Below the pieces are notes generated by a model. The model did not search any database and was not told the origin of the DNA. It was given only the letters and a program-made list of their open reading frames with translations. The translations under genes and the position numbers were made by a program. Shown here piece by piece: positions 1 through 64,000 of a stretch of DNA of 64,000 nucleotides; the stretch's first letter is position 1; each line of letters starts with the position of its first letter. The stretch lies in the NCBI GenBank assembly GCA_024639885.1, contig JAHEGD010000001.1, forward strand, positions 62,001 to 126,000, in the 5' to 3' direction. The DNA comes from Porticoccaceae bacterium. Lineage in GTDB: Bacteria > Pseudomonadota > Gammaproteobacteria > Pseudomonadales > Porticoccaceae.

Positions 1-125
1 AAACTCAGCAACAGTGCCGGCAGCCACTGCCAGCTGCCGGTGCGCCCCCACGCGAAGGCGGCTACCACTGCTACCGCGCTAGCGACCGACAGCTTAAGGG
101 CAACTAGCGGCCAGCGCTGAATCAT
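1..125 (-). CDS. N-terminus of an unidentified membrane protein (partial)
   Basis: An open frame on the minus strand begins with ATG at 125 and runs off the left edge, so only about 41 residues are visible. They start MIQRWPLVALKLSVASA and continue as a hydrophobic, alanine- and valine-rich stretch with a second hydrophobic patch (WLPALLLSF), so an N-terminal membrane segment is likely. The start codon overlaps the stop of the upstream RND pump gene in an ATGA arrangement, which suggests translational coupling in the same operon. The family cannot be told from this fragment. Confidence 0.6.
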   Translation of the reverse strand, partial: MIQRWPLVALKLSVASAVAVVAAFAWGRTGSWQWLPALLLS

Positions 126-3100
126 CCGCCGCGACCCCGCAGCGACAGCCAGCGGCCGCGCAGCTTGCCCAGCCCGGCGCGGGCGCGCTCGGGGAACAGC
201 AGCAGCACCGGCGTCAAGAACAGTGTCATCACGGTGGCAAAGGCCAACCCGTTGACGATCGCACTGGCCAGCGGCTGCCACCACGAGGCGATCTCACCGC
301 CCGCCTCCCAGCTGCGGCTGATGATATCAATGCTCAAGCCGTTGGCGAGCGGCAGCAGGCCGGCAATGGTGGTCACCGTGGTCAGCATGACCGGCCGAAA
401 ACGGCTTACCGCCGCCTCAATCGCCGCCTCGGTTTTACTCAGCAGCGGGGTTGTCTTGCGCAAGTGGTTGTAGCCGTCGATCAAGACAATGTTGTTATTG
501 ACGACAATACCGGCCAGCGCGACCACGCCGACTCCGGTCAGAATAACGCTAAACAGCTTCTGGCTGATGATCAGCCCAAGTAGCACCCCACAGGTCGACA
601 TTACCACCGCAAATAGAATCAGTGCGGCCTGATAGAAGCTGTTGAACTGAGCGACCAACATCACCAGCATCAGGAACATCGCCATCGAGAACGCCACGCC
701 GAGGAACGCGCCGGCGTCGGCCTGCTCCTCGTTGGCACCGCGAAAGCTGACCATCACTTCGTCGTCGATCGGATTGGCTTCCAGCCAGGCGGCGATTTCG
801 CGCACTTGGTTGTCCGTCACGTAGCCCTCTTCGCTATTGGCCAGTACAAACACCGTCTCGCGCAGATCGACCCGTTGAATGGTGTCGACCCGCTGCTTGG
901 CGCGGCGCTCGGTGAAGCTGGCGATCGGCACTGGGCCATTGGCGGTGTTGACTCGCAACTCATCGAGCGCGCTGACTTGGCGAATGTCGCTGGGGAAGCG
1001 CATCCGCAGCTCTACCTCGTCGGTGGCGTCGTCGGGCCGGTACTCGCCGAGCCGAACCCCGTTAGTGACCATCTGGATCATCTGGCCTACCGCATTGACA
1101 TCGACACCGAGCATCGCCGCCCGGACGCGGTCGACGACAATCTCCCACTCGATACCGGCCAGCGGTAGGGTGTCCTCTAAATCGCGGACCCCTTCGACAT
1201 TGGCATCGACCCACTCGCGTATCTCAGTGGCGGTCTGGTGGAGCGCCGCGCGGTTGGCCGACGACAGCTGAATTTGAATATCTTTACCGACCGGCGGCCC
1301 GGTCTCGATCGCCTTGCCGGTGACAATCACCCCCGGCAGTACCGCTGCGCGCTTGCGCACCTCGGCAAATACGCCGTGGCTATCCGTGTCGCGCTCACTG
1401 CGCGGGGTCAGCTCGACCAACATCTCACCGATCTCGTCGGGGCTCTTCTGGCGGTCGCTGCCGATCGACGAGCCGCCACTGCTGGCGTAGACGTGGGCGA
1501 CACCGGGCACATCGCGGACCAGCGCCTCGGCCTGTAGCACCAGCCGCGCCTTCTCCTCGACCGGCAGGTTGCCGAGCGCGCGAACGCTGACAATACCGTA
1601 CTGGTTTTCGGCGTCGGTAAAAAACTCGACGCCGGCTCCGTATTTTCCGTAGGCGGAGAATACCGACCACATCAGCAGCAGTGAGCCGATACCAACCAGC
1701 GGCACGTGGCGCATCACGGCAGTCAGTGCGCGGCGGTAGTAGGCGGTCAGCGGCGCCAGTATGTTGCCCGGGCTGCTGCCTTTAGAGGCCCGCGCAGTGA
1801 CCACGCCGAGGGTCGGCGCGAACAGCAGCGCATAGAGCAGCGACCAAGCCAGTACCGCAAACACCGTCACCGGCAGATAGACCATAAACCGGCCCGACAC
1901 GCCGGGCCAAAACAGCAGCGGCAAAAATGCCGCCAGGGTGGTGCCGGTCGAGGCGATCACCGGTACCGCCATGCGGCTTACTGCGCGGCCGTAAGCGGTC
2001 TTGGCGTCGGCGCCGTTGTCCATCTCGGTGGCGGCAAACTCGACCACTACGATCGCACCGTCGATCAACATACCCAGCGCCAGCAGTAGGCCAAACATCA
2101 CCATAAAGTTAAACGAATAACCTAGCCCGCTGATAATAATAATCGCACCCAACAGCGAGAACGGGATACCAAAGCCAACCAGTAGCCCCGAGCGAACGCC
2201 GAGGGTGGCGACCACCAGCGTCAGTACCAAGGCCATCGCGGTGAGAATATTGCCCGACAGCTCGTTGACCTGCTTGGCGGCGTTTTGCGACATATCAAAG
2301 ATGTAATCGATCTCGATATTGCCGGCGTGGGTCGCCTGGTATTTGGCGACCACCGCCTTGACCTCGTCGACCGTGGTGATCGCGTTCGACTCGGTGCGCT
2401 TAAAGACATTGAGCGCGATATTTTTCACGCCGTCGAGGTAGCTGAAGCCGCTCGGGTCTTCAAAGCTGCGCGTTACCGTCGCCACATCGCCAAGCAGTAC
2501 CGCAGCACCCGGCACCGCAGCCACTGGCAGTGCGCGGATGTCGTCGACCGCCTCAAGCAGCGCCGGCAGTTTGATACCGTAGCGGCCGGCGCCGGTATCC
2601 AGCTCGCCGGCCGGTATCAGCAGGTTGTTGCGCTGCACCGCCGCCATCACCTGACCGGCGCTGATGCCGTAACTCTGCAACCGATAGGGGTCGAGCAGTA
2701 TTTCGACGACATCTTTGCGCTCACCAGCCATACGCGCCTCGAGCACATTGGGCAGGCTCTCTATCTCGCGCTGAAAGAATAGCGCGGCTTGGTAGAGGTC
2801 GCGCTCAGCGACCTGCTCGCCAGAGAAGTTAACCACCACGGTCGGCTCTGGGATAGCGGCGATCTCTTTGACGATCGGCTCTTTGGTATCGCTGGGAAAT
2901 TCCGCACGGGCGCGGCTGACCGCCTCACGGGTGTCGGCCAGCGCATCGCCAAGATCGCGTTCAATGTCGAATTCGACCACCACGTAGACACTGCCCTCGC
3001 GGGCGGTGGCGACAATCTCTTCAACTCCATCGACACTCTTCAGCTCTTTCTCGACCGGTCTCACCAGCAGCCGCGCGCCGTCCTCGGGCGAAATACCGTC

Positions 3101-3253
3101 GTGGCGGATCATCACCAACACCACCGGCACCTGCACGTTGGGGCTCACCTCGATACTCATCGAGCTGCGCGCAATCACCCCAGCCAAAAGGATCATCACC
3201 AGCAGCGCCAGGGTCACCCGGTAATAGGAAAAAGCTCTCGCTAACACACTCAT
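122..3253 (-). CDS. RND-family efflux pump, inner-membrane transporter subunit
   Basis: This 1043-residue protein has the length and layout of AcrB/HAE-type RND exporters. It has a membrane segment near residues 13-31, a large periplasmic porter region, a block of membrane helices from about 335 to 490, a second porter region, and a final helix block after about 860. The TM4 motif LIDGAIVVVE at 396-405 keeps the first proton-relay Asp (D398) but has Gly where AcrB has the second Asp. The TM10 counterpart reads VVNNNIVLID. It would use the proton gradient to export small molecules through a tripartite complex with the adaptor encoded just upstream (4-bp ATGA overlap). No outer-membrane channel gene is visible, and the substrate is unknown. 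Confidence 0.93.
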   Translation of the reverse strand: MSVLARAFSYYRVTLALLVMILLAGVIARSSMSIEVSPNVQVPVVLVMIRHDGISPEDGARLLVRPVEKELKSVDGVEEIVATAREGSVYVVVEFDIERDLGDALADTREAVSRARAEFPSDTKEPIVKEIAAIPEPTVVVNFSGEQVAERDLYQAALFFQREIESLPNVLEARMAGERKDVVEILLDPYRLQSYGISAGQVMAAVQRNNLLIPAGELDTGAGRYGIKLPALLEAVDDIRALPVAAVPGAAVLLGDVATVTRSFEDPSGFSYLDGVKNIALNVFKRTESNAITTVDEVKAVVAKYQATHAGNIEIDYIFDMSQNAAKQVNELSGNILTAMALVLTLVVATLGVRSGLLVGFGIPFSLLGAIIIISGLGYSFNFMVMFGLLLALGMLIDGAIVVVEFAATEMDNGADAKTAYGRAVSRMAVPVIASTGTTLAAFLPLLFWPGVSGRFMVYLPVTVFAVLAWSLLYALLFAPTLGVVTARASKGSSPGNILAPLTAYYRRALTAVMRHVPLVGIGSLLLMWSVFSAYGKYGAGVEFFTDAENQYGIVSVRALGNLPVEEKARLVLQAEALVRDVPGVAHVYASSGGSSIGSDRQKSPDEIGEMLVELTPRSERDTDSHGVFAEVRKRAAVLPGVIVTGKAIETGPPVGKDIQIQLSSANRAALHQTATEIREWVDANVEGVRDLEDTLPLAGIEWEIVVDRVRAAMLGVDVNAVGQMIQMVTNGVRLGEYRPDDATDEVELRMRFPSDIRQVSALDELRVNTANGPVPIASFTERRAKQRVDTIQRVDLRETVFVLANSEEGYVTDNQVREIAAWLEANPIDDEVMVSFRGANEEQADAGAFLGVAFSMAMFLMLVMLVAQFNSFYQAALILFAVVMSTCGVLLGLIISQKLFSVILTGVGVVALAGIVVNNNIVLIDGYNHLRKTTPLLSKTEAAIEAAVSRFRPVMLTTVTTIAGLLPLANGLSIDIISRSWEAGGEIASWWQPLASAIVNGLAFATVMTLFLTPVLLLFPERARAGLGKLRGRWLSLRGRGG

Positions 3254-4332
3254 GGTCGCGGTGACTCGCTGTCGCTGGCGGCCAGCTGGGCGGCCACCGG
3301 GTCGCCGGCGGCAACATAGTTTTGACCGACCGTAATCAGCCGCACCTGCTCCGGCAGCCCGGTCACCCAGACACCGCGCTTGTCCTCACCCACCGGGCTG
3401 ACCGGGTATTCGACCACGCGGCTGTCGCTGTCGACCGCCCTGACCACCAGCGCGCCGCTGCGGTCCAGCACCATCAGATGGGCAGGAATGTAGCTGGCCT
3501 GCAATGGCGCGGTGGCCAGCTGCAACTGCGCCGAGATACCGGCCGCCAACAGCGCGGGGTTGTCCATCAGCGCCTCAACGCGGTAGCTGTGGGTGGCACC
3601 CTGGTCGCTACTGGCAACAAAGATAATCTCACCGCTGAGCTGCTGGCCGGTCACCAACTCGGCCACCACCGGCGCTCCGAGCGTTAATTTTGCCCGCTCC
3701 GACTCGGTGACATAGGCGACCACCCGCAGCGGGTTGAGCTCCAGCAGCAGCGCGCAGACCTGGCCGACCTGCAGCAGGTCGCCGCGGTAGACCGCAATAT
3801 CCTCTACCACGCCGGCAAATGGCGCGACCACATCGCTGTTGGCCAGCGCTAACTCGGCGCGGCGCACAGCGGCGACAGCGGTTTCGCGGGCCGCCGCGGC
3901 TTTGGCGATCGCCGACTCCGATTCGATACCGGCGCGCTCTAGCCGCCGCGCACCCTGGTAGTCTAGCTCGGCAACGCGCAGCGCCGCGCGCGCTTCATTG
4001 AGCTGTTCTGGGCGCGACTGGCGATCGAGCTGGCAGACCACCGCGCCGGGCTCAACCTGCGCCCCTTTCGGCTGTGGGCGCGCCAGCAGCTTGCCGGCTA
4101 CTTCGCTGCGCAGCTCGACCGCGCGGTTGGCTTCGGTGACTGCCCGCAGTACCACCAGTGGGCGGTACGGCTGCACGCTGAAGTCGGCCACCTCAACTAG
4201 CGCTCGCGCCGGTTGAGCTGCGTTGCTGGCGGCGCTTGCCGGGTCGGCCTGCTCAGTGGTCAACAGCCCACTGGCAAACCAGCCAAGCAACCCAACCCCA
4301 ATATATAACGCGACTCGAACATTGCGATCCAC
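3250..4332 (-). CDS. RND efflux periplasmic adaptor (membrane fusion protein)
   Basis: This 360-residue protein has an N-terminal hydrophobic anchor (about residues 7-23). Next comes a lipoyl/barrel-sandwich half around RSEVAGKLL, a long Ala/Arg-rich alpha-hairpin (about 110-165), the second lipoyl half (VVAPFAGVVEDIAVYRGD) and beta-barrel domains. That order is typical of MFP/HlyD adaptors. It would bridge the pump to an outer-membrane channel in the periplasm. It is first in the apparent operon, and its stop overlaps the start of the pump gene. No regulator lies next to it. Confidence 0.9.
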   Translation of the reverse strand: MDRNVRVALYIGVGLLGWFASGLLTTEQADPASAASNAAQPARALVEVADFSVQPYRPLVVLRAVTEANRAVELRSEVAGKLLARPQPKGAQVEPGAVVCQLDRQSRPEQLNEARAALRVAELDYQGARRLERAGIESESAIAKAAAARETAVAAVRRAELALANSDVVAPFAGVVEDIAVYRGDLLQVGQVCALLLELNPLRVVAYVTESERAKLTLGAPVVAELVTGQQLSGEIIFVASSDQGATHSYRVEALMDNPALLAAGISAQLQLATAPLQASYIPAHLMVLDRSGALVVRAVDSDSRVVEYPVSPVGEDKRGVWVTGLPEQVRLITVGQNYVAAGDPVAAQLAASDSESPRP

Positions 4333-4547
4333 ACGGCACTCCTAGCGTCTGTTGTTCAGTTTTTTCGCCGACCACGACGGCCCGCACAAAGGCGTTATTC
4401 TACCCTCAGCCGCCGTCCCGTGTCAGAGCTAAAACCGACTGCCGAGCCGCGCTCACAGCGCTCCAATTGTTATAAGCCATCGCCAAATAACCTAGCGGAC
4501 AGCGGCTGCCGACCTTAGTCGATATGGCGCCGCTGCCCCCAGCTCGC

Positions 4548-4589
4548 TATAATCCGCGCCAATCCAACGTGCAGCGGCGAGCGCCGCTG
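4548..4589 (+). promoter_or_regulatory. Probable ppa promoter -10 and 5' UTR hairpin
   Basis: The 306-bp gap between the adaptor gene and ppa holds no gene. A perfect TATAAT lies at 4548-4553, about 90 bp before the ppa ATG; no good -35 is seen at 17 bp. Downstream, 4572-4578 and 4583-4589 (CAGCGGC/GCCGCTG, 4-nt loop) would form a 7-bp hairpin in the leader. The promoter call rests on the -10 alone. Confidence 0.35.
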
Positions 4590-4639
4590 TGCCGACAGGC
4601 TGTAATCCCCAATTCCAACCATTGACCAAGGAGTGCGAC

Positions 4640-5170
4640 ATGAACTTTGACAACGTACCGGCCGGCAACGATCTGCCCAACGACATCAACGTGATCATTG
4701 AGATCCCCGCCAACCACGATCCAATCAAGTACGAAATTGACAAGGCCAGCCACGCTATTTTTGTCGACCGTTTCGTCGCCACGCCGATGTTCTACCCAGC
4801 CAACTACGGCTACATCCCCCACACCCTCTCTGAAGATGGCGACCCGCTCGACGTGTTGGTGGTAGCGCCCTACCCGGTGATGCCAGGCTCGGTGATCCGC
4901 TCGCGCCCGGTCGGCGTGCTGGTGATGGAAGATGAATCGGGCATGGACCACAAACTGCTCGCGGTACCACACACCAAGCTCACCAAAGAGTACGACCACG
5001 TCAACGAAGTGGCCGACCTGCCACCGCTATTGATCCGTCAAATCGTCCACTACTTTGAAAACTACAAAGCGCTGGAAGCGGGCAAGTGGGTTAAAGTCAG
5101 CGGCTGGGAAGACGCCGAAGCGGCTCGCAAAGAGATCATCATCTCGCGCGATCGCTACAACGCCGGCTAG
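4640..5170 (+). CDS. ppa: Inorganic pyrophosphatase
   Basis: This gene encodes a soluble family I pyrophosphatase that hydrolyses PPi to two phosphates and so pulls biosynthetic reactions forward in the cytosol. From the ATG at 4640 it is 176 residues, the usual bacterial length. That start follows AAGGAG with good spacing, while an upstream ATG at 4589 would add 17 unrelated residues. The metal-binding signature region [10 protein letters not shown] is intact, as is KYEIDK near the N-terminus. It stands alone between divergent efflux genes and convergent rpoS, and ends at a strong terminator. Confidence 0.96.
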
Positions 5171-5190
5171 CTACCCGCCGAATAAAACTA

Positions 5191-5219
5191 AAAAAGCCCT
5201 GCTCGCGCAGGGCTTTTTT
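5191..5219. terminator. Bidirectional rho-independent terminator, ppa/rpoS
   Basis: The stem GCCCTGC/GCAGGGC (5196-5202 with 5207-5213, loop TCGC) is flanked by an A run on the left and six T on the right. It can therefore stop both ppa (plus) and the convergent rpoS transcript (minus). Confidence 0.9.
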
Positions 5220-5245
5220 GTTTGTTACCCATGGGCCGGGCGCGG

Positions 5246-6283
5246 TCAGAGCTCGTCGAGCAGATCGCCGCTGCTAATACCCCGGCGCTTGAGCAGCTCG
5301 CGCAGCTTGGCGATGCCGTCAATCTGGATCTGCCGGACCCGCTCGCGGGTCAATCCGACTGCCTCGCCGATAGTCTCCAGCGTTTGCGGCAGTTGGCGCC
5401 CCAACCCAAAGCGCCGCTCCAGCACTTCGCGCTGGTTGGCGGGCAGCCGCAGCAGCAGCTCGGCCAGCTGGCCCTGCATCTCATCAAAGGCCGCCTCGGC
5501 GGGCGGCGAAAGCCGCGCCTCATCGATAAAGCTATCGAACAGCTCGCCATCGCCACTCGCCGAGTCGCCGAGAGTGCGGCGGGCATCTTGGATACCGAGC
5601 AGCTCTTCAACCCGCTGATCGCTCTTGCCGATCGCCTCGGCAATTTCGTCGACCGATGGGCTGCGGTGGCCCGCTTGGCGGAGAGTGCGCGCCTCGCGCA
5701 GACATTGATTGATCTCTTTACTGACATGCACCGGCACCCGCACAGTGGCGGCGAGGTTGAGAATGCCGCGCTCGACCGCCTGGCGGATCCACCACGTCGC
5801 GTAGGTAGAGAAGCGATAGCCAAGCTCTGGGTTGAATTTTTCGACCGCCCGAATGAGACCGATGTTGCCCTCTTGGATCAGGTCGAGCAGCGGTAACCCG
5901 CGACCCGAAAAGCGCCGCGCGATACTGACCACCAAACGCAAGTTGGACTCGATCATGATCCGCTTACAGTCGCTCTCGCCAGCGCGCAACCGGCGGGTGT
6001 AGTCCACCTCTTGCTCGGCGGTTAGCAGCGGTGCGCGACCAATTTCTCGCAGGTAGATGGCGGTAGCATCGCCCCCCTCGGCGGCGGCTGGCGGCTTTGG
6101 GCGCGGTTTGGCAGCGACCGCGAGTGGTGGCGTAGCGCTTGGAGCGGTTTTAGTGACCGCCTGCGGGCGCTCGATGCGCGCCACCAACTGCTTGAGATTG
6201 AGCGGCTGAGCGCGGCTGTTGAAGGATTGGAGCTTATCGACAATGACGGCGCTAGACTGATGCGTTGCGGCTATCCCTGGCAT
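5246..6283 (-). CDS. rpoS: RNA polymerase sigma factor RpoS (sigma-38)
   Basis: This is a group 2 sigma-70 factor of 345 residues, the alternative sigma factor for stationary phase and general stress. Region 1.2 reads [13 protein letters not shown], region 2 reads [32 protein letters not shown] and [10 protein letters not shown], and region 4.2 reads [10 protein letters not shown]. The ATG at 6283 is chosen because AAGGAG lies eight bases upstream; an in-frame ATG at 6346 would add 21 residues without support. It follows nlpD on the same strand, as in other gammaproteobacteria, where the main rpoS promoter often lies within nlpD. Identity as RpoS rather than RpoD follows from size, lack of region 1.1 and this context. 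Confidence 0.94.
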
Positions 6284-6348
6284 AACGTTCTCCTTAATTT
6301 CACTGGTAAGAAGGGCGGCAGACAGCACCGAACCCCTTCCAATCAACC

Positions 6349-6370
6349 GTGGTCGAGACCACTTGAGTGG
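6349..6370 (-). promoter_or_regulatory. Overlapping palindromes in the rpoS leader
   Basis: The 199-bp nlpD-rpoS gap contains two overlapping perfect inverted repeats: GTGGTCGAGACCAC (6349-6362) and CCACTTGAGTGG (6359-6370). They share CCAC, so the two hairpins would exclude each other in RNA. They lie 66-87 bases before the rpoS start, inside the likely mRNA leader. A switch role is inference; a protein-binding operator is an alternative. Confidence 0.35.
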
Positions 6371-6482
6371 AATAATTAAGGATATTTAGAAAGACGACAA
6401 TTACGCAGACGAGTTGCTGCTAAAGACTCAGCAAGAAAGTAGCAGTACCAAAGTATTACCGCCGCCACCGATTGCTGGGAGG

Positions 6483-7205
6483 TTAGCGGGCGGGAAGAAA
6501 CTGGATGGGGTCGACCGGTCGGCCGTCGCGGCGTATTTCGAAGTAGACTTCACCACTGCTGCCGGCACTGGCAATCACCGAGTCGGCAACCACCACCGCC
6601 CCTTCGGCCACCTTCAAGCCGGCGTTGTGGCCGTAGGCTGAGAGCAATAGGTCACTGTGTTTAATAATCACCAGCTTACCGTAACCGCGCAACCCCTCGC
6701 CGGCGTAAACCACTACCCCCGGTGCAGCTGGCTTGACCGCGCGGCCGGCCGCGCCACTCAGCGACAACCCCTGGTGGTGAACCGCAGGATTAAAAGCGCG
6801 CGCCACACTGCCGGCTGCCGGCCACTGCCAGCGGTTGTTAAAGACCCCACTGGCGACCGCCGCCGGGGTAGCCGGTGTTGCCGCGCGGCGCGGCGGCTGG
6901 CTGCTCGGCCGGGCTGCAACCGGTGGCGCGGCCGACGGCGCGCTGACAGCCAGCGACAACCGCAACCCGGGTTGCAGCCGGTACGGTTCGCTAAGCTGGT
7001 TGGCGCGGGCCAGATCGCGGTAATCGAGCCCATAGCGCCAGGCGATCGAGTAGAGCGATTCACCGCTGCTCACCCAGTGGTGGAGCAGCTTCTGGCTCGG
7101 CGGCTGGGGTAGCGACACAATTGGTGCCGCCTGCTGCGGCGCAGCGCAGCCCTGTAGCAGCAGACTGCAGAGCGCACCGATCAACCACCACCAACCGGCT
7201 CTCAT
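6483..7205 (-). CDS. nlpD: NlpD-like lipoprotein with LysM and degenerate LytM domain
   Basis: The 240-residue product starts with a lipoprotein signal peptide (lipobox LLQG|C near residue 20). A LysM peptidoglycan-binding module follows (about 42-86), then a Pro/Ala-rich linker and an M23/LytM domain (about 130-238). The metal-binding residues of active M23 peptidases are not kept: the HxGxD site reads HQGLS and the H in HFEIR is replaced (YFEIR). This is the pattern of NlpD/EnvC amidase activators, which switch on cell-division amidases rather than cut peptidoglycan. The ATG overlaps the upstream gene's stop (ATGA). Confidence 0.9.
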   Translation of the reverse strand: MRAGWWWLIGALCSLLLQGCAAPQQAAPIVSLPQPPSQKLLHHWVSSGESLYSIAWRYGLDYRDLARANQLSEPYRLQPGLRLSLAVSAPSAAPPVAARPSSQPPRRAATPATPAAVASGVFNNRWQWPAAGSVARAFNPAVHHQGLSLSGAAGRAVKPAAPGVVVYAGEGLRGYGKLVIIKHSDLLLSAYGHNAGLKVAEGAVVVADSVIASAGSSGEVYFEIRRDGRPVDPIQFLPAR

Positions 7206-8125
7206 CGGTCGCCCCCCGGGCCGGCGATACGCTGACCGTAGAGTTCCACCGCCAGCAGGGTCGCCAAACCGACTGCCATCGCCAGTGCGGTCAAGACCAG
7301 CTGCGGGTCGCCGTAGAGCTGCCCAAAACTGTCTGGGGTGAGGTTGCCGCGCGGCGCATCGACACCCTCACTCAGCGGGTGCCGCCACGGCCAGACAATA
7401 GTCAGGCTTCCCAGTAAAAACCCACTCATCAACAGCAGAATGCGGCTCTGATAGCGCGCCATCAGGTAGTGCAGCAACCGGCTAAAGCTAAGTAGGCCGA
7501 CCGCCCCGCCCGCAAAAAACACCGCCAGCACGACCAGATCGCGCTCGGCGACTGCACCGACCACCGTTGGGTAGAGGCCCAGCAGCAGCAAGATAAACGA
7601 CCCCGAGATACCGGGCAAAATCATCGCGCAGAGCGCCAGCGCACCGGCGCCAAACAGCACCGGCAGGCTCGCCACCAGCGCCAGTGGCGGCGCCATACCG
7701 ACTGCCACCGCAATGGTGCAGCCGACCGCCAGCGCCGCAGCATTGCCCGGATTGCGCAGACTCTGGCCACGCAGTAAAAAGAGTACCGAACCGGCTATTA
7801 AACCAAAGAAAAAACCCCACACCGGCAAAGGCTGGGTAGCCAGCAGGTGGCTGACGAGACCGGCGAGGGTCACAGCACTGGTGGCAATGCCGGCGGCCAG
7901 CGCGAGCAAGAAACTGAGATTAATGTGCGCCGCTAGCGCCACCCAGCGGCCCCCTAGCAGCAGCCGCAGAGCGGTGCCGTCAAACGCGCTCAGGCTATTG
8001 ATTAAGGTTGGGTAGATGCCGCTAATGAACGCGATAGTACCGCCAGAGACGCCGGGCACCACATCGGCGGCACCCATCGCCATCCCTTTCAGGGCTACCC
8101 GCAGATGGCTGCCGACACCGCGCAT
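7202..8125 (-). CDS. DUF368 polyprenyl-phosphate transporter family protein
   Basis: This 307-residue polytopic membrane protein belongs to the DUF368 family. The N-terminal signature GMAMGAADVVPGVSGGTIAFISGIY and a second copy-like motif MILPGISGSFILLLLGLY are both visible. Family members (PopT type) are known to recycle undecaprenyl phosphate across the cytoplasmic membrane for wall and polysaccharide synthesis. Its place between pcm and nlpD, coupled to nlpD by an ATGA overlap, is not the standard gene order and ties it to an envelope-growth context. Confidence 0.88.
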   Translation of the reverse strand: MRGVGSHLRVALKGMAMGAADVVPGVSGGTIAFISGIYPTLINSLSAFDGTALRLLLGGRWVALAAHINLSFLLALAAGIATSAVTLAGLVSHLLATQPLPVWGFFFGLIAGSVLFLLRGQSLRNPGNAAALAVGCTIAVAVGMAPPLALVASLPVLFGAGALALCAMILPGISGSFILLLLGLYPTVVGAVAERDLVVLAVFFAGGAVGLLSFSRLLHYLMARYQSRILLLMSGFLLGSLTIVWPWRHPLSEGVDAPRGNLTPDSFGQLYGDPQLVLTALAMAVGLATLLAVELYGQRIAGPGGDR

Positions 8126-8132
8126 CGCTGGC

Positions 8133-8801
8133 TTAGTGGCTCAAACCGCCGAGCAGCGGCACAAATTTAACCGGCTCGATACGCTGCTCGACAAACTCTT
8201 GGCTGTCGCCCTGGCGCTGCACCAGGTAGAGCTCTTGGCTGACGCCGCCAACCGGTATGACTAAAGCGCCGTTGGGCGCGAGCTGGGCGAGCAGTTCGTC
8301 GGGGATAGCGTTGGGAGCCGCGCACGAGATGATGCCGTCAAACGGCGCGTGGCGCGGCCAACCGAAGTGGCCGTCGGAGAGCTCGGCGGTAATGTTGCGC
8401 AGTTTCAAGTCGCGAAAGCGCTGCTGTGCTTTGATCAGCAGTGGCTCTATCCGCTCAACGCTGTACACCCGGTTGACCAACTGCGCCAACACGGCGGTCT
8501 GAAAACCCGAGCCGGTGCCGATCTCCAACACCCGCTTGGGGGTGATGACGCTGAGCAGTAGCTCGGTCATGCGGGCGACAATATAGGGCTGCGAGAGGGT
8601 CTGCGAGTAGCCTATCGGCAGCGCGGTGTCCTCGTAGGCCCGGTGGGCCAGGGCCTCATCGAGAAACAGATGGCGCGGGATCATGCGCATCACATCGAGC
8701 ACTTTTTGGTTACTGATACCCTGCTCGACTAGGCGCTGCACCAGCCGCTCACGGGTGCGCTGGGAGGTCATACCAATGCCGCCCATCTCGATCGAATTCA
8801 C
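8133..8801 (-). CDS. pcm: Protein-L-isoaspartate O-methyltransferase
   Basis: This SAM-dependent enzyme repairs isoaspartyl residues in aged proteins. The 222-residue product carries [20 protein letters not shown], the SAM-binding motif [16 protein letters not shown] and the C-terminal VIPVGG. The start at 8801 is tentative: an internal ATG 10 codons in (8771) would give a more usual length. The gene normally follows surE; here surE is absent and the truD gene lies directly upstream. Confidence 0.95.
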
Positions 8802-8841
8802 GCCAAATCCCCACTCTGACTACTGTTTTTAAGAGGCGACA

Positions 8842-9870
8842 CTATAGCACAACCGTCGCGTCGCTCTGCGTTAACTGCGGCTGCTGTAACTCGACCAACT
8901 CGCGCAGCATAGCGGTCGCGTACTGGCCAGCCGCCAAGCCAAACGAGAGCTGCAGGGTCGTCTCGTCGAGCCACTGCCAGCTGAGCGCTTGCGGGTAGGC
9001 CAATAGCGGTCGGCGCTGCTGGCTGAGCCCGCCGTGTTCGAGGGCGTGACACCAGCTCTGCCACGGTGCCAGCCAGCTCGCCTCGCGGTCGGCCAACGCG
9101 GCAGCGGCGCCGGAGCGGCCGCGCCCCCACAGCGGACCATCATCGTCGCGGCTGAGCGGCCGGTCGCGCTCGGCGAGACGAGCGTGCAACACCTGGTTGA
9201 ATAGCCACGAGCGCGCCGCCGACAGCAGCAAGCCGTTGTTGCCGATCGGTTTGACCGGACCACTGCCGCGCCGCGCTCGCGAGCGCTGGCGACCGCGATC
9301 ACCGACCAGCTTGCCGGCGGCGACCAGACGCTCCACCTCAACCAAATTATTGGCGTTGCGACCAAACCGCTGGGCGCCAAAATAGTTGGCAAAGCCGCCC
9401 TGCGCGAACGCGGTTAGGCGCGCGTCGACGTCGCTGCAAGCGGCGCTGACCCGGCGCAGCACAATAGTAAATTGGTTGCCGCTGTGGTCGCCGCGACGCA
9501 GTTTGCCGGCGCCGCGGCCACTCGCCAAGATGGTGTAGTCTGCGTCGGCCAGCGCCGCCAGCGGCAGCTCGCGGCCGGGCAGGTGCAGGCTGTACCACTG
9601 GCGGGTGATCGCGATGCGATCCTTGAGCCCACACAAGCCGACCGCATGCGGCTCGATACCCGCTCGCTCGGCGAGCCGCTGGGCCACCCAGAGACTGTTT
9701 TGGTCGCGCTTTTCGATCTGCAGGTAGAGGTGTTCGCCGCCGTTCAGGGACGGCGTAAACTGCTCATCAACGATAAAATCAGCGGCGCTAGTTTTAAACT
9801 GCGCCGACCCTAGCGGCGCACCGTGGTAGCTGTTGAGCTGATCGGGATGCGCCGCCGCGCCACTCAACAA
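8842..9870 (-). CDS. truD: tRNA pseudouridine(13) synthase TruD
   Basis: TruD isomerises U13 of certain tRNAs to pseudouridine. The 342-residue product contains the family signature [14 protein letters not shown], with the catalytic Asp in GLKDR near residue 83, and the conserved [10 protein letters not shown]. Its start overlaps the end of ispF by 7 bp, so it is part of the ispD-ispF-truD operon. Confidence 0.95.
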
Positions 9871-10355
9871 CTGCGGGTCCGGCCGTTCGGCTCGAGCAGC
9901 ACCACCGCCAGCGCCGCGATACCCTCACCGCGGCCGGTGAAACCGAGCCGTTCGCTGGTGGTCGCCTTGACACTGATCGCACCGAGCGGCGCCTGCAGGT
10001 CATCGGCGATGGTGGCGCGCATCGCGTCGCGGTGCGGAGCCAGTTTGGGTAGCTCGGCGATCACGGTAAGATCGGCATTGGCCAGCCGGTAACCTTCGCG
10101 TTCGATCAGCGCGGCGACCTCGCGCAGCAGCGCGCGGCTGTCGGCTCCGGCATAGCGCGGGTCGCTATCGGGAAAGTGGCCACCGATATCGCCGAGCGCC
10201 AGCGCGCCGAGCAGGGCATCCATCAACGCGTGGAGCAGCACATCGCCGTCGGAGTGGGCGAGCAGCGCGCGATCATGTGCAATGGTGACGCCGCCGAGCG
10301 TGACTCGGTCGCCGTCGGTGAAGGCGTGAACGTCAAATCCCTGGCCTATTCGCAT
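9864..10355 (-). CDS. ispF: 2-C-methyl-D-erythritol 2,4-cyclodiphosphate synthase
   Basis: This enzyme catalyses the fifth step of the MEP isoprenoid pathway, forming the cyclic diphosphate with release of CMP. The 163-residue product begins [12 protein letters not shown], with the zinc ligands D8 and H10, and continues with [14 protein letters not shown], the third ligand region. It overlaps ispD by 10 bp and truD by 7 bp. Confidence 0.97.
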
Positions 10356-11059
10356 AGCGGCTCCTGTTGTTGTGCGGCGAGTATCGCGGCCGCGATCGGC
10401 AGCTGTTCGGCGACCGTGATTTTGATGTTATCGGTGCGCCCCGCCACCACCATAACCGGGTGACCGGCCGCCTCGACCGCAGAGGCCTCATCGGTGATCG
10501 CTCGGCCCGCGGTTAACCCGCCGCGCAGCGCGTCTGCCAGCAGCTGGTAGCGAAACAGCTGTGGGGTCTGCGCCAACCAGTACTGCTCGCGTTCGGCGGT
10601 AGCGGCGACAACGCCCGCGCCGACCCGCTTTAGGGTCTCCGCCACTGGGGTGACCAGAATCGCACCGACCGAGCTGGTCGCCGCCGCTGCCTGCAACTTG
10701 GCGATATCGGTGCCGGTAATACAGGGCCGGGCGATATCGTGGACCAGCACCCAGTCGTCGGCCGCGGCCAGCCCAGCGAGCGCGTCAAGCCCTGCCAACA
10801 CCGAGTCGGCGCGCTGCGCGCCACCGGCGACACTCTTTACCCGGCGATCGCCAAGCGACTCGACAGCGGCCCAGCCCGGTTCAGCCAAGTCACGCGCCAC
10901 GACCAGCCCGGCCAGTGCCGGCACCGCCAGTAGCCTGCTCAAGGTGTGCTCGGCCACACAGCTGCCGGCGAGCGGAAAGAACTGTTTGGGCTGCGTCGCA
11001 GAGAAGCGGCTGCCACTGCCGGCCGCGGCGACCACCGCCCACAGGGTTGGCTCACTCAC
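10346..11059 (-). CDS. ispD: 2-C-methyl-D-erythritol 4-phosphate cytidylyltransferase
   Basis: IspD transfers CMP from CTP to MEP in the non-mevalonate isoprenoid pathway. The product has the nucleotide-binding AAAGSGSRF at its N-terminus, [10 protein letters not shown] in the middle and [10 protein letters not shown] later. A GTG at 11059 is preferred as start (237 residues): it follows GAGGAG by seven bases, begins with SEPTLW and overlaps the ftsB stop by 8 bp. An upstream in-frame start at 11080 would overlap ftsB by 29 bp. Confidence 0.94.
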
Positions 11060-11342
11060 CGCTCGGCTCCTCTGGTTCAACCAGCAAAAAAAAGTGCTCG
11101 CCCTGCTTGATTAGACCGAGCTCGCTGCGGGCGCGCTGTTCGATCGCGGCGAGATCTTCTTTAAGGCTTTTAACATCGCTGGCGAGGTCGCTGTTGCGCG
11201 TCGCCAACTGGCTATTGAGCGCTCGCTGGTCGGCAATCTGGCCATTCAGTGCGGCGCGCTGCGCCAAACTGCCCTCGCCAAACCAGAGCCGCAGCTGCAG
11301 TAACAGCAACATCGCGAGCAGCCCTATCAATAGCCAGCGCAA
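11052..11342 (-). CDS. ftsB: Cell division protein FtsB
   Basis: This is a 96-residue bitopic membrane protein of the divisome. One N-terminal transmembrane helix (about residues 3-18) is followed by a coiled coil (about 28-70: LNGQIADQRALNSQLATRN) and the conserved end segment ARSELGLIKQGEHFFLLV. FtsB works with FtsL and FtsQ to activate septal wall synthesis. Adjacency to ispD is conserved in gammaproteobacteria. Upstream lies der rather than the eno often found there. Confidence 0.92.
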   Translation of the reverse strand: MRWLLIGLLAMLLLLQLRLWFGEGSLAQRAALNGQIADQRALNSQLATRNSDLASDVKSLKEDLAAIEQRARSELGLIKQGEHFFLLVEPEEPSGE

Positions 11343-11353
11343 CGGTCCGCCCT

Positions 11354-12739
11354 CTATTTGTGGTGCTTTTTGATCGAGCGACGACGCTTGTGCTGCTGAT
11401 CATCGGTGAGCTGCTTGCGGCGCTCTTTAAACGGGTTATCGGAGGTCTTGTACTCGACCCGCACCGGGGTACCGTGCAGGTCCAGCTCGCGGCGAAAGAT
11501 CTTCTCTAGGAACCGGGTGTAGTGCTTGGGCACCGAGTCGGTCTGGTTGCCGTGAATGACAATCACCGGTGGATTGCGGCCACCGGCGTGGGCGTAGCGC
11601 AGCTTAATGCGGCGGCCGTTAGCCATCGGCGGCTGGTGCTCTTCCACCGCCCCCTCAAGAATTTTAGTCAAACGCGAGGTGCTCAGTTTGTCGGTCGCCG
11701 ATGAGTAGGCGCGGTTGATCGAGTCGTAGAGCAGACCGACACCGGTGCCGTGCAGCGCCGAGATAAAATGGATATCGGCAAAGTCGACAAAGCGCAGCCG
11801 ACGGCCCAGTTCAATCTTAATGTAGTCGCGCTGTTCCGGCGCCAGCCCATCCCACTTATTGACCGCCACCACCAGCGCGCGGCCGGCGTCGATCACTGAG
11901 CCCATCAGGTGCAGGTCTTGGTCAACCACCCCCTCTTGGCCATCGATCAATAGCACCACCACGTTGGCGTCTTCGATCGCCTGCAGGGTCTTTACAATCG
12001 AGAACTTCTCGACCGCCAGTTTGATGTTTTTGCGCTTACGGATACCGGCAGTATCGATCAGCGTGTAGTTGACACCGCGTCGCTCGTAGTCGATGTAGAC
12101 GCTATCGCGGGTGGTACCGGGCATGTCGTAGACCACCACGCGGTCTTCACCCAACAGCCGGTTGACCAGCGTCGACTTGCCGACGTTGGGGCGGCCGACC
12201 ACGCCGATACGGATAGCACCGTTGTCGTCGCCGTCGCTCTCTTCAATCTCGGGATAGCCAGCCAGCAGATGCTCCATCATCGACCTGACGCCACCGCCGT
12301 GGGTGGCGGTAGTCGGGTAGAGCTGGTCGAAGCCGAGCCGGTAGAAATCGGCCAGCGCCTGGTCTGGATTGACGCCGTCGATCTTGTTGGCGACCAGATA
12401 GACCTCGCGGTTCTTCTGGCGCAGCTGGCGGGCGATGATTTCGTCGACCGGGGTCAGTCCGGCGCGGCAGTCGACCACAAACAGAACAATATCGGCCTCG
12501 TCGATCGCCAACTGCGCCTGCGAGGCCATCTTGACGTCGATGCCCTCCTCCTCGCCGGACAGGCCGCCGGTATCAATCACCATAAAGCGGCGGTTGAACA
12601 GCTCGCCCTCGCCGTACTTGCGGTCGCGGGTAAGGCCGGCGAAGTTGGCCACCAGCGCATCACGGCTGCGCGTGAGCTGGTTGAAGATAGTCGATTTACC
12701 GACGTTGGGGCGCCCGACAAGGGCGATGACAGGAATCAT
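11354..12739 (-). CDS. der: Ribosome biogenesis GTPase Der (EngA)
   Basis: Der has two tandem GTPase domains and a KH-like domain and acts in 50S subunit assembly. Both P-loops (GRPNVGKST), both Walker B motifs (DTGG and DTAG) and both base-recognition motifs (NKID and NKWD) are intact. The C-terminus is very basic ([12 protein letters not shown]). The start at 12739, giving 461 residues that begin [17 protein letters not shown], matches the family; a longer frame to 12808 has no counterpart. No clear ribosome-binding site precedes 12739. Confidence 0.96.
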
Positions 12740-12818
12740 AGGGGGAGGCCGCAATTTAATCCGGCATTTTACTGCAAAGCGGCGGGCCGCGATAGCGAAC
12801 CCGCCCAAACCACCACGG

Positions 12819-13958
12819 TTACTTGATCGAATAACTGCTCAGCGAGCCGTCATTGGCCTGTACGATCAACTGATCGCCAGCGACTGCCATCGCCACGCTG
12901 ACCCCAGCCGAGTCGACCCGGGTACGGCCGACAAAACTGCCGTCGATCTGGTCGAGCAGGTGCAGATAACCTTCGCCGTCGGCGACCGCTAAATAGCCGC
13001 TAAACGCCACCGGCGCCACCAAGCGGCGCAAAAACAGCTGGCCGTTGCTCCACAGCTGCTGGCCACCACCGGCGCCAAACGCCAGCACGGTGTCGTCGTC
13101 GCCGACCACAAACAGCTGGTCGCTGCCGTAGGCGGGCGAGTTAAAGCTAGAGGCGGGCTGTTGCCAGAGGGTGCGCCCGGTGCCGCGCGACAGCGCGCCG
13201 AGCTGGCCCTGATAAGAGACCGAGTAGAGCACGTCACCAACCAGCAGCGGCTGACCATCAATATCGACCATTCGCTCCAGCTCGGTGCGGCCCTGCGGCA
13301 GCGCCAGGCGGCTCTCCCAGAGCAGTGAGCCGTTGCCGCCGTTGAAGCCGATCAGTTTGCCCGAGTCAAATCCGGCGTAGACATTGCCCGCTGAGATCAG
13401 CGGCGAGCCACCGCCGCGCACGGTCAAAATCGGCGCATCGGCGTCGTGTCGCCAGCGCACTTCGCCACTGCTGCCCTCAAGCAGGTAGAGCTGATTGTCG
13501 ATGGTCTGAACCGCCACCATCGCACCGTCGGTGGCCGGCGCCGCCAGCACCTCTGAGCTTACCTGAGCGCTCCACAACTGCTCACCCGTGGCGCTATCCA
13601 GCGCCACCACCAAGCCGTCGAGATCGGCGACCACCACCAAGCTGCCGCCCGCGGCAACGCCACCAGAGAGCTCCAACTCCAGCTCGCGGCGCCAGCTGCG
13701 CTTGCCAGTCGCTGTATCGAACGCGCTCACTGTGCCGCGCGGGTCAGCGGCGTAGACGCGACCCCCACTGACCGCCGGCCGCAGCGAGGCGGCGTAGCTG
13801 TCGACCCCTTTACCAATATCGGCAGACCAGTTGCGCTCAATGTCGACACGCTGGTCAAATTTAGTCAGCTCGGCCGGCTTAATTTCGTCGCCGCCAAAAT
13901 CCAGCCAGCTACAGCCGCCCAACAACAGGGCCGCTGCCATCGCCGTTAAAAGTCTCAT
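12819..13958 (-). CDS. bamB: Outer-membrane assembly lipoprotein BamB
   Basis: BamB is the beta-propeller lipoprotein of the BAM complex that inserts outer-membrane proteins. The 379-residue product has a lipobox (LLLGGC, Cys near residue 16) and a series of PQQ-like repeats (for example [15 protein letters not shown] and [13 protein letters not shown]). The ATG at 13958 follows GGGAG and overlaps the yfgM stop region. The yfgM-bamB-der order is conserved in gammaproteobacteria. Confidence 0.95.
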
Positions 13959-13959
13959 A

Positions 13960-14661
13960 TCACTGCTCCCCTTGATCGGCAGCGCCATCGGCGCCATCGA
14001 TCACCGCGCTAGCGGCAACGGCATTAAGTTTCAATTCAAGGAGCGGCTCCGCGCTCTGCTCAACACCCGCCGCAAGCGCCGCTTGATAGGCGGTAAAGGC
14101 GGCGCCGTCATTGCCCTGCGAGCGGTGCAGGTCGCCGCGCAGCTCCGCATAAGCGGCAGTGAACGAAAGCTCCGGCGGGCTCTGCACCAGCGCTAATGCG
14201 CCGTCAACATCACCGCTGGCGGCCAATACCCGCGCCAATCGCAGCGTGGTTGCGGCACCCAGACCGGCGTCGGGGTCGCTCGCCAACACCCAGCGCAGCT
14301 GGTCAGCGGCACCCTCCAAGTCGTCACTTTCAACTGCCAGTCGCGCCAGCAGCAACGCCGCGTAGCGGCCGTATTGGCTGCTCGCTGCGGTCGCTTTCAG
14401 GGCCGCTGCGCGGCTCTCCAGCTCGGCGGCTAAAGTGCTGTCGAGCGGCTCGCCAAGCGGAGTTGCCACCAGCAGGTCAGAGAGCGCCTGATACTCGCTA
14501 GAGGCGGCCAAGTTGGCCTCTTCAACACTGTGCTGGTAGTAGCTCCAACCGCCGTAGCTGCCGGCCAGCAACACTATCGCAGCCACTACGCCACGGCCCT
14601 GCTCGGCCCACCAACGCTTGAGTCGTTCGATCTGTTCTTCTTCGCTAAGATGGTCTGCCAC
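13960..14661 (-). CDS. yfgM: YfgM-like tetratricopeptide protein
   Basis: This 233-residue protein starts with a conserved cytoplasmic motif (LSEEEQIERLKRWWAEQG). A single transmembrane helix follows (about 25-42) and then a periplasmic TPR-like region. It matches the YfgM family, described as an ancillary SecYEG translocon factor linked to periplasmic chaperones. It lies between hisS and bamB, its usual place. Confidence 0.9.
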   Translation of the reverse strand: MADHLSEEEQIERLKRWWAEQGRGVVAAIVLLAGSYGGWSYYQHSVEEANLAASSEYQALSDLLVATPLGEPLDSTLAAELESRAAALKATAASSQYGRYAALLLARLAVESDDLEGAADQLRWVLASDPDAGLGAATTLRLARVLAASGDVDGALALVQSPPELSFTAAYAELRGDLHRSQGNDGAAFTAYQAALAAGVEQSAEPLLELKLNAVAASAVIDGADGAADQGEQ

Positions 14662-14672
14662 ACTGCTCTCCT

Positions 14673-15947
14673 TTAATTTTTAGCGGCGAAGTGAGCGGTT
14701 AACACACCGGCCAGTTCACTCTGCTCTACGCTGGCCTGCTCGCCGTTGCGCAAGTATTTTACGACCGCGCTGCCCGCCGCGACCTCGTCTTCGCCGAGTA
14801 TCACCGCCAGCTCGGCACCGCTGCGGTCGGCGCGTTTGAGCTGCGATTTAAAGCTGCCACCGGCGCAGTCTAGCTGCAACCGCCAACTGCCGGCGCTGCG
14901 CAGCTGCTCGGCGAGCTGCTGGGCCGGCAGCGCGACATCGCCCACTGCGGCGAGATAGATATCCACTTGTTGGGCGACACTATCGGGGAGCTGCCCGAGC
15001 TCGTCAAGCAGCAGCACCAGCCGCTCGACCCCCATCGCCAGCCCGACCGCCGGGCACGGCTTGCCGCCGAGCTGCTCGACTAGGCCGTCGTAGCGTCCGC
15101 CGGCACAGACCGTGCCCTGCGCGCCAAGCGCGTCAGTGACCCACTCGAACACAGTTTTTGAGTAGTAGTCGAGACCGCGCACCAGCCGCGGGTTGACCTG
15201 GTAAGCGACCCCGGCAGCGTCGAGCAGCGCGCAGAGCTGCGCAAAATGGTCGCGCGACGGCTGGTCGATAAAGTCACCCAGGGTTGGTGCTCCGGCCAGC
15301 AGCGCCTGGGTGGCATCGCTCTTGCTGTCGAGAATACGCAGCGGGTTGCTGGCCAAGCGGCGCTGGCTGTCCTCGTCGAGCTGATCGCGGCGCGCCGCTA
15401 GGTAGTCGATCAGCGCGGCGCGGTAGCGGGCGCGGTCGGCGGCGCTGCCGAGTGAGTTGATCTGCAGCGTGACCGCCTCGCTCAAGCCGAGCTCGGCCCA
15501 CAGCCGCGCAGTAAACACCAGCAACTCGGCATCGATTTGTGGGCCGTCCATGCCGAACGTCTCTACCCCAATCTGGTGGAACTGGCGCAGCCGCCCCTTC
15601 TGCGGCCGCTCATGGCGAAACATCGGCCCGGCGTACCAGAGCCGCTGCAGCTGGTTGTGCAGCAGGCCGTTTTGCAGCGCTGCGCGAACACAGCCGGCGG
15701 TGCCTTCGGGGCGCAGGGTCAGCGGGTCGCCGTTGCGGTCGTCAAAGCTGTACATCTCTTTTTCGACAATATCGGTCACCTCGCCGATCGAGCGTTTGAA
15801 CAGCTCGGTCGACTCGACGATCGGGAAGCGAATTTCGCTATAGCCGTAGCGGGCCAACAGGCCGCTGACGGTTTTCTCCAAGTACTGCCAGCTCGGCGAC
15901 TCGGTGGGCAGCAGGTCGTTCATGCCGCGGATAGACTGCAATTTCAT
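14673..15947 (-). CDS. hisS: Histidyl-tRNA synthetase
   Basis: This class II synthetase charges tRNA-His. The 424-residue product begins [14 protein letters not shown]. It carries motif 2 ([19 protein letters not shown]), the histidine-binding motifs [15 protein letters not shown] and [15 protein letters not shown], and the C-terminal anticodon-binding domain. It sits 33 bp after ispG and 11 bp before yfgM. Confidence 0.97.
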
Positions 15948-15980
15948 GGTTAATCCTTACTTGCGGTCGGGCGCTGTCGC

Positions 15981-17093
15981 TCAACCTTTTACTATCAGAT
16001 CGGCTGCTGCGGCCGCCTTGCGCTCGGCGGCGGCGCGCACCAGCTGCTCCAACTCGTCAACCAGGTTGGCATTGTCGAGTTTCTGCGACGGCACACCGTC
16101 GATGTAAACCAGGTTGGCCGGGCTGCCGCCGGTCAGACCGACATCGCTCTCTTTGGCCTCGCCGGGGCCGTTGACGATACAGCCGATGATCGAGACATCC
16201 ATCGCCACGTCGATATCCTCGAGGCGGTTTTCCAACTCATTAACTGTCGCGATCACATCAAAGTTCTGCCGCGAACAGCTTGGGCAGGCGATAAAGTTGA
16301 TCCCCTTACTGCGCAACCGCAGGCTGCGCAGCATATCCCAAGCGACCTTGACCTCTTCGACCGGATCGGCGGCCAGCGATATCCGCACCGTGTCACCGAT
16401 CCCCTCCATCAACAGCGCACCCAACCCGACCGCCGACTTGACGGTGCCCGACCGCAATCCGCCAGCTTCGGTAATGCCTAGGTGCAGCGGCTGGACAATC
16501 TGGCCGGCTAACTGACGGTAGGCGGCGGTCGCCATAAAGATGTCGGACGCCTTGACGCTCACTTTGAAATCTTGAAAGTCGTAGCGGTCGAGCAGCTCGA
16601 CGTTGCGCAGTGCCGATTCGACCATCGCTTCGGCAGTCGGTTCACTGTATTTGCGCAGCAGCTCTTTGCCGAGCGAACCGGCGTTGACACCGATCCGGAT
16701 CGGGATGTTTTTATCCCGCGCCGAGGCGATCACCTCGCGCAAGCGGTCCTCGCGGGTGATATTACCGGGGTTGATACGCAAACAGTCTACACCCAGCTCG
16801 GCGACCCGCAGCGCGATGTGGTGGTCAAAGTGAATATCCGCAACCAGCGGTACGGCGACCCGCTGGCGGATCTGGCCGAACGCCTCGGCGGCGTCGAGCG
16901 AGGGCACCGAGACACGCACAATATCGGCACCCGCGGCAACGATCCGTTCGATCTGCGCTACCGTGGCGGCGACATCGCAGGTCTCGGTGTTGGTCATACT
17001 CTGCACAGAGATCGGCGCATCGCCGCCGACGGCGACACTGCCAACCATAATTTGGCGCGACTGGCGGCGTTTAATCGGTGATTCACTGAACAT
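15981..17093 (-). CDS. ispG: 4-hydroxy-3-methylbut-2-enyl diphosphate synthase
   Basis: IspG (GcpE) is the [4Fe-4S] enzyme that makes HMBPP in the MEP pathway. The 370-residue product carries the cluster Cys residues in CPSCSRQ and CIVNGPGE, and the N-terminal segment VQSMTNTET of the TIM barrel. The ATG at 17093 is preferred over an upstream frame reaching 17201 because family members begin near [14 protein letters not shown]. The start overlaps the pilW end by 11 bp, leaving no room for rodZ, which lies here in many relatives. IspG depends on the Fe-S machinery encoded in the same string. Confidence 0.96.
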
Positions 17094-17874
17094 TGCGGCT
17101 CTCCGGTTGGGCGGCGCGGCTGACCCCATAGCGGGCGCGAAGGCTGGCGGTTTGCGGCGCATCGGGAAACAGATTGCGCAGCGCCAAACTGGCACTGGCA
17201 AACAGATCGGGCAGATCTAGCTGGGCGGCAACTTGCACCTCCAGCCACAGGCTATCGGCGCTCGGCACTGTAAGCTGGTCGTAGCGCTGCAACTGCGCCA
17301 GCGCCGGCTGCCAGCTACGCTGCTCTACCAGCAGCTGGGCACTGGCCAGGTAGGGCTCGGCGAAAGCGGGCGCCAGCCGGTTGGCGCTGCGGTAGGCGGC
17401 CAGCGCCGCCTCGTCGTCGCCGAGTTGGTGCTCACAGAGCCCCAAGATATAGAGCGCCTGCGGCCGTCGCTCGGAGCCGAGATCGGCGCTGGCCAAGACC
17501 ATCTGCTCGCGGGCCGCGGCCAGCTCGCCACTGCGGTAGAGCAGCGCGCCGTAGTGGTAGTGGGCCAGCGTGTAGCCCGGCTGTTTGGCGATGGCGCGGC
17601 GGTAAAACTGCCCGGCCAACGCGCTGTCGCCCTCCATCTGGTAGAGCAGTGCGTAGCCGTGGGCGAGCTGCGCGGCGTCGCTGTCGACCGCCTTGGCTTT
17701 GCTGAGGTGGATATTGGCCAGCTCGCGGTTGCCGGCCTCGATGTAGCGGAGCGCCAAATTGAGATGGGCATCAAACGAGCTCTGCTCGGCCTCGCTGAGA
17801 CCGCCCAACGGGTTGAGCGCGGCGCAGCCGGACAGGCTCAGCAGCGCCGCCAACAGCCAGCACTTAGCCGCCAC
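17083..17874 (-). CDS. pilW: Type IV pilus biogenesis TPR lipoprotein PilW/PilF
   Basis: The product is a TPR-rich lipoprotein of the PilF/PilW family, the pilotin that helps the PilQ secretin reach the outer membrane. A GTG at 17874 overlaps the rlmN stop by 11 bp, follows GAGGGGA and gives 263 residues. These begin with a signal peptide and lipobox (LLSLSGC); longer frames would read through rlmN. TPR units are visible from [17 protein letters not shown] onward. No other pilus gene is in the window. The family call rests on the TPR pattern, the lipobox and its place after rlmN. Confidence 0.87.
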
Positions 17875-19033
17875 TGGCGATAATCCCCTCGCGGGCGGCG
17901 CGCGCCGCGCGGTGGCGCGCGCTGCGCTTGGTTTTATCGTTGACCGCGCCGGCCAGCTGGCCGCAGGCGGCGGCGATGTCGTCGCCGCGGGTGGTCCGTA
18001 CCGTGACGATATACCCAGCTTTCTGCAGGGTGTCGCGGAACCGGTGCAGCGAGTTGTTGCTGACCTTGCGGTAGTCGACTTCATCAAACGGATTGAACGG
18101 GATCAAGTTGATCTTGCACGGCAGGTCGACCAGCAGCGCAGCCAGCTGGGCGGCGTGCTCAGGGCGGTCGTTGACTTGGTCGATCAGCGTGTACTCGACG
18201 GTAATTTTGCGGTGGATATCCGGCATCTTGGTCAGGTAGCGGCGCGAGGCGTCGATCAGCTCAGCGAGCGGGTATTTGCGGTTGATCGGCACCAGCTCGT
18301 TGCGCAGCTCGTCGTTGGGTGCATGCAGCGAGATCGCCAGCGACACGTCGATTTCGTCGCCGAGCTTTTCGATCATCGGCACCACCCCGGCGGTGCTCAG
18401 GGTGACCCGCCGCTTGGAGAGCCCGTAGCCGTTGTCGGCCAGCATCAGGCTCATCGCATCGACGACATTGCGGTAGTTCATCAGTGGCTCACCCATGCCC
18501 ATCATCACCACGTTGGTGACCCGGCGGCTCGCTTTGGCCTCGTACTGGCCGAAGTGTTTGGCGGCGATCCAGACTTGGCCGATGATCTCGGCGGCGGTCA
18601 AATCGCGGTTAAAGCCCTGTTTGCCGGTGGCACAGAAGCTGCAGTCGAGCGAGCAGCCAACCTGCGAGGAGACACACAGGGTGCCGCGGTCGCGCTCGGG
18701 GATGTAGACCGACTCAATGCAGCTGCCACCCTCAACGCGGATGATCCACTTGCAGGTGCCGTCGACCGAATCGTGGCGTTCGACCACTTCGGGCGCGCGG
18801 ATCTCGGCGATCGCGGCGAGCTTTTCACGCAGCGGTTTGGCGACGTTGGTCATCTGCTCAAAGTCGTCGACGCCGGCCTGGTGAATCCACTTCATCACCT
18901 GGGTGGCGCGGAAGCGCTTTTCGCCGAGCTCGAGAAAAAATTCTTCCAAGCGGGAAGCAGAAAGCCCCAAGAGGTTGATTTTCTCCTCTCGGGGCTCTAC
19001 TGCTAGCGGTTGTTGGTCAGCTGGCTGACTCAT
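17864..19033 (-). CDS. rlmN: 23S rRNA / tRNA adenine-C2 methyltransferase RlmN
   Basis: RlmN is a radical-SAM enzyme that methylates C2 of A2503 in 23S rRNA and A37 in some tRNAs. The 389-residue product has the cluster motif [14 protein letters not shown] near residue 120, the SAM region [13 protein letters not shown], and the conserved Cys near the C-terminus (AACGQLAG). It sits in the conserved ndk-rlmN-pilW order and needs Fe-S cluster supply. Confidence 0.96.
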
Positions 19034-19070
19034 CGCTGTTCTCTGCCTAAATAGGGCTTTGTGGCGGGGC

Positions 19071-19496
19071 TCAGCGCGCGCAGAGCTCGCTCTCTTGGAA
19101 GAAGTAGCTCACTTCGCGGGCGGCCGACTCGGCTGAGTCAGAGCCGTGCACGGCGTTGGCGTCGATCGACTCGGCAAAGTCGGCGCGGATGGTGCCGGCA
19201 GCGGCTTCTTTGGGGTTGGTGGCACCCATCAGATCGCGGTTGGTGAGTACGGCGTTTTCGCCCTCGAGCACTTGCACGGTAACCGGGCCAGAGGTCATGA
19301 ATGCCACCAGGTCTTTAAAGAACGGGCGCTCGCTGTGCTCGGCGTAAAAGCCTTCGGCATCGGCCTGGCTGAGCTGAACCATTTTAGCCGCGACAATTTT
19401 CAGGCCGGCGTTTTCAAAGCGGCTGTAGATTTGGCCGATGACGTTCTTGGCGACGGCGTCGGGTTTAATGATTGAAAGGGTGCGTTCAGTGGCCAT
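19071..19496 (-). CDS. ndk: Nucleoside diphosphate kinase
   Basis: Ndk exchanges the terminal phosphate between NTPs and NDPs. The 141-residue product begins [18 protein letters not shown] and contains the active-site motif [10 protein letters not shown] with the phosphorylated His. Length and sequence are typical. A 147-bp gap separates it from iscX; the gap holds a small GCCGCT/AGCGGC hairpin, so ndk may have its own promoter. Confidence 0.97.
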
Positions 19497-19643
19497 GCGC
19501 GGGCTCCGTTATGTCTGTGTCAGTTAAGGTTAAAAAGGGTTTTAAAAATAGCCGGTTAGCGCCGCTCAGCGGCCCTTGGCAAGGAGCGGGATTTTACCTT
19601 CCGGGCGGCCTAACAACAACGTTTTTCTACCCGTCGCGGCGGT

Positions 19644-19841
19644 TTAGTCGGCCTCGTCGATCCACGCCTGCTGGATCGCCTCAAGAACCTTTTCGCCGCT
19701 GCGCTGCGGGTCGTCGTCAAATTGCTCAAGGGCGATTACCCAGTTGCGCAGGTCGACAAAATTGACCGTCAGCGGGTCGGTGTCGGGGTGCTGCTCGGCC
19801 AGTTCGATGGCGATATCCAAAACGTCGGTCCACTTCAACAT
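19644..19841 (-). CDS. iscX: Fe-S assembly protein IscX
   Basis: This 65-residue acidic protein has the IscX (YfhJ) pattern: LKWTDVLDIA at the start, then NFVDLRNWV, FDDDP and an end in AWIDEAD. IscX binds IscS and iron and tunes cluster assembly. It closes the isc operon, 24 bp after fdx. Confidence 0.94.
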   Translation of the reverse strand: MLKWTDVLDIAIELAEQHPDTDPLTVNFVDLRNWVIALEQFDDDPQRSGEKVLEAIQQAWIDEAD

Positions 19842-19865
19842 TGACTCTCTCCTCGCTCAGCGCGC

Positions 19866-20204
19866 TCAGTGGCGCTCAGAGACCATATTAATGGTGTATT
19901 TGGGCAACTCGACAACCAGGTCGGCCTCGGCGACCAGCGCCTGACAAGAGAGCCGCGAGTCGGGGTCGACCCCCCACGCCTTGTCGAGGTAATCCTCTTC
20001 CAGTTCGTCGGCCTCAACGAGGGTTTCAAAACCCTCGCGAACATGGACGTGACAGGTGGTGCAGGCGCACGACTTTTCGCAGGCGTGTTCGATCTCGATG
20101 CCGTTTTGCAGCGCCAAATCGCAGATCGAAACACCCGGCTCGGCCTCGATCACCTTGCCCTCTGGGCAGATCTCACTGTGCGGCAAAAACACAACTTTGG
20201 GCAT
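19866..20204 (-). CDS. fdx: ISC-type [2Fe-2S] ferredoxin
   Basis: This 112-residue adrenodoxin-like ferredoxin supplies electrons to Fe-S cluster assembly. The cluster ligands are in CEKSCACTTC plus a later Cys in RLSCQAL. Its start overlaps the hscA stop by one base, in the conserved hscBA-fdx-iscX order. Confidence 0.95.
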   Translation of the reverse strand: MPKVVFLPHSEICPEGKVIEAEPGVSICDLALQNGIEIEHACEKSCACTTCHVHVREGFETLVEADELEEDYLDKAWGVDPDSRLSCQALVAEADLVVELPKYTINMVSERH

Positions 20205-22081
20205 TACAGCTCTCCTTCTAATTGGTCGAGCGACTGGCCGGCGAGGGCCTTTTTAACCGCGGCGTCCATCCGCCGCGCGGCAAACGCCTCGCTGCCTTTG
20301 GCGACCGACTCTATTTTACGCGCCAGCGCGCGGTGTTCTTGGCTGCTGTCGCGCAGCGCCTGCAGCTCGTCCAGCGATTTATTCAGGCAGTCGAGCTCGA
20401 CACGGTCGAGTAGCTGCTCGCCATCGGCAGCGATGGCGGCACGGATATCTTCGATGATGCGGTCGGCCTCGACCTGCTGCTCGGCGAGCGCCCGCGCCGC
20501 CATGTCATCCCGCGCGTGGCTGAATGACTCCTGCAACATTCGGGTCACTTCGCTCTCTTCGAGCCCGTAAGAGGGTTTAACCTCAATGCGCGCCTCGACC
20601 CCGCTGGTCATCTCGCGGGCGGCGACACTCAACAGACCATCGGCGTCGACCTGGTAGGTGACGCGTATCTTAGCCGAGCCAGCGGTCATCGGCGGGATGC
20701 CGCGCAGCTCAAAGCGGGCCAGCGAGCGGCAGTCACTAACCAACTCGCGCTCGCCCTGCACCACGTGCACCGCCAGCGCGGTCTGGCCATCTTTAAAGGT
20801 GGTGAACTCTTGCGCCTTGGCGACCGGAATGGTGGTATTGCGGTGGATAATCTTCTCGACCAGCCCGCCCATCGTCTCGATGCCCAGCGACAGCGGGATC
20901 ACATCGAGCAGCAGCAGGTCGTCGCCACTCTTGTTACCGATCAACACCTCGGCCTGAATGGCGGCGCCGAGCGCCACCACCTGGTCGGGGTCGAGGTGGC
21001 AGAGCGGCTCGCGGCCAAAGTAGTCGGCGACCTTTTCGCGCACCCGCAGCGCCCGGGTAGAGCCGCCGACCAGTACCACGTTGTCGACCTCGTCGAGCTT
21101 GACGCCGGCATCGGCCAGCGAGCGCCGGCAGGCGCGCAGAGTCTTGGCGATCAGCGGGTCGAGCAGCTCGGCGAGCTGCCCGCGATCGAGGGTCAACGAC
21201 TGCTCGCCGACTACCAGTTCAGTCTGCTCCACCTCGCTGAGTTGCTGCTTGGCCCGCTTGGCGGCAGCCAGCAACTGGCGCTGCTGGGCCGGTGCCATAT
21301 CGGCGTCGATGGCCAGCTCGGCGCGCAGCCAATCGGCGATGGCGCGGTCGAAATCGTCGCCGCCCAGCGCCGAGTCGCCACCGCTGGCGAGCACTTCAAA
21401 GACCCCGCGGGTCAGCCGCAGGATCGAAATATCAAAGGTACCACCGCCCAAGTCGTAGACCGCGATAGTGCCCTCACCGCCGGCGTCGAGCCCATAGGCG
21501 ATCGCCGCCGCGGTCGGCTCGTTGAGCAGCCGCAACACCTTCAGGCCGGCCAGCATCGCGGCGTCTTTAGTCGCCTGGCGCTGGGCGTCATCAAAATAGG
21601 CCGGCACGGTGATCACCGCGCCGTCCAGGTCGCCGCCAAGCGCCAGCTCGGCGCGCCGCTCTAGGCTGGCCAGCAGCTCGGCCGAAGCCTGCACCGGGCT
21701 GATCGCGCCGGCAGCAGTGGCAAACTTGGGCATGCCGCCAGCCGGCTGCTCGACAAATTCATAGGGCAGCTGCTCGCCAAACAGCGCCACATCGGCCAGC
21801 CCGCGGCCCATAAACCGCTTCACTGAGGTGAGCGTGTTGAGCGGGTCGCTGAGGTCGTGGCCGAGCGCTTCATAGCCTACACAGCTGAGCCCGTGGCGAT
21901 CGTAGTGGAGCGCCGACGGCAGCAGCGCGCGGCCCTGCTCGTCGTTGAGTATCGCCGCGCTGCCACTGCGCACGGTCGCTACCAGCGAGTTGGTGGTGCC
22001 CAGGTCAATCCCAACCGCGCGCTTGCGCTGGTGCGGTTCCGGCGACTGGCCGGGCTCAGAAATTTGCAGAAGTACCGCCAC
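20204..22081 (-). CDS. hscA: Fe-S protein assembly chaperone HscA
   Basis: HscA is a specialised Hsp70 that acts with HscB to release clusters from IscU. The 625-residue product has the actin-like ATPase signatures [27 protein letters not shown] and [15 protein letters not shown], followed by substrate-binding and lid domains. It is shorter than DnaK and lacks its C-terminal tail, as expected for HscA. Its start overlaps the hscB stop by one base. Confidence 0.96.
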
Positions 22082-22611
22082 TAGAGCTCCTCTAAATCTT
22101 GTTCTAGCTCGTCGAGCTGGTCGAGCAGTTTCGAGAAAAACTGCAATTTAGCCACCGCATCGACTGCACGCTGGTGGTCGCCGTTGGCGTAGTCGACCAC
22201 AAAGCGCTCCTCACACTCGACAAACTTCACCTCGGCGGCACTGCGCAGCGCCTCCAGCTCGTCGAACGGTTGCGGGTGGTCGGCGATCTCCTCCATCCGC
22301 TCGCGCAGCTCTATCTGTTCCATCAGGAACATACCGTCGCGGGTGATGTGGCTCTCTTGGTTGGCGTCCACCCCGGCCAGCTCGAGTAGGTAGTGGGCGC
22401 GCAGCAGTGGCGACTTGAGGGTGGCGTAGGCCTGGTTGATCGCCGCCGCCTGCTGTACCGCTAGGCGCACCTCGCTGTCGCTGCCGGCCGCCGCGCGGTC
22501 TGGGTGGTGGCGCTGCTGTAGCTCGCGGTAGCTGGCGTCGAGCGCCTGCCGCGGCACCGAAAAATCGACCGGCAAGCCAAACAGAGCGAAGTAATCTTGA
22601 GAGAGCGGCAT
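22081..22611 (-). CDS. hscB: Fe-S assembly co-chaperone HscB
   Basis: HscB is a J-domain protein that binds IscU and delivers it to HscA. The product (176 residues from 22611) has an N-terminal J domain with the HPD motif (HHPDRAA) and a C-terminal three-helix region containing the IscU-binding segment. The ATG at 22611 matches the family start [14 protein letters not shown]; an ATG four codons earlier is possible. Confidence 0.95.
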
Positions 22612-22669
22612 ACAATCAACCAACAGAGCTGTACAGCGCCGCAGCGCTGTACAGCGGGGGAGTCACAGG

Positions 22670-22993
22670 CTAAACGTGGAAGCTCTCGCCGCAGCCACAC
22701 TCGTCTTTGACGTTGGGGTTGCGAAACTCAAAGCCCTCGTTGAGCCCCTCTTTGACATAGTCTAACTCAGTGCCGTCGAGGTAGAGCAGGCTTTTCGGGT
22801 CGATCACCAACTTGACGTCGCCGCAGGCGAACACCTCGTCTTCCGGCGCCGCGTCGTCGACAAACTCAAGCACATACGAAAGCCCCGAGCAGCCGGTGGT
22901 GCGCACCCCAAGCCGTATACCGATGCCCTTGCCGCGGCCCGCCAAATGGCGGGCGACGTGCTGCTCGGCCGCTGGCGTCATACTAATCGCCAT
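22670..22993 (-). CDS. iscA: Iron-sulfur assembly A-type carrier IscA
   Basis: This 107-residue HesB/IscA protein has the three conserved cysteines: one in TTGCSGLSY and two in the C-terminal CGCGESF. It carries iron or clusters to target proteins. It starts three bases after the iscU stop. Confidence 0.96.
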
Positions 22994-22995
22994 GG

Positions 22996-23382
22996 CTACT
23001 TGGCCTCTTGCTTCTCGCGGACATTGCGCACCGCGGCCTTGATCGCGTCCTCGGCGAGAACCGAGCAGTGGATCTTAACCGGTGGCAGTGCCAGCTCTTG
23101 GGCGATCTCGGTGTTTTTGATCGCCGCCGCTTCGTCTAGCGACTTGCCGCGCACCCACTCGGTGAGCAGTGAGCTAGAGGCGATCGCCGAGCCGCAGCCG
23201 TAGGTCTTGAACTTGGCATCTTCGATGATGCCGGCGTCGTTGACCTGAATCTGCAGGCGCATCACGTCGCCACAGGCCGGCGCGCCGACCATACCGGTGC
23301 CGACATTTTTAGACTGATCGTCCAACTTGCCGACGTTGCGCGGGTTTTCATAGTGGTCGATGACTTTTTCGCTGTATGCCAT
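22996..23382 (-). CDS. iscU: Fe-S cluster scaffold IscU
   Basis: IscU is the scaffold on which [2Fe-2S] and [4Fe-4S] clusters are built. From the ATG at 23382 it is 128 residues ([18 protein letters not shown]). It carries the three cluster cysteines ([27 protein letters not shown]) and the HscA-recognition motif LPPVK just before the third. Longer in-frame starts would overlap iscS and are not supported. Confidence 0.97.
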
Positions 23383-23411
23383 GGTCTCTCTCCTGTGTCG
23401 TTCGGGCTGGC

Positions 23412-24632
23412 TTAGTGGGCAGCCCACTCCACTGTGTTTAAATCGATACCGTCTTTGAACATATCCCAAAGCGGCGACAGTTCGCGCAGCTTGCCGACCG
23501 CCAGCTTGGTGCTGGCGACCGCCTGATCGACCTCTTGCTCGGTGGTGAAGCGGCCGATACTAAAGCGGATCGAGCTGTGCGCCATCTCGTCGTTGAGACC
23601 CAGCGCGCGCAGCACATAGCTGGGCTCAAGGCTCGCCGAGGTACACGCCGAGCCGCTCGAGACGGCCAGGTCGCGGATCGCCATCATCAGCGACTCACCC
23701 TCAACGTAGGCGAAACTGATGTTGATGATGCCGGGCAGATGGTGCTCTGGCGAGCCATTTAGGTGGACCGCCTCCATACCGTTGAAGGCGTCCCAGAGCC
23801 GGCTGCGCAGCGCAGTGATGCGAGCGTGGTCTTGGTCCATCTGCTCGCGGGCGACACGGCACGCCTCGCCCAGTCCGACGATCTGGTGGGTTGGCAGGGT
23901 GCCAGAGCGCATACCGCGCTCGTGGCCACCGCCGTGCATCTGCGCCTCGATACGGACCCGCGGTTTGCGGCGCACATAGAGTGCTCCAATGCCCTTGGGG
24001 CCATACAGTTTGTGGGCCGAGATCGCCAGCATATCGATATTCATGGCGTCGACATCGATTGGAATCTTGCCGACACTCTGCGCCGCGTCGACGTGGAAGA
24101 AGACCTTGTTGTCGCGGCACAGCTTGCCGATTGCGGCGATGTCGTTGAGCGAACCGGTCTCGTTGTTGACGTGCATGATCGACACTACCGTGGTGTCCTC
24201 GCGCAGCACCGCGGCAACCGCCTCGGGGCTGATCCGCCCTTCGCTGTCAGGGTCGAGGTAGGTCACTTCAAACCCTTCGCGCTCGAGCTGGCGACAGGTA
24301 TCGAGCACCGCCTTGTGCTCAATTTTAGAGGTAATAATGTGCTTGCCCTTGCGGACATTGAAGTGCGCACAGCCTTTAATGGCAAGGTTATCTGACTCGG
24401 TAGCGCCGGAGGTCCAGACGATCTCGCGCGGGTCGGCGTTGAGTAGCGCGGCCACTTGCTCGCGGGCGTCCTCCACGGCCGCCTCGGCCTGCCAACCGTA
24501 CATGTGCGAGCGCGACGCCGGGTTGCCAAAGTCACCGGTCGGCGTCAGGTAGTGCATCATCTTCTCGGCAACCCGCGGGTCGACCGGGGTAGTTGAGGCG
24601 TAATCCAGATAAATGGGCATTTCTACAGACAC
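23412..24632 (-). CDS. iscS: Cysteine desulfurase IscS
   Basis: IscS is the PLP enzyme that takes sulfur from cysteine for Fe-S clusters and thionucleosides. The 406-residue product has the PLP lysine motif [15 protein letters not shown] and the persulfide Cys on the mobile loop ([19 protein letters not shown]). It begins [20 protein letters not shown]. It is the second gene of the isc operon, 12 bp after iscR. Confidence 0.97.
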
Positions 24633-24644
24633 GTTAAGGCTCTC

Positions 24645-25124
24645 CTATTGCACCGCGGTGAGCGGAATGTTCGAAAGTTTGTCGTTAAAACCAGCCAGCT
24701 GGCGCTCGGCCACACTGCGCACGTCTGAGCGGTCGACCAGCTTTTGCAGCGATATCGCGCTCAAAAAATGGTGGATCTCGCCGCTCAGCTCCTGCCAGAG
24801 GGTGTGGGTTAAGCAGACCTCACCGGCCTGGCAGTTACCCTTGCCGCCGCAGTTAGTGGCGTCCACCGACTCATTGACCGAGTCGATAATTTGCGCCACG
24901 TGAATCTCGCCGGCCTCGCGGCTGAGCCGATAGCCGCCGCCGGGGCCGCGTACGCTGGAGACCAGCTGCGACTGGCGCAGCTTAGAAAACAGCTGCTCCA
25001 GATAAGAGAGCGAAATGCCTTGGCGCTCAGAAATATCGGCCAACGGCACCGGCCGGTCGGTGGCGTGCAGGGCTAAATCTAACATCGCTGTGACCGCATA
25101 GCGGCCTCGGGTTGTCAAACGCAT
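24645..25124 (-). CDS. iscR: Fe-S-sensing transcriptional regulator IscR
   Basis: IscR is an Rrf2-family winged-helix regulator that represses its own operon when it holds a [2Fe-2S] cluster. The 159-residue product begins [21 protein letters not shown]. The cluster cysteines are present with the usual spacing ([13 protein letters not shown]). It leads the operon and has a good IscR-type site on its promoter. Confidence 0.97.
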
Positions 25125-25193
25125 GGTCTACCTCGCTTTGCTGCTTTTACCGTCTTGTTAACAGCGTCTCTTTACTCGTTTCGTTGCGGGGTA

Positions 25194-25226
25194 ATTATGT
25201 AATTCCCTACCGTTTTAGTCAACTAA
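25194..25226 (-). promoter_or_regulatory. iscR promoter with type 1 IscR operator
   Basis: On the minus strand a -35 TTGACT (25217-25222) and a -10 CATAAT (25194-25199) are separated by exactly 17 bp, about 75 bp before the iscR ATG. The 25-bp segment 25202-25226 matches the published type 1 IscR consensus ATASYYGACTRWWWYAGTCRRSTAT (recalled, not searched) at 21 of 25 positions. It covers the -35 and spacer, the right place for autorepression. Confidence 0.75.
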
Positions 25227-25234
25227 ATAGCAGA

Positions 25235-26002
25235 CTATTTTGCTCGGGTATTGGCCGCCTTAAGCTGGGCGATTTTTTGGTCGAGGGTGGCCAGCACACC
25301 GCGCAGTATCGATACCTCCATGCGGTCCATACGGCTGCGGTTGAACAGCCGGCGCAGCCGAGTTAGCAGCTGTTTAGGGTTGTCGGGATCATAAAACTCC
25401 ATCCCCGCCAAGCTGCTGGCGACATGGCTGTGAAAGTGCTCTAGCTCTTCGCTGGTGGCCAGCGGCTGGTCCCAACTGCCGAGCGACGGCAGCGACCCGT
25501 CGTCGCGCTGCAAGCTGGCCATGCGCACCTCGTAGGCGAGCACCTGCACCGCGGTCGCCAAATTGAGCGAGCTGTAATCGGGGTTAGAGGGGATATTGAC
25601 ATGGTAGTGGCACTGCTGCAGCTCTTCGTTGGTCAGCCCGCGGTCCTCGCGGCCAAACAGAATCGCTGTTGGGTGGCTGGCCGACTCGACCCAGATGCGC
25701 TCGCCACACTGGCGCGGGTTGATCAGCGGCCACGGGATGCGCCGGTCGCGGGCGCTGGTGCCGATCACCAAGCCGCACTCGGCAACGGCCTCTTCCACAC
25801 TGCCAACCACCACCGCGTTGGCGAGCACATCGCGGGCGCCGGCCGAGCGCCACACCGCGCGCGGTGCCGGGTACTCGCGCGGGGCGACCAGATAGAGTTG
25901 CGACAGCCCCATGTTCTTCATCGCCCGCGCCGCGCCGCCAATATTGCCGGGGTGGGCACTGTTGACCAGCACAATCCTGATGTTGTCGTCTCGGTCTAAC
26001 AT
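25235..26002 (-). CDS. trmJ: tRNA (cytidine/uridine-2'-O)-methyltransferase TrmJ
   Basis: TrmJ is a SPOUT-fold enzyme that methylates the 2'-O of nucleotide 32 in several tRNAs. The 255-residue product has the family motifs VNSAHPGNIGGAARAMKNMG, LFGREDRGLTNEEL and IPSNPDYSSLNLATAVQVLAYE (knotted SAM site). It lies just upstream of iscR and diverges from suhB, as in many gammaproteobacteria. Confidence 0.95.
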   Translation of the reverse strand: MLDRDDNIRIVLVNSAHPGNIGGAARAMKNMGLSQLYLVAPREYPAPRAVWRSAGARDVLANAVVVGSVEEAVAECGLVIGTSARDRRIPWPLINPRQCGERIWVESASHPTAILFGREDRGLTNEELQQCHYHVNIPSNPDYSSLNLATAVQVLAYEVRMASLQRDDGSLPSLGSWDQPLATSEELEHFHSHVASSLAGMEFYDPDNPKQLLTRLRRLFNRSRMDRMEVSILRGVLATLDQKIAQLKAANTRAK

Positions 26003-26071
26003 AACGGCTCCCGGCAGCGGCTTTTCTAGGCAGTTTTAAACGGCGCGAAGTGTAGCAGAAGCGGCTCTCTC

Positions 26072-26080
26072 TGGTACAAT
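26072..26080 (+). promoter_or_regulatory. Extended -10 promoter element of suhB
   Basis: TGGTACAAT (TG at 26072, TACAAT at 26075-26080) lies 35 bp before the suhB ATG in the trmJ-suhB divergent gap. The -35 is poor, which fits an extended -10 promoter. Confidence 0.5.
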
Positions 26081-26114
26081 GCGCGCCCCCTTTAATCACC
26101 TTGTGGTAGACCCC

Positions 26115-26918
26115 ATGCACCCGATGGTAAACATTGCCCTGCGCGCTGCGCGCAAAGCGGGCGAGATGATCGTAAAATCTGCCGACGATTTAGAGCGCAT
26201 TCAGGTCGACGAAAAAGGCCGCCACGACTACGTCACCGAAGTCGACCGGCGCAGCGAAGAGACCATCATCTACCAGATCAGCAAGGCCTACCCCAATCAC
26301 CGCTTTGTCGGCGAAGAGTCTGGCGTAACCGGCAACCCCGACAGCGAGACCGAGTGGGTGATCGACCCGCTCGATGGCACCACCAACTTTGTCCGCGGCA
26401 TCCCGCATGTGGCAGTCTCTATCGCCTGCCGCATCAAGGGCCGGCTGGAGCACGCCGTCGTGCTGGAGCCATTTAAACGCGAAGAGTTTACCGCCAGCCG
26501 CGGCGCCGGCGCCAATCTCAACGGCCGCCGTGTCCGCGTCTCGGGCCGCGCCCCCGGCCAAGGGGCACTGTCGGCGACCGGCATCCCGTTCAGCCAGCCC
26601 AGCTTTGCCGAAATGGACAACTACCTGGCCTGTCTCAAAGAGTTTGCCGACAACTCGGCCGGTGTACGCCGGCTCGGCGTCGCGTCGCTGGATTTGGCCT
26701 ATGTCGCCGCCGGCCGTTTTGATCTGTTTTGGGAGATGCACCTCAAGCCGTGGGATATCGCCGCAGGCGCACTGCTGGTGCGTGAAGCGGGCGGAATGGT
26801 CAGCGACTTTAAAGGTGGCGAGCAGTTTTTGGAGACCGGCCACATTATTGCCGCCACCCCCAAGCTGTTTAAACCGTCCTTGCAGATTGTCGCCAAACAC
26901 CTCGGCAAGCTCGCTTAA
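26115..26918 (+). CDS. suhB: Inositol-1-monophosphatase SuhB
   Basis: This enzyme dephosphorylates inositol phosphates; in enterobacteria SuhB also joins rRNA antitermination complexes. From the ATG at 26115 it is 267 residues (MHPMVNIALRAARKAGEMI). The metal-site motifs are WVIDPLDGTTNFVRGIPH and WDIAAGALLVREAGG. A start at 26079 would add 12 residues, and its ATG lies at the expected transcription start, so it is less likely. A strong terminator follows. Confidence 0.95.
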   Translation: MHPMVNIALRAARKAGEMIVKSADDLERIQVDEKGRHDYVTEVDRRSEETIIYQISKAYPNHRFVGEESGVTGNPDSETEWVIDPLDGTTNFVRGIPHVAVSIACRIKGRLEHAVVLEPFKREEFTASRGAGANLNGRRVRVSGRAPGQGALSATGIPFSQPSFAEMDNYLACLKEFADNSAGVRRLGVASLDLAYVAAGRFDLFWEMHLKPWDIAAGALLVREAGGMVSDFKGGEQFLETGHIIAATPKLFKPSLQIVAKHLGKLA

Positions 26919-26933
26919 AAAAGCCGATGTAAT

Positions 26934-26966
26934 AAAAAAACCCCGCTGTCGCCAGCGGGGTTTTTT
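26934..26966. terminator. Bidirectional terminator, suhB / TonB-dependent receptor
   Basis: The stem CCCCGCTG/CAGCGGGG (26941-26948 with 26953-26960, loop TCGC) is flanked by seven A on the left and six T on the right. It serves suhB (plus) and the convergent receptor gene (minus). Confidence 0.92.
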
Positions 26967-26981
26967 ATTGCTCAGCAACCG

Positions 26982-29501
26982 TTAGAAGCGGTAGCTAAAG
27001 TCGACGCCGTAGGCATCACGCGCACCCGGGTGGATGAACGAGCCGCCAAACTCCGGCGCTTGAATCACCTCCTCGAGATACTCCTCGTCGGTGATGTTCT
27101 TGCCCCACAGCGTGACATCCCACTGCTCGCCACTCAGCGAGACGCGTGCGTTGAGGGTGTCGTAAGCATCGCGCTTCGCTTTGCTGAAGTTTTGGTTATT
27201 ACCGCCACCGTAGAATACATTCCAGACCGTCGGACTCTCCTCGCCCTGCATGGTGTGGAACCAGGTCTCGCCGACGTACTGCCAGTCCAAACGCGCTACC
27301 AGATTGATACCAGTCGCCACCTCGGTGTCGAATTCGGCACCCAGGTTATAGGTGCGGTCTGGTGCCTGCGGAGCCTCATTGCCGACCGACAACGGACGGT
27401 TGACGTTCTCTTTAATCTCGCTATCGATCAAGCCGACCCCGCCGAATAACGACAAGTTTTCGGTCACCACGGCGTTAAAATCCGCCTCAAAGCCGCGGAT
27501 ATTCAGTTCGTCGATGGTGGTCACCACCCGCATCAAACCAAACGGGCCAGCGAAGAATTCGAAGAACTGGCTATCTTCGACAGTGGTGTCAAACACGGCT
27601 GCATTGACGCGCAGGCGGTTATCAAAGAACTCCATCTTGGCTCCCAGCTCGTAGCTAGTAGAGACTTCTTTAGCGTACTCATCTTTAACATTCAGCTGAG
27701 CATCTACCGCCACGCCGGGGCTACCACAAGTGGGCAAAAAGAACGGGCAGGTCTCCCCGTACCAAAAATCGATCAACGCTTCACTCCCTATGGAATTGAA
27801 TCCGCCGCTGCGGAAACCAACCCCAGCGCTGGCATAGACATTGACGTCGTCGTTCACCGCCCAGCTGAATGTTGCCTTAGGCTGGAACTGGCTGAAAGTC
27901 GCACTACGACTGGGAATCGACTGAATGTCGGCAGTAAACGCCGGATTGATAAAGCCGGAAGAGTTGGCATTGTTACCTGAACCCGTAGCGTAAGGCACGT
28001 TGTTGTCCACATCGCGCTCTTCACGGTCATAGCGACCCGCAAAAGCCAATTCCATGGTCTCATTCAAATCGAACTCTACTTGGCCAAACACCGCCATCAC
28101 AGATGTGTCAAACGTATCGTCAAACATCAAGTCAGTAGGATTTGGGCCATCGGCTGGGACATAAGGCTGAAGTAAAAAACCGTTGCCAGTATCTTGGCCG
28201 TAGGCAACCACGACATCACGCTCGATCTCAGCCGCATACAGACCAGCAATCCAGCGCAGCTCGGAATCTTCGTCAGACGTAAACCGCAATTCGACACTGG
28301 TATCAGTCTGGTTGCGTTCTTGATACTGGTAGCCGTCACAGCTAGTTGGCGTGTATGGACCGTAGACTCCCTCGCCAGTAGTGGCTGGATTGACACCAAA
28401 CGGCGCAAAGTAGTCGCCAAACAGGTCGCTGCGACCTGCACCACCAAAGCTCGTAGGCATGTTGTTCAGAGTGGCGCGGTCTGCCAAGCACGACTCAGTG
28501 GCATCATAGGCGTAAAACGATGCCGAGGTACCGTCGGAGAGTAAAAACTCCTCTAAGTCGCTATAGCTGATGACTAACGAGACATCGACGCCATCGCGGT
28601 CCCAATCGGTCTTGATTGAGAACTCGTTGGTCTCCTGCTCATTGATGCCCGGTACGTTATTGGCGAAAATAAAATTGTGGCCGTTAACATCGGCGTAATA
28701 AGACGAGTTGAAGAATGTTTCAAACTGTGGGATCGCAAATACCGCATTGAAGTTAATCGCTCCGCCTTCGACCTCACTGTGGCCGGCGCGCACATCGACT
28801 TTCACATCGTCGCTGGCATTCCAGATCAACCGGCCGCGAACGGTGGTGTCCTCTAGGTAATCCACCGCACCTTGGCCGCCGCGAAAGACGTTGCTGTAGT
28901 GGCCGTCGGTCTCTTTCTGGCTAATGCTGAGCCGGCCGAGCAGTACGTCGTCCACCAATGCGCCACTAACTACCGCGCTGGCGCTCTTGGTACCGTTGTT
29001 GCCGGCACCCACTTTCACCTTGCCTTCAAACTCGTTTTCCGGCTCGTTGGTGGTGACCAAGATCGCGCCCGACACGGCGTTGCGGCCGTAGAGTGCGCCC
29101 TGCGGGCCTTTAAGCACCTCGATCTGGCGCACGTCCAGCAGCTCTTCGTTAAAGCTGTTGGGGTTGGTCGCCAGTACGCCGTCCACCACATAGGCAAAGG
29201 TCGACTCGGCGTCGCGGGTTGAGACGATACCGCGAATGTTGACTTGGGTATCGCCAACGTTGGCCGAGTCGACGATCGTGACGTTGGGCATCAGGCTGAT
29301 AAAGTCAGCCGGGCGCTCAATACCGGCACTCTGAATCGTGCTCTCGGTAAAAGCCGATACCGCGATCGGTACCTCTTGCAGGTTCTCTGAACGCTTACGC
29401 GCCGAGACAACCACTTCCTCAATAGTGAAATCCGCCACGACTGGGGTTGCCAGGCTAGCGATGATGCTGGTTGCGAGTAATTTCTTAGCGGTTACTTTCA
29501 T
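26982..29501 (-). CDS. TonB-dependent outer-membrane receptor
   Basis: This 839-residue receptor has a signal peptide (about 1-23, cleavage near VVA|D), a TonB-box-like segment (TIEEVVVSARKR) and a plug domain (ADFISLMPNVTIVD, QIEVLKGPQGALYGRNAVSG). A 22-strand-type beta-barrel region ends in YGVDFSYRF with the C-terminal Phe used by the BAM complex. It imports an unknown, probably small organic, substrate at the expense of TonB energy. It follows the hydantoinase operon on the same strand with a 108-bp gap, so it may share its function. The sequence does not identify the ligand. Confidence 0.94.
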   Translation of the reverse strand: MKVTAKKLLATSIIASLATPVVADFTIEEVVVSARKRSENLQEVPIAVSAFTESTIQSAGIERPADFISLMPNVTIVDSANVGDTQVNIRGIVSTRDAESTFAYVVDGVLATNPNSFNEELLDVRQIEVLKGPQGALYGRNAVSGAILVTTNEPENEFEGKVKVGAGNNGTKSASAVVSGALVDDVLLGRLSISQKETDGHYSNVFRGGQGAVDYLEDTTVRGRLIWNASDDVKVDVRAGHSEVEGGAINFNAVFAIPQFETFFNSSYYADVNGHNFIFANNVPGINEQETNEFSIKTDWDRDGVDVSLVISYSDLEEFLLSDGTSASFYAYDATESCLADRATLNNMPTSFGGAGRSDLFGDYFAPFGVNPATTGEGVYGPYTPTSCDGYQYQERNQTDTSVELRFTSDEDSELRWIAGLYAAEIERDVVVAYGQDTGNGFLLQPYVPADGPNPTDLMFDDTFDTSVMAVFGQVEFDLNETMELAFAGRYDREERDVDNNVPYATGSGNNANSSGFINPAFTADIQSIPSRSATFSQFQPKATFSWAVNDDVNVYASAGVGFRSGGFNSIGSEALIDFWYGETCPFFLPTCGSPGVAVDAQLNVKDEYAKEVSTSYELGAKMEFFDNRLRVNAAVFDTTVEDSQFFEFFAGPFGLMRVVTTIDELNIRGFEADFNAVVTENLSLFGGVGLIDSEIKENVNRPLSVGNEAPQAPDRTYNLGAEFDTEVATGINLVARLDWQYVGETWFHTMQGEESPTVWNVFYGGGNNQNFSKAKRDAYDTLNARVSLSGEQWDVTLWGKNITDEEYLEEVIQAPEFGGSFIHPGARDAYGVDFSYRF

Positions 29502-29609
29502 GCTTCTCTCCTAGGTCTTTCCGTTATGGTCGTACTGTTAAATGGTTACTGCTTTGCTACACCTTCTTACTAATAAAAAACTTTATCCAATTGCCCTGCC
29601 AACTATCGC

Positions 29610-31484
29610 TTAGCGAAACGTCGGCGCCACCGGTGCCGGCAGGTGGGTCTCTGTTTCACAGCGGCTGCGCAACTCCTCAACGCTGCCACCAAAGTTGAAC
29701 AGCGCCGGCTCATCGCTGCGCGCTGCCGCCATCTCGGCGCGCAGTGCGGCGGTCGCGCCGCTGTCGACGCTGCCGTCGGCGGCGATCACGACACCGTAGT
29801 CGCGGGCACCGGCCACGCTGACCAAACGTCGCTCGACGTCGGCGCGCACCAGCTCGGGGTCGCGCTGCAGCGGATTGCCCCAACCGCCGCCACCCCAAGT
29901 GTTGAAGTAGAGCAGGTCGCCTGCTTTAACTTTGATTCCCTCGGCCTTGGCCGGCAGCCACTGCTCGCTGCCATCGGCGCGCACAATCCGCTTGGTCGAG
30001 CGCATCCCGGTATCGCCGCCAAGCACGCCCCACGGGTAGGTCAACCAACGCTCATCGTGGATGCCGATGGTGCCGTCAGCGAGGAACCGGTAGGCAACGC
30101 TGAGGCCGTTGCCACCGCGGTGCAGGCCGGCTCCGCCCGAGTCGGCGATGGTCTCATAGCGTTCGATGCGCAGCGGGAAGTAAGACTCGATAAATTCGTT
30201 AGGCACGTTGGTGAAGCCCGGCCACAGCGAGTGGCCATCCGGGCCGTCGCCGACCGGCCGGCCGGGGATACCGCCAAAGCCGATCTGGAAGAGCTGGAAC
30301 CAGTCGCCATTTTTACCCTCGCGGTTGTCGTAACCGGAGTAGAACAGGTGGGGCGAATCCGAGAAGCCGGCGGCGTTGAGCATCATCTCTGGGGCACCCA
30401 TACCGAGCAGCGCGCCGAGCACATCAAAGATTCGGCCCAGCGCGTGGGTGCGGCCAGACAGTGCCGCCGGGTAGTTGGGCTTGAGCAGCGTGCCCTGCGG
30501 GATACGCACATCCACCAGGTCATAAAAGCCGTCGTTAAAGACAATCTGCGGGTCGACTACGTTGATGGTGAACGAGCCAAAGAACATCTTGAACATATCT
30601 TCGTTGAGGAAGAAGTTGACCGAGCTCTGCGCCTGCGGGTCGGTGCCGGCAAAGTCAAAGATCGCCTTTTCGCCTTCGCGCCACATCTTGCACTTAATCT
30701 TGTACGGCCCCATGCCCATACCGTCGTCGCACAGGTAATCTTCAAACTCGCGCGGCTGCTCGGGGATAAACATACCAATAATATGCTTCATAGCGTCGTA
30801 GTTGCGCTGCAGCATCACATCCATGGTCGAGAACAGCACGTCGTCGCCAAACCGCTCGGCCAGCTCGACACAGCGTTTGGCTGCGGTATTGCACGCCGCC
30901 ACCAGCGCGTTGAGGTCGAAGCGGTTCCACTGCGGGGTGCGCACGTTGTGCAGAATCAGCTCGAGTAGGTCGGCCTGCAACACACCCTTCTTGTAGAGCT
31001 TGGTCGGCGGTATGCGGATACCCTCTTGGAAGATGGTGGTCGCCTCGATCGGGATCGAGCCGGGCACCATGCCGCCGTTGTCCGACATGTGGCCGAACAT
31101 GGCCGACCAGGCGATGTGACGGCCCTCTTTAAAGACCGGCACCAGCACCACCCAGTCAGGCAGGTGCGAGACCGCCGCATTACACATATACGGGTCGTTG
31201 GTGAGAATCACATCGCCCTCTTCGATCTCGGCGTCGTAGGCTTGCAAAAACGGGCCGATAAACGAGCCGAACTGGCCGACCACCATCTTGCCGTCGCGGT
31301 TGGCGATCATCGGAAAGCAGTCGCCCTGCTCGCGGATACCCGGCGACATGGCGGTGCGAAACAGCACCGCATCCATCTCCTCGCGGGCGTTGCGCAGGCC
31401 GTTTTCAATAATGTCTACAGTCACCCCAGCCACCTCGACGGTGTTGAGCGGGGCGTGGTTGGTTTCAACGATTGTTGCAGTCAT
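29610..31484 (-). CDS. hyuB: Hydantoinase B / oxoprolinase family subunit
   Basis: This 624-residue protein matches the HyuB half of ATP-dependent hydantoinases, 5-oxoprolinases and acetone-carboxylase-like enzymes. Visible family blocks are FRTAMSPGIREQGDCFPMI, ILTNDPYMCNAAVSHLPDW, the C-terminal SGGAGLHRGGNGLSV, and a glycine-rich stretch before GNPLQRDPELV. It lies 13 bp after hyuA, so the two probably form one complex. The substrate could be a hydantoin, a lactam or a ketone to be carboxylated; sequence reading alone does not choose. Confidence 0.9.
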   Translation of the reverse strand: MTATIVETNHAPLNTVEVAGVTVDIIENGLRNAREEMDAVLFRTAMSPGIREQGDCFPMIANRDGKMVVGQFGSFIGPFLQAYDAEIEEGDVILTNDPYMCNAAVSHLPDWVVLVPVFKEGRHIAWSAMFGHMSDNGGMVPGSIPIEATTIFQEGIRIPPTKLYKKGVLQADLLELILHNVRTPQWNRFDLNALVAACNTAAKRCVELAERFGDDVLFSTMDVMLQRNYDAMKHIIGMFIPEQPREFEDYLCDDGMGMGPYKIKCKMWREGEKAIFDFAGTDPQAQSSVNFFLNEDMFKMFFGSFTINVVDPQIVFNDGFYDLVDVRIPQGTLLKPNYPAALSGRTHALGRIFDVLGALLGMGAPEMMLNAAGFSDSPHLFYSGYDNREGKNGDWFQLFQIGFGGIPGRPVGDGPDGHSLWPGFTNVPNEFIESYFPLRIERYETIADSGGAGLHRGGNGLSVAYRFLADGTIGIHDERWLTYPWGVLGGDTGMRSTKRIVRADGSEQWLPAKAEGIKVKAGDLLYFNTWGGGGWGNPLQRDPELVRADVERRLVSVAGARDYGVVIAADGSVDSGATAALRAEMAAARSDEPALFNFGGSVEELRSRCETETHLPAPVAPTFR

Positions 31485-31497
31485 GTTGTTCGCTCCC

Positions 31498-33555
31498 TTA
31501 AGCCGGGTTGATTAGCAGGTTGCCGACGCTGTCGACGGTGGCGGCAAAACCGGGCAGCACCACGGTAGTTGAGTCCATCTCGCTGATGATGGCAGGGCCT
31601 GGCACCACCAGCCCGGGGTGAAGCAGGTTGCGGTCGTAGATGGGCGCGGCGTGCCAGTCGCCCTGGTAGTAGAAACGGCTGTCATGCAGCTGGCAGTCGG
31701 CTAGGCTCTTGCCGGCCGTGCCCACCACTCGCTCGGCGATCGCCTTGCCGCGCGCTTTGACCACTGCGCGGATCATCAAGATCTCGTGGCCGTCGCCCAG
31801 TTTGAAGGTGAACAGCTGCTCGTGCTCGGCATCAAACCGGTCGGTTAGCAGCGCGATGCCGCGCGCCTTGAGATCGGCCTCAGTGAAGTCGACGGTTATC
31901 TGGAAGGCCTGGCCGGCGTAACGCAGGTCGGCCTGGTAGGTTACCTCGTGCTCGCTGGCGGGAATGCCGTCGGCCAGCAGCGACTCGCCGGCGCGCTCGG
32001 TCAGCTCGGCCAGATCGCTGAGCAGCTGCTGGTTAGAGATATCGCCGGCCATAGTCAGGTAGGTGCGCGCCGCCTCGTCTTGCACTTGGGTGGTAGCGTC
32101 GCCGTAGGCGCACAACACCCCCGGGCCGGGCGGCACAATCACCGGCCAGGCATCAGTCAGCACGCCGAGCGCGTTGGCGTGCAGCGGGCCGGCACCACCA
32201 AAGCCGACCAGCGCAAAGTCGCGCGGGTCGTAGCCCTGCTCGACCGAAACCAGCCGCAGCGCGCCGAACATCGCCTCGTTGACGATACGGATAATGCCCT
32301 CGGCCGCCTCCATTAATTCAATGCCCATCGCATCGGCCACGCTCTGCACCGCCGCGACCGAAGCGTCGCGGTTAATCTGCATCGCACCGCCCAGCTGCAC
32401 GTCGCTGGGCAGGTAACCGAGTACCACGTTGGCATCACAGACGGTCGGCAGCTCGCCGCCCTTCATATAACAGGCTGGGCCGGGTACCGCGCCGGCCGAC
32501 TCTGGGCCAACCCGCAGCGCTTTGGTTAGCTCCGGCACAAAGGCGATCGAGCCGCCACCGGCGCCGACTGTACGCACATCGACCGACGGCGCGCGCACCC
32601 GCACATCGCCGACGATAGTCTCGCGGCGCACCCGCGCCCGCGAATCTTGAATCAGCGCCACGTCGGTCGAGGTGCCGCCCATATCAAAGGTGAGAATATT
32701 GTTGTAACCGGCCCGCGAGCAGAAGTAGATCGCCCCCGACACACCCCCGGCCGGGCCCGACATCAGCAGGTTGACCGGCGACTCGCCGGAGGCGCGCGCC
32801 GACGCCAAACCGCCGTCTGAGCGCAAGATAGAGAGCTGGGTGTCGCTGCCCATTTTTTCGTCGAGGGCGGCCTGCAAGTTGTCGACGTAGCGGGCCACTT
32901 CCGGGCGCACGTAGGAGTTCACCACGGTGGTCTCGGTGCGCTCGTACTCCTGCATCTCTGGCACCACTTCGCTGGAGATCGAGATCGGCGTATCGGTAAA
33001 GATCTCGGCGGCGATCTCGCGGGCGCGCTGCTCGTGGGCGCCGTTCATGTAGGCGTTGATAAAACAGATGGTCAGTGCTTCGATGCGGCCCTTGGCCTTG
33101 AGTGCTAGCAGCGACTCGCGCAGCGCCGGCTCGTCGAGCGGGGTGACCACCTTGCCGTCAGCGTCGAGCCGTTCGACCGCGCCAATGGTCAGCTCAAGCG
33201 GTGCCAGCAGCGGTTTTTTGACAAAACTGACCCAGCCGCCAAGCCCGCCCGGGCAGTAGCTGCGCGCCACCTGCAGGGTATCTTCGTAACCGGCGGTAGT
33301 GACCAAACCGACCACCGCACCTTTGCCAGTGAGTACCGCGTTGGTAGCTACCGTAGTGCCATGCATGACCCGGCTGATCGCCTTTGGGTCGACACCCGAC
33401 TCTTCGCAGATGCGGGCGATACCGTTGAGCACACCAACCGACGAGTCGTGGGGCGTAGACGGCACCTTGGCCGTATAGGTTTGGCCACTGACTTCATTAA
33501 TCAACAGCAAGTCGGTAAACGTCCCGCCGACATCGACACCCAACCGATAACTCAT
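31498..33555 (-). CDS. hyuA: Hydantoinase A / oxoprolinase family subunit (ATPase)
   Basis: This 685-residue HyuA-type subunit has an actin/ASKHA-like ATP site: GVDVGGTFTDLLL at the N-terminus, MHGTTVATNAVL, then TFDMGGTSTDVALI and ALVGFGGAGPLHANAL. Family members couple ATP hydrolysis to ring opening of hydantoins or oxoproline, or to ketone carboxylation, together with HyuB. It sits between the HMGL-like gene (44 bp upstream) and hyuB. Confidence 0.92.
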   Translation of the reverse strand: MSYRLGVDVGGTFTDLLLINEVSGQTYTAKVPSTPHDSSVGVLNGIARICEESGVDPKAISRVMHGTTVATNAVLTGKGAVVGLVTTAGYEDTLQVARSYCPGGLGGWVSFVKKPLLAPLELTIGAVERLDADGKVVTPLDEPALRESLLALKAKGRIEALTICFINAYMNGAHEQRAREIAAEIFTDTPISISSEVVPEMQEYERTETTVVNSYVRPEVARYVDNLQAALDEKMGSDTQLSILRSDGGLASARASGESPVNLLMSGPAGGVSGAIYFCSRAGYNNILTFDMGGTSTDVALIQDSRARVRRETIVGDVRVRAPSVDVRTVGAGGGSIAFVPELTKALRVGPESAGAVPGPACYMKGGELPTVCDANVVLGYLPSDVQLGGAMQINRDASVAAVQSVADAMGIELMEAAEGIIRIVNEAMFGALRLVSVEQGYDPRDFALVGFGGAGPLHANALGVLTDAWPVIVPPGPGVLCAYGDATTQVQDEAARTYLTMAGDISNQQLLSDLAELTERAGESLLADGIPASEHEVTYQADLRYAGQAFQITVDFTEADLKARGIALLTDRFDAEHEQLFTFKLGDGHEILMIRAVVKARGKAIAERVVGTAGKSLADCQLHDSRFYYQGDWHAAPIYDRNLLHPGLVVPGPAIISEMDSTTVVLPGFAATVDSVGNLLINPA

Positions 33556-33599
33556 AGTGCTCTCCTACTGGTAAATGGTTCTATCTGTTTTATCAACGG

Positions 33600-34511
33600 C
33601 TAGGCCGCCTGTTTTTGTTGTTGGCGCTGCAGCCAGACTTTGGCCCGGCCACCCGGCGCCGAGCCGGTTAGCGCGGCAGCTAAATCGCTGGCTGCGAGCA
33701 GCCGGCCCATATCGATGCCGCTGCTAAAGCCGAGCTGTTCGATCAGCATGACCGCATCTTCGGTTGCCACGTTACCGCTCGCACCGGGCGCAAACGGGCA
33801 ACCGCCCAAGCCGGCAATCGAGGCGTCAAAGCGGCGCACGCCACTCTCTAGGGCGGCGTAGAGATTGGCGAGGCCGAGCGCGCGGGTGTCGTGAAAGTGG
33901 CAGCCGAGCCGGTTGGCCGGCAGCTCCGCTAAGAGTTGCTGGGTGAGCTCAGCCACTTGGCGCGGGTTGGCGGCGCCGATGGTGTCGGCCAGCACGGCCC
34001 GGGCGGCACCGGCGGCGACAAACCGGTTGGCGATGCGGGCCACCTCGGCCGGGTCTGTCGGCCCGTCGAACGGGCAGCCAAAGGCGACCGCGATAGTAGC
34101 GATCACTTCGATGCCGTCGCTGGCCGCCTGCTGCATAATCTCTTCGGTGATTGCCTCGGTGTCGCCCAGCCCCATATTGGCATTTTTACGCGCCATACCC
34201 TCGCTGGCGTAGAGCACCATGGTGACAGAGCGGGCACCGGCGTCGCGCGCCATCTCGTAGCCGCGACGGTTGAGAATAAGCGTGGTCGCCGCGCCCGACT
34301 GCTGGCGGTTGACCGCTGCCACCACTTGGTCGGTGTTGGCCATCGCCGGCACCAATTTGGGCGACACAAAGCTGCCGACTTCAACCTCGGCCAAGCCGGC
34401 CGCGTAGAGCGCCTCGATCAGCTCGCAGCGCTCATCCACGGTCAGCACCTTGGCCTGGTTTTGCAGCCCGTCGCGCGGGCCGACATCGGTAATAATCACA
34501 GACTCACTCAT
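33600..34511 (-). CDS. HMG-CoA lyase family enzyme
   Basis: This 303-residue TIM-barrel enzyme is related to hydroxymethylglutaryl-CoA lyase, which cleaves HMG-CoA into acetyl-CoA and acetoacetate. The motifs DVGPRDGLQNQ, VEVGSFVSPKLVPAMANTD, the metal ligands in GCHFHDTRALGLAN, and the catalytic Cys loop GLGGCPFAPGASGN are all intact. It is eight bases after a CoA-transferase gene, so a plausible reading is that the transferase makes a 3-hydroxy-3-methyl-acyl-CoA that this lyase splits. The true substrate is unproven. Confidence 0.9.
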   Translation of the reverse strand: MSESVIITDVGPRDGLQNQAKVLTVDERCELIEALYAAGLAEVEVGSFVSPKLVPAMANTDQVVAAVNRQQSGAATTLILNRRGYEMARDAGARSVTMVLYASEGMARKNANMGLGDTEAITEEIMQQAASDGIEVIATIAVAFGCPFDGPTDPAEVARIANRFVAAGAARAVLADTIGAANPRQVAELTQQLLAELPANRLGCHFHDTRALGLANLYAALESGVRRFDASIAGLGGCPFAPGASGNVATEDAVMLIEQLGFSSGIDMGRLLAASDLAAALTGSAPGGRAKVWLQRQQQKQAA

Positions 34512-34519
34512 AACGCCCC

Positions 34520-35719
34520 CTACTTGACGAAGCCGGCACTGCGCAGGTCGGCGATCTGTTGATCGCTCATCGCCAGCAGCTCGCGAAGAATTTGTTCGGT
34601 GTGCTCGCCGAGCAGCGGCGGCGAGCTGAAGCTCTCTTCGCTGCTGCGCGACAACTTGATCGGGTTGCCCGGTACCTGCGCCGGCGCCCCCGACGGGTGG
34701 GTGATATCGACCACCATGTTGCGGTGGCGAACCTGCGGGTCGTTCAGCGACTGGCTAAACTTATTGACCGGCGCGCAGGGAATACGGCGCTCTTCGAGCT
34801 GCGCCAACCAGTGTGCGCAGCTCTGCTTGCCAAGCACCTCGTTGAGGGTGGCATTGATAAAATCGGCATCGCGCAACCGGCCCGGCTGGCCGTCGTAATC
34901 GGGGTTGTTAAACGCCTCGACCTCGACCACCTCTTTGAGGTTCTGCCAGAAGTTGTCGGTGATCACCGCGATAACGATGAAGCCGTCACTGCAGCGGAAG
35001 GTGTTGTAGGGCACATGCACAAAGTGGGCGTTGCCGATCGGCTCTGGATCGACCCCGGAGAGCAGGTGCATGGTGGCCATGTAGTTGAGCAGCGACACCT
35101 GCACATCGAGCATAGAGATATCAACGTGCTGACCGAGCCCGCTGCGCTCGCGCTCATAGAGCGCCGCCAGAATACCCATCACCCCAAACATACCACCGCC
35201 CAAATCACCGATCGGGATACCGGCCCGCATCGGGTGCTCGGCATCGGTGCCGGTGATCGACATACCGCCACCGATCGCCTGCGCCACTTGGTCGAAGGCC
35301 GGCCGCTTGTGGCTAGGGCCGTCGGATCCAAAGCCAGAGATAGTGCAGGTAATAATCTTAGGGTTGACCACTTTCAGCGACTCAAAGTCGATCTTCAGCC
35401 GCTCCGGCACGCCGGGGCCAAAGTTGCTCAACACAATGTCAGACTTCTCTACCAGCTGGTAGAACAGCGCCAGACCCTGCGGGTCTTTCAAGTCGATAGC
35501 GACGCTCTTTTTATTGCGGTTGAGGGTCAAAAAATAGGCCCCCATACCGTCGACTGAGTTGTTCGGGTCGCTGGCCAACAGCTTGCGGGTGCCCTCACCG
35601 GCGAGCGGCTCGACCTTAATCGTCTCGGCGCCCAGGTCGGCTAAAATCATCCCGCCATAGGGGCCGGACAACATGTGGGTGAGGTCGAGAATACGCACAC
35701 CGGTCAGCGGCTTGCTCAT
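34520..35719 (-). CDS. CaiB/BaiF family (type III) CoA transferase
   Basis: This 399-residue protein begins with LTGVRILDLTHMLSGPYGGMILADLGAE and contains the Asp of family III transferases in KRPAFDQVAQAIGGG. It would move CoA from a donor such as succinyl-CoA to a carboxylic acid. Its ATG overlaps the stop of the amidohydrolase gene by 4 bp, which indicates coupled translation. Confidence 0.93.
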   Translation of the reverse strand: MSKPLTGVRILDLTHMLSGPYGGMILADLGAETIKVEPLAGEGTRKLLASDPNNSVDGMGAYFLTLNRNKKSVAIDLKDPQGLALFYQLVEKSDIVLSNFGPGVPERLKIDFESLKVVNPKIITCTISGFGSDGPSHKRPAFDQVAQAIGGGMSITGTDAEHPMRAGIPIGDLGGGMFGVMGILAALYERERSGLGQHVDISMLDVQVSLLNYMATMHLLSGVDPEPIGNAHFVHVPYNTFRCSDGFIVIAVITDNFWQNLKEVVEVEAFNNPDYDGQPGRLRDADFINATLNEVLGKQSCAHWLAQLEERRIPCAPVNKFSQSLNDPQVRHRNMVVDITHPSGAPAQVPGNPIKLSRSSEESFSSPPLLGEHTEQILRELLAMSDQQIADLRSAGFVK

Positions 35720-36342
35720 GCTTGCTCCAGGGTTGCACCGGCCGCAGCGGCCAGTTGGTTAAGTTGCTTTACGGTCTGCGCCAGGCTCTGTACATCGACG
35801 TACTTGGCGTGCATATCAAACAGGTTGGCGCGGTGCGCCTGCAGGTTGCGATCGCCGACCGCCTCTTCGACGACCACGCTGTAGTAGTCGTGCTGGAGCG
35901 CATCGACCGCAGTCGCACGCACACAGCCGCTGGTGGTCAGGCCACCGATCACCAAGCTGTCGACGGCAGCTAACTGGAGCTGCTCGGCCAGCTCGGTTTT
36001 GAAGAAGCCGCTCGCCCAGTGTTTTTCAATCACCCGCTCGCCGGCCAGTGGCGCTAACCGGCTGTCGACCTGCACCCAGCGCGAACCGGGGGTCAGCACA
36101 TTGAGCGCTGGCACCCGCTGGCGAAAAACTCGCGCCTGATCGGGCTGGCGGTAGATCACGGTGGTAAAAAAGACCGGCCAATGGTTGGCCCGAAACAGCG
36201 CCAACAGCTCTGCTGCCGCGGCCACAGCGCGCTCAGAGTCACTGCCGAGTGGACAGCTGGGATCGGTGAAGCCCTCGATCATATCGATCAACAGCAGGCC
36301 GGGGGTGCCGACTAAACCGAGCTGATTGCGTTGTAAATCCAT
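35716..36342 (-). CDS. Isochorismatase-family cysteine amidohydrolase
   Basis: The 208-residue product has the Asp-Lys-Cys triad of the family: LLLIDMIEGF (Asp), VIEKHWASGFF (Lys) and GLTTSGCVRATAVDALQ (nucleophilic Cys). The segment after the Cys resembles N-carbamoylsarcosine and maleamate amidohydrolases, which remove ammonia (and CO2) from carbamoyl or amide groups. As first gene of the hydantoinase operon it could hydrolyse the N-carbamoyl product of the HyuAB ring opening; this is inference. Confidence 0.88.
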   Translation of the reverse strand: MDLQRNQLGLVGTPGLLLIDMIEGFTDPSCPLGSDSERAVAAAAELLALFRANHWPVFFTTVIYRQPDQARVFRQRVPALNVLTPGSRWVQVDSRLAPLAGERVIEKHWASGFFKTELAEQLQLAAVDSLVIGGLTTSGCVRATAVDALQHDYYSVVVEEAVGDRNLQAHRANLFDMHAKYVDVQSLAQTVKQLNQLAAAAGATLEQA

Positions 36343-36402
36343 GAGCGACCCTGTGCTGTTTGTGGCTAACTGCCAACATGCGCCATTCGCACATTTACAT
36401 AA

Positions 36403-36439
36403 TGATATAGTTATATATCAAATTAACCGTATGTTGCAA
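36403..36439 (-). promoter_or_regulatory. Putative promoter and palindromic operator of the hydantoinase operon
   Basis: The 211-bp gap between the divergent amidohydrolase and glutathione peroxidase genes is AT-rich here. A perfect inverted repeat TGATATA-GTTA-TATATCA spans 36403-36420. On the minus strand a TTGCAA (36434-36439) lies 17-18 bp before ATATAA/TATAAC inside that repeat, so the repeat would cover the -10 of a leftward promoter. Operator function is inferred; no regulator gene is adjacent. Confidence 0.35.
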
Positions 36440-36553
36440 CAGGACAAACCGTTTTTTTCACTCCGCCGCCGCTACCCACCGGCCGGCAACTGTGGTTAGA
36501 TCGGCCTCGACCAACCACGGCGTTGGCGACAACTACCACCCGAGGAGACCCCT

Positions 36554-37096
36554 ATGAGTTCACTAACCGCTATCACCATTAACAAGGCCGACCAGACCGC
36601 CACCACGCTCGGCGAGTGGGCCGGCAATGTTCTGCTGGTGGTTAACGTCGCATCAAAGTGCGGCCTGACCCCGCAGTACGAGGCACTGCAAGCCCTCAAC
36701 GAGCGCTTTGCCGAGCGCGGCTTCAGCGTGTTGGGGGTGCCCGCCAACGACTTTAAAGAGCAGGAGCCCGGCACCGACGCCGAGATTCAGAGCTTCTGCC
36801 AGGTCAACTACGGCGTCACTTTCCCGGTACTCGCCAAAGCGGTTATCACCGGCAGCGACAAGCACCCGCTCTACGCCGCGCTGACCGCCGCTCACCCGGT
36901 GACACCGGATCGCGAACGGTTTGCCGAACGTCTAAAAGGGTTTGGCATTGAACCGACCGCTGCACCCGAGGTACTGTGGAACTTTGAGAAGTTTTTGATC
37001 GGCAGAGACGGCGCCGTAGCGGCGCGGTTTGCGCCCGATGTGGCGCCCGATGATGCGGCGATCAGCGCTGCCATTGAAGCGGCGTTGGCGGCCTAG
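36554..37096 (+). CDS. Glutathione peroxidase family protein
   Basis: This 180-residue thioredoxin-fold peroxidase uses Cys, not selenocysteine, in NVASKCGLTPQYEALQ. The second site reads VPANDFKEQEPGT and the Trp site reads LWNFEKFLIGRDG. It reduces hydroperoxides, with thioredoxin or glutathione as reductant. The ATG follows GAGGAG. It is monocistronic and ends at a strong terminator. The gene is Cys-type although selD is encoded elsewhere in the window. Confidence 0.93.
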   Translation: MSSLTAITINKADQTATTLGEWAGNVLLVVNVASKCGLTPQYEALQALNERFAERGFSVLGVPANDFKEQEPGTDAEIQSFCQVNYGVTFPVLAKAVITGSDKHPLYAALTAAHPVTPDRERFAERLKGFGIEPTAAPEVLWNFEKFLIGRDGAVAARFAPDVAPDDAAISAAIEAALAA

Positions 37097-37113
37097 GCTG
37101 CTAACCTACCAAC

Positions 37114-37148
37114 AAAAAGCCCCGCCAGTTCTGCTGGCGGGGCTTTTT
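37114..37148. terminator. Bidirectional terminator, gpx / monooxygenase
   Basis: A 10-bp perfect stem GCCCCGCCAG/CTGGCGGGGC (37119-37128 with 37134-37143) is preceded by five A and followed by five T. It separates the convergent glutathione peroxidase and Baeyer-Villiger monooxygenase genes. Confidence 0.93.
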
Positions 37149-37165
37149 ATTGACCTCGCTGGCAC

Positions 37166-38776
37166 TCACTGCGCTCGCAGGGTGAAGCCTTGGTAACCTG
37201 AGGCTGCGATATCGGCGCAGAGCTGGCGGTAGGTACCCACACCGCCAATGTAGGAGAGCAGCCGACGCGGCTTTCCAACAATATTGCCGCCGGTGTACCA
37301 CCCGTTGGTATTGGCTAGCAGCGTGGCATTGGCTACCTCGTCGTGGTGCTCAACCCACCGGTCTTGCCGCTCTTTGGTTGGCTCCATACTGGCTATCGCG
37401 TTGCTGCTAATGTAGTTAATCGCGTCACTAACCCATTCAACCTGCTGCTGTAGACAGGTGGTCATGTTACAAAATGCGGTTGATGGTGCGAGTGGCCCGG
37501 CGATAGTAAACAGGTTGGGGAAACCGTGCACCTGCAAGCCGAGAGTAGAGCGAATGTCGCGGGACCATAGCTCGCGCAGCGACAGCTGATCGCGACCGCG
37601 AACATCCATTGCCGTCAGCGAGCCAGTGCCAGCATCAAAGCCGGTGGCCATGATCAATACATCTAGCGGGTATTCTCGCCCGGCAACCAGCAACCCGTTT
37701 TCGGTAAACCGCTCTATGGGGGACTCAGACACATCCACCAATTCCACGTTGTCTCGAGCGTAAGCCGCGTAGTAGCCGTTCTCTAACGGCACCCGGTAAG
37801 TACCAAAACCAAAACTGGTCGGGATCAGCTTGTCGGCCAGCAGCGGGTCGTCTATCGCTGCGCGGATCTTCTCGCGCGCAAAAATAGAGACCTCTTCATT
37901 GATCTTTTCATCGAACAATACCTCTGGAAAGGTGCCCACCCACATTTTAAGCGAGCCATCGGCCCAACACTCCTCGAGCCACTGGCGGCGCTCTTTAACA
38001 CTCAACGAAGTTGCCCAACCCAGCTCGGGCAAATCCCACTCAAATCCGCCAAAGGTATTTGGCAGCGACTCGGCAAACTGCTTGTGCCGACTTCGCCAGT
38101 AGTCGCCCTGCGCGCCGGTCAATGGGTAATTATTCATTTTCACTGCATATTGGGGCGTGCGCTGGAATACCGTCAGTTGCGCAACTTGCGACGCAATAGT
38201 TTGAATAACCTGTATGCCGGTGGCGCCGGTGCCAACTACGCCGACCCGCTTGCCGGTCAGGTCAATACCCTGCTGGGGCCAGCGCGCAGTGTGCACTATA
38301 TCGCCTTTAAACTGGTCATGGCCGGCAAATGGCGGCAGCTTGGGAGCCGACAGCATGCCCACACAGCTGATCAGATAGCGGGCACGCCAAACCTGCCCCG
38401 CCTCGCTGGTGACCACCCAGCGCGCCGCCGACTCATCCCAGTGGGCGCTAGCAATACGGGTGTTGAGCTGTACCCGATCGCGCAGGTCAAATTTATCTGC
38501 CACATAGTGAAGGTAGCGCTTAATCTCTGCCTGACCGGGAAAACGCTCACTCCACTGCCACTCGTCAAGCAACTCTTGGGAAAACCAGTACTGGTATGTA
38601 TAGGATGGCGAATCTAGCCGCGCGCCGGGGTAGCAGTTCCAGTGCCAGGTGCCGCCAATATCCTCGGCTGCATCGACGCACTGAACTGACATGCCGGCCT
38701 CGCGCAATTGGTAGAGCTGGTAGAGGCCGGCTATGCCGGCACCGATAATCAGCGCGTCGATTGATTTTGACTGCAT
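37166..38776 (-). CDS. Flavin-containing Baeyer-Villiger monooxygenase
   Basis: This 536-residue flavoprotein has an N-terminal FAD motif (IIGAGIAGLYQLYQLREAG), the Baeyer-Villiger fingerprint FKGDIVHTARWP and directly after it the NADPH motif GVVGTGATGIQVIQ. It inserts oxygen next to a ketone to give an ester or lactone; the substrate is not evident. The ATG at 38776 follows AGAGG; an upstream in-frame start would add 24 non-family residues. A divergent AraC-type regulator gene lies 125 bp away. Confidence 0.93.
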   Translation of the reverse strand: MQSKSIDALIIGAGIAGLYQLYQLREAGMSVQCVDAAEDIGGTWHWNCYPGARLDSPSYTYQYWFSQELLDEWQWSERFPGQAEIKRYLHYVADKFDLRDRVQLNTRIASAHWDESAARWVVTSEAGQVWRARYLISCVGMLSAPKLPPFAGHDQFKGDIVHTARWPQQGIDLTGKRVGVVGTGATGIQVIQTIASQVAQLTVFQRTPQYAVKMNNYPLTGAQGDYWRSRHKQFAESLPNTFGGFEWDLPELGWATSLSVKERRQWLEECWADGSLKMWVGTFPEVLFDEKINEEVSIFAREKIRAAIDDPLLADKLIPTSFGFGTYRVPLENGYYAAYARDNVELVDVSESPIERFTENGLLVAGREYPLDVLIMATGFDAGTGSLTAMDVRGRDQLSLRELWSRDIRSTLGLQVHGFPNLFTIAGPLAPSTAFCNMTTCLQQQVEWVSDAINYISSNAIASMEPTKERQDRWVEHHDEVANATLLANTNGWYTGGNIVGKPRRLLSYIGGVGTYRQLCADIAASGYQGFTLRAQ

Positions 38777-38901
38777 AGCGATACCTCTTCTAATTGAGCG
38801 CTTAGTATCCGCCCAGAATGGTGTGGCGTCTGCGCAGCAACGGCTCAAAAACTATGCAAAAAAGGAACAATATGCAAATATACTGAAAACGGGGAACCAC
38901 T

Positions 38902-39891
38902 ATGCTCAAGACCGACCAGCCAAGCTCCGGATCAACGGCGACAAGCCACAGTTTTAGCGGCGATACGGCGTCAGTGGCAAGCCATCTTTCACAAATTTTT
39001 GTGGAGCTTGAAGTCACCAGCCTGCGGCCCGACCAGACACTCTCAGGGTCGGTATCACGCGTGCCACTGGGCGACCTAGAGCTGCTGCGTTCAACCATTC
39101 CGAACGGCGGTATTCGGGTGCGGCGCTCAGCGGCACTACTGCGCCACTCTACCCATCAACACTATTACATCTGCTGCCTGATGAGTGGCGTCGCCACGCT
39201 CAATCAAGGTGGTGCAGAGGCCGAACTGATCGCAGCTGATATTGCCCTGCTAGACAGCAGCCAGACTTACACCATTGACGCCGCTGGGCCTATCGATGCG
39301 CTGTGGATAGCGGTGCCACGCTACCGTATCGAGGGCAGGCTAGCAAAGCCCAGCGAACAACTGGGCCAACGTATTGATGGTGCTAAAGGTAGCGGCTCGC
39401 TCGCATCGGGCCTATTGGTGAACGCCTTCATCGAGGCGGGCCGGCTTCCTGCGCACTCTGCTGAGCGAGTGGGCAACACTATCCTCGACTTGGTCGCTCT
39501 GGCGTTGACTGCCGACGCTAGCGCGACAAGTTCGCGGCCCGCCACACGGCTTCAAGGTGCCTTAGACTATATTGAAGCACACCTCTGCGAGCCCAAGCTG
39601 TCGCCACATCAGGTCGCCCAGGCGCAAGCGATTACCACCCGGCATCTCAACACACTGTTTAGCCGTAAAGCCACGTCGACGGCAAAGTGGATCCGACTTC
39701 GCCGTCTAGAGCGCTGCAGAGCCGATCTGCAGTCCAACCAGCAGCAGACCACCAGTATTGCAACCATCGCGCTGAATAACGGGTTCTCCGAACTGAGCAC
39801 ATTTAACCGGGCCTTTAAGAAACAGTTTGGCGTCGCACCGTCTGCCTTGCGGAACGCACCAGCCGAAAAAAAAGCCGCCAACCTTCGTTAG
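38902..39891 (+). CDS. AraC-family transcriptional regulator
   Basis: The 329-residue protein has an N-terminal sensor region of the AraC-binding-like type (HYYICCLMSGVATLNQGG) and a C-terminal double HTH (about 215-320). The C-terminus carries the family pattern ATIALNNGFSELSTFNRAFKKQFGVAPSALR. Being divergent from the Baeyer-Villiger monooxygenase gene, it probably controls that gene in response to its substrate. The gap between them is AT-rich. Confidence 0.92.
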   Translation: MLKTDQPSSGSTATSHSFSGDTASVASHLSQIFVELEVTSLRPDQTLSGSVSRVPLGDLELLRSTIPNGGIRVRRSAALLRHSTHQHYYICCLMSGVATLNQGGAEAELIAADIALLDSSQTYTIDAAGPIDALWIAVPRYRIEGRLAKPSEQLGQRIDGAKGSGSLASGLLVNAFIEAGRLPAHSAERVGNTILDLVALALTADASATSSRPATRLQGALDYIEAHLCEPKLSPHQVAQAQAITTRHLNTLFSRKATSTAKWIRLRRLERCRADLQSNQQQTTSIATIALNNGFSELSTFNRAFKKQFGVAPSALRNAPAEKKAANLR

Positions 39892-39916
39892 CAGCTTCTT
39901 TTGGCCAAATCCACAG

Positions 39917-40324
39917 TTACAACGAACGGAGCCCGGCGGTAACCCCTTTGAGGCTGAACGGCACCTTGATCGGGCCGGCACTCAGTGAAATAAATCGCAC
40001 CTCAGCGGCGGTGCCACTGCGCAGCGCGCCCACCATCTCGTCTGTCAGTTCAGCGCGGGCGATGCAGCCGCCGGCTTCGCAGACAACGAACTCGGCGCGC
40101 TGACCAAACTCACCCTGCACCAGCTGGGCACCACGCAGCAACGCAACGTTGAGCGGCAGAGTAAACTGCGCCACGTAGTTTCCGGCCGCACTCTTTACTA
40201 GCAGCGCCTGCATAACAGGCTTGTTCTCCGCTGTGTAGGCGATTTGTCGCAACTCGCAAGCACTGTCACTGCAGCGCTGAGTCCAGTCATCGAACTTTTT
40301 CTCAGACACTTCGGCACTCGCCAC
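39917..40324 (-). CDS. IalB-family (invasion-associated locus B-like) protein, 5' end interrupted
   Basis: The frame from a GTG at 40324 gives 135 residues of an IalB-type domain: WTQRCSDSACELRQIAYTAENKP, QFTLPLNVALLRGAQL, VCEAGGCIARAEL and a C-terminal PIKVPFSLKGVTAGLRSL. Family members are small, usually secreted or periplasmic, beta-rich proteins with paired cysteines. This frame has no signal peptide of its own, but the bases just upstream encode one in the same frame, split by a TGA. The gene could be recently inactivated, a sequencing error could be present, or it could make a cytosolic form. Confidence 0.75.
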   Translation of the reverse strand: MASAEVSEKKFDDWTQRCSDSACELRQIAYTAENKPVMQALLVKSAAGNYVAQFTLPLNVALLRGAQLVQGEFGQRAEFVVCEAGGCIARAELTDEMVGALRSGTAAEVRFISLSAGPIKVPFSLKGVTAGLRSL

Positions 40325-40372
40325 TCAGACTAAAAACACAACAGCGGCGGCCAAAACCTGAATGCCTCTCAA
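40325..40372 (-). pseudogene. Signal-peptide coding segment cut off by an in-frame TGA
   Basis: In frame with the IalB-like gene, a TTG at 40372 (GGAG eight bases upstream) starts (M)RGIQVLAAAVVFLV. It is followed by TGA at 40325-40327 and then VASA|EVSEKK. Joined across the TGA it is a textbook signal peptide with an AxA cleavage site; TGG (Trp) would restore it by one base change. The stop is seen in the sequence; its cause is not. Confidence 0.7.
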
Positions 40373-40420
40373 CTACTACTCTCCAAAGCGGGATTAGTTG
40401 GGGCACCATCCTGTCCGACT

Positions 40421-40903
40421 CTAGCCGGCTACGGAACGCCTCCCCAGCCACCGATGAACCTGCCGGCAGTAGGCTTGGTAGTCAGCGCCAAACAGCTCCG
40501 CCATGGCGCGCTCTTCCGGGGCTATCTGCCAGCGGCTGATATAGCCGGCATAGATTGGCACCCCAAGCCACTGCCAGCCAAACCCGCCGAGCAGTGCGAC
40601 CGCAACCAGTAGCAGCAGCATACCCAGATACATCGGGTTGCGGCTGTAGCAAAACACACCCTCAACTACCAGCGCCGTCGCGGTTGCCGGCGCGAGCGGA
40701 TTGACCGTAGTCCGGCGGCGCCTAAAACTCAGCCACGCGGCGCCGATCACCGCCACCGCCAGCAGCGCGGCCAACGCCGCCAAAATAATTGCCACACCGC
40801 CTCCCTGCAGATAGCGGCCGTCCACAGACCACACCATTGCACCAGCGACCACCGCCATCACAACCGGCGGCGGAATTTTGTTCTCTAAGGTAACCATTCG
40901 CAC
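40421..40903 (-). CDS. Isoprenylcysteine carboxyl methyltransferase-like membrane protein
   Basis: The 160-residue protein has about four membrane segments and the PEMT/ICMT-type C-terminal SAM region: GVFCYSRNPMYLGMLLLL, a later Glu pair in APEERAMAELFGADYQAYCRQVHRW. Bacterial homologues methylate unknown small or lipid acceptors. It lies 18 bp after the HDAC-like gene and 48 bp before the IalB-like gene. Confidence 0.85.
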   Translation of the reverse strand: MRMVTLENKIPPPVVMAVVAGAMVWSVDGRYLQGGGVAIILAALAALLAVAVIGAAWLSFRRRRTTVNPLAPATATALVVEGVFCYSRNPMYLGMLLLLVAVALLGGFGWQWLGVPIYAGYISRWQIAPEERAMAELFGADYQAYCRQVHRWLGRRSVAG

Positions 40904-40921
40904 ACCTCTCTAACTAGCAAG

Positions 40922-41830
40922 TCAACTAGCCGCTAGCAACCGCGCCGCCTCTTCAACCACAATCGCGTGGCGCCTTGCCAACGCCTGCCTGTCGTCGTCA
41001 TACCCGCCCCCGATCACCGTCGCCACCGGTATGCCGCGGCCGCGCAGAAACTCCAAAACCAACCGGTCGCGCTGCCTTATACCCGCCTCGCTCACCTTGA
41101 GCCGGCCGAGCGGGTCGGCCGCATAGACATCCACCCCAGCGTCATAGAGCACCAGCTGTGGACGGTGCTGATCGACCACGGCTTGCAGCGTCTCGGCCAC
41201 TACTGCTAGGTAGGCGTCGTCGTCTAATCCGTCATCGAGTGCGACATCGCAGTCGCTCAAGCTCTTGGTAAACGGAAAATTGTTGCCGGCATGGATAGAG
41301 CAGGTGAATGCGCGCGGCTCGTTCGCCAACACCGCAGCGGTGCCGTCGCCCTGATGGACGTCGCAATCAAAGATCAGCACACGCTCTAGCTGGTTCTCAT
41401 CAAGTAGTAACTTGGCGGTTATCGCCAGATCATTGAAGACACAAAAACCTGAGGCGTAATCGTAGTGGGCGTGGTGGGTGCCACCGGCGAGGTGACAGGC
41501 GATGCCGGTGTGCAGCGCCAGCTGCGCAGTCAGCACAGTGCCAGCCGGCGACACTAGGCTGCGCTCAACCAGCCCCTCCGACCACGGCAGATTGCAGCGT
41601 TTGATCTCACGGGCGGTCCAGCGGTTGTCGATAAACCGTGCAATATAGTCTGGGCAGTGGACCCGCTCCAGCCAACTCAACTTGGCCCGGCTGGGCCGAA
41701 ACAGATTATCGCTGCGCAGCAAGCCGGCCCCACGCAGGTGGGCGGCGAGCAGTGCAAACTTCTCCATGGCGAAGCGGTGGTTGGGCGGAAAGCCGTAACT
41801 GTAACTAGGGTGGGTGACTAACGGCAGCAA
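40922..41830 (-). CDS. Histone deacetylase family protein (class IV-like)
   Basis: The 302-residue product has the zinc deacetylase signature: GGTHHAHYDYASGFCVFND, VLIFDCDVHQGDGTA (Asp/His ligands), CSIHAGNNFPF and LYDAGVDVY. Bacterial members deacetylate small acetylated amines, polyamines or lysine residues. It starts three bases after the haloalkane dehalogenase stop, so the two are co-transcribed. Its substrate is unknown. Confidence 0.93.
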   Translation of the reverse strand: MLPLVTHPSYSYGFPPNHRFAMEKFALLAAHLRGAGLLRSDNLFRPSRAKLSWLERVHCPDYIARFIDNRWTAREIKRCNLPWSEGLVERSLVSPAGTVLTAQLALHTGIACHLAGGTHHAHYDYASGFCVFNDLAITAKLLLDENQLERVLIFDCDVHQGDGTAAVLANEPRAFTCSIHAGNNFPFTKSLSDCDVALDDGLDDDAYLAVVAETLQAVVDQHRPQLVLYDAGVDVYAADPLGRLKVSEAGIRQRDRLVLEFLRGRGIPVATVIGGGYDDDRQALARRHAIVVEEAARLLAAS

Positions 41831-41833
41831 TAT

Positions 41834-42796
41834 TTACCCCTTCGCCAATGTGTTGAGCGCCCATGCTGCTAGGCCGGCTGACAGCTCCGGTGTATCGACA
41901 ACGGCGGCTGGGTTGGCCCACTCTTGCAGAAAGTGGCCGCCCTGCTCCACCATCAGCGGCGCTGGGCAGCCGTTGATCACCTTGGCCAGCGCCCGCATCG
42001 TCGGCGGGCCGAGCACCGGGTCTGCGGCACCAATCGCCATTGCGCTGCGGCCCTGCCAACCGCTCTTCCAAAATGCCAAGGCCTGGCGCGATAACTCCGC
42101 GCCGGGGGCATCCGGGTGGTCCATTACCATCTCGGGAAAGCGCCGGATTGCGGCGCGGTACTCGTCGCTGGGGTAGGGTGCTGCGTAGGCGACCGCCTCG
42201 GCGGCAGTCAGGTGCGCCACCGAGCGCTGAAACAGCCCGGCAATAGAGAACGAGGGCTTGTCGCGATTGAACTGCCGCCAAGCGACAAAGCCGTCGCTGA
42301 GCGGCCGATCGCCGGTCGCCAGCGCGGTGTTCATCACCAGCAGTGCCGCATAGCGCTGCGGCGCTGCCATCGGCAGAGTCAGCCCCAATAGGCCGCCCCA
42401 GTCCTGTACCGCCAGATGGATGTTGGTTAGCTGCAGACGCTCGACCAACTCTAGCAGCACCGCGCGGTGAAAGTCGTAGTGGTGGGTGGCCTCGTTGAGC
42501 GGCTTGTCGCTCTTGCCAAAACCGATCAGGTCGGGCGCGATCACGCGGTGGCCGGCCGCTGTCAGTACCGGTACCCAGTGGCGCCACAGGTAGCTCCACG
42601 CCGGGTTGCCGTGCAGCAGCAGCCAAGTGACATCGGCCTGCTGCGGCCCTTCGTCGATATAGTGCAGGCGCAAACCGCCCAGCGCCGGCAGGTCGTCGAC
42701 ATAGCGCGCGGCAAACGGGTAGTCCGGCAGGTCGGCAAACGCCGCGTCGGCGGTTCTTACTGCGCTGTTAATCACGGGGTTGTTGGCTGTCGACAT
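41834..42796 (-). CDS. Haloalkane dehalogenase, DhlA-like (subfamily HLD-I)
   Basis: The 320-residue alpha/beta hydrolase has LHGNPAWSYLWRHW, the nucleophile Asp132 in VQDWGG, an acid Asp259 in MAIGAADPVLGP and the catalytic His288 in GGHFLQEW. Both halide-holding Trp residues of DhlA-type enzymes are present: W133 beside the nucleophile and W173 in FVAWRQFN. The C-terminal half (FPEMV, INGCPAPL) also follows DhlA. It would hydrolyse a carbon-halogen bond to an alcohol. A start at 42835 is possible but adds non-family sequence. Confidence 0.88.
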   Translation of the reverse strand: MSTANNPVINSAVRTADAAFADLPDYPFAARYVDDLPALGGLRLHYIDEGPQQADVTWLLLHGNPAWSYLWRHWVPVLTAAGHRVIAPDLIGFGKSDKPLNEATHHYDFHRAVLLELVERLQLTNIHLAVQDWGGLLGLTLPMAAPQRYAALLVMNTALATGDRPLSDGFVAWRQFNRDKPSFSIAGLFQRSVAHLTAAEAVAYAAPYPSDEYRAAIRRFPEMVMDHPDAPGAELSRQALAFWKSGWQGRSAMAIGAADPVLGPPTMRALAKVINGCPAPLMVEQGGHFLQEWANPAAVVDTPELSAGLAAWALNTLAKG

Positions 42797-42899
42797 AGTG
42801 GCCTCTGGGCAGCTGACTTTGGCGTAGCCTACCACTGTTTGCCGCGCCGGTTAACGGTTAGGATAGGGCTAGATACAACCCCCAACAGAGAGAGCCGTT

Positions 42900-43946
42900 A
42901 TGAACCCGACAGCCACCACCAGCCACCAACCCCCACAACTGGCCCAGCAGCTACAGATGGTCGAACGCCCCACCGCGCTGCCCGAGCCGCACCACTTTAA
43001 GCTGGCTGAGGTGGCGCTGGCGCAGCCTCAACAGGGCGAGGTGCTGGTAAAAAATCTGGTGATGTCGGTCGACCCGTATATGCGCGGGCGGATGCGCGCC
43101 GACGCCGTCTACGCCGAGCCGTTTCAGCTCAACGAGGCGATGACCGGCGGCGCGGTCGGCGAGGTGATCGTCTCGCGCCACCCCGACTACCAGCCCGGCG
43201 ACCGGGTGCTGAGCATGCTCGGCTGGCGCGACTGGTTTACCACCGGGGTCGCCGCTGGCGAGCTGCAAAAACTCCCCAAGCTGGCCGCGGTTAAGCCTTC
43301 GCTGTTTCTTGGCACCCTCGGCATGCCGGGGCTGACTGCCTACTACGGGCTGCTGCAGATCGGCCAGCCGCAACCGGGCGAGACGGTGTTTGTTTCGGCC
43401 GCCTCTGGTGCGGTGGGCGCCAACGTCTGTCAGATCGCAAAATTGAAGGGCTGCCGGGTGGTCGCCAGCGTCGGCAGCGACGCCAAGGCGCAGTGGCTTA
43501 AAGAGCAGTGCGGGGTGGATGCGGTGATCAACTACAAAACCTGCGGCAACCTCACCCGCGCGCTGCTCGCCGCCGCCCCCGAGGGCATCGATGTCTACTT
43601 TGAGAACGTGGGCGGCGACCACCTTGAAGCGGCTATCAACGCCATGAACCCCTACGGGCGGATTGCCGCCTGCGGCATGATCGCCGGCTACAACGAGACC
43701 AACCCACTGCCCGGCCCCAATAACATGATGTTGGTGGTGGGCAAAAAGATTCGTATACAGGGGTTTATCATCTCCGACCACTTCGACCAACAGCCAGCAT
43801 TTTTTGCCGAGATGGGGCCGTGGGTGGCCGCAGGTAAAATCAACAGCCAAGAGACCGTGTTCACCGGCCTCGATCAGGCCGTGACGGCGTTTTTGTCACT
43901 GTTTAGCGGCGACAACTTCGGCAAGGTGGTGGTCGATCTGAGCTGA
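42900..43946 (+). CDS. NADP-dependent oxidoreductase, MDR family (CurA/PTGR-like)
   Basis: The 348-residue zinc-free medium-chain reductase contains LVMSVDPYMRGRM near the N-terminus, the nucleotide-binding AASGAVGANVCQIAKLKGCRVV and INAMNPYGRIAACGMIAGYN. Relatives reduce the double bond of alpha,beta-unsaturated ketones and aldehydes with NADPH. It is monocistronic and divergent from the dehalogenase gene, with 103 bp between them. Confidence 0.92.
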   Translation: MNPTATTSHQPPQLAQQLQMVERPTALPEPHHFKLAEVALAQPQQGEVLVKNLVMSVDPYMRGRMRADAVYAEPFQLNEAMTGGAVGEVIVSRHPDYQPGDRVLSMLGWRDWFTTGVAAGELQKLPKLAAVKPSLFLGTLGMPGLTAYYGLLQIGQPQPGETVFVSAASGAVGANVCQIAKLKGCRVVASVGSDAKAQWLKEQCGVDAVINYKTCGNLTRALLAAAPEGIDVYFENVGGDHLEAAINAMNPYGRIAACGMIAGYNETNPLPGPNNMMLVVGKKIRIQGFIISDHFDQQPAFFAEMGPWVAAGKINSQETVFTGLDQAVTAFLSLFSGDNFGKVVVDLS

Positions 43947-44008
43947 CAGCCGCGCGGCGGTCGACCACCACACCAGCCCGCGCCGACAAAGCCGCCATTG
44001 GCGGCGGT

Positions 44009-44851
44009 CTACTCGGCTAGCCGGCCGTCGCGAAAATCACGCAGCGCCTGCTCGAGCTGCTCGGTGGTGTTCATTACAAACGGCCCGTACTGGGCAATCG
44101 GCTCGCGCAGCGGTTGGCCAGCTAGCAGCAGCGCCTGGCAGCCGGCCGAACCGCCCTGCACCACTAGCCGATCGCCCTCGCCGTACAAGCCGAGCTGCTT
44201 GCAGCCCAGCTGGTCGGTGGAGTCGTCGTAAACCAGTAGCGCCACCTGCTCATACCCCTCACAAACAAGCTCGAGCTGCTGGTTGGCCGCTACGGTAAGA
44301 TCGGCCAGCAGCGGCTGGGTTGCCATTGCCGGCAGCTGGCCATGCAAACTGACATGGCGATCAGCCACCACCGTCAGCTGCCCGGCGATCAGCGCAACTG
44401 CACTACCATCGGCGCCATCAAACCGCTCTAGCTGATCTGCGCCGATCTCGCGGTAGGCGGCCGGTACCAGCTTGTCGGCCGCCGGCAGGTTGAGCCAAAT
44501 TTGAAAGCCGTGCATTAAGCCGGCCTGCTGCTCGGGCATCTCAGAGTGAATCACACCGCGCCCGGCGGTCATCCACTGCACATCGCCGGAGCCGATCACC
44601 CCCTCGTTGCCCATGTGGTCGCGGTGGCGCATACGCCCCACTTTCATGTAGGTAATCGTCTCAAAGCCGCGGTGCGGGTGCTCGGGGAAGCCGGCCAAGT
44701 AGTCGCTGGCCTCGGCAGAGTTGATCTCGTCGACCATCAAGAACGGGTCGAGCAGCCGCTGCATGGCGCTGCCGCCGATGCGGTTGATCGCAACCCCAGC
44801 GCCGTCTTGGGTCGGCTGGGCAGAGTGTACTGCCATCAATGGACGGTTCAT
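44009..44851 (-). CDS. Pirin family protein
   Basis: This is a 280-residue bicupin protein. The N-terminal metal site is complete: HPHRGFETITY supplies two His and VIHSEMPE the third His and the Glu. Bacterial pirins of this type act as quercetinase-like dioxygenases or redox-linked regulators. It is the last gene of the quinone-stress operon, and its start overlaps the preceding gene's stop by 4 bp. Confidence 0.92.
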   Translation of the reverse strand: MNRPLMAVHSAQPTQDGAGVAINRIGGSAMQRLLDPFLMVDEINSAEASDYLAGFPEHPHRGFETITYMKVGRMRHRDHMGNEGVIGSGDVQWMTAGRGVIHSEMPEQQAGLMHGFQIWLNLPAADKLVPAAYREIGADQLERFDGADGSAVALIAGQLTVVADRHVSLHGQLPAMATQPLLADLTVAANQQLELVCEGYEQVALLVYDDSTDQLGCKQLGLYGEGDRLVVQGGSAGCQALLLAGQPLREPIAQYGPFVMNTTEQLEQALRDFRDGRLAE

Positions 44852-45792
44852 GCGGTCAGCCCCTCGCGCCCGTGGGCCAGCGAAAAGTCTAAGCGCGGAC
44901 CTATCGGCACCACTTGCGACGGGTTGATAGAGAGGTGGCTGGCGTAGTAGTGCTCTTTGATATGGCCAAAGTCGACCGTCTCGGCAACTCCCGGGTACTG
45001 ATAGAGCTCGCGCAGATAACCGCTGATCGCTGGGTAATCGGCGAGGCGTTGGCGGTTACATTTGAAGTGGCCGTGGTAGACCGCATCGAACCGGATCAGG
45101 GTGGTAAACAGCCGCCAGTCGGCCTCGGTCAACTGGCCGCCGACCAGATAGCGCTGGCTAGCCAGCACTCTCTCGAGCTGATCAAGGGCATCAAACAGCT
45201 CGTTATAGGCCTGTGAGTAGGCCGCCTGCGTGGTGGCAAAGCCGGCGCGGTAGACGCCGTTGTTAATGGTCCGGTAGACCCATTCGTTGGCGCTGTCGAC
45301 GGCCGCCCGCAGCGGCGCCGGGTAGTAGTCGTCGCGGTTGCCAGTCAGCTCATTAAACTCGCTGTTAAACATACGAATAATTTCAGCGGACTCGTTGCTG
45401 ACAATGGTCTCGGCCTGCTTGTCCCAGAGCACCGGTACCGTCACCCTACCGTGGTAATCGCGGTCTGCGGCCAGATAGAGCTGGTAGAGATAATTGTGGC
45501 CCAGATACGGGGTGTCAAACTCCCACCCGTTGGCCAGCATCAAGGGTTTAACCACGGTCACATCGATGAACTTGTCGAGCCCCTTGAGCTGACGAAAGAT
45601 CAAGGTCCGGTGCGCCCAAGGGCAGGCCAGCGAGACGATCAACTGGTAGCGCCCCGCTGCTGCCGGGTGCTCGGCGGCGCCGCTGGCGCTGACCCAGCCG
45701 CGAAACTGGCTCTGCTGGCACTCAAACTGGCCGCCGCTGCTATCGGTGTCGTACCAGCGGTCTAACCACTGGCCATCGTGTAAAAGTCCCAT
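44848..45792 (-). CDS. Glutathionyl-hydroquinone reductase (Xi-class GST)
   Basis: The 314-residue protein has the Xi-class active-site motif SLACPWAHRTLIFRQLKGL with the catalytic Cys, and the pattern WDKQAETIVSNESAEIIRM. Family members (YqjG type) reduce glutathionyl-hydroquinones to free hydroquinones. The ATG at 45792, preceded by GGGGTGG and just past the azoreductase stop, is preferred to a GTG three codons earlier. Confidence 0.93.
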   Translation of the reverse strand: MGLLHDGQWLDRWYDTDSSGGQFECQQSQFRGWVSASGAAEHPAAAGRYQLIVSLACPWAHRTLIFRQLKGLDKFIDVTVVKPLMLANGWEFDTPYLGHNYLYQLYLAADRDYHGRVTVPVLWDKQAETIVSNESAEIIRMFNSEFNELTGNRDDYYPAPLRAAVDSANEWVYRTINNGVYRAGFATTQAAYSQAYNELFDALDQLERVLASQRYLVGGQLTEADWRLFTTLIRFDAVYHGHFKCNRQRLADYPAISGYLRELYQYPGVAETVDFGHIKEHYYASHLSINPSQVVPIGPRLDFSLAHGREGLTA

Positions 45793-45794
45793 CG

Positions 45795-46412
45795 TTACCA
45801 CCCCGTCAATAAAGTCGTTGCCAGCAACCGGTCTACCTGCGCACGGCCGCCCTCAATAACCTGCTCGGGGGTGCGCTTAGAGCCGCCGACATCGATATGG
45901 TGAACCTGCTTGGCGCCGACAAACCCAAAAATTTGCTCCAAGTAGCCACTGATGTAGTCCAGCGCACCGCCCACCGGCGTGCCGCCCGAGGCGGTAACAA
46001 TCACCGCGTGGTCGATAGCCAATAACCCCTCGGGGCCGCTGGCGCCATAGCGGAACGACACCCCGGCGCGACAGACATAATCGACCCACTGCTTTAAGTA
46101 GGTGGGCAGCGCAAAGTTGTACATCGGCGCACCGACAACCACCACTGACGCTTGCCGCAACTCGTCGATCAGCTGGTCGGAGAGCGCCAGATGGGCAGCC
46201 AGACTCGGGCCGCTGTCAGCGGTTAGCGGCTGCGAGCCGTGTACCGCCATCAGCTCGGCCGGCGTGATCGGCGGCAGCGGGCTGGCGACCAAGTCGCGCT
46301 CGACTGCGACTGCGCCCGGCTGCGCCGCCAACCGCTCGGTGAGATAACCGGTTGTGGCGCGGCTATTGGAGCCAGCCAGCCGCGCACTGGCGTTAATCGT
46401 CAAAATATTCAT
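45795..46412 (-). CDS. azoR: FMN-dependent NADH:quinone reductase / azoreductase
   Basis: The 205-residue flavodoxin-fold product begins MNILTINASARLAGSNSRATT (FMN phosphate site). It carries VVGAPMYNFALPTYLKQWVDY, the AzoR signature, and TASGGTPVGGALD. It reduces quinones by two electrons, avoiding semiquinones. The ATG at 46412 follows AGGAGA; a 23-residue upstream extension would run into doxX and lacks support. Confidence 0.93.
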   Translation of the reverse strand: MNILTINASARLAGSNSRATTGYLTERLAAQPGAVAVERDLVASPLPPITPAELMAVHGSQPLTADSGPSLAAHLALSDQLIDELRQASVVVVGAPMYNFALPTYLKQWVDYVCRAGVSFRYGASGPEGLLAIDHAVIVTASGGTPVGGALDYISGYLEQIFGFVGAKQVHHIDVGGSKRTPEQVIEGGRAQVDRLLATTLLTGW

Positions 46413-46452
46413 CTCAATCTCCTGATAAGGATAAACGTCAACATCGTTACGC

Positions 46453-46893
46453 TCAAAAACGCGCGGCCAACCACCGGTCAAGACTGTAACTGCCAGCGCC
46501 GCGCACTGCCAACGCCACGCTCACGGCCAGCAGCGCCAATGCAAACTCGTAGCCGTTGGTCGCCATAAAGAACCCGTTGGCGAGGTGGACCACTACAATA
46601 GCGACCACCATGGTCGCGGCCAGCAACAGCGCGGCCGGCCGCACCAACAGCCCCAGCAGCAGCGCGATGCCGGCAAAAAATTCTACCCCGCCGGCCAGCG
46701 CCGCCATCAGCCAGCCGGGCTCTAGGCCGACCGAGGCCATCCACTGGCCGGTGCCGTCAAGGCCGTAGACGCCAAACCAGCCAAACAGCTTCTGGGCGCC
46801 GTGGGCAGCAAAGATAATACCGGCCACTGCGCGCAGCGCCAGGGTGTCGAAGCCAGCGCGGCTGGCCAGTGTGTTTTGCAAAATAGTGTTCAT
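46453..46893 (-). CDS. DoxX family membrane protein
   Basis: This 146-residue protein has four predicted membrane segments and the DoxX pattern AAHGAQKLFGWFG near the N-terminus, then GGVEFFAGIALLLGL. Bacterial DoxX proteins are linked to thiol and electrophile stress, but their reaction is unclear. It is first in the four-gene operon doxX-azoR-GST-pirin, divergent from a LysR regulator. Confidence 0.9.
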   Translation of the reverse strand: MNTILQNTLASRAGFDTLALRAVAGIIFAAHGAQKLFGWFGVYGLDGTGQWMASVGLEPGWLMAALAGGVEFFAGIALLLGLLVRPAALLLAATMVVAIVVVHLANGFFMATNGYEFALALLAVSVALAVRGAGSYSLDRWLAARF

Positions 46894-46924
46894 GTTAGCT
46901 CCTGTTATGAATAAACCGTTTAGT

Positions 46925-46952
46925 TTTATCGACGGTCATCTCCATCGATAAA
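46925..46952. promoter_or_regulatory. 8-bp inverted repeat upstream of doxX (putative operator)
   Basis: TTTATCGA-N12-TCGATAAA is a perfect 8-bp inverted repeat 31-59 bp before the doxX ATG. A TATATT-type -10 for doxX lies just upstream on the minus strand (about 46956-46963). The repeat would therefore sit at or just after the transcription start: a site for a repressor, or a leader hairpin. The rest of the 159-bp gap is AT-rich and holds the divergent LysR promoter. Confidence 0.45.
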
Positions 46953-47052
46953 TTCATAATATAGAGACCCAACTAGTCTAATAAGAGCGCTTTTTTGTTA
47001 AGATTGTTCAGATTATTTGATATTTTAAAATTACTCCAACCGCGGTGCCGCT

Positions 47053-47940
47053 ATGCATGAACTACCGATCACTCTAGAGGGCTTGCTAGTGCTCGACGCC
47101 ATCGAGCGGCGCGGCAGTTTTGCCAAGGCGGCAGAGGAGCTCAACCGCGCCACCTCGGCGCTCTCCTACAGCGTCCAAAAGCTCGAGCAACAGCTCGGCG
47201 CGACCCTGTTCCAGCGCCAGGGGCGCCGCTCGGTACTGACCGCCAGCGGGCGGCTGCTACTCGACGAGGGCCGCCACATCCTCGCCGCTAGTGGTGCGCT
47301 GGCCGACCGGGTCAGCGAGCTGGCGCGCGGCTGGGAGCCACGGCTGCGCATCGGGCTGGAGTCGACCGCCGACCGGCCGCGGCTGTTTAGCGCCGTCGCC
47401 GAGCTGCTCAGCGACCACCCGCAGCTGGAGATCGATATCCAAGAGTGCGTATTGAGCGGTGGCTGGGAGGCGCTCGAATTTGACCGTATAGATCTGCTGG
47501 TCGGGGCGCCGGGGCCGCTGCCACAACAGAAGGGCTTTCGCTCACAACCCTACGCCAGCGACAATCTACTGCTGGTGGTCGCAGCCAGTCACCCGCTCGC
47601 CGAGTTAAAAGATAATGCCTTGCAGCTGGCCGCAGCGCTGGCAGACGCGCGGCGGGTGGTGCTGCACGATACCGGTCAACAAAATGTGTTGCGCAGCGAG
47701 GGGCTGATTGGCGGCAAGCGGCTCTATGTAGAGACCATCGACCAGAAACTGCAGGCGCAGCTGGCCGGCCTAGGGGTCGGCCATCTGCCGCAGCGGTTGG
47801 TGCAGTCGCTCATCGACAGCGGCCAGCTGGTTGCGCTACAACCCGAACAGGCGACCAGCAGCGTCGATAGCTTTTACCTGGCCTGGAAAATTACCAACCG
47901 GGGCCGCGCACTGCGCCGCTTGAGCGAGCTGTTGGCGTAG
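47053..47940 (+). CDS. LysR-family transcriptional regulator
   Basis: The 295-residue protein has an N-terminal winged HTH (GLLVLDAIERRGSFAKAAEELNRATSALSYSVQKLE) and a C-terminal effector-binding domain. The HTH is close to regulators that sit beside azoreductase or pirin genes. It is divergent from doxX and probably controls that operon in response to a quinone or electrophile. Confidence 0.93.
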   Translation: MHELPITLEGLLVLDAIERRGSFAKAAEELNRATSALSYSVQKLEQQLGATLFQRQGRRSVLTASGRLLLDEGRHILAASGALADRVSELARGWEPRLRIGLESTADRPRLFSAVAELLSDHPQLEIDIQECVLSGGWEALEFDRIDLLVGAPGPLPQQKGFRSQPYASDNLLLVVAASHPLAELKDNALQLAAALADARRVVLHDTGQQNVLRSEGLIGGKRLYVETIDQKLQAQLAGLGVGHLPQRLVQSLIDSGQLVALQPEQATSSVDSFYLAWKITNRGRALRRLSELLA

Positions 47941-47945
47941 CGCGG

Positions 47946-48773
47946 CTACTGGTCGCTCCAGAGCGGGTCGCGCTTGTCGATAAAGGCGCCGATCCCCTCT
48001 TGGGCGTCGGCGGCCAGCAGGTTGTTGACCATCACTCCCGAGGTATACAGATAGGCCTCGTCGAGTGGCTTGATCAGCTGCTCGTAGAAGGCGCGCTTGC
48101 CCACTTCAAGTGTCATCATGGATTTGCTGGCGATCTGGCTGGCCAGCGCCATCACCTCGGCGGTCAACTGCTCGGCCGGCACTACGTGGTTGATCAGGCC
48201 CATCTGCTCGGCGCGCGGCGCGCTGATCATATCGCCGGTCAGCAGCATCTCCATGGCGTGCTTGCGGTGGACTACCCGCGACAGCGCCACCATCGGTGTT
48301 GAGCAGAACAGTCCGATGTTGACCCCGGGGGTGGCAAACCGCGCGCCTTCGGCGGCAATCGCCAAATCGCAACTGGCCACCAGCTGGCAGCCGGCGGCGG
48401 TGGCCACCCCAGCCACCTCGGCGATCACCGGCTTGGGGTGGTTGACCAGCTGCTGCATCACCGTCGCACAGAGTTTGATCAGATGGTTGAAGTCGCTGAG
48501 CCCTTTGTCGGTCTGCTGGCGGGCGGCGGTAATCTCTTTGAGATCGTGGCCGGCGCAAAACGCCGGGCCGTGGGCGGCGATCACAATGACCCGTACCGCG
48601 GGGTTTTCGTCTGCCGCATCGAGTGCCACCGCTAGCTCATTTAACATCGCCACCGAGAGCGCGTTGCGGCGTTTTTCGTCGTTGAGCGTGAGCCGTAAAG
48701 TACCTTCGACCAGCTCGCTATGCAGCAGCGGCTGCGCTGTTGGCTCGGTTGCTGTTTGCTGTGGTGCGCTCAT
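47946..48773 (-). CDS. Enoyl-CoA hydratase/isomerase family protein
   Basis: The 275-residue crotonase-fold protein has the oxyanion-hole segments GPAFCAGHDLKE and VAGVATAAGCQLVASCD. Instead of the usual paired catalytic Glu it shows a pattern close to ECHDC3-like proteins (NIGLFCSTPMVALSR), so the exact reaction is uncertain. It ends six bases from the convergent LysR gene and lies 64 bp after the CoA-binding protein gene. Confidence 0.9.
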   Translation of the reverse strand: MSAPQQTATEPTAQPLLHSELVEGTLRLTLNDEKRRNALSVAMLNELAVALDAADENPAVRVIVIAAHGPAFCAGHDLKEITAARQQTDKGLSDFNHLIKLCATVMQQLVNHPKPVIAEVAGVATAAGCQLVASCDLAIAAEGARFATPGVNIGLFCSTPMVALSRVVHRKHAMEMLLTGDMISAPRAEQMGLINHVVPAEQLTAEVMALASQIASKSMMTLEVGKRAFYEQLIKPLDEAYLYTSGVMVNNLLAADAQEGIGAFIDKRDPLWSDQ

Positions 48774-48837
48774 CGTCTACCCCCGTTGGGCCGGCCCGGC
48801 GGGCGGCCAGTTAATGTTATTCAATGAATTGTACGAG

Positions 48838-49263
48838 TTAACCGGCCGCGGCCCAACCCGGTTTTTCCAGCTCTATCTTTGGGCAGCGATCCATCACCAC
48901 GGCGACCCCGGCCGCCGCGCCGAGCGCCGCCGCGGCGTGGTTGACCACCCCCAACTGCATCCAGACCAATTTGGCGCCGATGGCGATCGCCTGCTCAGTC
49001 ACCGCGTAGGCGGCCTCGGCGTTGCGAAAAATATCGACCATATCGACCGGCTGCTCGATAGCGGCTAGCGACGCGACACAGCTCTGGCCGAGTATCTGGC
49101 TGCCGGCCTCGCGCGGGTTGACCGGTATCACCGCAAAGCCGTGGTCGAGCAGCGACTGCATCACCCGGTAGCTGTCGCGTTCGGGGCGCGGGCTAGCGCC
49201 GACCAGCGCGATGGTGGTGGTGGCGCGCAGATAGTCGCGCAGCTGTTGCTCTGTGTAGCTCAC
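48838..49263 (-). CDS. CoA-binding domain protein (YccU-like)
   Basis: The 141-residue Rossmann-fold protein contains TIALVGASPRPERDSYRVM and VIPVNPREAGSQILGQ, the CoA_binding_2 pattern. No enzymatic function is established. It overlaps the gdhA stop by one base, so it is translated with it. Confidence 0.88.
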   Translation of the reverse strand: MSYTEQQLRDYLRATTTIALVGASPRPERDSYRVMQSLLDHGFAVIPVNPREAGSQILGQSCVASLAAIEQPVDMVDIFRNAEAAYAVTEQAIAIGAKLVWMQLGVVNHAAAALGAAAGVAVVMDRCPKIELEKPGWAAAG

Positions 49264-50603
49264 TAAACTACCCCCTGCGCCAGCAGTGCGTCGGCAAGCC
49301 GCTTAAAACCGGCCACGTTGGCGCCGCGCAGGTAGTCGGTGTCACCGTTGTCGCAGCGGCCGTGTTCGACACAGCTGCGGTGAATACGGTGCATAATCGC
49401 GTGCAGCTGCTGGTTGACCTGCTCGCTGCTCCAGCTTAAATGTTGGCTGTTTTGGCTCATTTCCAGGCCGCTGACCGCTACCCCGCCGGCGTTGCTGGCC
49501 TTGCCCGGCGCGTAGAGCAGGCCGGCACACTGCAGCACTTTTATTGCCGCCGGCGTGGTCGGCATATTGGCCCCCTCGGCAACACAGAGACAGCCGTTGG
49601 CGACCAGCGTCCGCGCCGCCTGGGCGTCCAGTTCGTTCTGGGTGGCGCACGGCAGTGCGATATCGCAGGGCAGCGCCCACGGCTGCGCTGCCGGCAGGTA
49701 ATCTAGGCCAAACTGCTCGGCCAGCTCGCTTATCCGGCCGCGCCGGTGGTTTTTTAACTCCAGCAAGAACAGCCGCTGCTCGGCACTAAAGCCGGCTGGG
49801 TTGTGAACAGTGCCGGCCGAATCCGAGACCGACACCACACTGGCACCGAGCGCCATCGCCTTGGCCATCGCCGCCTGGGCAACATTGCCAGAGCCGGAGA
49901 CCGCAACCCGCAACCCCTCGATACTGAGCTGGCGGGTGGCCAACATCTCTTCGACAAAGTAGAGCAGCCCGTAGCCGGTCGCCTCGCTGCGCAGCAGGCT
50001 ACCGCCGGCGCCAACCGGCTTGCCGGTGAGGGTGCCGTCGCTGCGATTACTAAGCTTTTTGTACATGCCGTACAGGTAGCCGATCTCGCGGCCGCCGACG
50101 CCAATATCACCGGCCGGCACGTCGGTATCGGCACCGATATGGCGGTGCAGCTCAACCATAAACGCCTGACAGAACCGCATCACCTCGGTGTCGCTGCGCC
50201 CGCGCGGGTTAAAGTCTGAGCCGCCCTTGCCGGCGCCCAACGGCAGCCCGGTCAGAGCATTTTTAAACATCTGCTCAAAAGCGAGAAATTTGAGGATGCC
50301 AAGATCGACACTGGGGTGGAAGCGCAGCCCGCCTTTATAAGGACCGAGCACGCTGCTCATCTGCACCCGGTAGCCGCGGTTGACCTCGACTTGACCGGCG
50401 TCGTTGAGCCACGCAATCCGAAACTGGATGACCCGCTCTGGCTCAGCGATCCGCTCCAGCAGCGCCATCTCGCGGTGCTCTGGGTAGTGGTCGAGCAGCG
50501 GCCAGATGGTTTCGAACACCTCGGCCGCGGCTTGGTGAAACTCCGGCTGGTGGGGGTTATCCGCTACCAATTGTTCAATAAAATCATTCAGAGAGTTCTT
50601 CAT
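49263..50603 (-). CDS. gdhA: NADP-specific glutamate dehydrogenase
   Basis: This hexameric enzyme assimilates ammonium into 2-oxoglutarate to give glutamate. The 446-residue product contains YKGGLRFHPSVD, the catalytic Lys motif PLGAGKGGSDFNPRG and DIGVGGREIGYLYGMYK. Length fits the small bacterial NADP type. The ATG at 50603 is used; an upstream start at 50657 would overlap tauD and add unrelated residues. Confidence 0.95.
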   Translation of the reverse strand: MKNSLNDFIEQLVADNPHQPEFHQAAAEVFETIWPLLDHYPEHREMALLERIAEPERVIQFRIAWLNDAGQVEVNRGYRVQMSSVLGPYKGGLRFHPSVDLGILKFLAFEQMFKNALTGLPLGAGKGGSDFNPRGRSDTEVMRFCQAFMVELHRHIGADTDVPAGDIGVGGREIGYLYGMYKKLSNRSDGTLTGKPVGAGGSLLRSEATGYGLLYFVEEMLATRQLSIEGLRVAVSGSGNVAQAAMAKAMALGASVVSVSDSAGTVHNPAGFSAEQRLFLLELKNHRRGRISELAEQFGLDYLPAAQPWALPCDIALPCATQNELDAQAARTLVANGCLCVAEGANMPTTPAAIKVLQCAGLLYAPGKASNAGGVAVSGLEMSQNSQHLSWSSEQVNQQLHAIMHRIHRSCVEHGRCDNGDTDYLRGANVAGFKRLADALLAQGVV

Positions 50604-50619
50604 CCCTGAATCATACCAA

Positions 50620-51459
50620 TCAAGCGGCTGCCAGTCTCGACCCGGCCAACGTAACACGGTGCATCAGCCGCGACTCGCCGTGGTAGTCGTTTTGCGCGTA
50701 GTGCCAAGTAGCCCGGTTGTCCCAAAACACCACCGACCCCGGCTGCCAGTTAAACTCGCAGGTGTACTGCGGCTGGGCGACATGCTGGCAGAGGTAGTCG
50801 AGCAGCGCTTTGCTCTCCTCCATGGTCCAGCCCTCGATGCCGAGCGTGTGGCCGGGGTTGACGTAAAGCGTATGGCGGCCGCTCTCTGGGTGAATAATTA
50901 CCATCGGATGGGTGGCGTCACCGACGCTGTCGTGGCCGCCCAACTGGCCGGCGATATCGGTACCGGCATAGTAACCGTCGGCACCGTAGAGGTGTTTGTT
51001 AGAGTGCACGGCGCGCAGTGTTTTAAGGGTTTTCTGCAGCCCCGGCGATAGGCCGTCATAGGCTGCATAGAGATTGGCGAAGTGGGTATCGCCGCCACTG
51101 CTGGGCAGCTGCCGGGCGACTAGAATCGAGCCCATCGCGGGGATCTCATCGTAGCTGTGGTCGGTGTGCCAACCGCCGCCGATGTTGGTCTTTTGCGCTT
51201 TCTCTTTGCGCACCTCGGCGATAGCTGGATAGCCGTCGACCGGCTGAAAAAACTTGTTAATCACCAGTTCACCAAACCGCTTGGCAAAACCTAGGTGCTG
51301 CTCTGGACTGAGCGCTTGCTCGCGAAAAAACAGCACGCCGTGTTCGGCAAACGCCGCCCGCAGCGCCTGTAACTGAGCGTCGTCAAGCGCGGCTAACTGC
51401 ACGTTATCCACGGTAACACCGCAGCCGGGGGAGAATGGGGTCAGGCTCAATTCAGTCAT
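50620..51459 (-). CDS. TauD/TfdA-family 2-oxoglutarate dioxygenase
   Basis: This 279-residue Fe(II)/2-oxoglutarate enzyme has the iron ligands HTD (residues 98-100, in GGGWHTDHSYDE) and a distal His in RATWHYAQNDY, followed by the Arg that binds 2-oxoglutarate (HRVTL). Relatives hydroxylate taurine, sulfonates, chlorophenoxyacetates or carnitine precursors. The ATG at 51459 fits the family start; 2-oxoglutarate use next to gdhA is notable. Confidence 0.92.
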   Translation of the reverse strand: MTELSLTPFSPGCGVTVDNVQLAALDDAQLQALRAAFAEHGVLFFREQALSPEQHLGFAKRFGELVINKFFQPVDGYPAIAEVRKEKAQKTNIGGGWHTDHSYDEIPAMGSILVARQLPSSGGDTHFANLYAAYDGLSPGLQKTLKTLRAVHSNKHLYGADGYYAGTDIAGQLGGHDSVGDATHPMVIIHPESGRHTLYVNPGHTLGIEGWTMEESKALLDYLCQHVAQPQYTCEFNWQPGSVVFWDNRATWHYAQNDYHGESRLMHRVTLAGSRLAAA

Positions 51460-51508
51460 GCTTTCGCTCTCTATTCTGTCGTCATCCGTTGTCAACCGCC
51501 AACCCGGC

Positions 51509-52282
51509 CTAGCCGGCCGCCGCCACCATGCCGCCGTCTAACACTAGCGTTTGGCCGACCATCCACGCCGAGGCCCGCGAGCAGAGGTAGATCGTTGTGC
51601 CGGCGGCGTCCTCGGGCGAGCCGATCCGCCCGCGTGGCACACCGACGGCGTCTTGCTCGGGCTCGCCGGTCAAAAAATGGGCGGTCATCTTGCTGGGGAA
51701 AAACCCCGGCGCAATCGCGTTGACGTTAATCTGCTCGGCCACCAAATCGGCGGCTAAGTGGCGGGTCAACTGAATCATCGCTGCCTTGCTAGCCGAGTAG
51801 GAGTAGTTGGTCATCTTGGGGTTGGTAATGCCGTTGATCGAGGCGATATTGACCACCCGCGCGGGGTCGTCGGCACTGCCGGCGGCGCGCAGTAGCGGCA
51901 ACAGCTGCTGGATCAAAAAAAACGGCGACTTCACATTGATATCCATCACCTTGTCCCAGCCGCTCTCCGGGAAGCTGTCGATCGGCGCACCCCAACTGGC
52001 GCCGGCGTTGTTGACCAATATATCCAGCTGTGGCTCGCGGCTCGCCAGCTCAGCGGCCAGCGCCTGGATACCGGACAGCGTCGAGAGGTCGGCGGCGATC
52101 GCCACACACTCGCCCAGCGCCGATAGCTGCTCGGCGGTGGCGGCCAGCTCGTCGGCCTTGCGCGCGGTAATATAGACTCGGGCGCCGTTGTCGACCAGAC
52201 CGCGGGCGATCATGGCGCCGATACCGCGCGAGCCGCCGGTGACCAATGCCACCTTGCCCGCCACTGAGAAGAGCTGTTTCAT
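51509..52282 (-). CDS. Short-chain dehydrogenase/reductase
   Basis: The 257-residue classical SDR has the nucleotide motif VTGGSRGIGAMIARGL, VNNAGASWG, the catalytic Ser region NIASINGI and YSASKAA (Tyr-x-x-x-Lys). It is close to 3-oxoacyl-ACP reductase-like SDRs, and the substrate is not evident. It lies between the aldehyde dehydrogenase and dioxygenase genes on the same strand. Confidence 0.93.
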   Translation of the reverse strand: MKQLFSVAGKVALVTGGSRGIGAMIARGLVDNGARVYITARKADELAATAEQLSALGECVAIAADLSTLSGIQALAAELASREPQLDILVNNAGASWGAPIDSFPESGWDKVMDINVKSPFFLIQQLLPLLRAAGSADDPARVVNIASINGITNPKMTNYSYSASKAAMIQLTRHLAADLVAEQINVNAIAPGFFPSKMTAHFLTGEPEQDAVGVPRGRIGSPEDAAGTTIYLCSRASAWMVGQTLVLDGGMVAAAG

Positions 52283-52339
52283 AACCGATCTATCCTTTAT
52301 CCGATGTATGTTAGCGGCCGAAGCCGCCGCCGTAGCTGT

Positions 52340-53788
52340 TTATTCGTCGCCGGGCAGTAAGCCACCGCTGACCTGTTCGATGAAGGCGCGCGCCATCTCG
52401 CCGTGCGGTGCATACAGCAAGTCCGTCTGGGCGCCTGCGCCCAACTCGAACACGCCGCGTGGGTTGGAGAACTCTCGAAAGCCGTCATAACCGTGGTGGC
52501 GGCCCATACCGCTGTTGCCGACCCCGCCAAAACCGAGCGACTCGTGGGCACCCTGCATCGACGGTGCGTTGACCGCAAAACCACCCGACACCGTGTTGCG
52601 ACGCAACTGCTCGATACGGGCGTTGTCGTCAGAGAAGATATAGACACCCAGCGGCCGCTCGCCGCGGTTGATGGTCACCACTACCTCGTCGAAGTCGTCG
52701 TAGCCAAAGATCGGTAACACCGGCCCAAAAAGCTCCTCTTGGCAGGCCAGGCTGTCCGGTTCGGGGTTGATAATCAGCGTCAGCGGCATCCGGTAGGGGC
52801 GCTCGGCGTGGGTCGCCGAGCCGAGTTCAACCACCGCATCGGGGTGGCGCTGTTTGGCGTCGTCAACCACCCGCTGGGCGCGCTGGAACTGGCGCTGGTT
52901 GATCACCGCCACCCCCATGTCGCTGGTGGTGTGGTCGCCCATCAGTGCCTTGAGGCTATCGTCGATTAGCTCAACCAAGCTATCCAACTGGTCGTTGGGC
53001 ACATAGACGTGGTCAACGGTAATACAGAGCTGGCCGCCCTTGATCAGTTTGGCACCCAGCAAGCTGCGCACGTTGGTGGCGGTGACCGCCTCGCGGGTGA
53101 ACACGGTCGGGCTCTTGCCACCCAGCTCCAGCGTAACCGGCACCAGGTTGGCGGCCGCTTTGCTCATCACCTTGCGGCCGATGTTGCTGTTGCCGGTGTA
53201 AAGCAGATGGTCCCACGGCTTGGTGGTAAACGCCTCGGCTAGCTCCAGGTCGCCGGTCACCACCGCCACCCGGTCGCGGTCAAAGGTCGCCGCGACCATC
53301 TCGGCCATCACCTCGGCGGTCGCCGGCACCTGCTCAGAGGGTTTGATAATCACCCGGTTGCCGGCCGCCAACATCTCGCAGAGCGGCCCTATCGACAGGT
53401 CGACCGGAAAGTTCCACGCCGACAAGTTGCCGACCACACCCTTGGCCTGATGATCGGTGTAGGCGCGCGACTCACCGTAGAGGTGGGGCACCACCTCGCG
53501 CTGCTCCGGCAGCACCCAGCGCGGCAAGTTATTGGCGACATACTCGGCGCGGCCGGCCACGTTGAGCACATCAAACATATAGGCGGTCAATGGCGAGTGA
53601 TAGCCGTAGTCATCGTTGAGCGCCTCGGCCAGCCGCTTGGCGTAGCCCATCATCATCGGCGCGATTGCCCGCAACAGGTCGACCCGCTCAGCTACCGAGG
53701 TAAACGGCTGGCGGCTAAAGGCGGCGCGCTGCTGGTCAAAAACGGTGTCGAGCAGGGCGATCGATTGGGCGGTATCGGGGTGGCTCAT
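52340..53788 (-). CDS. Aldehyde dehydrogenase (coniferyl aldehyde dehydrogenase-like)
   Basis: The 482-residue protein has the catalytic Cys in KGGQLCITVDHVYVP, the Glu in TLELGGKSP and the conserved AWNFPVDLSIGPL. The short class-3-like form and C-terminal FGGVGNSGMGRHHG resemble coniferyl aldehyde dehydrogenases, which oxidise aryl or alkyl aldehydes to acids. It is the first gene of a six-gene minus-strand string that ends at the enoyl-CoA hydratase. Confidence 0.92.
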   Translation of the reverse strand: MSHPDTAQSIALLDTVFDQQRAAFSRQPFTSVAERVDLLRAIAPMMMGYAKRLAEALNDDYGYHSPLTAYMFDVLNVAGRAEYVANNLPRWVLPEQREVVPHLYGESRAYTDHQAKGVVGNLSAWNFPVDLSIGPLCEMLAAGNRVIIKPSEQVPATAEVMAEMVAATFDRDRVAVVTGDLELAEAFTTKPWDHLLYTGNSNIGRKVMSKAAANLVPVTLELGGKSPTVFTREAVTATNVRSLLGAKLIKGGQLCITVDHVYVPNDQLDSLVELIDDSLKALMGDHTTSDMGVAVINQRQFQRAQRVVDDAKQRHPDAVVELGSATHAERPYRMPLTLIINPEPDSLACQEELFGPVLPIFGYDDFDEVVVTINRGERPLGVYIFSDDNARIEQLRRNTVSGGFAVNAPSMQGAHESLGFGGVGNSGMGRHHGYDGFREFSNPRGVFELGAGAQTDLLYAPHGEMARAFIEQVSGGLLPGDE

Positions 53789-54109
53789 AGCGGGCTCCAG
53801 ATAACTTGTTGGCTTACAAAATTAATCCTAGATGGCTACCTTACTCGAACCGACCGGCCCACTGCAATCGCCGCGCACAGCGCGTTATGATGGCAACCGA
53901 GGCTACCCGCTTGAGTCGTGATGGCGCTCCGCGCCGCCCACCACGCTAACCGGTAAAAAAAGCCAACCGCAGACCCGCTTGCCCCGAGGTGCCCAATCGA
54001 CAATTTAACCCGCCACGACTCGCCAATCGCCGGCATTACCCTGCGCACCCTGCACTGCAACGGCATCGCCCTGCGCATCGCCGAGGCCGGTGCGAGCGGA
54101 CCACGGGTA

Positions 54110-55006
54110 GTGCTGGTGCACGGCTGGCCAGAGGGCTGGTACTGCTGGCGCCACCAACTGCTGGCACTGGCCGCAGCCGGCTACCGCGCGGTGGCACCGG
54201 ATATGCGCGGCTACGGCGGTAGCGACGCCCCGGCCGGCGCCGAACACTACGACATAGCCACCCTCACCGACGATTTAACCGGCTTACTCGACGTGCTCGG
54301 CGAACCGCGCGCTGCGCTGGTCGGCCACGACTGGGGGGCGATCATCGCCTGGCAAGCGATGCTGCTGGCACCCGCGCGGTTCTCTGCACTGATGGCGATG
54401 AGCGTGCCCTACGGCGGCCGGCCGAGCCGCTCGCCGATGGCGCTGTGGCGCGAGCAGTACGGCGATAACTTTTACTATATTCTCTACCACAACGAGCCGG
54501 GCGGCATAGCCGAGGCAGAGTACGACGCCGATCCGCACGGCCTGCTCAGCCGGCTCTACCTGTCGCCGGACAGCCGGCGCCAGCCCAAACAGATCACCGA
54601 CCACAAAGCGAGCGCCGGCGGCTGGATAGGCCGGCTTGGTGCAGCCACAGCACTGCCCGATTGGCTGACGCAGGCCGACCTGGACTACATGGTCGGCGAG
54701 TTTAGCCACAGCGGCTTTGCCGGCGGTATCAACTACTACCGCAACTTCGACCGCAACTGGCAGTTGACCGAGGCGGTCGGCGACCACACCATCGCCGCGC
54801 CGGTACAGTTTATTGCCGGCAGCGACGACATGGTGATAGCCCACACCAACGCCCAGCAACTGGAGCGCGCCATGTCGCGCATCGCCAGCGATTTACGCGG
54901 TGTAACGCTGCTGCCCGGTATCGGCCACTGGCTGCAACAAGAGGCCCCCGAGCAGACCAACCAGCTACTATTAAATTTCTTAGCCACACTACCCGACCGG
55001 CCGTAA
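54110..55006 (+). CDS. Alpha/beta hydrolase, epoxide hydrolase-like; N-terminus unclear
   Basis: The protein has [17 protein letters not shown] (HGxP oxyanion site), [12 protein letters not shown], the nucleophile Asp in [12 protein letters not shown] and a C-terminal His in [12 protein letters not shown], all epoxide hydrolase features. The first canonical start is a GTG at 54110, but the same frame upstream clearly encodes the family's first strands ([18 protein letters not shown]). It stays open back to a TAA at 53954 with no ATG, GTG or TTG. A GTG in another frame at 53989 would join by removing one base. The true start is unresolved. Confidence 0.82.
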
Positions 55007-55080
55007 GCGACCGAAGCGGTGACCCGCCGCGCAAAACCGGCTACATTAACCGCCATCCATTTTGCCTACCGGTACCGCCC

Positions 55081-56145
55081 ATGCAGCCAGATCCCACACC
55101 CGACAATACGGTCAAGCTCACCCAGTACAGCCACGGTGCCGGCTGCGGCTGCAAGATCGCCCCCAGCGTGCTCGAGCAGTTTCTTAAAACCGACTTTATA
55201 GCCGCCGACGACCCCAAGCTGTTGGTCGGCAACCACACCCGCGACGATGCCGCGGTCTATGACTTGGGCGACGGCAGTGGCGTTATCAGTACTACTGACT
55301 TTTTCATGCCGATTGTTGACGACCCGTTTGAGTTTGGCCGAGTCGCTGCCACCAATGCGATCAGCGACATCTATGCGATGGGTGGCCAGCCGCTGATGGC
55401 GATCGCGATACTCGGCTGGCCGATCGCCCTGCTCGGTACCGAGGTAGCCCAGCAGGTGATCGACGGCGGACGGCGCGCCTGCGCCGATGCCGGCATACAG
55501 CTGGCCGGCGGTCACTCGATCGACTCACCAGAGCCGATCTTTGGCTTGGCGGTGACCGGCCGGGTCGAGCTTTGCCAGCTCAAGCAGAACTCGACCGCCA
55601 ACGCCGGCGACCTGCTGTTTTTAACTAAACCGCTCGGCGTCGGTATACTCACCACCGCGCAGAAACAGGGCAAGCTGCAACCACAGCACCAGCGGCTGGC
55701 GGTTGAGAGCATGATGACCTTAAACCGTATCGGCGTGACGCTGGCCAAGCTGGCCGGGGTCACCGCGATGACCGATGTGACCGGCTTCGGCCTGCTCGGC
55801 CACCTGCTTGAGGTCTGCCAGGGCAGCGGGCTCAGCGCGCAACTACACAGCCAACAGGTGCCGCTGCTCGACCCGGCAGTGGTCGACTACTTAGCGCAGG
55901 GCTGCCTGCCCGGTGGCAGCGAGCGCAACTGGCAGAGTATCTGCGAACAGGTCAGCGGTACCACGCCAGCCAACCGACCACTGCTCTGCGACCCGCAGAC
56001 CAGCGGCGGCTTATTGGTGGCGGTCGACCCGGCCAGCGCGGCCGAGGTCGGCCAACTACTGGAGGCGGCCGGCTGTTATGCAGAGCCGATCGGCCGGCTC
56101 GGCGCCGCCGTGCCGGGCCAAGCGACCATTAACGTTTTAGCATGA
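55081..56145 (+). CDS. selD: Selenide, water dikinase (selenophosphate synthetase)
   Basis: SelD makes selenophosphate from selenide and ATP. The 354-residue product has the N-terminal catalytic loop HGAGCGCK with Cys in the position that is selenocysteine in some homologues, then DDAAVYDL and [13 protein letters not shown]. It overlaps selU in an ATGA arrangement, so its selenophosphate would feed tRNA 2-selenouridine synthesis. selA, selB and selC are not in the window. Confidence 0.96.
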
Positions 56146-57230
56146 GCATTGTGCAGGCCGACAATCTGCGCGAGCTACTGCTAAGCCAGACACCGATGAT
56201 TGATGTCCGCGCGCCGGTGGAGTTCGCCACCGGGGCGCTGCCGTGGGCGGCCAACCTGCCGCTGATGGTTGACGATGAACGCCACCGTGTCGGCCTCTGC
56301 TATAAACAGCGCGGCCAGCCGGCCGCGATCGCGCTCGGCCACCAGCTGGTTGCCGGCAGCGTTAGGCAGCAGCGTATCGAGGCGTGGCGGGCGTTCATTG
56401 CCGCCCACCCCACCGCGGTACTCTACTGCGCCCGCGGTGGGCTGCGCTCGCGGTTGAGCTGCGAATGGCTTGCCGAGCTGGGCGTAGACTGCCCACAGGT
56501 GGTCGGCGGCTACAAAGCGCTGCGCGGGTTTTTATACCGCTACCTGCGCGACCACAGCACCACACAGCCGCTCACCGTATTGGCCGGCATGACCGGCACC
56601 GGTAAAACCGCCCTGCTCAGCCAGCTCGGCCACAGCGTCGACCTAGAGGGCGCCGCCAACCACAAGGGCTCTAGTTTTGGCCGCCCGCTCGACGGCCAGC
56701 CCAGCCAGACCAATTTTGAGAACCGCATCGCCATTGCGCTGTTAACCGTGCAGCACCACCATCCGGGGCGCACTGTCGTGGTCGAAGATGAGAGCCGTAC
56801 CATTGGCGCCAGACACCTGCCGCCCTACCTAGTGGAGCGCATGGCCAACAGTGCCTTGGTGGTGGTCAATGTCCCGTTTGAGGAGCGTTTGGAGCGGCTC
56901 TGGCAAGAGTATGTCGTCGAGCGCCACGCCGATAGCTTGGCCTTTTACGGCGACGGCGGCGACCAACAGTTTGCCGACCACCTGCGCGCCAGCGTGGTGC
57001 GCATTAACAAGCGCCTCGGCGGGCTGCGCACCCAGCAGGTACTGGCTTTGGTAGAGCAGGCACTGGTCGCGCAGCAGCGCGACAACTTCGCCAGCCACCG
57101 CCACTGGCTGGCGGCGCTGACCCGCGACTACTACGACCCGATGTACTCCTATCAGCTCGACCGAAAGCGCGACAAGATCGCCTTTAGCGGTAGCCCCAGT
57201 GAAGTGCTAGCGTTTTTGCGCAACCACTGA
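56142..57230 (+). CDS. selU: tRNA 2-selenouridine synthase
   Basis: SelU (MnmH, YbbB) swaps sulfur for selenium at wobble uridine 34 of Lys, Glu and Gln tRNAs, via a geranylated intermediate. The 362-residue product has a rhodanese domain with catalytic Cys in [11 protein letters not shown] (about residue 96) and a P-loop domain with [11 protein letters not shown]. It is the second gene of the selD-selU operon. Confidence 0.95.
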
Positions 57231-57248
57231 GCGCACCATCACCAACCG

Positions 57249-58232
57249 TTACGACTGCTCGCGGCTGCGGTTTTTAGCGGCGCGTTTCTCTTCGCGGCGG
57301 CGCTCGGTGTGCAGCTGGGCAGCGCGGCCAATGTGCTGCTCGCCGCGGGCGCGGGCCAAGTCCATCTGTTTTTTACGCTGCGCAACGCCGCGCTTTTTCT
57401 CTTCGCTAAGGGTGCCAAAGCAGTGGTGACAAGAGAGCCCCTCAACATAGGTGCCCAGGTTTTTCTCTTGCGCCGTGAGCGGCATCCGGCAGGCGTGGCA
57501 CTGGTCGTACGAACCGCGCTTGAGGTCATGGTCGACCGCTACCCGGTTGTCGAATACAAAGCACTCGCCGCGCCACAGCGTCTCTTGCTTGGGGACCGTT
57601 TCAAGGTAGTTGAGGATACCGCCATCGAGGTGATAGACCTCATCAAAGCCTTGCTCTTTAAGGTAGGCGGTCGACTTCTCACAGCGGATACCACCGGTGC
57701 AGAACATCGCTACTTTCTTGTGGACGCTGGGGTCGAGGTTTTTCTCAGCCCAGGCCGGAAACTCGCGGAACGATTTGGTTTTGGGGTTGACCGCGTTGGC
57801 GAAGGTGCCGACCTCCACCTCGTAGTCGTTGCGGGTATCTACCAGCAACACCTCGGGGTCGCTGATCAGGCTGTTCCACTGATCGGGGGCCACATAGGTG
57901 CCAACCACCTGCAGCGGGTCGATGCCCTCCACCCCCATGGTGACAATCTCTTTTTTAAGCTTGACCTTGCTGCGGTGAAAGGGAATCTCGCTGTCGTACG
58001 ACTCTTTGGTGTCGATGCTAGCCAAGCCGGGCTGCTCGGCGATCCACGCCAGCAGCCGGTCGACCCCGCCGCGGCTGCCCGACACCGTGCCGTTAATACC
58101 CTCGGCGGCCAGCAGCAGCGTGCCAAACACTTGGTTGTCGATCATGGTGTTCAGCAGCGGCTCGCGCAGCTCGGCGTAATTGGGGAGGGCGACAAACTTA
58201 TACATCGCGCAGGTGACGTACATTTCAGACAT
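57249..58232 (-). CDS. trhO: tRNA uridine(34) hydroxylase TrhO (rhodanese-like)
   Basis: TrhO (YceA) hydroxylates wobble uridine 34 as a first step to cmo5U/mo5U. The 327-residue product has an N-terminal domain ([16 protein letters not shown]), a rhodanese domain with the catalytic Cys in [15 protein letters not shown], and a C-terminal Cys cluster ([12 protein letters not shown]). The ATG at 58232 is preferred; an upstream frame to 58265 adds 11 unrelated residues. It is convergent with selU. Confidence 0.94.
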
Positions 58233-58330
58233 AGTGGTACCTTGGTGCTGTGTTCGGCGAACCAAATCGTAAATTTGGGGCCTTGTTGAAAGCGCGCTAT
58301 TTTACCCAATAACCCTACATTGTGTAGAGA

Positions 58331-59251
58331 CTATTTTAGACTCGGCAGAGTCGCTTGGAACGGTACCCGCGAGGTGATCGCCTCTTTCACTGTGCTGTAG
58401 TTAGTTGATTCAACAAAGCCAATCGAGAAGCTGCGCGGCTCACTCAGGTACTTATTACCGTCGTTGCGACCAAACCCAAACACGGTCATGTAGGGGCGCA
58501 TGTAGTACTCATCGAGGTGGTTATCGTCTTGGTGCTGGGCCACATAGAGCACCCGCGGCGTGTTGCTGTCGCCAAAAGCAACCCACTCTGGTCCCGGCAG
58601 ATCGCCGCTGAACGGCTCATGGATTTCGCGGACACGGTTGTCCATGGAGCCAAACCAGTAGTCGGTCTCGTTAATTTCGCCGCCCGGCACCCCCTCGTAG
58701 AGCACCCAGTAGCGGTAACCCTCGCTCACTTGAGCCATGGTGAAGTCGCAACGGTCGGGGTAAAAATCCCACTGCCCCTGCCACTTACCGTTGGCCGAGG
58801 TGAATACAATCTGCACATGGGCGTCGCTCTGCGCAGTCACCACCGCACTAGACGGCTCGGTCGTGGCGTTAACGGCGTGAAAGTAGTTACCGTCTTGGCG
58901 GTGCACCGAGTTGGGGAAGCCGCGGTACTCACCCTTCCAGCCGGACCCTGCGCGCGGATGAAAACCGAGCCAATCGACGCCGTCGCGGTCGACGATACTC
59001 GACAGGCCGCCGCCCTGCTTATCCAGGTAAAACGTCGCCACCGCAGTGGTGATAATAAAGCTCGGCGCATCGTCTGCCGAGCTATCGACACCGTGGCTTA
59101 GCACCACGCCGCTTGGCGTAGGCGCGCAGCCAACGGTCAAGAGCGCCAGAGTGGTGACAGCTATAGCGCGCAACATGCGCGCGCTGTGCACCATTGAGTG
59201 GCTCACTTTACTGCTAAAGCCCGCCACTTCGCTCGCCACGCTACTCTCCAC
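58331..59251 (-). CDS. Unrecognised lipoprotein, 306 residues
   Basis: A GTG at 59251 has an excellent ribosome-binding site (AAGAGGAG, six-base spacing), giving a long n-region before a hydrophobic stretch and lipobox (LALLTVGC, Cys about residue 42). ATGs at 59194 or 59176 would give a more usual signal peptide. The mature part is rich in aromatic residues and Gly (GGGLSSIVDRDGVDWLGFHP, WQGQWDFYPDRCDF, EGYRYWVLYEGVPGG), suggesting a beta-sandwich, possibly carbohydrate-related. I do not recognise the family. It stands between trhO and a carboxyltransferase gene with no clear partner. Confidence 0.85.
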   Translation of the reverse strand: MESSVASEVAGFSSKVSHSMVHSARMLRAIAVTTLALLTVGCAPTPSGVVLSHGVDSSADDAPSFIITTAVATFYLDKQGGGLSSIVDRDGVDWLGFHPRAGSGWKGEYRGFPNSVHRQDGNYFHAVNATTEPSSAVVTAQSDAHVQIVFTSANGKWQGQWDFYPDRCDFTMAQVSEGYRYWVLYEGVPGGEINETDYWFGSMDNRVREIHEPFSGDLPGPEWVAFGDSNTPRVLYVAQHQDDNHLDEYYMRPYMTVFGFGRNDGNKYLSEPRSFSIGFVESTNYSTVKEAITSRVPFQATLPSLK

Positions 59252-59291
59252 TGTAATCTCCTCTTAACGGTTTATCGTCTATCCCCGCCCA

Positions 59292-60824
59292 CTAGTCCCT
59301 GCGACTCGATACCAAGCCTAAGCTCGCCAAAATAGCCGCACGGGTATCGGCGGGGTCAATCACCGCATCAATTTCTAAATAGGCTGCCGCCTCCGCGGCC
59401 CTGCCCTGCTCATAGAGCTCGGCCACCAAGCGGTTAAACAGCGCCTCGCGGGCGTCGCCCTCCAACTCGGCCAGCTCTTTCTTGTAGCCCAGCTTTACCG
59501 CGCCCTCCAAGCCCATGCCACCAAACTCGCCCATCGGCCAGGCGGCGCTATAAACCGGCTTAACAAACGAGCTGCCAGCCATTGCCATCGCCCCCAAGCC
59601 ATACGCCTTGCGCAAGAAGATACAGACCAGCGGCGAGCGCAGGTTGGCACCGGCGCTAAATAACTCGGCCATCTTGGTCGCTGCACCCTCAGCCTCACTG
59701 TCCGGGCCGACCATAAAGCCCGGCGTGTCGCAGAGGCTGACCACCGGCAGGCCAAAATTGCTGCACAGGGTTAAAAAGCGCGCGGTCTTGGCGGCTGACA
59801 GCGCGTCGATAGCGCCGCCGAGGACTTTGTTGTCGTTGGCTATCAGCCCCATCGGCTGGCCGGCGATACGGATAAACCCGGTTATCACGGTCTTGCCGTG
59901 GCCGGCCTGCAGCTCTAAAAAACTGTCGCTGTCGGCGAGCAGCTCGATCACCCGGCGCACTGGGTAGGTAAACCGGCGGTCGGCCGGCATAATACTCTGT
60001 AGCTGCGCCTGATCGGCGGCCTGCCAGCCGCTCACCGGCCCCTGAAAATAACCCAATAGCTGCTTGGCCAGCGCCGTCGCATGGGCCTCATCGTCGGCCA
60101 ATAGGTCGATCACACCGTTGCTGTACTGGATCGCAGCCGGCCCGATGTCGGCCGGCGCAAAACTGCCCAAGCCACCGCCCTCAATCATCGCCGGGCCGGC
60201 CATACCGATCGACGACGAACGGGTGGCAATGCGGATATCGGCGCCGCCAAACAGCGCCGCGTTGCCGGCAAAACAGTACCCGTTGTTAACCGCGATTCGC
60301 GGCACAACGCCAGCCAGCTGGCTCCACAGCAGCCAAGTAGTAATGTTCAAGCCGGCGATCTGAGTGGTGACATCGGTGTCGCCCGGGCGGCCACCGCCAC
60401 CCTCGGTGTACATCACCACCGGCAGCTTGCGCTGGGTCGCCACCTCTAGCAGCCGATCGATCTTGCGGTGGTGGAAAAACCCCTGGGTGCCGGCCAGCAC
60501 CATGTAGTCGTTGATCACCACCGCCGCCTGGCTCTGGCTCGCGCCAAACTGCGTGCCATTGATGGTCGCCAAGCCAGTGATCACCCCATCGCCGGGCGTC
60601 TTTGCCGCCAGCTCATCGGCGCTGCGCCGGCTGCGCTGGGCCGCCACCGCAAACTGGCCGTACTCCACCCAGCTGTCGGCGTCGATCAGATCAGCGAGGT
60701 TCTCGCGCGCGGTGCGGTAGCCTTTGGCGTGGCGCTTTGCCACCTCGCCTGAACGCGCTGCATCAAGGGTCTGTTCGATGCGGGCGGTGTAGCCTTCAAT
60801 ACTGCTGTGCTCAATGGCGGTCAT
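59292..60824 (-). CDS. Acyl-CoA carboxyltransferase (beta) subunit
   Basis: The 510-residue protein has two crotonase-like halves typical of biotin-dependent carboxyltransferases (PccB/MccB/GcdA-like): PGDGVITGLATINGTQ, QGFFHHRKIDRLLEVA, the oxyanion segment EGGGGRPGDTDV, and CDTPGFMVGPDSEAEGA. It would carboxylate an acyl-CoA with a biotin-carrying alpha subunit, but no such subunit is in the window. GAGG precedes the ATG. The substrate is unknown. Confidence 0.9.
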   Translation of the reverse strand: MTAIEHSSIEGYTARIEQTLDAARSGEVAKRHAKGYRTARENLADLIDADSWVEYGQFAVAAQRSRRSADELAAKTPGDGVITGLATINGTQFGASQSQAAVVINDYMVLAGTQGFFHHRKIDRLLEVATQRKLPVVMYTEGGGGRPGDTDVTTQIAGLNITTWLLWSQLAGVVPRIAVNNGYCFAGNAALFGGADIRIATRSSSIGMAGPAMIEGGGLGSFAPADIGPAAIQYSNGVIDLLADDEAHATALAKQLLGYFQGPVSGWQAADQAQLQSIMPADRRFTYPVRRVIELLADSDSFLELQAGHGKTVITGFIRIAGQPMGLIANDNKVLGGAIDALSAAKTARFLTLCSNFGLPVVSLCDTPGFMVGPDSEAEGAATKMAELFSAGANLRSPLVCIFLRKAYGLGAMAMAGSSFVKPVYSAAWPMGEFGGMGLEGAVKLGYKKELAELEGDAREALFNRLVAELYEQGRAAEAAAYLEIDAVIDPADTRAAILASLGLVSSRRD

Positions 60825-61290
60825 AGCGGTTTGTCCTCAAGAGCTATTGGCGACCACAATGTGCCGCTGGCCGGCTATCTTGTCACAGCCTGCGCGGGGG
60901 TCAACTGCGTTTAGCCGCACAACGCGGTCAACTGCTCAAGCGGACCATCGGGGGCAGCAGAGCGGCTGTATAGGCACACGGGCAGTACGACTCAATCCGG
61001 TGTCTGACCGGCACCCCCACAGATAACCACGCTGTAAGAATAGTTACAACTGTTTACCTTCGCGGCTGATAGCTTGCCGCCGGTCACGCCACCCAATTGA
61101 GCAACGCTCCGCCTGCACTACTCTTGCTTTAAGTCCATCGCAATGCGCTTTCTCCAACTAGCCTGCTAGGCTCCCATCAACCGGCCCCTCTAGAATGGCT
61201 TTATTTCAAGCCATATAAAGTCCCTAACTGGTTACTCTAAAAGGAAAAACTCCATTTTATATAACCATATAGGCACACTAAAATCACCAT
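60825..61290. other. Non-coding gap at the edge of a low-GC segment
   Basis: No credible gene is seen in this interval. It is GC-rich up to about 61190 and then turns AT-rich. At the transition ATGGCTT (61195-61201) pairs with AAGCCAT (61208-61214), and CTTTAT (61199-61204) pairs with ATAAAG (61215-61220), giving two mutually exclusive hairpins. This may mark the left border of the hipBA segment. Confidence 0.5.
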
Positions 61291-61319
61291 TTGACAATAC
61301 AGCCTCAAAGGCCTAAATT
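61291..61319 (+). promoter_or_regulatory. hipBA promoter
   Basis: A perfect -35 TTGACA (61291-61296) is 17 bp from TAAATT (61314-61319), 62 bp before the hipB ATG. A GCCT-CAA-AGGC inverted repeat (61302-61312) lies in the spacer, where HipB-type autorepressors bind. Confidence 0.6.
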
Positions 61320-61381
61320 GAGAACACAAAGTAAAGATAAACCGTACAGTGAAACCAAAATGGGACTTTAAAGTGAAAAGC

Positions 61382-61696
61382 ATGACAGCTCCAGCATTAG
61401 CAGAAGAGATCGGCGACAGATTGAAGCAAGCTCGACTAAATCGAGACCTTACACAATCTGAAGTGGCGGAGCTTGCCGGCATTGCCCGCAAAACGGTTTT
61501 GAATGCCGAAAAGGGCAAAGTTCAGCTGGACATCATGATTGCTATATTAATGACCTTAGACCTCGCGCAGCAGATGGATCTGTTCCTCCCTGAACAAGAA
61601 ATCTCTCCCTTACAGCTGGCAAAACTACAAGGGAAGAAACGGCAGAGAGCCTCTGGGCAACGCAGCAAAAAAGATCAGGAAACTCCAGAATGGTAA
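61382..61696 (+). CDS. hipB: HipB-like antitoxin, HTH regulator
   Basis: This is a 104-residue Xre/Cro-type protein with the helix-turn-helix in RLKQARLNRDLTQSEVAELAGIARKTVLNAEKG (about 13-45), and a basic tail (GKKRQRASGQRSKKDQ). HipB neutralises HipA and represses the operon. The stop overlaps the start of hipA. The ATG at 61382 is chosen; a GTG at 61349 is also in frame and neither has a strong ribosome-binding site. Base composition is AT-rich, unlike the chromosome around it. Confidence 0.88.
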   Translation: MTAPALAEEIGDRLKQARLNRDLTQSEVAELAGIARKTVLNAEKGKVQLDIMIAILMTLDLAQQMDLFLPEQEISPLQLAKLQGKKRQRASGQRSKKDQETPEW

Positions 61697-63006
61697 TGGA
61701 AGTCATCACAATAAAATACCAAGACGACATTGTTGGCGCCGTGAGTTTTGACACCGAAAAGGGACTTGGGGCATTTGAATATGATCCAAGCTTTGAAAAA
61801 AAAGGCATTGAGTTATCCCCGATTAAAATGCCATTATCGAACCGTATTTATAGCTTTCCCGATCTAGATTTCAGTACCTTTAAAGGACTGCCAGGCTTGG
61901 TCGCCGACTCATTACCTGATGATTTTGGTAACGCCGTTGTCAACGCATGGGTGGCCGGCCAAGGTCGCTCACCGAGTGACATTACACCGCTGCAACGCCT
62001 CCAGTTTACCGGCAAGCGAGGCATGGGCGCCCTTGAATATACGCCCGCAACAACGTTGCGAGGATTAAATTCTTCACAACAAGTAGAAATCCAATCGCTC
62101 GCTTTAATTGCACAAGAAATCTTAGATTCGCGAGGTAATTTTGAAGTAGAACTCAGCAAAAATGGCCAAGACGATAGAGAGGCTATGATGTCTCTATTAT
62201 CGGTTGGCATGAGCGCGGGAGGAGCACGACCGAAAGCCGTATTAGCGTTTAACAAAGATTTTACTCAAGTCCGCTCTGGCCAAACCGATGCGCCCAATGG
62301 TTTCTCTCATTATTTGATGAAATTTGATGGTGTTAGTGAACATAATAAAAACCAAGAAACCTTCGGCGACCCATCAGGTTATGGCGCAATGGAGTTCGTT
62401 TATCACTTAATCGCTGAGAAATGCGGCATCACTATGATGCCCTGCCGCTTACTTCAGGAAGGTAATCGACGCCACTTTGTCACACAACGGTTTGATCGAT
62501 TTAAAAACAACAAGATACATGTGCAAACGTTAAACGGGCTAGCCCACGTTGATTATAAAAAACCGGGGTCATTTTCTTATGCAGAGTTATTTGGAATTGC
62601 CAGACAGCTAAAGCTTTCGGCTACCGAAGCCGAGCAGCTATTTAAACGCATGACGTTTAATATCATAGCTCGGAATCATGACGACCACTCAAAGAACTTT
62701 GCCTTCACATTGAAAAGAGACAAATGGTCTCTCGCGCCGGCCTATGATTTAGCCTATAGCTATAAACCAGGAAGCAAATGGGTAAACAGCCATTGGATGA
62801 GCTTGAATGGTAAAAGAGATAACTTTACACGAAGTGATTTTTATAGCCTTGAGAAACTGAGCCCAATTTTTACCAAGAAAAAAATTAACCACATCATTGA
62901 TGCAACGATTGAGCATGTATCAACTTGGCATCGGCTTGCTGAGGAATGGGATGTACCAAAAATACTGATAGGTGAAATACAAGATAATTTGCGACTCGCT
63001 ATTTAG
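61690..63006 (+). CDS. hipA: HipA-like Ser/Thr kinase toxin
   Basis: This 438-residue HipA-family kinase has an N-terminal couple_hipA-like domain (FSTFKGLPGLVADSLPDDFG), the loop with the regulatory Ser (SVGMSAGGARPKAVLAF), the catalytic segment RNHDDHSKNF and the metal motif APAYDLAYS. Known HipA phosphorylates glutamyl-tRNA synthetase and causes persistence; the target of this variant is not known. It overlaps hipB by 7 bp (a second ATG at 61696 is possible). The gene is intact and low in GC, suggesting transfer. It ends at an IS remnant. Confidence 0.93.
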   Translation: MVMEVITIKYQDDIVGAVSFDTEKGLGAFEYDPSFEKKGIELSPIKMPLSNRIYSFPDLDFSTFKGLPGLVADSLPDDFGNAVVNAWVAGQGRSPSDITPLQRLQFTGKRGMGALEYTPATTLRGLNSSQQVEIQSLALIAQEILDSRGNFEVELSKNGQDDREAMMSLLSVGMSAGGARPKAVLAFNKDFTQVRSGQTDAPNGFSHYLMKFDGVSEHNKNQETFGDPSGYGAMEFVYHLIAEKCGITMMPCRLLQEGNRRHFVTQRFDRFKNNKIHVQTLNGLAHVDYKKPGSFSYAELFGIARQLKLSATEAEQLFKRMTFNIIARNHDDHSKNFAFTLKRDKWSLAPAYDLAYSYKPGSKWVNSHWMSLNGKRDNFTRSDFYSLEKLSPIFTKKKINHIIDATIEHVSTWHRLAEEWDVPKILIGEIQDNLRLAI

Positions 63007-63152
63007 TTAGTCTGGAGCAGTTTAATGACAATCCAGCTGTAGAACGTCCCTGACGAGATGCCCAGCTGCCGACAAAGGCCATCGACCTTTGCCCCAGCCT
63101 CGCGCTGTTTGATCGCCTTGATGATCTGTTCTTCCGTGTACCGCTGCTTCAT
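63003..63152 (-). pseudogene. Truncated IS3-family transposase OrfA
   Basis: On the minus strand an ATG at 63152 begins MKQRYTEEQIIKAIKQREAG, the N-terminus of IS3-type OrfA, and continues through RQLGISSGTFYSW at codon 40. After this the frame leaves the family sequence and stops after nine more residues. The HTH half is thus kept and the rest of orfA, all of orfB and the right end are gone. The break is near 63032, and the remnant's stop codon overlaps the last bases of hipA. Confidence 0.85.
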
Positions 63153-63231
63153 AGTGAGAGCTCGATCCCGCAAGGTTAATTGGAAATCTCATCGTCGTCA
63201 TGGTCTAGTTTTTTTTGGGGGGGGGAATACA
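63033..63231 (-). mobile_element. Left-end remnant of an IS3-family insertion sequence
   Basis: Reading minus from 63231, the sequence starts TGTATTC, then nine C, eight A, CTAGACC, and a leader of about 79 bp precedes orfA. This resembles IS3-family termini that start TGTA and carry C- and A-rich blocks. The G9/T8 homopolymer on the plus strand (63209-63225) belongs to this end. Only about 200 bp of the element remain. Confidence 0.65.
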
Positions 63232-63253
63232 GTTTCAGTGAGGGTGATATTCC

Positions 63254-64000
63254 TCATGTGCAAGGTGCTACCCGTTCCAGCGCCTGCTCAAGTTGATGGC
63301 GGTCCGCCTGGCGCTTGGCCTTTGAGCGGCAGGCAAGGTTTTGCAGCTTTCGCCCTATCCCCGGCAATACTGCAGCGTCTGCCAGGTCGATCAATCCAAA
63401 TTCCGGCTGCTCATCTTCGACGGACCAAAGAAAGTCACATGACGGCTTGTCCAGCTTCCCGGATATCCACAAGAGTAACTGAGCCCTGTTCTCCAGCAGT
63501 TGCGCCGCCGTCACTGGCTCGGCAGTCATCCCCCTGAAGTGAGCATCGAAGATCGCCTCAAAATCCGCCGGCTCCCGGGGAGCCAGTAGTTCCCGGGCCG
63601 GTTTGGGACTGCAAGTCAGGTACACCAGAAAGGTTTGCCACAATGTCGCATCGGCCCGTTTATCTGCCAGCAACAAGCCAATATCGAATAGATCCCGGGG
63701 GTGTTGACGGGACAAGGCCGCCGCGAGCTTGCCGGCGTAGAGATCGGCAAAATCGAGCACCTGTGTGGAAGCAAAACCAAAGGCCTGCTCCACCTTCGGC
63801 TGGACCACCATAGTACGAATCGGATGCACCGCGCCGCGCATCACCGGCGTGGTTTCGATCTGCACCCGCGCACGGCCACGGCTGCATATCAGCCGCGTGA
63901 TGCCCCCGGTATTCGCGCCACCCGACGTTTGCACCTGGAGCTGCAAAGGGCGGGCACGCAATGTCCCCGCCAACTGCTCCAGCGCCGCCGAAATCGCCAC
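63254..64000 (-). CDS. AbiEii-type nucleotidyltransferase toxin (C-terminal part)
   Basis: This frame is open to the right edge, so the N-terminus is missing; 248 residues are visible. It matches the C-terminal two-thirds of AbiEii/AbiGii nucleotidyltransferases: VVQPKVEQAFGF, FADLYAGKLAAALSRQHPRDLFDIGLLL. The nucleotide-transfer GS-x-DxD motif would lie beyond the edge. These are toxins of the type IV AbiE system that give phage abortive infection; the AbiEi antitoxin gene, if present, would be outside the window. Its stop lies 23 bp from the IS end. Confidence 0.88.
   Translation of the reverse strand: MAISAALEQLAGTLRARPLQLQVQTSGGANTGGITRLICSRGRARVQIETTPVMRGAVHPIRTMVVQPKVEQAFGFASTQVLDFADLYAGKLAAALSRQHPRDLFDIGLLLADKRADATLWQTFLVYLTCSPKPARELLAPREPADFEAIFDAHFRGMTAEPVTAAQLLENRAQLLLWISGKLDKPSCDFLWSVEDEQPEFGLIDLADAAVLPGIGRKLQNLACRSKAKRQADRHQLEQALERVAPCT

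Follow-up and report, generated by a model that had tools for sequence, protein, structure and literature searches.

Five adjoining genes of a Porticoccaceae bacterium, encoding an isochorismatase-fold cysteine hydrolase (ISO), a family III CoA-transferase (CaiB), an HMGL-type lyase (HMGL) and the two subunits (HyuA and HyuB) of a predicted ATP-dependent ring amidohydrolase, are well supported as a conserved catabolic unit. We give roughly even weight for and against the reading of this unit as an operon under its own regulation that is dedicated to the catabolism of a cyclic imide, or of some larger compound that is converted to one. The candidate ring would have five members, two of them carbonyl carbons, and would carry an alkyl group, as in citraconimide, for instance, or in a similar alkylmaleimide or alkylmalimide. 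Among the matches listed, a literature search returned no described pathway corresponding to the gene cluster. With the imide reading, a gene set that extends from marine gammaproteobacteria to haloarchaeal plasmids gains a specific and testable chemistry. If true, it would add a route in which the ATP-dependent opening of an imide leads into the cleavage of a branched dicarboxylate, account for leuCD copies on catabolic plasmids, and offer an entry to the fate of nitrogen heterocycles in the sea, possibly including pigment-derived maleimides.

Layout and boundaries of the array

The window, i.e., the whole stretch of 64,000 nucleotides analysed, carries on its minus strand ISO (35716..36342), CaiB (34520..35719), HMGL (33600..34511), HyuA (31498..33555) and HyuB (29610..31484), with gaps of -4, 8, 44 and 13 bp between successive open reading frames. 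The gene for a TonB-dependent receptor, predicted to take up the substrate or a precursor (26982..29501, minus strand), lies 108 bp beyond HyuB; this layout agrees with the initial annotation. All Pfam domains of the six products scored above gathering level (PF00857 in ISO, PF02515 in CaiB, PF00682 in HMGL, PF05378, PF01968 and PF19278 in HyuA, PF02538 in HyuB, and PF07715 and PF00593 in the receptor). A search against solved structures gave no close or informative relative of the receptor.

Past the receptor, a hairpin on the minus strand (26935..26966; fold z = -5.94, with 0 of 200 shuffles equally good) is the predicted intrinsic terminator closing the unit; it was absent from the output of a pattern-based terminator scan, and a sigma-70 scan found no promoter-like site in the array region. 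An exact palindrome, TGATATA-N4-TATATCA (36403..36420), lies 60 bp upstream of ISO, where chance would yield 0.01 such sites per window at up to two mismatches. It is the predicted operator of a GntR/UTRA regulator and was a single site per genome in five of seven genomes, that of the source genome being the one at 36403..36420. The GntR gene of the source genome (G000:C39) adjoins genes for a flavin monooxygenase, a flavin reductase, an alpha/beta hydrolase and a thiolase. These were rejected as pathway members, as genes that we take to be nusA, infB and truB adjoin it as well.

Two genes beyond ISO are of uncertain membership. A flavin monooxygenase (37166..38848, minus strand), presumably of the Baeyer-Villiger type from its motif FKGDIVHTARWP, may catalyze an upstream step, and an AraC-family regulator assigned by Pfam (38902..39891, plus strand) is divergent to it. 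Both have a relative in the close-relative locus L002 (74% and 46%, respectively). We regard the monooxygenase as only a possible member because its other relatives are distant ones, in L070 (30%) and in a Rubrobacter region, L090 (27%).

Association of the genes across genomes

Partner genes were counted around 38 HyuA relatives (55 to 94% identical), in stretches fetched from a larger match list. CaiB was near 35 of them, HMGL near 34, ISO near 29, a matching TonB receptor near 27 and LeuC/LeuD (LeuCD), a sixth partner, near 11, these counts being lowered where loci run into contig ends. Around 20 control HyuA loci, picked by open-frame length out of 40 matches from a phylum sample and not matched genome by genome, ISO was found once and the other four partners not at all. 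Within about 9 kb, LeuCD was missing at 27 of the 38 loci, ISO at 9, HMGL at 4 and CaiB at 3; CaiB and HMGL were both missing at three (L107, L121 and L126), and L107 had none of ISO, CaiB and HMGL. Matches below the set query coverage were dropped from locus counts, alignments and the CaiB and HMGL trees, and part of the neighbour genes was annotated.

The initial annotation had named the occurrence of these genes apart in close relatives as an objection to a single pathway, which for the most part fails. Among the best 80 of 133 HMGL loci, a set that overlaps with the HyuA-based one and is not additive to it, 47 held such a HyuA, and at 38 of these CaiB, HMGL, HyuA and HyuB were contiguous on one strand. 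The exceptions are the other 33 HMGL loci, some of them at contig ends and some with a more distant HMGL, and the three HyuA loci named above. An accidental array of unrelated neighbours would accommodate these solitary HyuA and HMGL genes, as well as the differing position of ISO within the array among relatives and its absence near 9 of 38. We give that explanation next to no credence and take it as refuted by the control counts; it also conflicts with the single operator site in five of seven genomes and with whole sets in Bacillota and Alphaproteobacteria and partial sets in Actinomycetota and Halobacteria. In the HyuA tree (67 loci minus L135, a short match that was dropped; with a long-branch warning among the controls), the HyuAs of the clusters, including those of Geobacillus, Rubrobacter and haloarchaea, formed one clade of 47 rows with 100/100 support and 0 of the 20 controls inside.

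All five genes occur on plasmids of Acidiphilium (leuC, leuD, FAD oxidoreductase, HMGL, CaiB, HyuA, HyuB, ISO), Geobacillus (ISO-HyuA-HyuB-CaiB-HMGL, transposase, leuC-leuD) and Novosphingobium (receptor, GntR, HMGL, HyuA, HyuB, CaiB, ISO), and partial sets occur on Rubrobacter and haloarchaeal plasmids, with no HMGL within the 22 kb examined in Rubrobacter. Complete or partial versions of the cluster are thus found in further bacteria from the sea, from soil and, in one case, from a hot spring, as well as in halophilic archaea. Two groups of CaiB and two of HMGL accompany HyuAB (FastTree, 37 chosen loci plus the window slice, read without supports), which suggests that one step was retained with different enzymes. 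PrpR-type regulators, with a PrpR_N domain in those of Glaciecola and Geobacillus, were near 16 of the 38 HyuA-relative loci and none of the 20 controls, and would suit a branched hydroxy acid as effector.

Enzyme families and the candidate ring

HyuA, the only PF01968 match in the source genome at E <= 0.001, has DVGGTFTD at 8, DMGGT at 291 and GAVPGP at 355, i.e., the ATP-binding motifs of the hydantoinase/oxoprolinase (lactamase) family, given for the A subunit as DxGGTxTD, DxGGT and GxxPGP in PMC8453981. Asp8 was present in 87 of 88 rows (one gap) and Asp291 and Gly355 in all 88; rows in this and the following residue counts include duplicates, as L101/L002, L102/L024, L103/L029, L108/L068 and L117/L066 are probably the same contigs. 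HyuB, mapped by alignment to the metal ligands of CapB (PMC8453981), has the Asp-His-Asp-His site of the family, with Asp55, His107 and Asp110 in 86/86 rows each and His132 in 82/86 (Asn in L088, L089, L090 and L094). The nearest PDB entry by sequence for both subunits is N-methylhydantoinase, and the best NCBIfam matches are caprolactamase subunits, at 540 and 194 bits and thus below the equivalog cut-off of 1000.

The initial annotation had also considered HyuAB as a ketone carboxylase. Such an enzyme would be ATP-dependent, and the CoA-transferase and lyase would then process a branched hydroxy acid of the 3-hydroxy-3-methylglutarate type. HyuA does match subunits of acetophenone carboxylase (314 bits) and acetone carboxylase (240 bits), and CaiB resembles succinate-hydroxymethylglutarate CoA-transferase, but hydrolases score higher, and ISO and LeuCD would have no role. 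No gene for a further (gamma or epsilon) carboxylase subunit was found to separate or flank HyuA and HyuB in the window, and none is named in seven annotated relative regions. The carboxylase-type Lys is absent as well: Asp298 of HyuA, at the position of CapA D302, is Asp in 88/88 rows, and PMC8453981 gives Lys281 for acetophenone carboxylase and Asp for caprolactamase at this position. We therefore dropped this proposal as very unlikely.

That HyuAB opens a lactam or pyrrolinone, with ISO, CaiB and HMGL acting on the product of further enzymes, is less improbable but still doubtful. It is in line with the caprolactamase matches and with the proposal that the family consists of ATP-dependent lactamases (PMC8453981). 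A lactam, however, would yield an amino acid and not the amide that ISO needs, and in Natronomonas just HyuA, HyuB, ISO and a lyase stand together, leaving few extra steps.

ISO carries the triad Asp20-Lys107-Cys140 (67/67 rows) and has its nearest relatives in what we take to be the CSHase/NicF group. Its best PDB match is N-carbamoylsarcosine amidohydrolase (26st, 149.5 bits), followed by 3ot4/3uao (112.4 bits), and 3uao is presumably NicF; these nearest structures act on carboxylate-bearing carbamoyl substrates or, in the case of 3uao, on maleamate. ISO is accordingly a predicted half-amide (maleamate-type) amidohydrolase. CaiB, with succinate-hydroxymethylglutarate CoA-transferase among its nearest PDB entries and Asp172 in 85/85 rows, is predicted to form an alkylmalyl-CoA. 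HMGL matched PRK05692 at 307 bits (cut-off 246) and has the HMG-CoA-lyase catalytic set, with Arg13, Asp14, Glu44, His205, His207, Cys238 and Asn247 in 86/86 rows each, residues whose roles we assume from human HMGCL. The source genome has a second, higher-scoring HMG-CoA lyase copy (G000:C2:24645-25535, 456.8 bits), so the cluster HMGL is a paralogue and, judged from sequence, probably not the leucine-degradation enzyme; we predict it to be an alkylmalyl-CoA (citramalyl-CoA-type) lyase.

LeuCD bears on the nature of the ring. Each of the 10 genomes searched with leuC in the cluster has one or more additional leuC-type genes elsewhere, and 9 of 10 genomes lacking it have exactly one leuC-type gene; the cluster leuC of G106 falls below the family cut-off, one leuC of G068 has an internal stop, and the non-cluster leuC of G750 is weaker. 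The cluster LeuCs were also scattered over several separate places of their tree (FastTree, 45 chosen loci, read without supports), and LeuCD has apparently been recruited repeatedly. Plain leucine biosynthesis was rejected on these two grounds for most clusters. L122 is doubtful, as its leuC-leuD is convergent to ISO and groups with a further copy from that same genome. The source genome has a single LeuC above cut-off, located outside the cluster, so hydration would fall to the biosynthetic enzyme unless the imide is at the malate level from the start. In Natronomonas and Halorientalis, HyuA-HyuB-ISO is accompanied by a PEP-mutase/ICL-family lyase in place of CaiB and HMGL; the two lyases are 74% alike, and the best PDB relative of that of Natronomonas is 2,3-dimethylmalate lyase (E = 4.8e-53). 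HMG as the product, considered because CaiB resembles succinate-hydroxymethylglutarate CoA-transferase, was rejected, as neither LeuCD nor the dimethylmalate-lyase-like enzyme fits it.

LeuCD points to a 2-alkylmaleate or 2-alkylmalate, which makes a cyclic imide the more likely ring and half-amide hydrolysis, rather than decarbamoylation, the more likely role of ISO. The single combined pathway of the initial annotation is supported as a combination of ring opening, loss of an amide nitrogen, activation with CoA and C-C cleavage, and carbamoyl removal is the part that we would replace. In the corresponding alternative, which we hold to be unlikely, the ring would be a substituted hydantoin or cyclic ureide from which HyuAB produces an N-carbamoyl acid; ISO would decarbamoylate this product, and the resulting branched acid would be activated and cleaved. 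The nearest PDB relatives, N-methylhydantoinase and N-carbamoylsarcosine amidohydrolase, would suit a ureide equally. An Asp/Glu/hydantoin-racemase family protein in L117 (relatives in L066, L119, L120, L132, L133, L039 and L040) also speaks for it. The FAD_binding_2 family includes L-aspartate oxidase, and its members in L082, L083 and L126 could be amino-acid oxidases; an amino acid might thus be deaminated in Acidiphilium, whose FAD_binding_2 oxidoreductase has its relatives in L083 and L126. The product of decarbamoylation would nevertheless be an amino acid, and the annotated recurrent neighbour families included neither a transaminase nor an ammonia-lyase; the substrates of LeuCD and of the dimethylmalate-lyase-like enzyme are nitrogen-free malate-type acids. 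For creatinine or N-methylhydantoin itself, suggested earlier, the enzyme families match, yet CaiB, HMGL, LeuCD and the haloarchaeal replacement would be left unexplained, and we do not retain it.

For a cyclic imide, the receptor would import the substrate or precursor, HyuA would activate a ring carbonyl with ATP, and HyuB would hydrolyse it at the metal site to a half-amide, by analogy with caprolactamase. ISO would then release ammonia from the remaining amide to give a cis-dicarboxylate. If this acid is unsaturated, LeuCD would add water to form a 2-alkylmalate, for which the source genome would need its only LeuCD. CaiB would transfer CoA to the acid and HMGL would cleave the 3-hydroxyacyl-CoA in a retro-Claisen reaction, so that citraconimide, for example, would pass through citramalyl-CoA to pyruvate and acetyl-CoA. 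To our knowledge, known imidases are ATP-independent, so that dependence on ATP here would point to a ring of lower reactivity.

Described pathways and a possible pigment source

The order of steps from imide to half-amide to dicarboxylate resembles cyclic imide degradation in Blastobacter sp. A17p-4, which reportedly proceeds by an imidase and a half-amidase; that imidase is said to be ATP-independent and of another superfamily, with no branched-acid lyase module. Nicotinate catabolism uses NicF maleamate amidohydrolase and NicE maleate isomerase in its aerobic form, and dimethylmaleate hydratase and 2,3-dimethylmalate lyase in its fermentative form. Related families recur here for the amide step (ISO) and the haloarchaeal lyase, a likeness that extends to the hydratase, whereas HyuAB takes the place of pyridine-ring enzymes, none of which was seen in the window cluster.

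Caprolactamase CapAB of Pseudomonas jessenii and the N-methylhydantoinase/5-oxoprolinase family share with HyuAB the two subunits, the ATP motifs, the Asp-His-Asp-His site and the Asp at CapA D302, but the cluster HyuAB scores far below the caprolactamase equivalog cut-offs and its HyuA forms part of a distinct clade that goes together with CaiB, HMGL and ISO. The creatinine/N-methylhydantoin pathway likewise has hydantoinase and N-carbamoylsarcosine-amidohydrolase families adjoining, to which the present cluster type adds CaiB, HMGL, LeuCD and a TonB receptor. Apart from one ISO named N-carbamoylsarcosine amidohydrolase, no sarcosine or creatinine enzyme is named in the seven annotated relative regions. 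Current labels of the cluster genes are hydantoinase, HMG-CoA lyase, isochorismatase and N-carbamoylsarcosine amidohydrolase.

Itaconate/methylsuccinate degradation in Pseudomonas and Cupriavidus (Ict, Ich, Ccl) is similar in that a branched C5 dicarboxylate receives CoA by transfer and citramalyl-CoA is split into pyruvate and acetyl-CoA (PMC12290011). In the route proposed here, by contrast, nitrogen would be removed first, hydration by LeuCD would precede CoA transfer, and the lyase would be HMGL-type. The published lyase is reportedly CitE-type and the hydratase MaoC-type, and Pfam detected neither an itaconyl-CoA hydratase nor a CitE-type citramalyl-CoA lyase in the window cluster.

The accessory genes of the clusters, which encode maleate-isomerase/arylmalonate-decarboxylase-like, PuuE-like and SnoaL-like proteins, monooxygenases and DUF1302/DUF1329/MMPL modules, vary by lineage, and the imported compound may therefore be larger than the ring and not the same everywhere. 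As a distinctly speculative extension, the cluster could be the missing lower pathway for tetrapyrrole-derived maleimides from oxidised chlorophyll, heme or bilins. HyuAB would open 2-ethyl-3-methylmaleimide, 2-methyl-3-vinylmaleimide or haematinic acid, ISO would remove the nitrogen, and the resulting acids would be hydrated and cleaved to 2-oxo acids and acyl-CoA. The dimethylmalate-lyase-like replacement and the PrpR-type regulators would agree with such substrates, as would uptake through TonB receptors or DUF1302/DUF1329/MMPL modules, and marine bacteria and haloarchaea could then draw carbon and nitrogen from pigment rings.

Conservation and bounds of the gene cluster

The cluster is real and conserved, and there is more to it than the initial annotation could see. 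ORF reading confirmed the positions of its six noted minus-strand genes and the gaps between them, and domain and profile searches confirmed their families: an isochorismatase-fold hydrolase (ISO), a CaiB transferase, an HMG-CoA-lyase-like protein (HMGL), HyuA, HyuB and a TonB receptor. The window corresponds to G000:C5:62001-126000 within a 2.2 Mb genome. An exact palindrome lies upstream of ISO, and a hairpin terminator 3' of the receptor, found by fold analysis, ends the unit. Between the operon and a monooxygenase gene, a domain search identified a plus-strand glutathione-peroxidase gene (window 36554-37096); in the close relative L002 this place is taken by an uncharacterised ORF in the matching orientation.

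Among the best 80 of 133 HMGL matches, 47 loci held a HyuA of at least 60% identity, and these were accompanied by CaiB in 46 loci (40 at 45% identity or more), HyuB in 42, ISO in 32 and the receptor in 35, of which 33 reached the same 45%. Gene order is shared as well, with CaiB-HMGL-HyuA-HyuB contiguous on one strand in 38 of the 47 and followed by receptor and ISO in 19. Within the 47, the ISO-first order of the window was common only to Gammaproteobacteria bacterium LSUCC0057, the nearest named relative among these 80 matches, which has an identical gene order and 81 to 96% identity per protein. The other 33 of the 80 loci lacked such a HyuA; ISO (at least 45% identity) was present in 15 of these and CaiB in 17. 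Median identity to the window across the 47 loci, leaving out L002, was 84% for HyuA and 88% for HyuB, with far less conservation in CaiB (71%), the receptor (70%), HMGL (63%) and ISO (59%).

Searches of whole genomes at E ≤ 1e-180, with the own genome counted in, recovered HyuA relatives from 32 of the 390 genomes searched in the order and, across the phylum, from 14 of 398. Near 38 HyuA relatives, a set that overlaps the HMGL loci and in which, as there, contig ends lower the partner counts, we found CaiB in 35, HMGL in 34 and ISO in 29, versus 0, 0 and 1, respectively, near 20 other HyuA genes (30 to 41% identity) used as controls. The cluster HyuA formed one clade of 47 rows with those of Geobacillus, Rubrobacter and the haloarchaea (100/100 support; all 20 controls outside), in which CaiB or HMGL was nearby in 41 rows, an alternative lyase in 2 and neither in 4. 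The proposal that the whole gene set serves a single pathway stands.

LeuC/LeuD partners and lineage variants

LeuC and LeuD genes lay near 11 of the 38 HyuA relatives. On a Geobacillus plasmid, ISO-HyuA-HyuB-CaiB-HMGL is followed by a transposase gene and then LeuC/LeuD, and a conjugative Acidiphilium plasmid carries LeuC/LeuD in the cluster. Copy number was examined in 20 genomes, 10 with a cluster leuC and 10 without. At least one further leuC-type gene was present in all 10 of the former; the cluster leuC of G106 fell below the family cut-off, one copy in G068 had an internal stop, and the weaker leuC of G750 was the copy outside the cluster. Nine of the latter had exactly one leuC (G135, G159, G222, G465, G617, G665, G708, G681 and G693), and G699 had two, neither in the cluster. 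The single LeuC over the cut-off in G000, the window's own genome, also lies outside the cluster. Cluster LeuCs were scattered over several separate places in a FastTree tree, which suggests that LeuC was recruited repeatedly.

Genome G653 has two HyuAB-LeuCD clusters: L121, with flavin monooxygenase, maleate-isomerase-like and PuuE-like genes alongside, and the full cluster L124. The L121 HyuA is closer to that of the window (81%) than is the L124 HyuA (72%), which suggests transfer between lineages.

Enzymes are swapped between lineages, with the step constant. The CaiB proteins that accompany HyuAB fall into two groups, and so do the HMGL proteins. In plasmid clusters of Natronomonas pharaonis and Halorientalis, a PEP-mutase/ICL-family lyase comes after HyuA-HyuB-ISO, and neither CaiB nor HMGL was matched beside these genes; the top solved relative of the Natronomonas lyase is 2,3-dimethylmalate lyase, and a 34% relative occurs in 1 of the 38 clusters (L115). 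In Haladaptatus, CaiB and a LeuA-type protein with an HMGL domain come next, and Rubrobacter has CaiB, HyuA, HyuB and ISO, with no HMGL in the stretch read. Three Microbulbifer loci (L064, L065 and L073) have ISO, CaiB, HMGL and receptor without HyuAB, plus flavin monooxygenase, MFS and maleate-isomerase/arylmalonate-decarboxylase-like proteins; possibly a different ring-opening route feeds into the same lower pathway. PuuE-like genes were found in 11 of the best 80 of 133 HMGL loci, and in 9 of them they stand together with a distant ISO paralogue on the strand opposite to CaiB, upstream of it. The predicted substrates of most of these lineage-variant pieces are amides, cyclic amides or acids of the malate/maleate type.

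Asp/Glu-racemase-family and SnoaL-like proteins (44 to 74% identity) recur in L117, L119, L120, L132, L133, L039 and L040, the last two of which have HMGL and ISO without HyuA. A 44% ISO relative on the ring-dioxygenase/protocatechuate catabolic plasmid pRE1 of Arthrobacter keyseri (L093), annotated as N-carbamoylsarcosine amidohydrolase, may be a phthalamate hydrolase. On Sphingomonas pJE1 (L083), a same-clade HyuA-HyuB adjoins FAD oxidoreductases and a REDY-like HapK protein, with no ISO, CaiB or HMGL within 9 kb.

Enzymes and proposed chemistry

The ATP motifs of caprolactamase (PMC8453981) are found in HyuA and its metal ligands in HyuB. Position 132 of HyuB (window numbering), the fourth metal ligand, is Asn in three haloarchaeal regions and Rubrobacter (L088, L089, L090 and L094) and His in the other 82 rows. 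ISO has an Asp-Lys-Cys triad, HMGL every catalytic residue checked, and CaiB its Asp.

The best present reading, to which we give roughly an even chance, is an imide-to-alkylmalate route. HyuAB would open an alkylated cyclic imide, ISO would hydrolyse the half-amide to an alkylmaleate or alkylmalate, LeuCD would hydrate the alkylmaleate, and CaiB and HMGL would complete the route. LeuCD hydrates alkylmaleates such as 2-isopropylmaleate and citraconate. An imide is preferred for parsimony, because CaiB and HMGL finish the route with no extra enzyme and no redox step, whereas a hydantoin would end up as an amino acid, and a lactam would give ISO nothing to act on. Against the imide, ISO and HyuAB are nearest to ureide enzymes, and an FAD_binding_2 oxidoreductase adjoining some clusters could be an amino-acid oxidase. 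HMG was also considered and rejected, since it needs neither LeuCD nor the dimethylmalate-lyase-like enzyme. The earlier readings of HyuAB as a ketone carboxylase and of the cluster as a creatinine breakdown system are abandoned. Accessory genes vary from lineage to lineage, and the substrate may vary likewise; a pigment-derived maleimide is no more than compatible with the data. No published description of the cluster was found in the open-access library searched.

Uptake and regulation

A TonB receptor is present at 27 of the 38 HyuA-relative loci. L119 has a DUF1302/DUF1329/MMPL/YCF48 module (DUF1302 and DUF1329 also occur in L120 and L125) and L127 a branched-chain-type ABC system; uptake may proceed via any of these three.

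A GntR/UTRA gene of one family was found in 35 of the best 80 of 133 HMGL loci and, among the loci listed, was divergent from CaiB and either immediately upstream of it or separated from it by a single gene in 21. Of these 80 loci, 25 had the palindrome TGATATA-N4-TATATCA (≤2 mismatches) no more than 300 bp upstream of CaiB or ISO, against 0 of 20 control loci. Across seven genomes scanned, TGRTATA-N4-TATAYCA had a single genomic occurrence, at the cluster, in G000, G159, G222, G262 and G317, and was absent without mismatch from G135 and G385; the reversed control pattern occurred in none of the seven. The GntR relative of G000 (46%) is located away from the cluster. Other lineages have different regulators: a PrpR-type sigma-54 activator was found at 16 of 38 loci versus 0 of 20 controls, with a PrpR_N domain in the Glaciecola and Geobacillus proteins, and L084 has a GntR/FCD protein.

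At L207 (G262:C34:22000-37690), a second GntR regulator copy stands between two gene groups. One comprises CaiB, LeuD-LeuC, an amidohydrolase, a further CaiB and a cupin; the other has two PuuE-like hydrolases, an ISO paralogue and the beginning of a CaiB of the window type (79%). Modules that are separate elsewhere are found together there.
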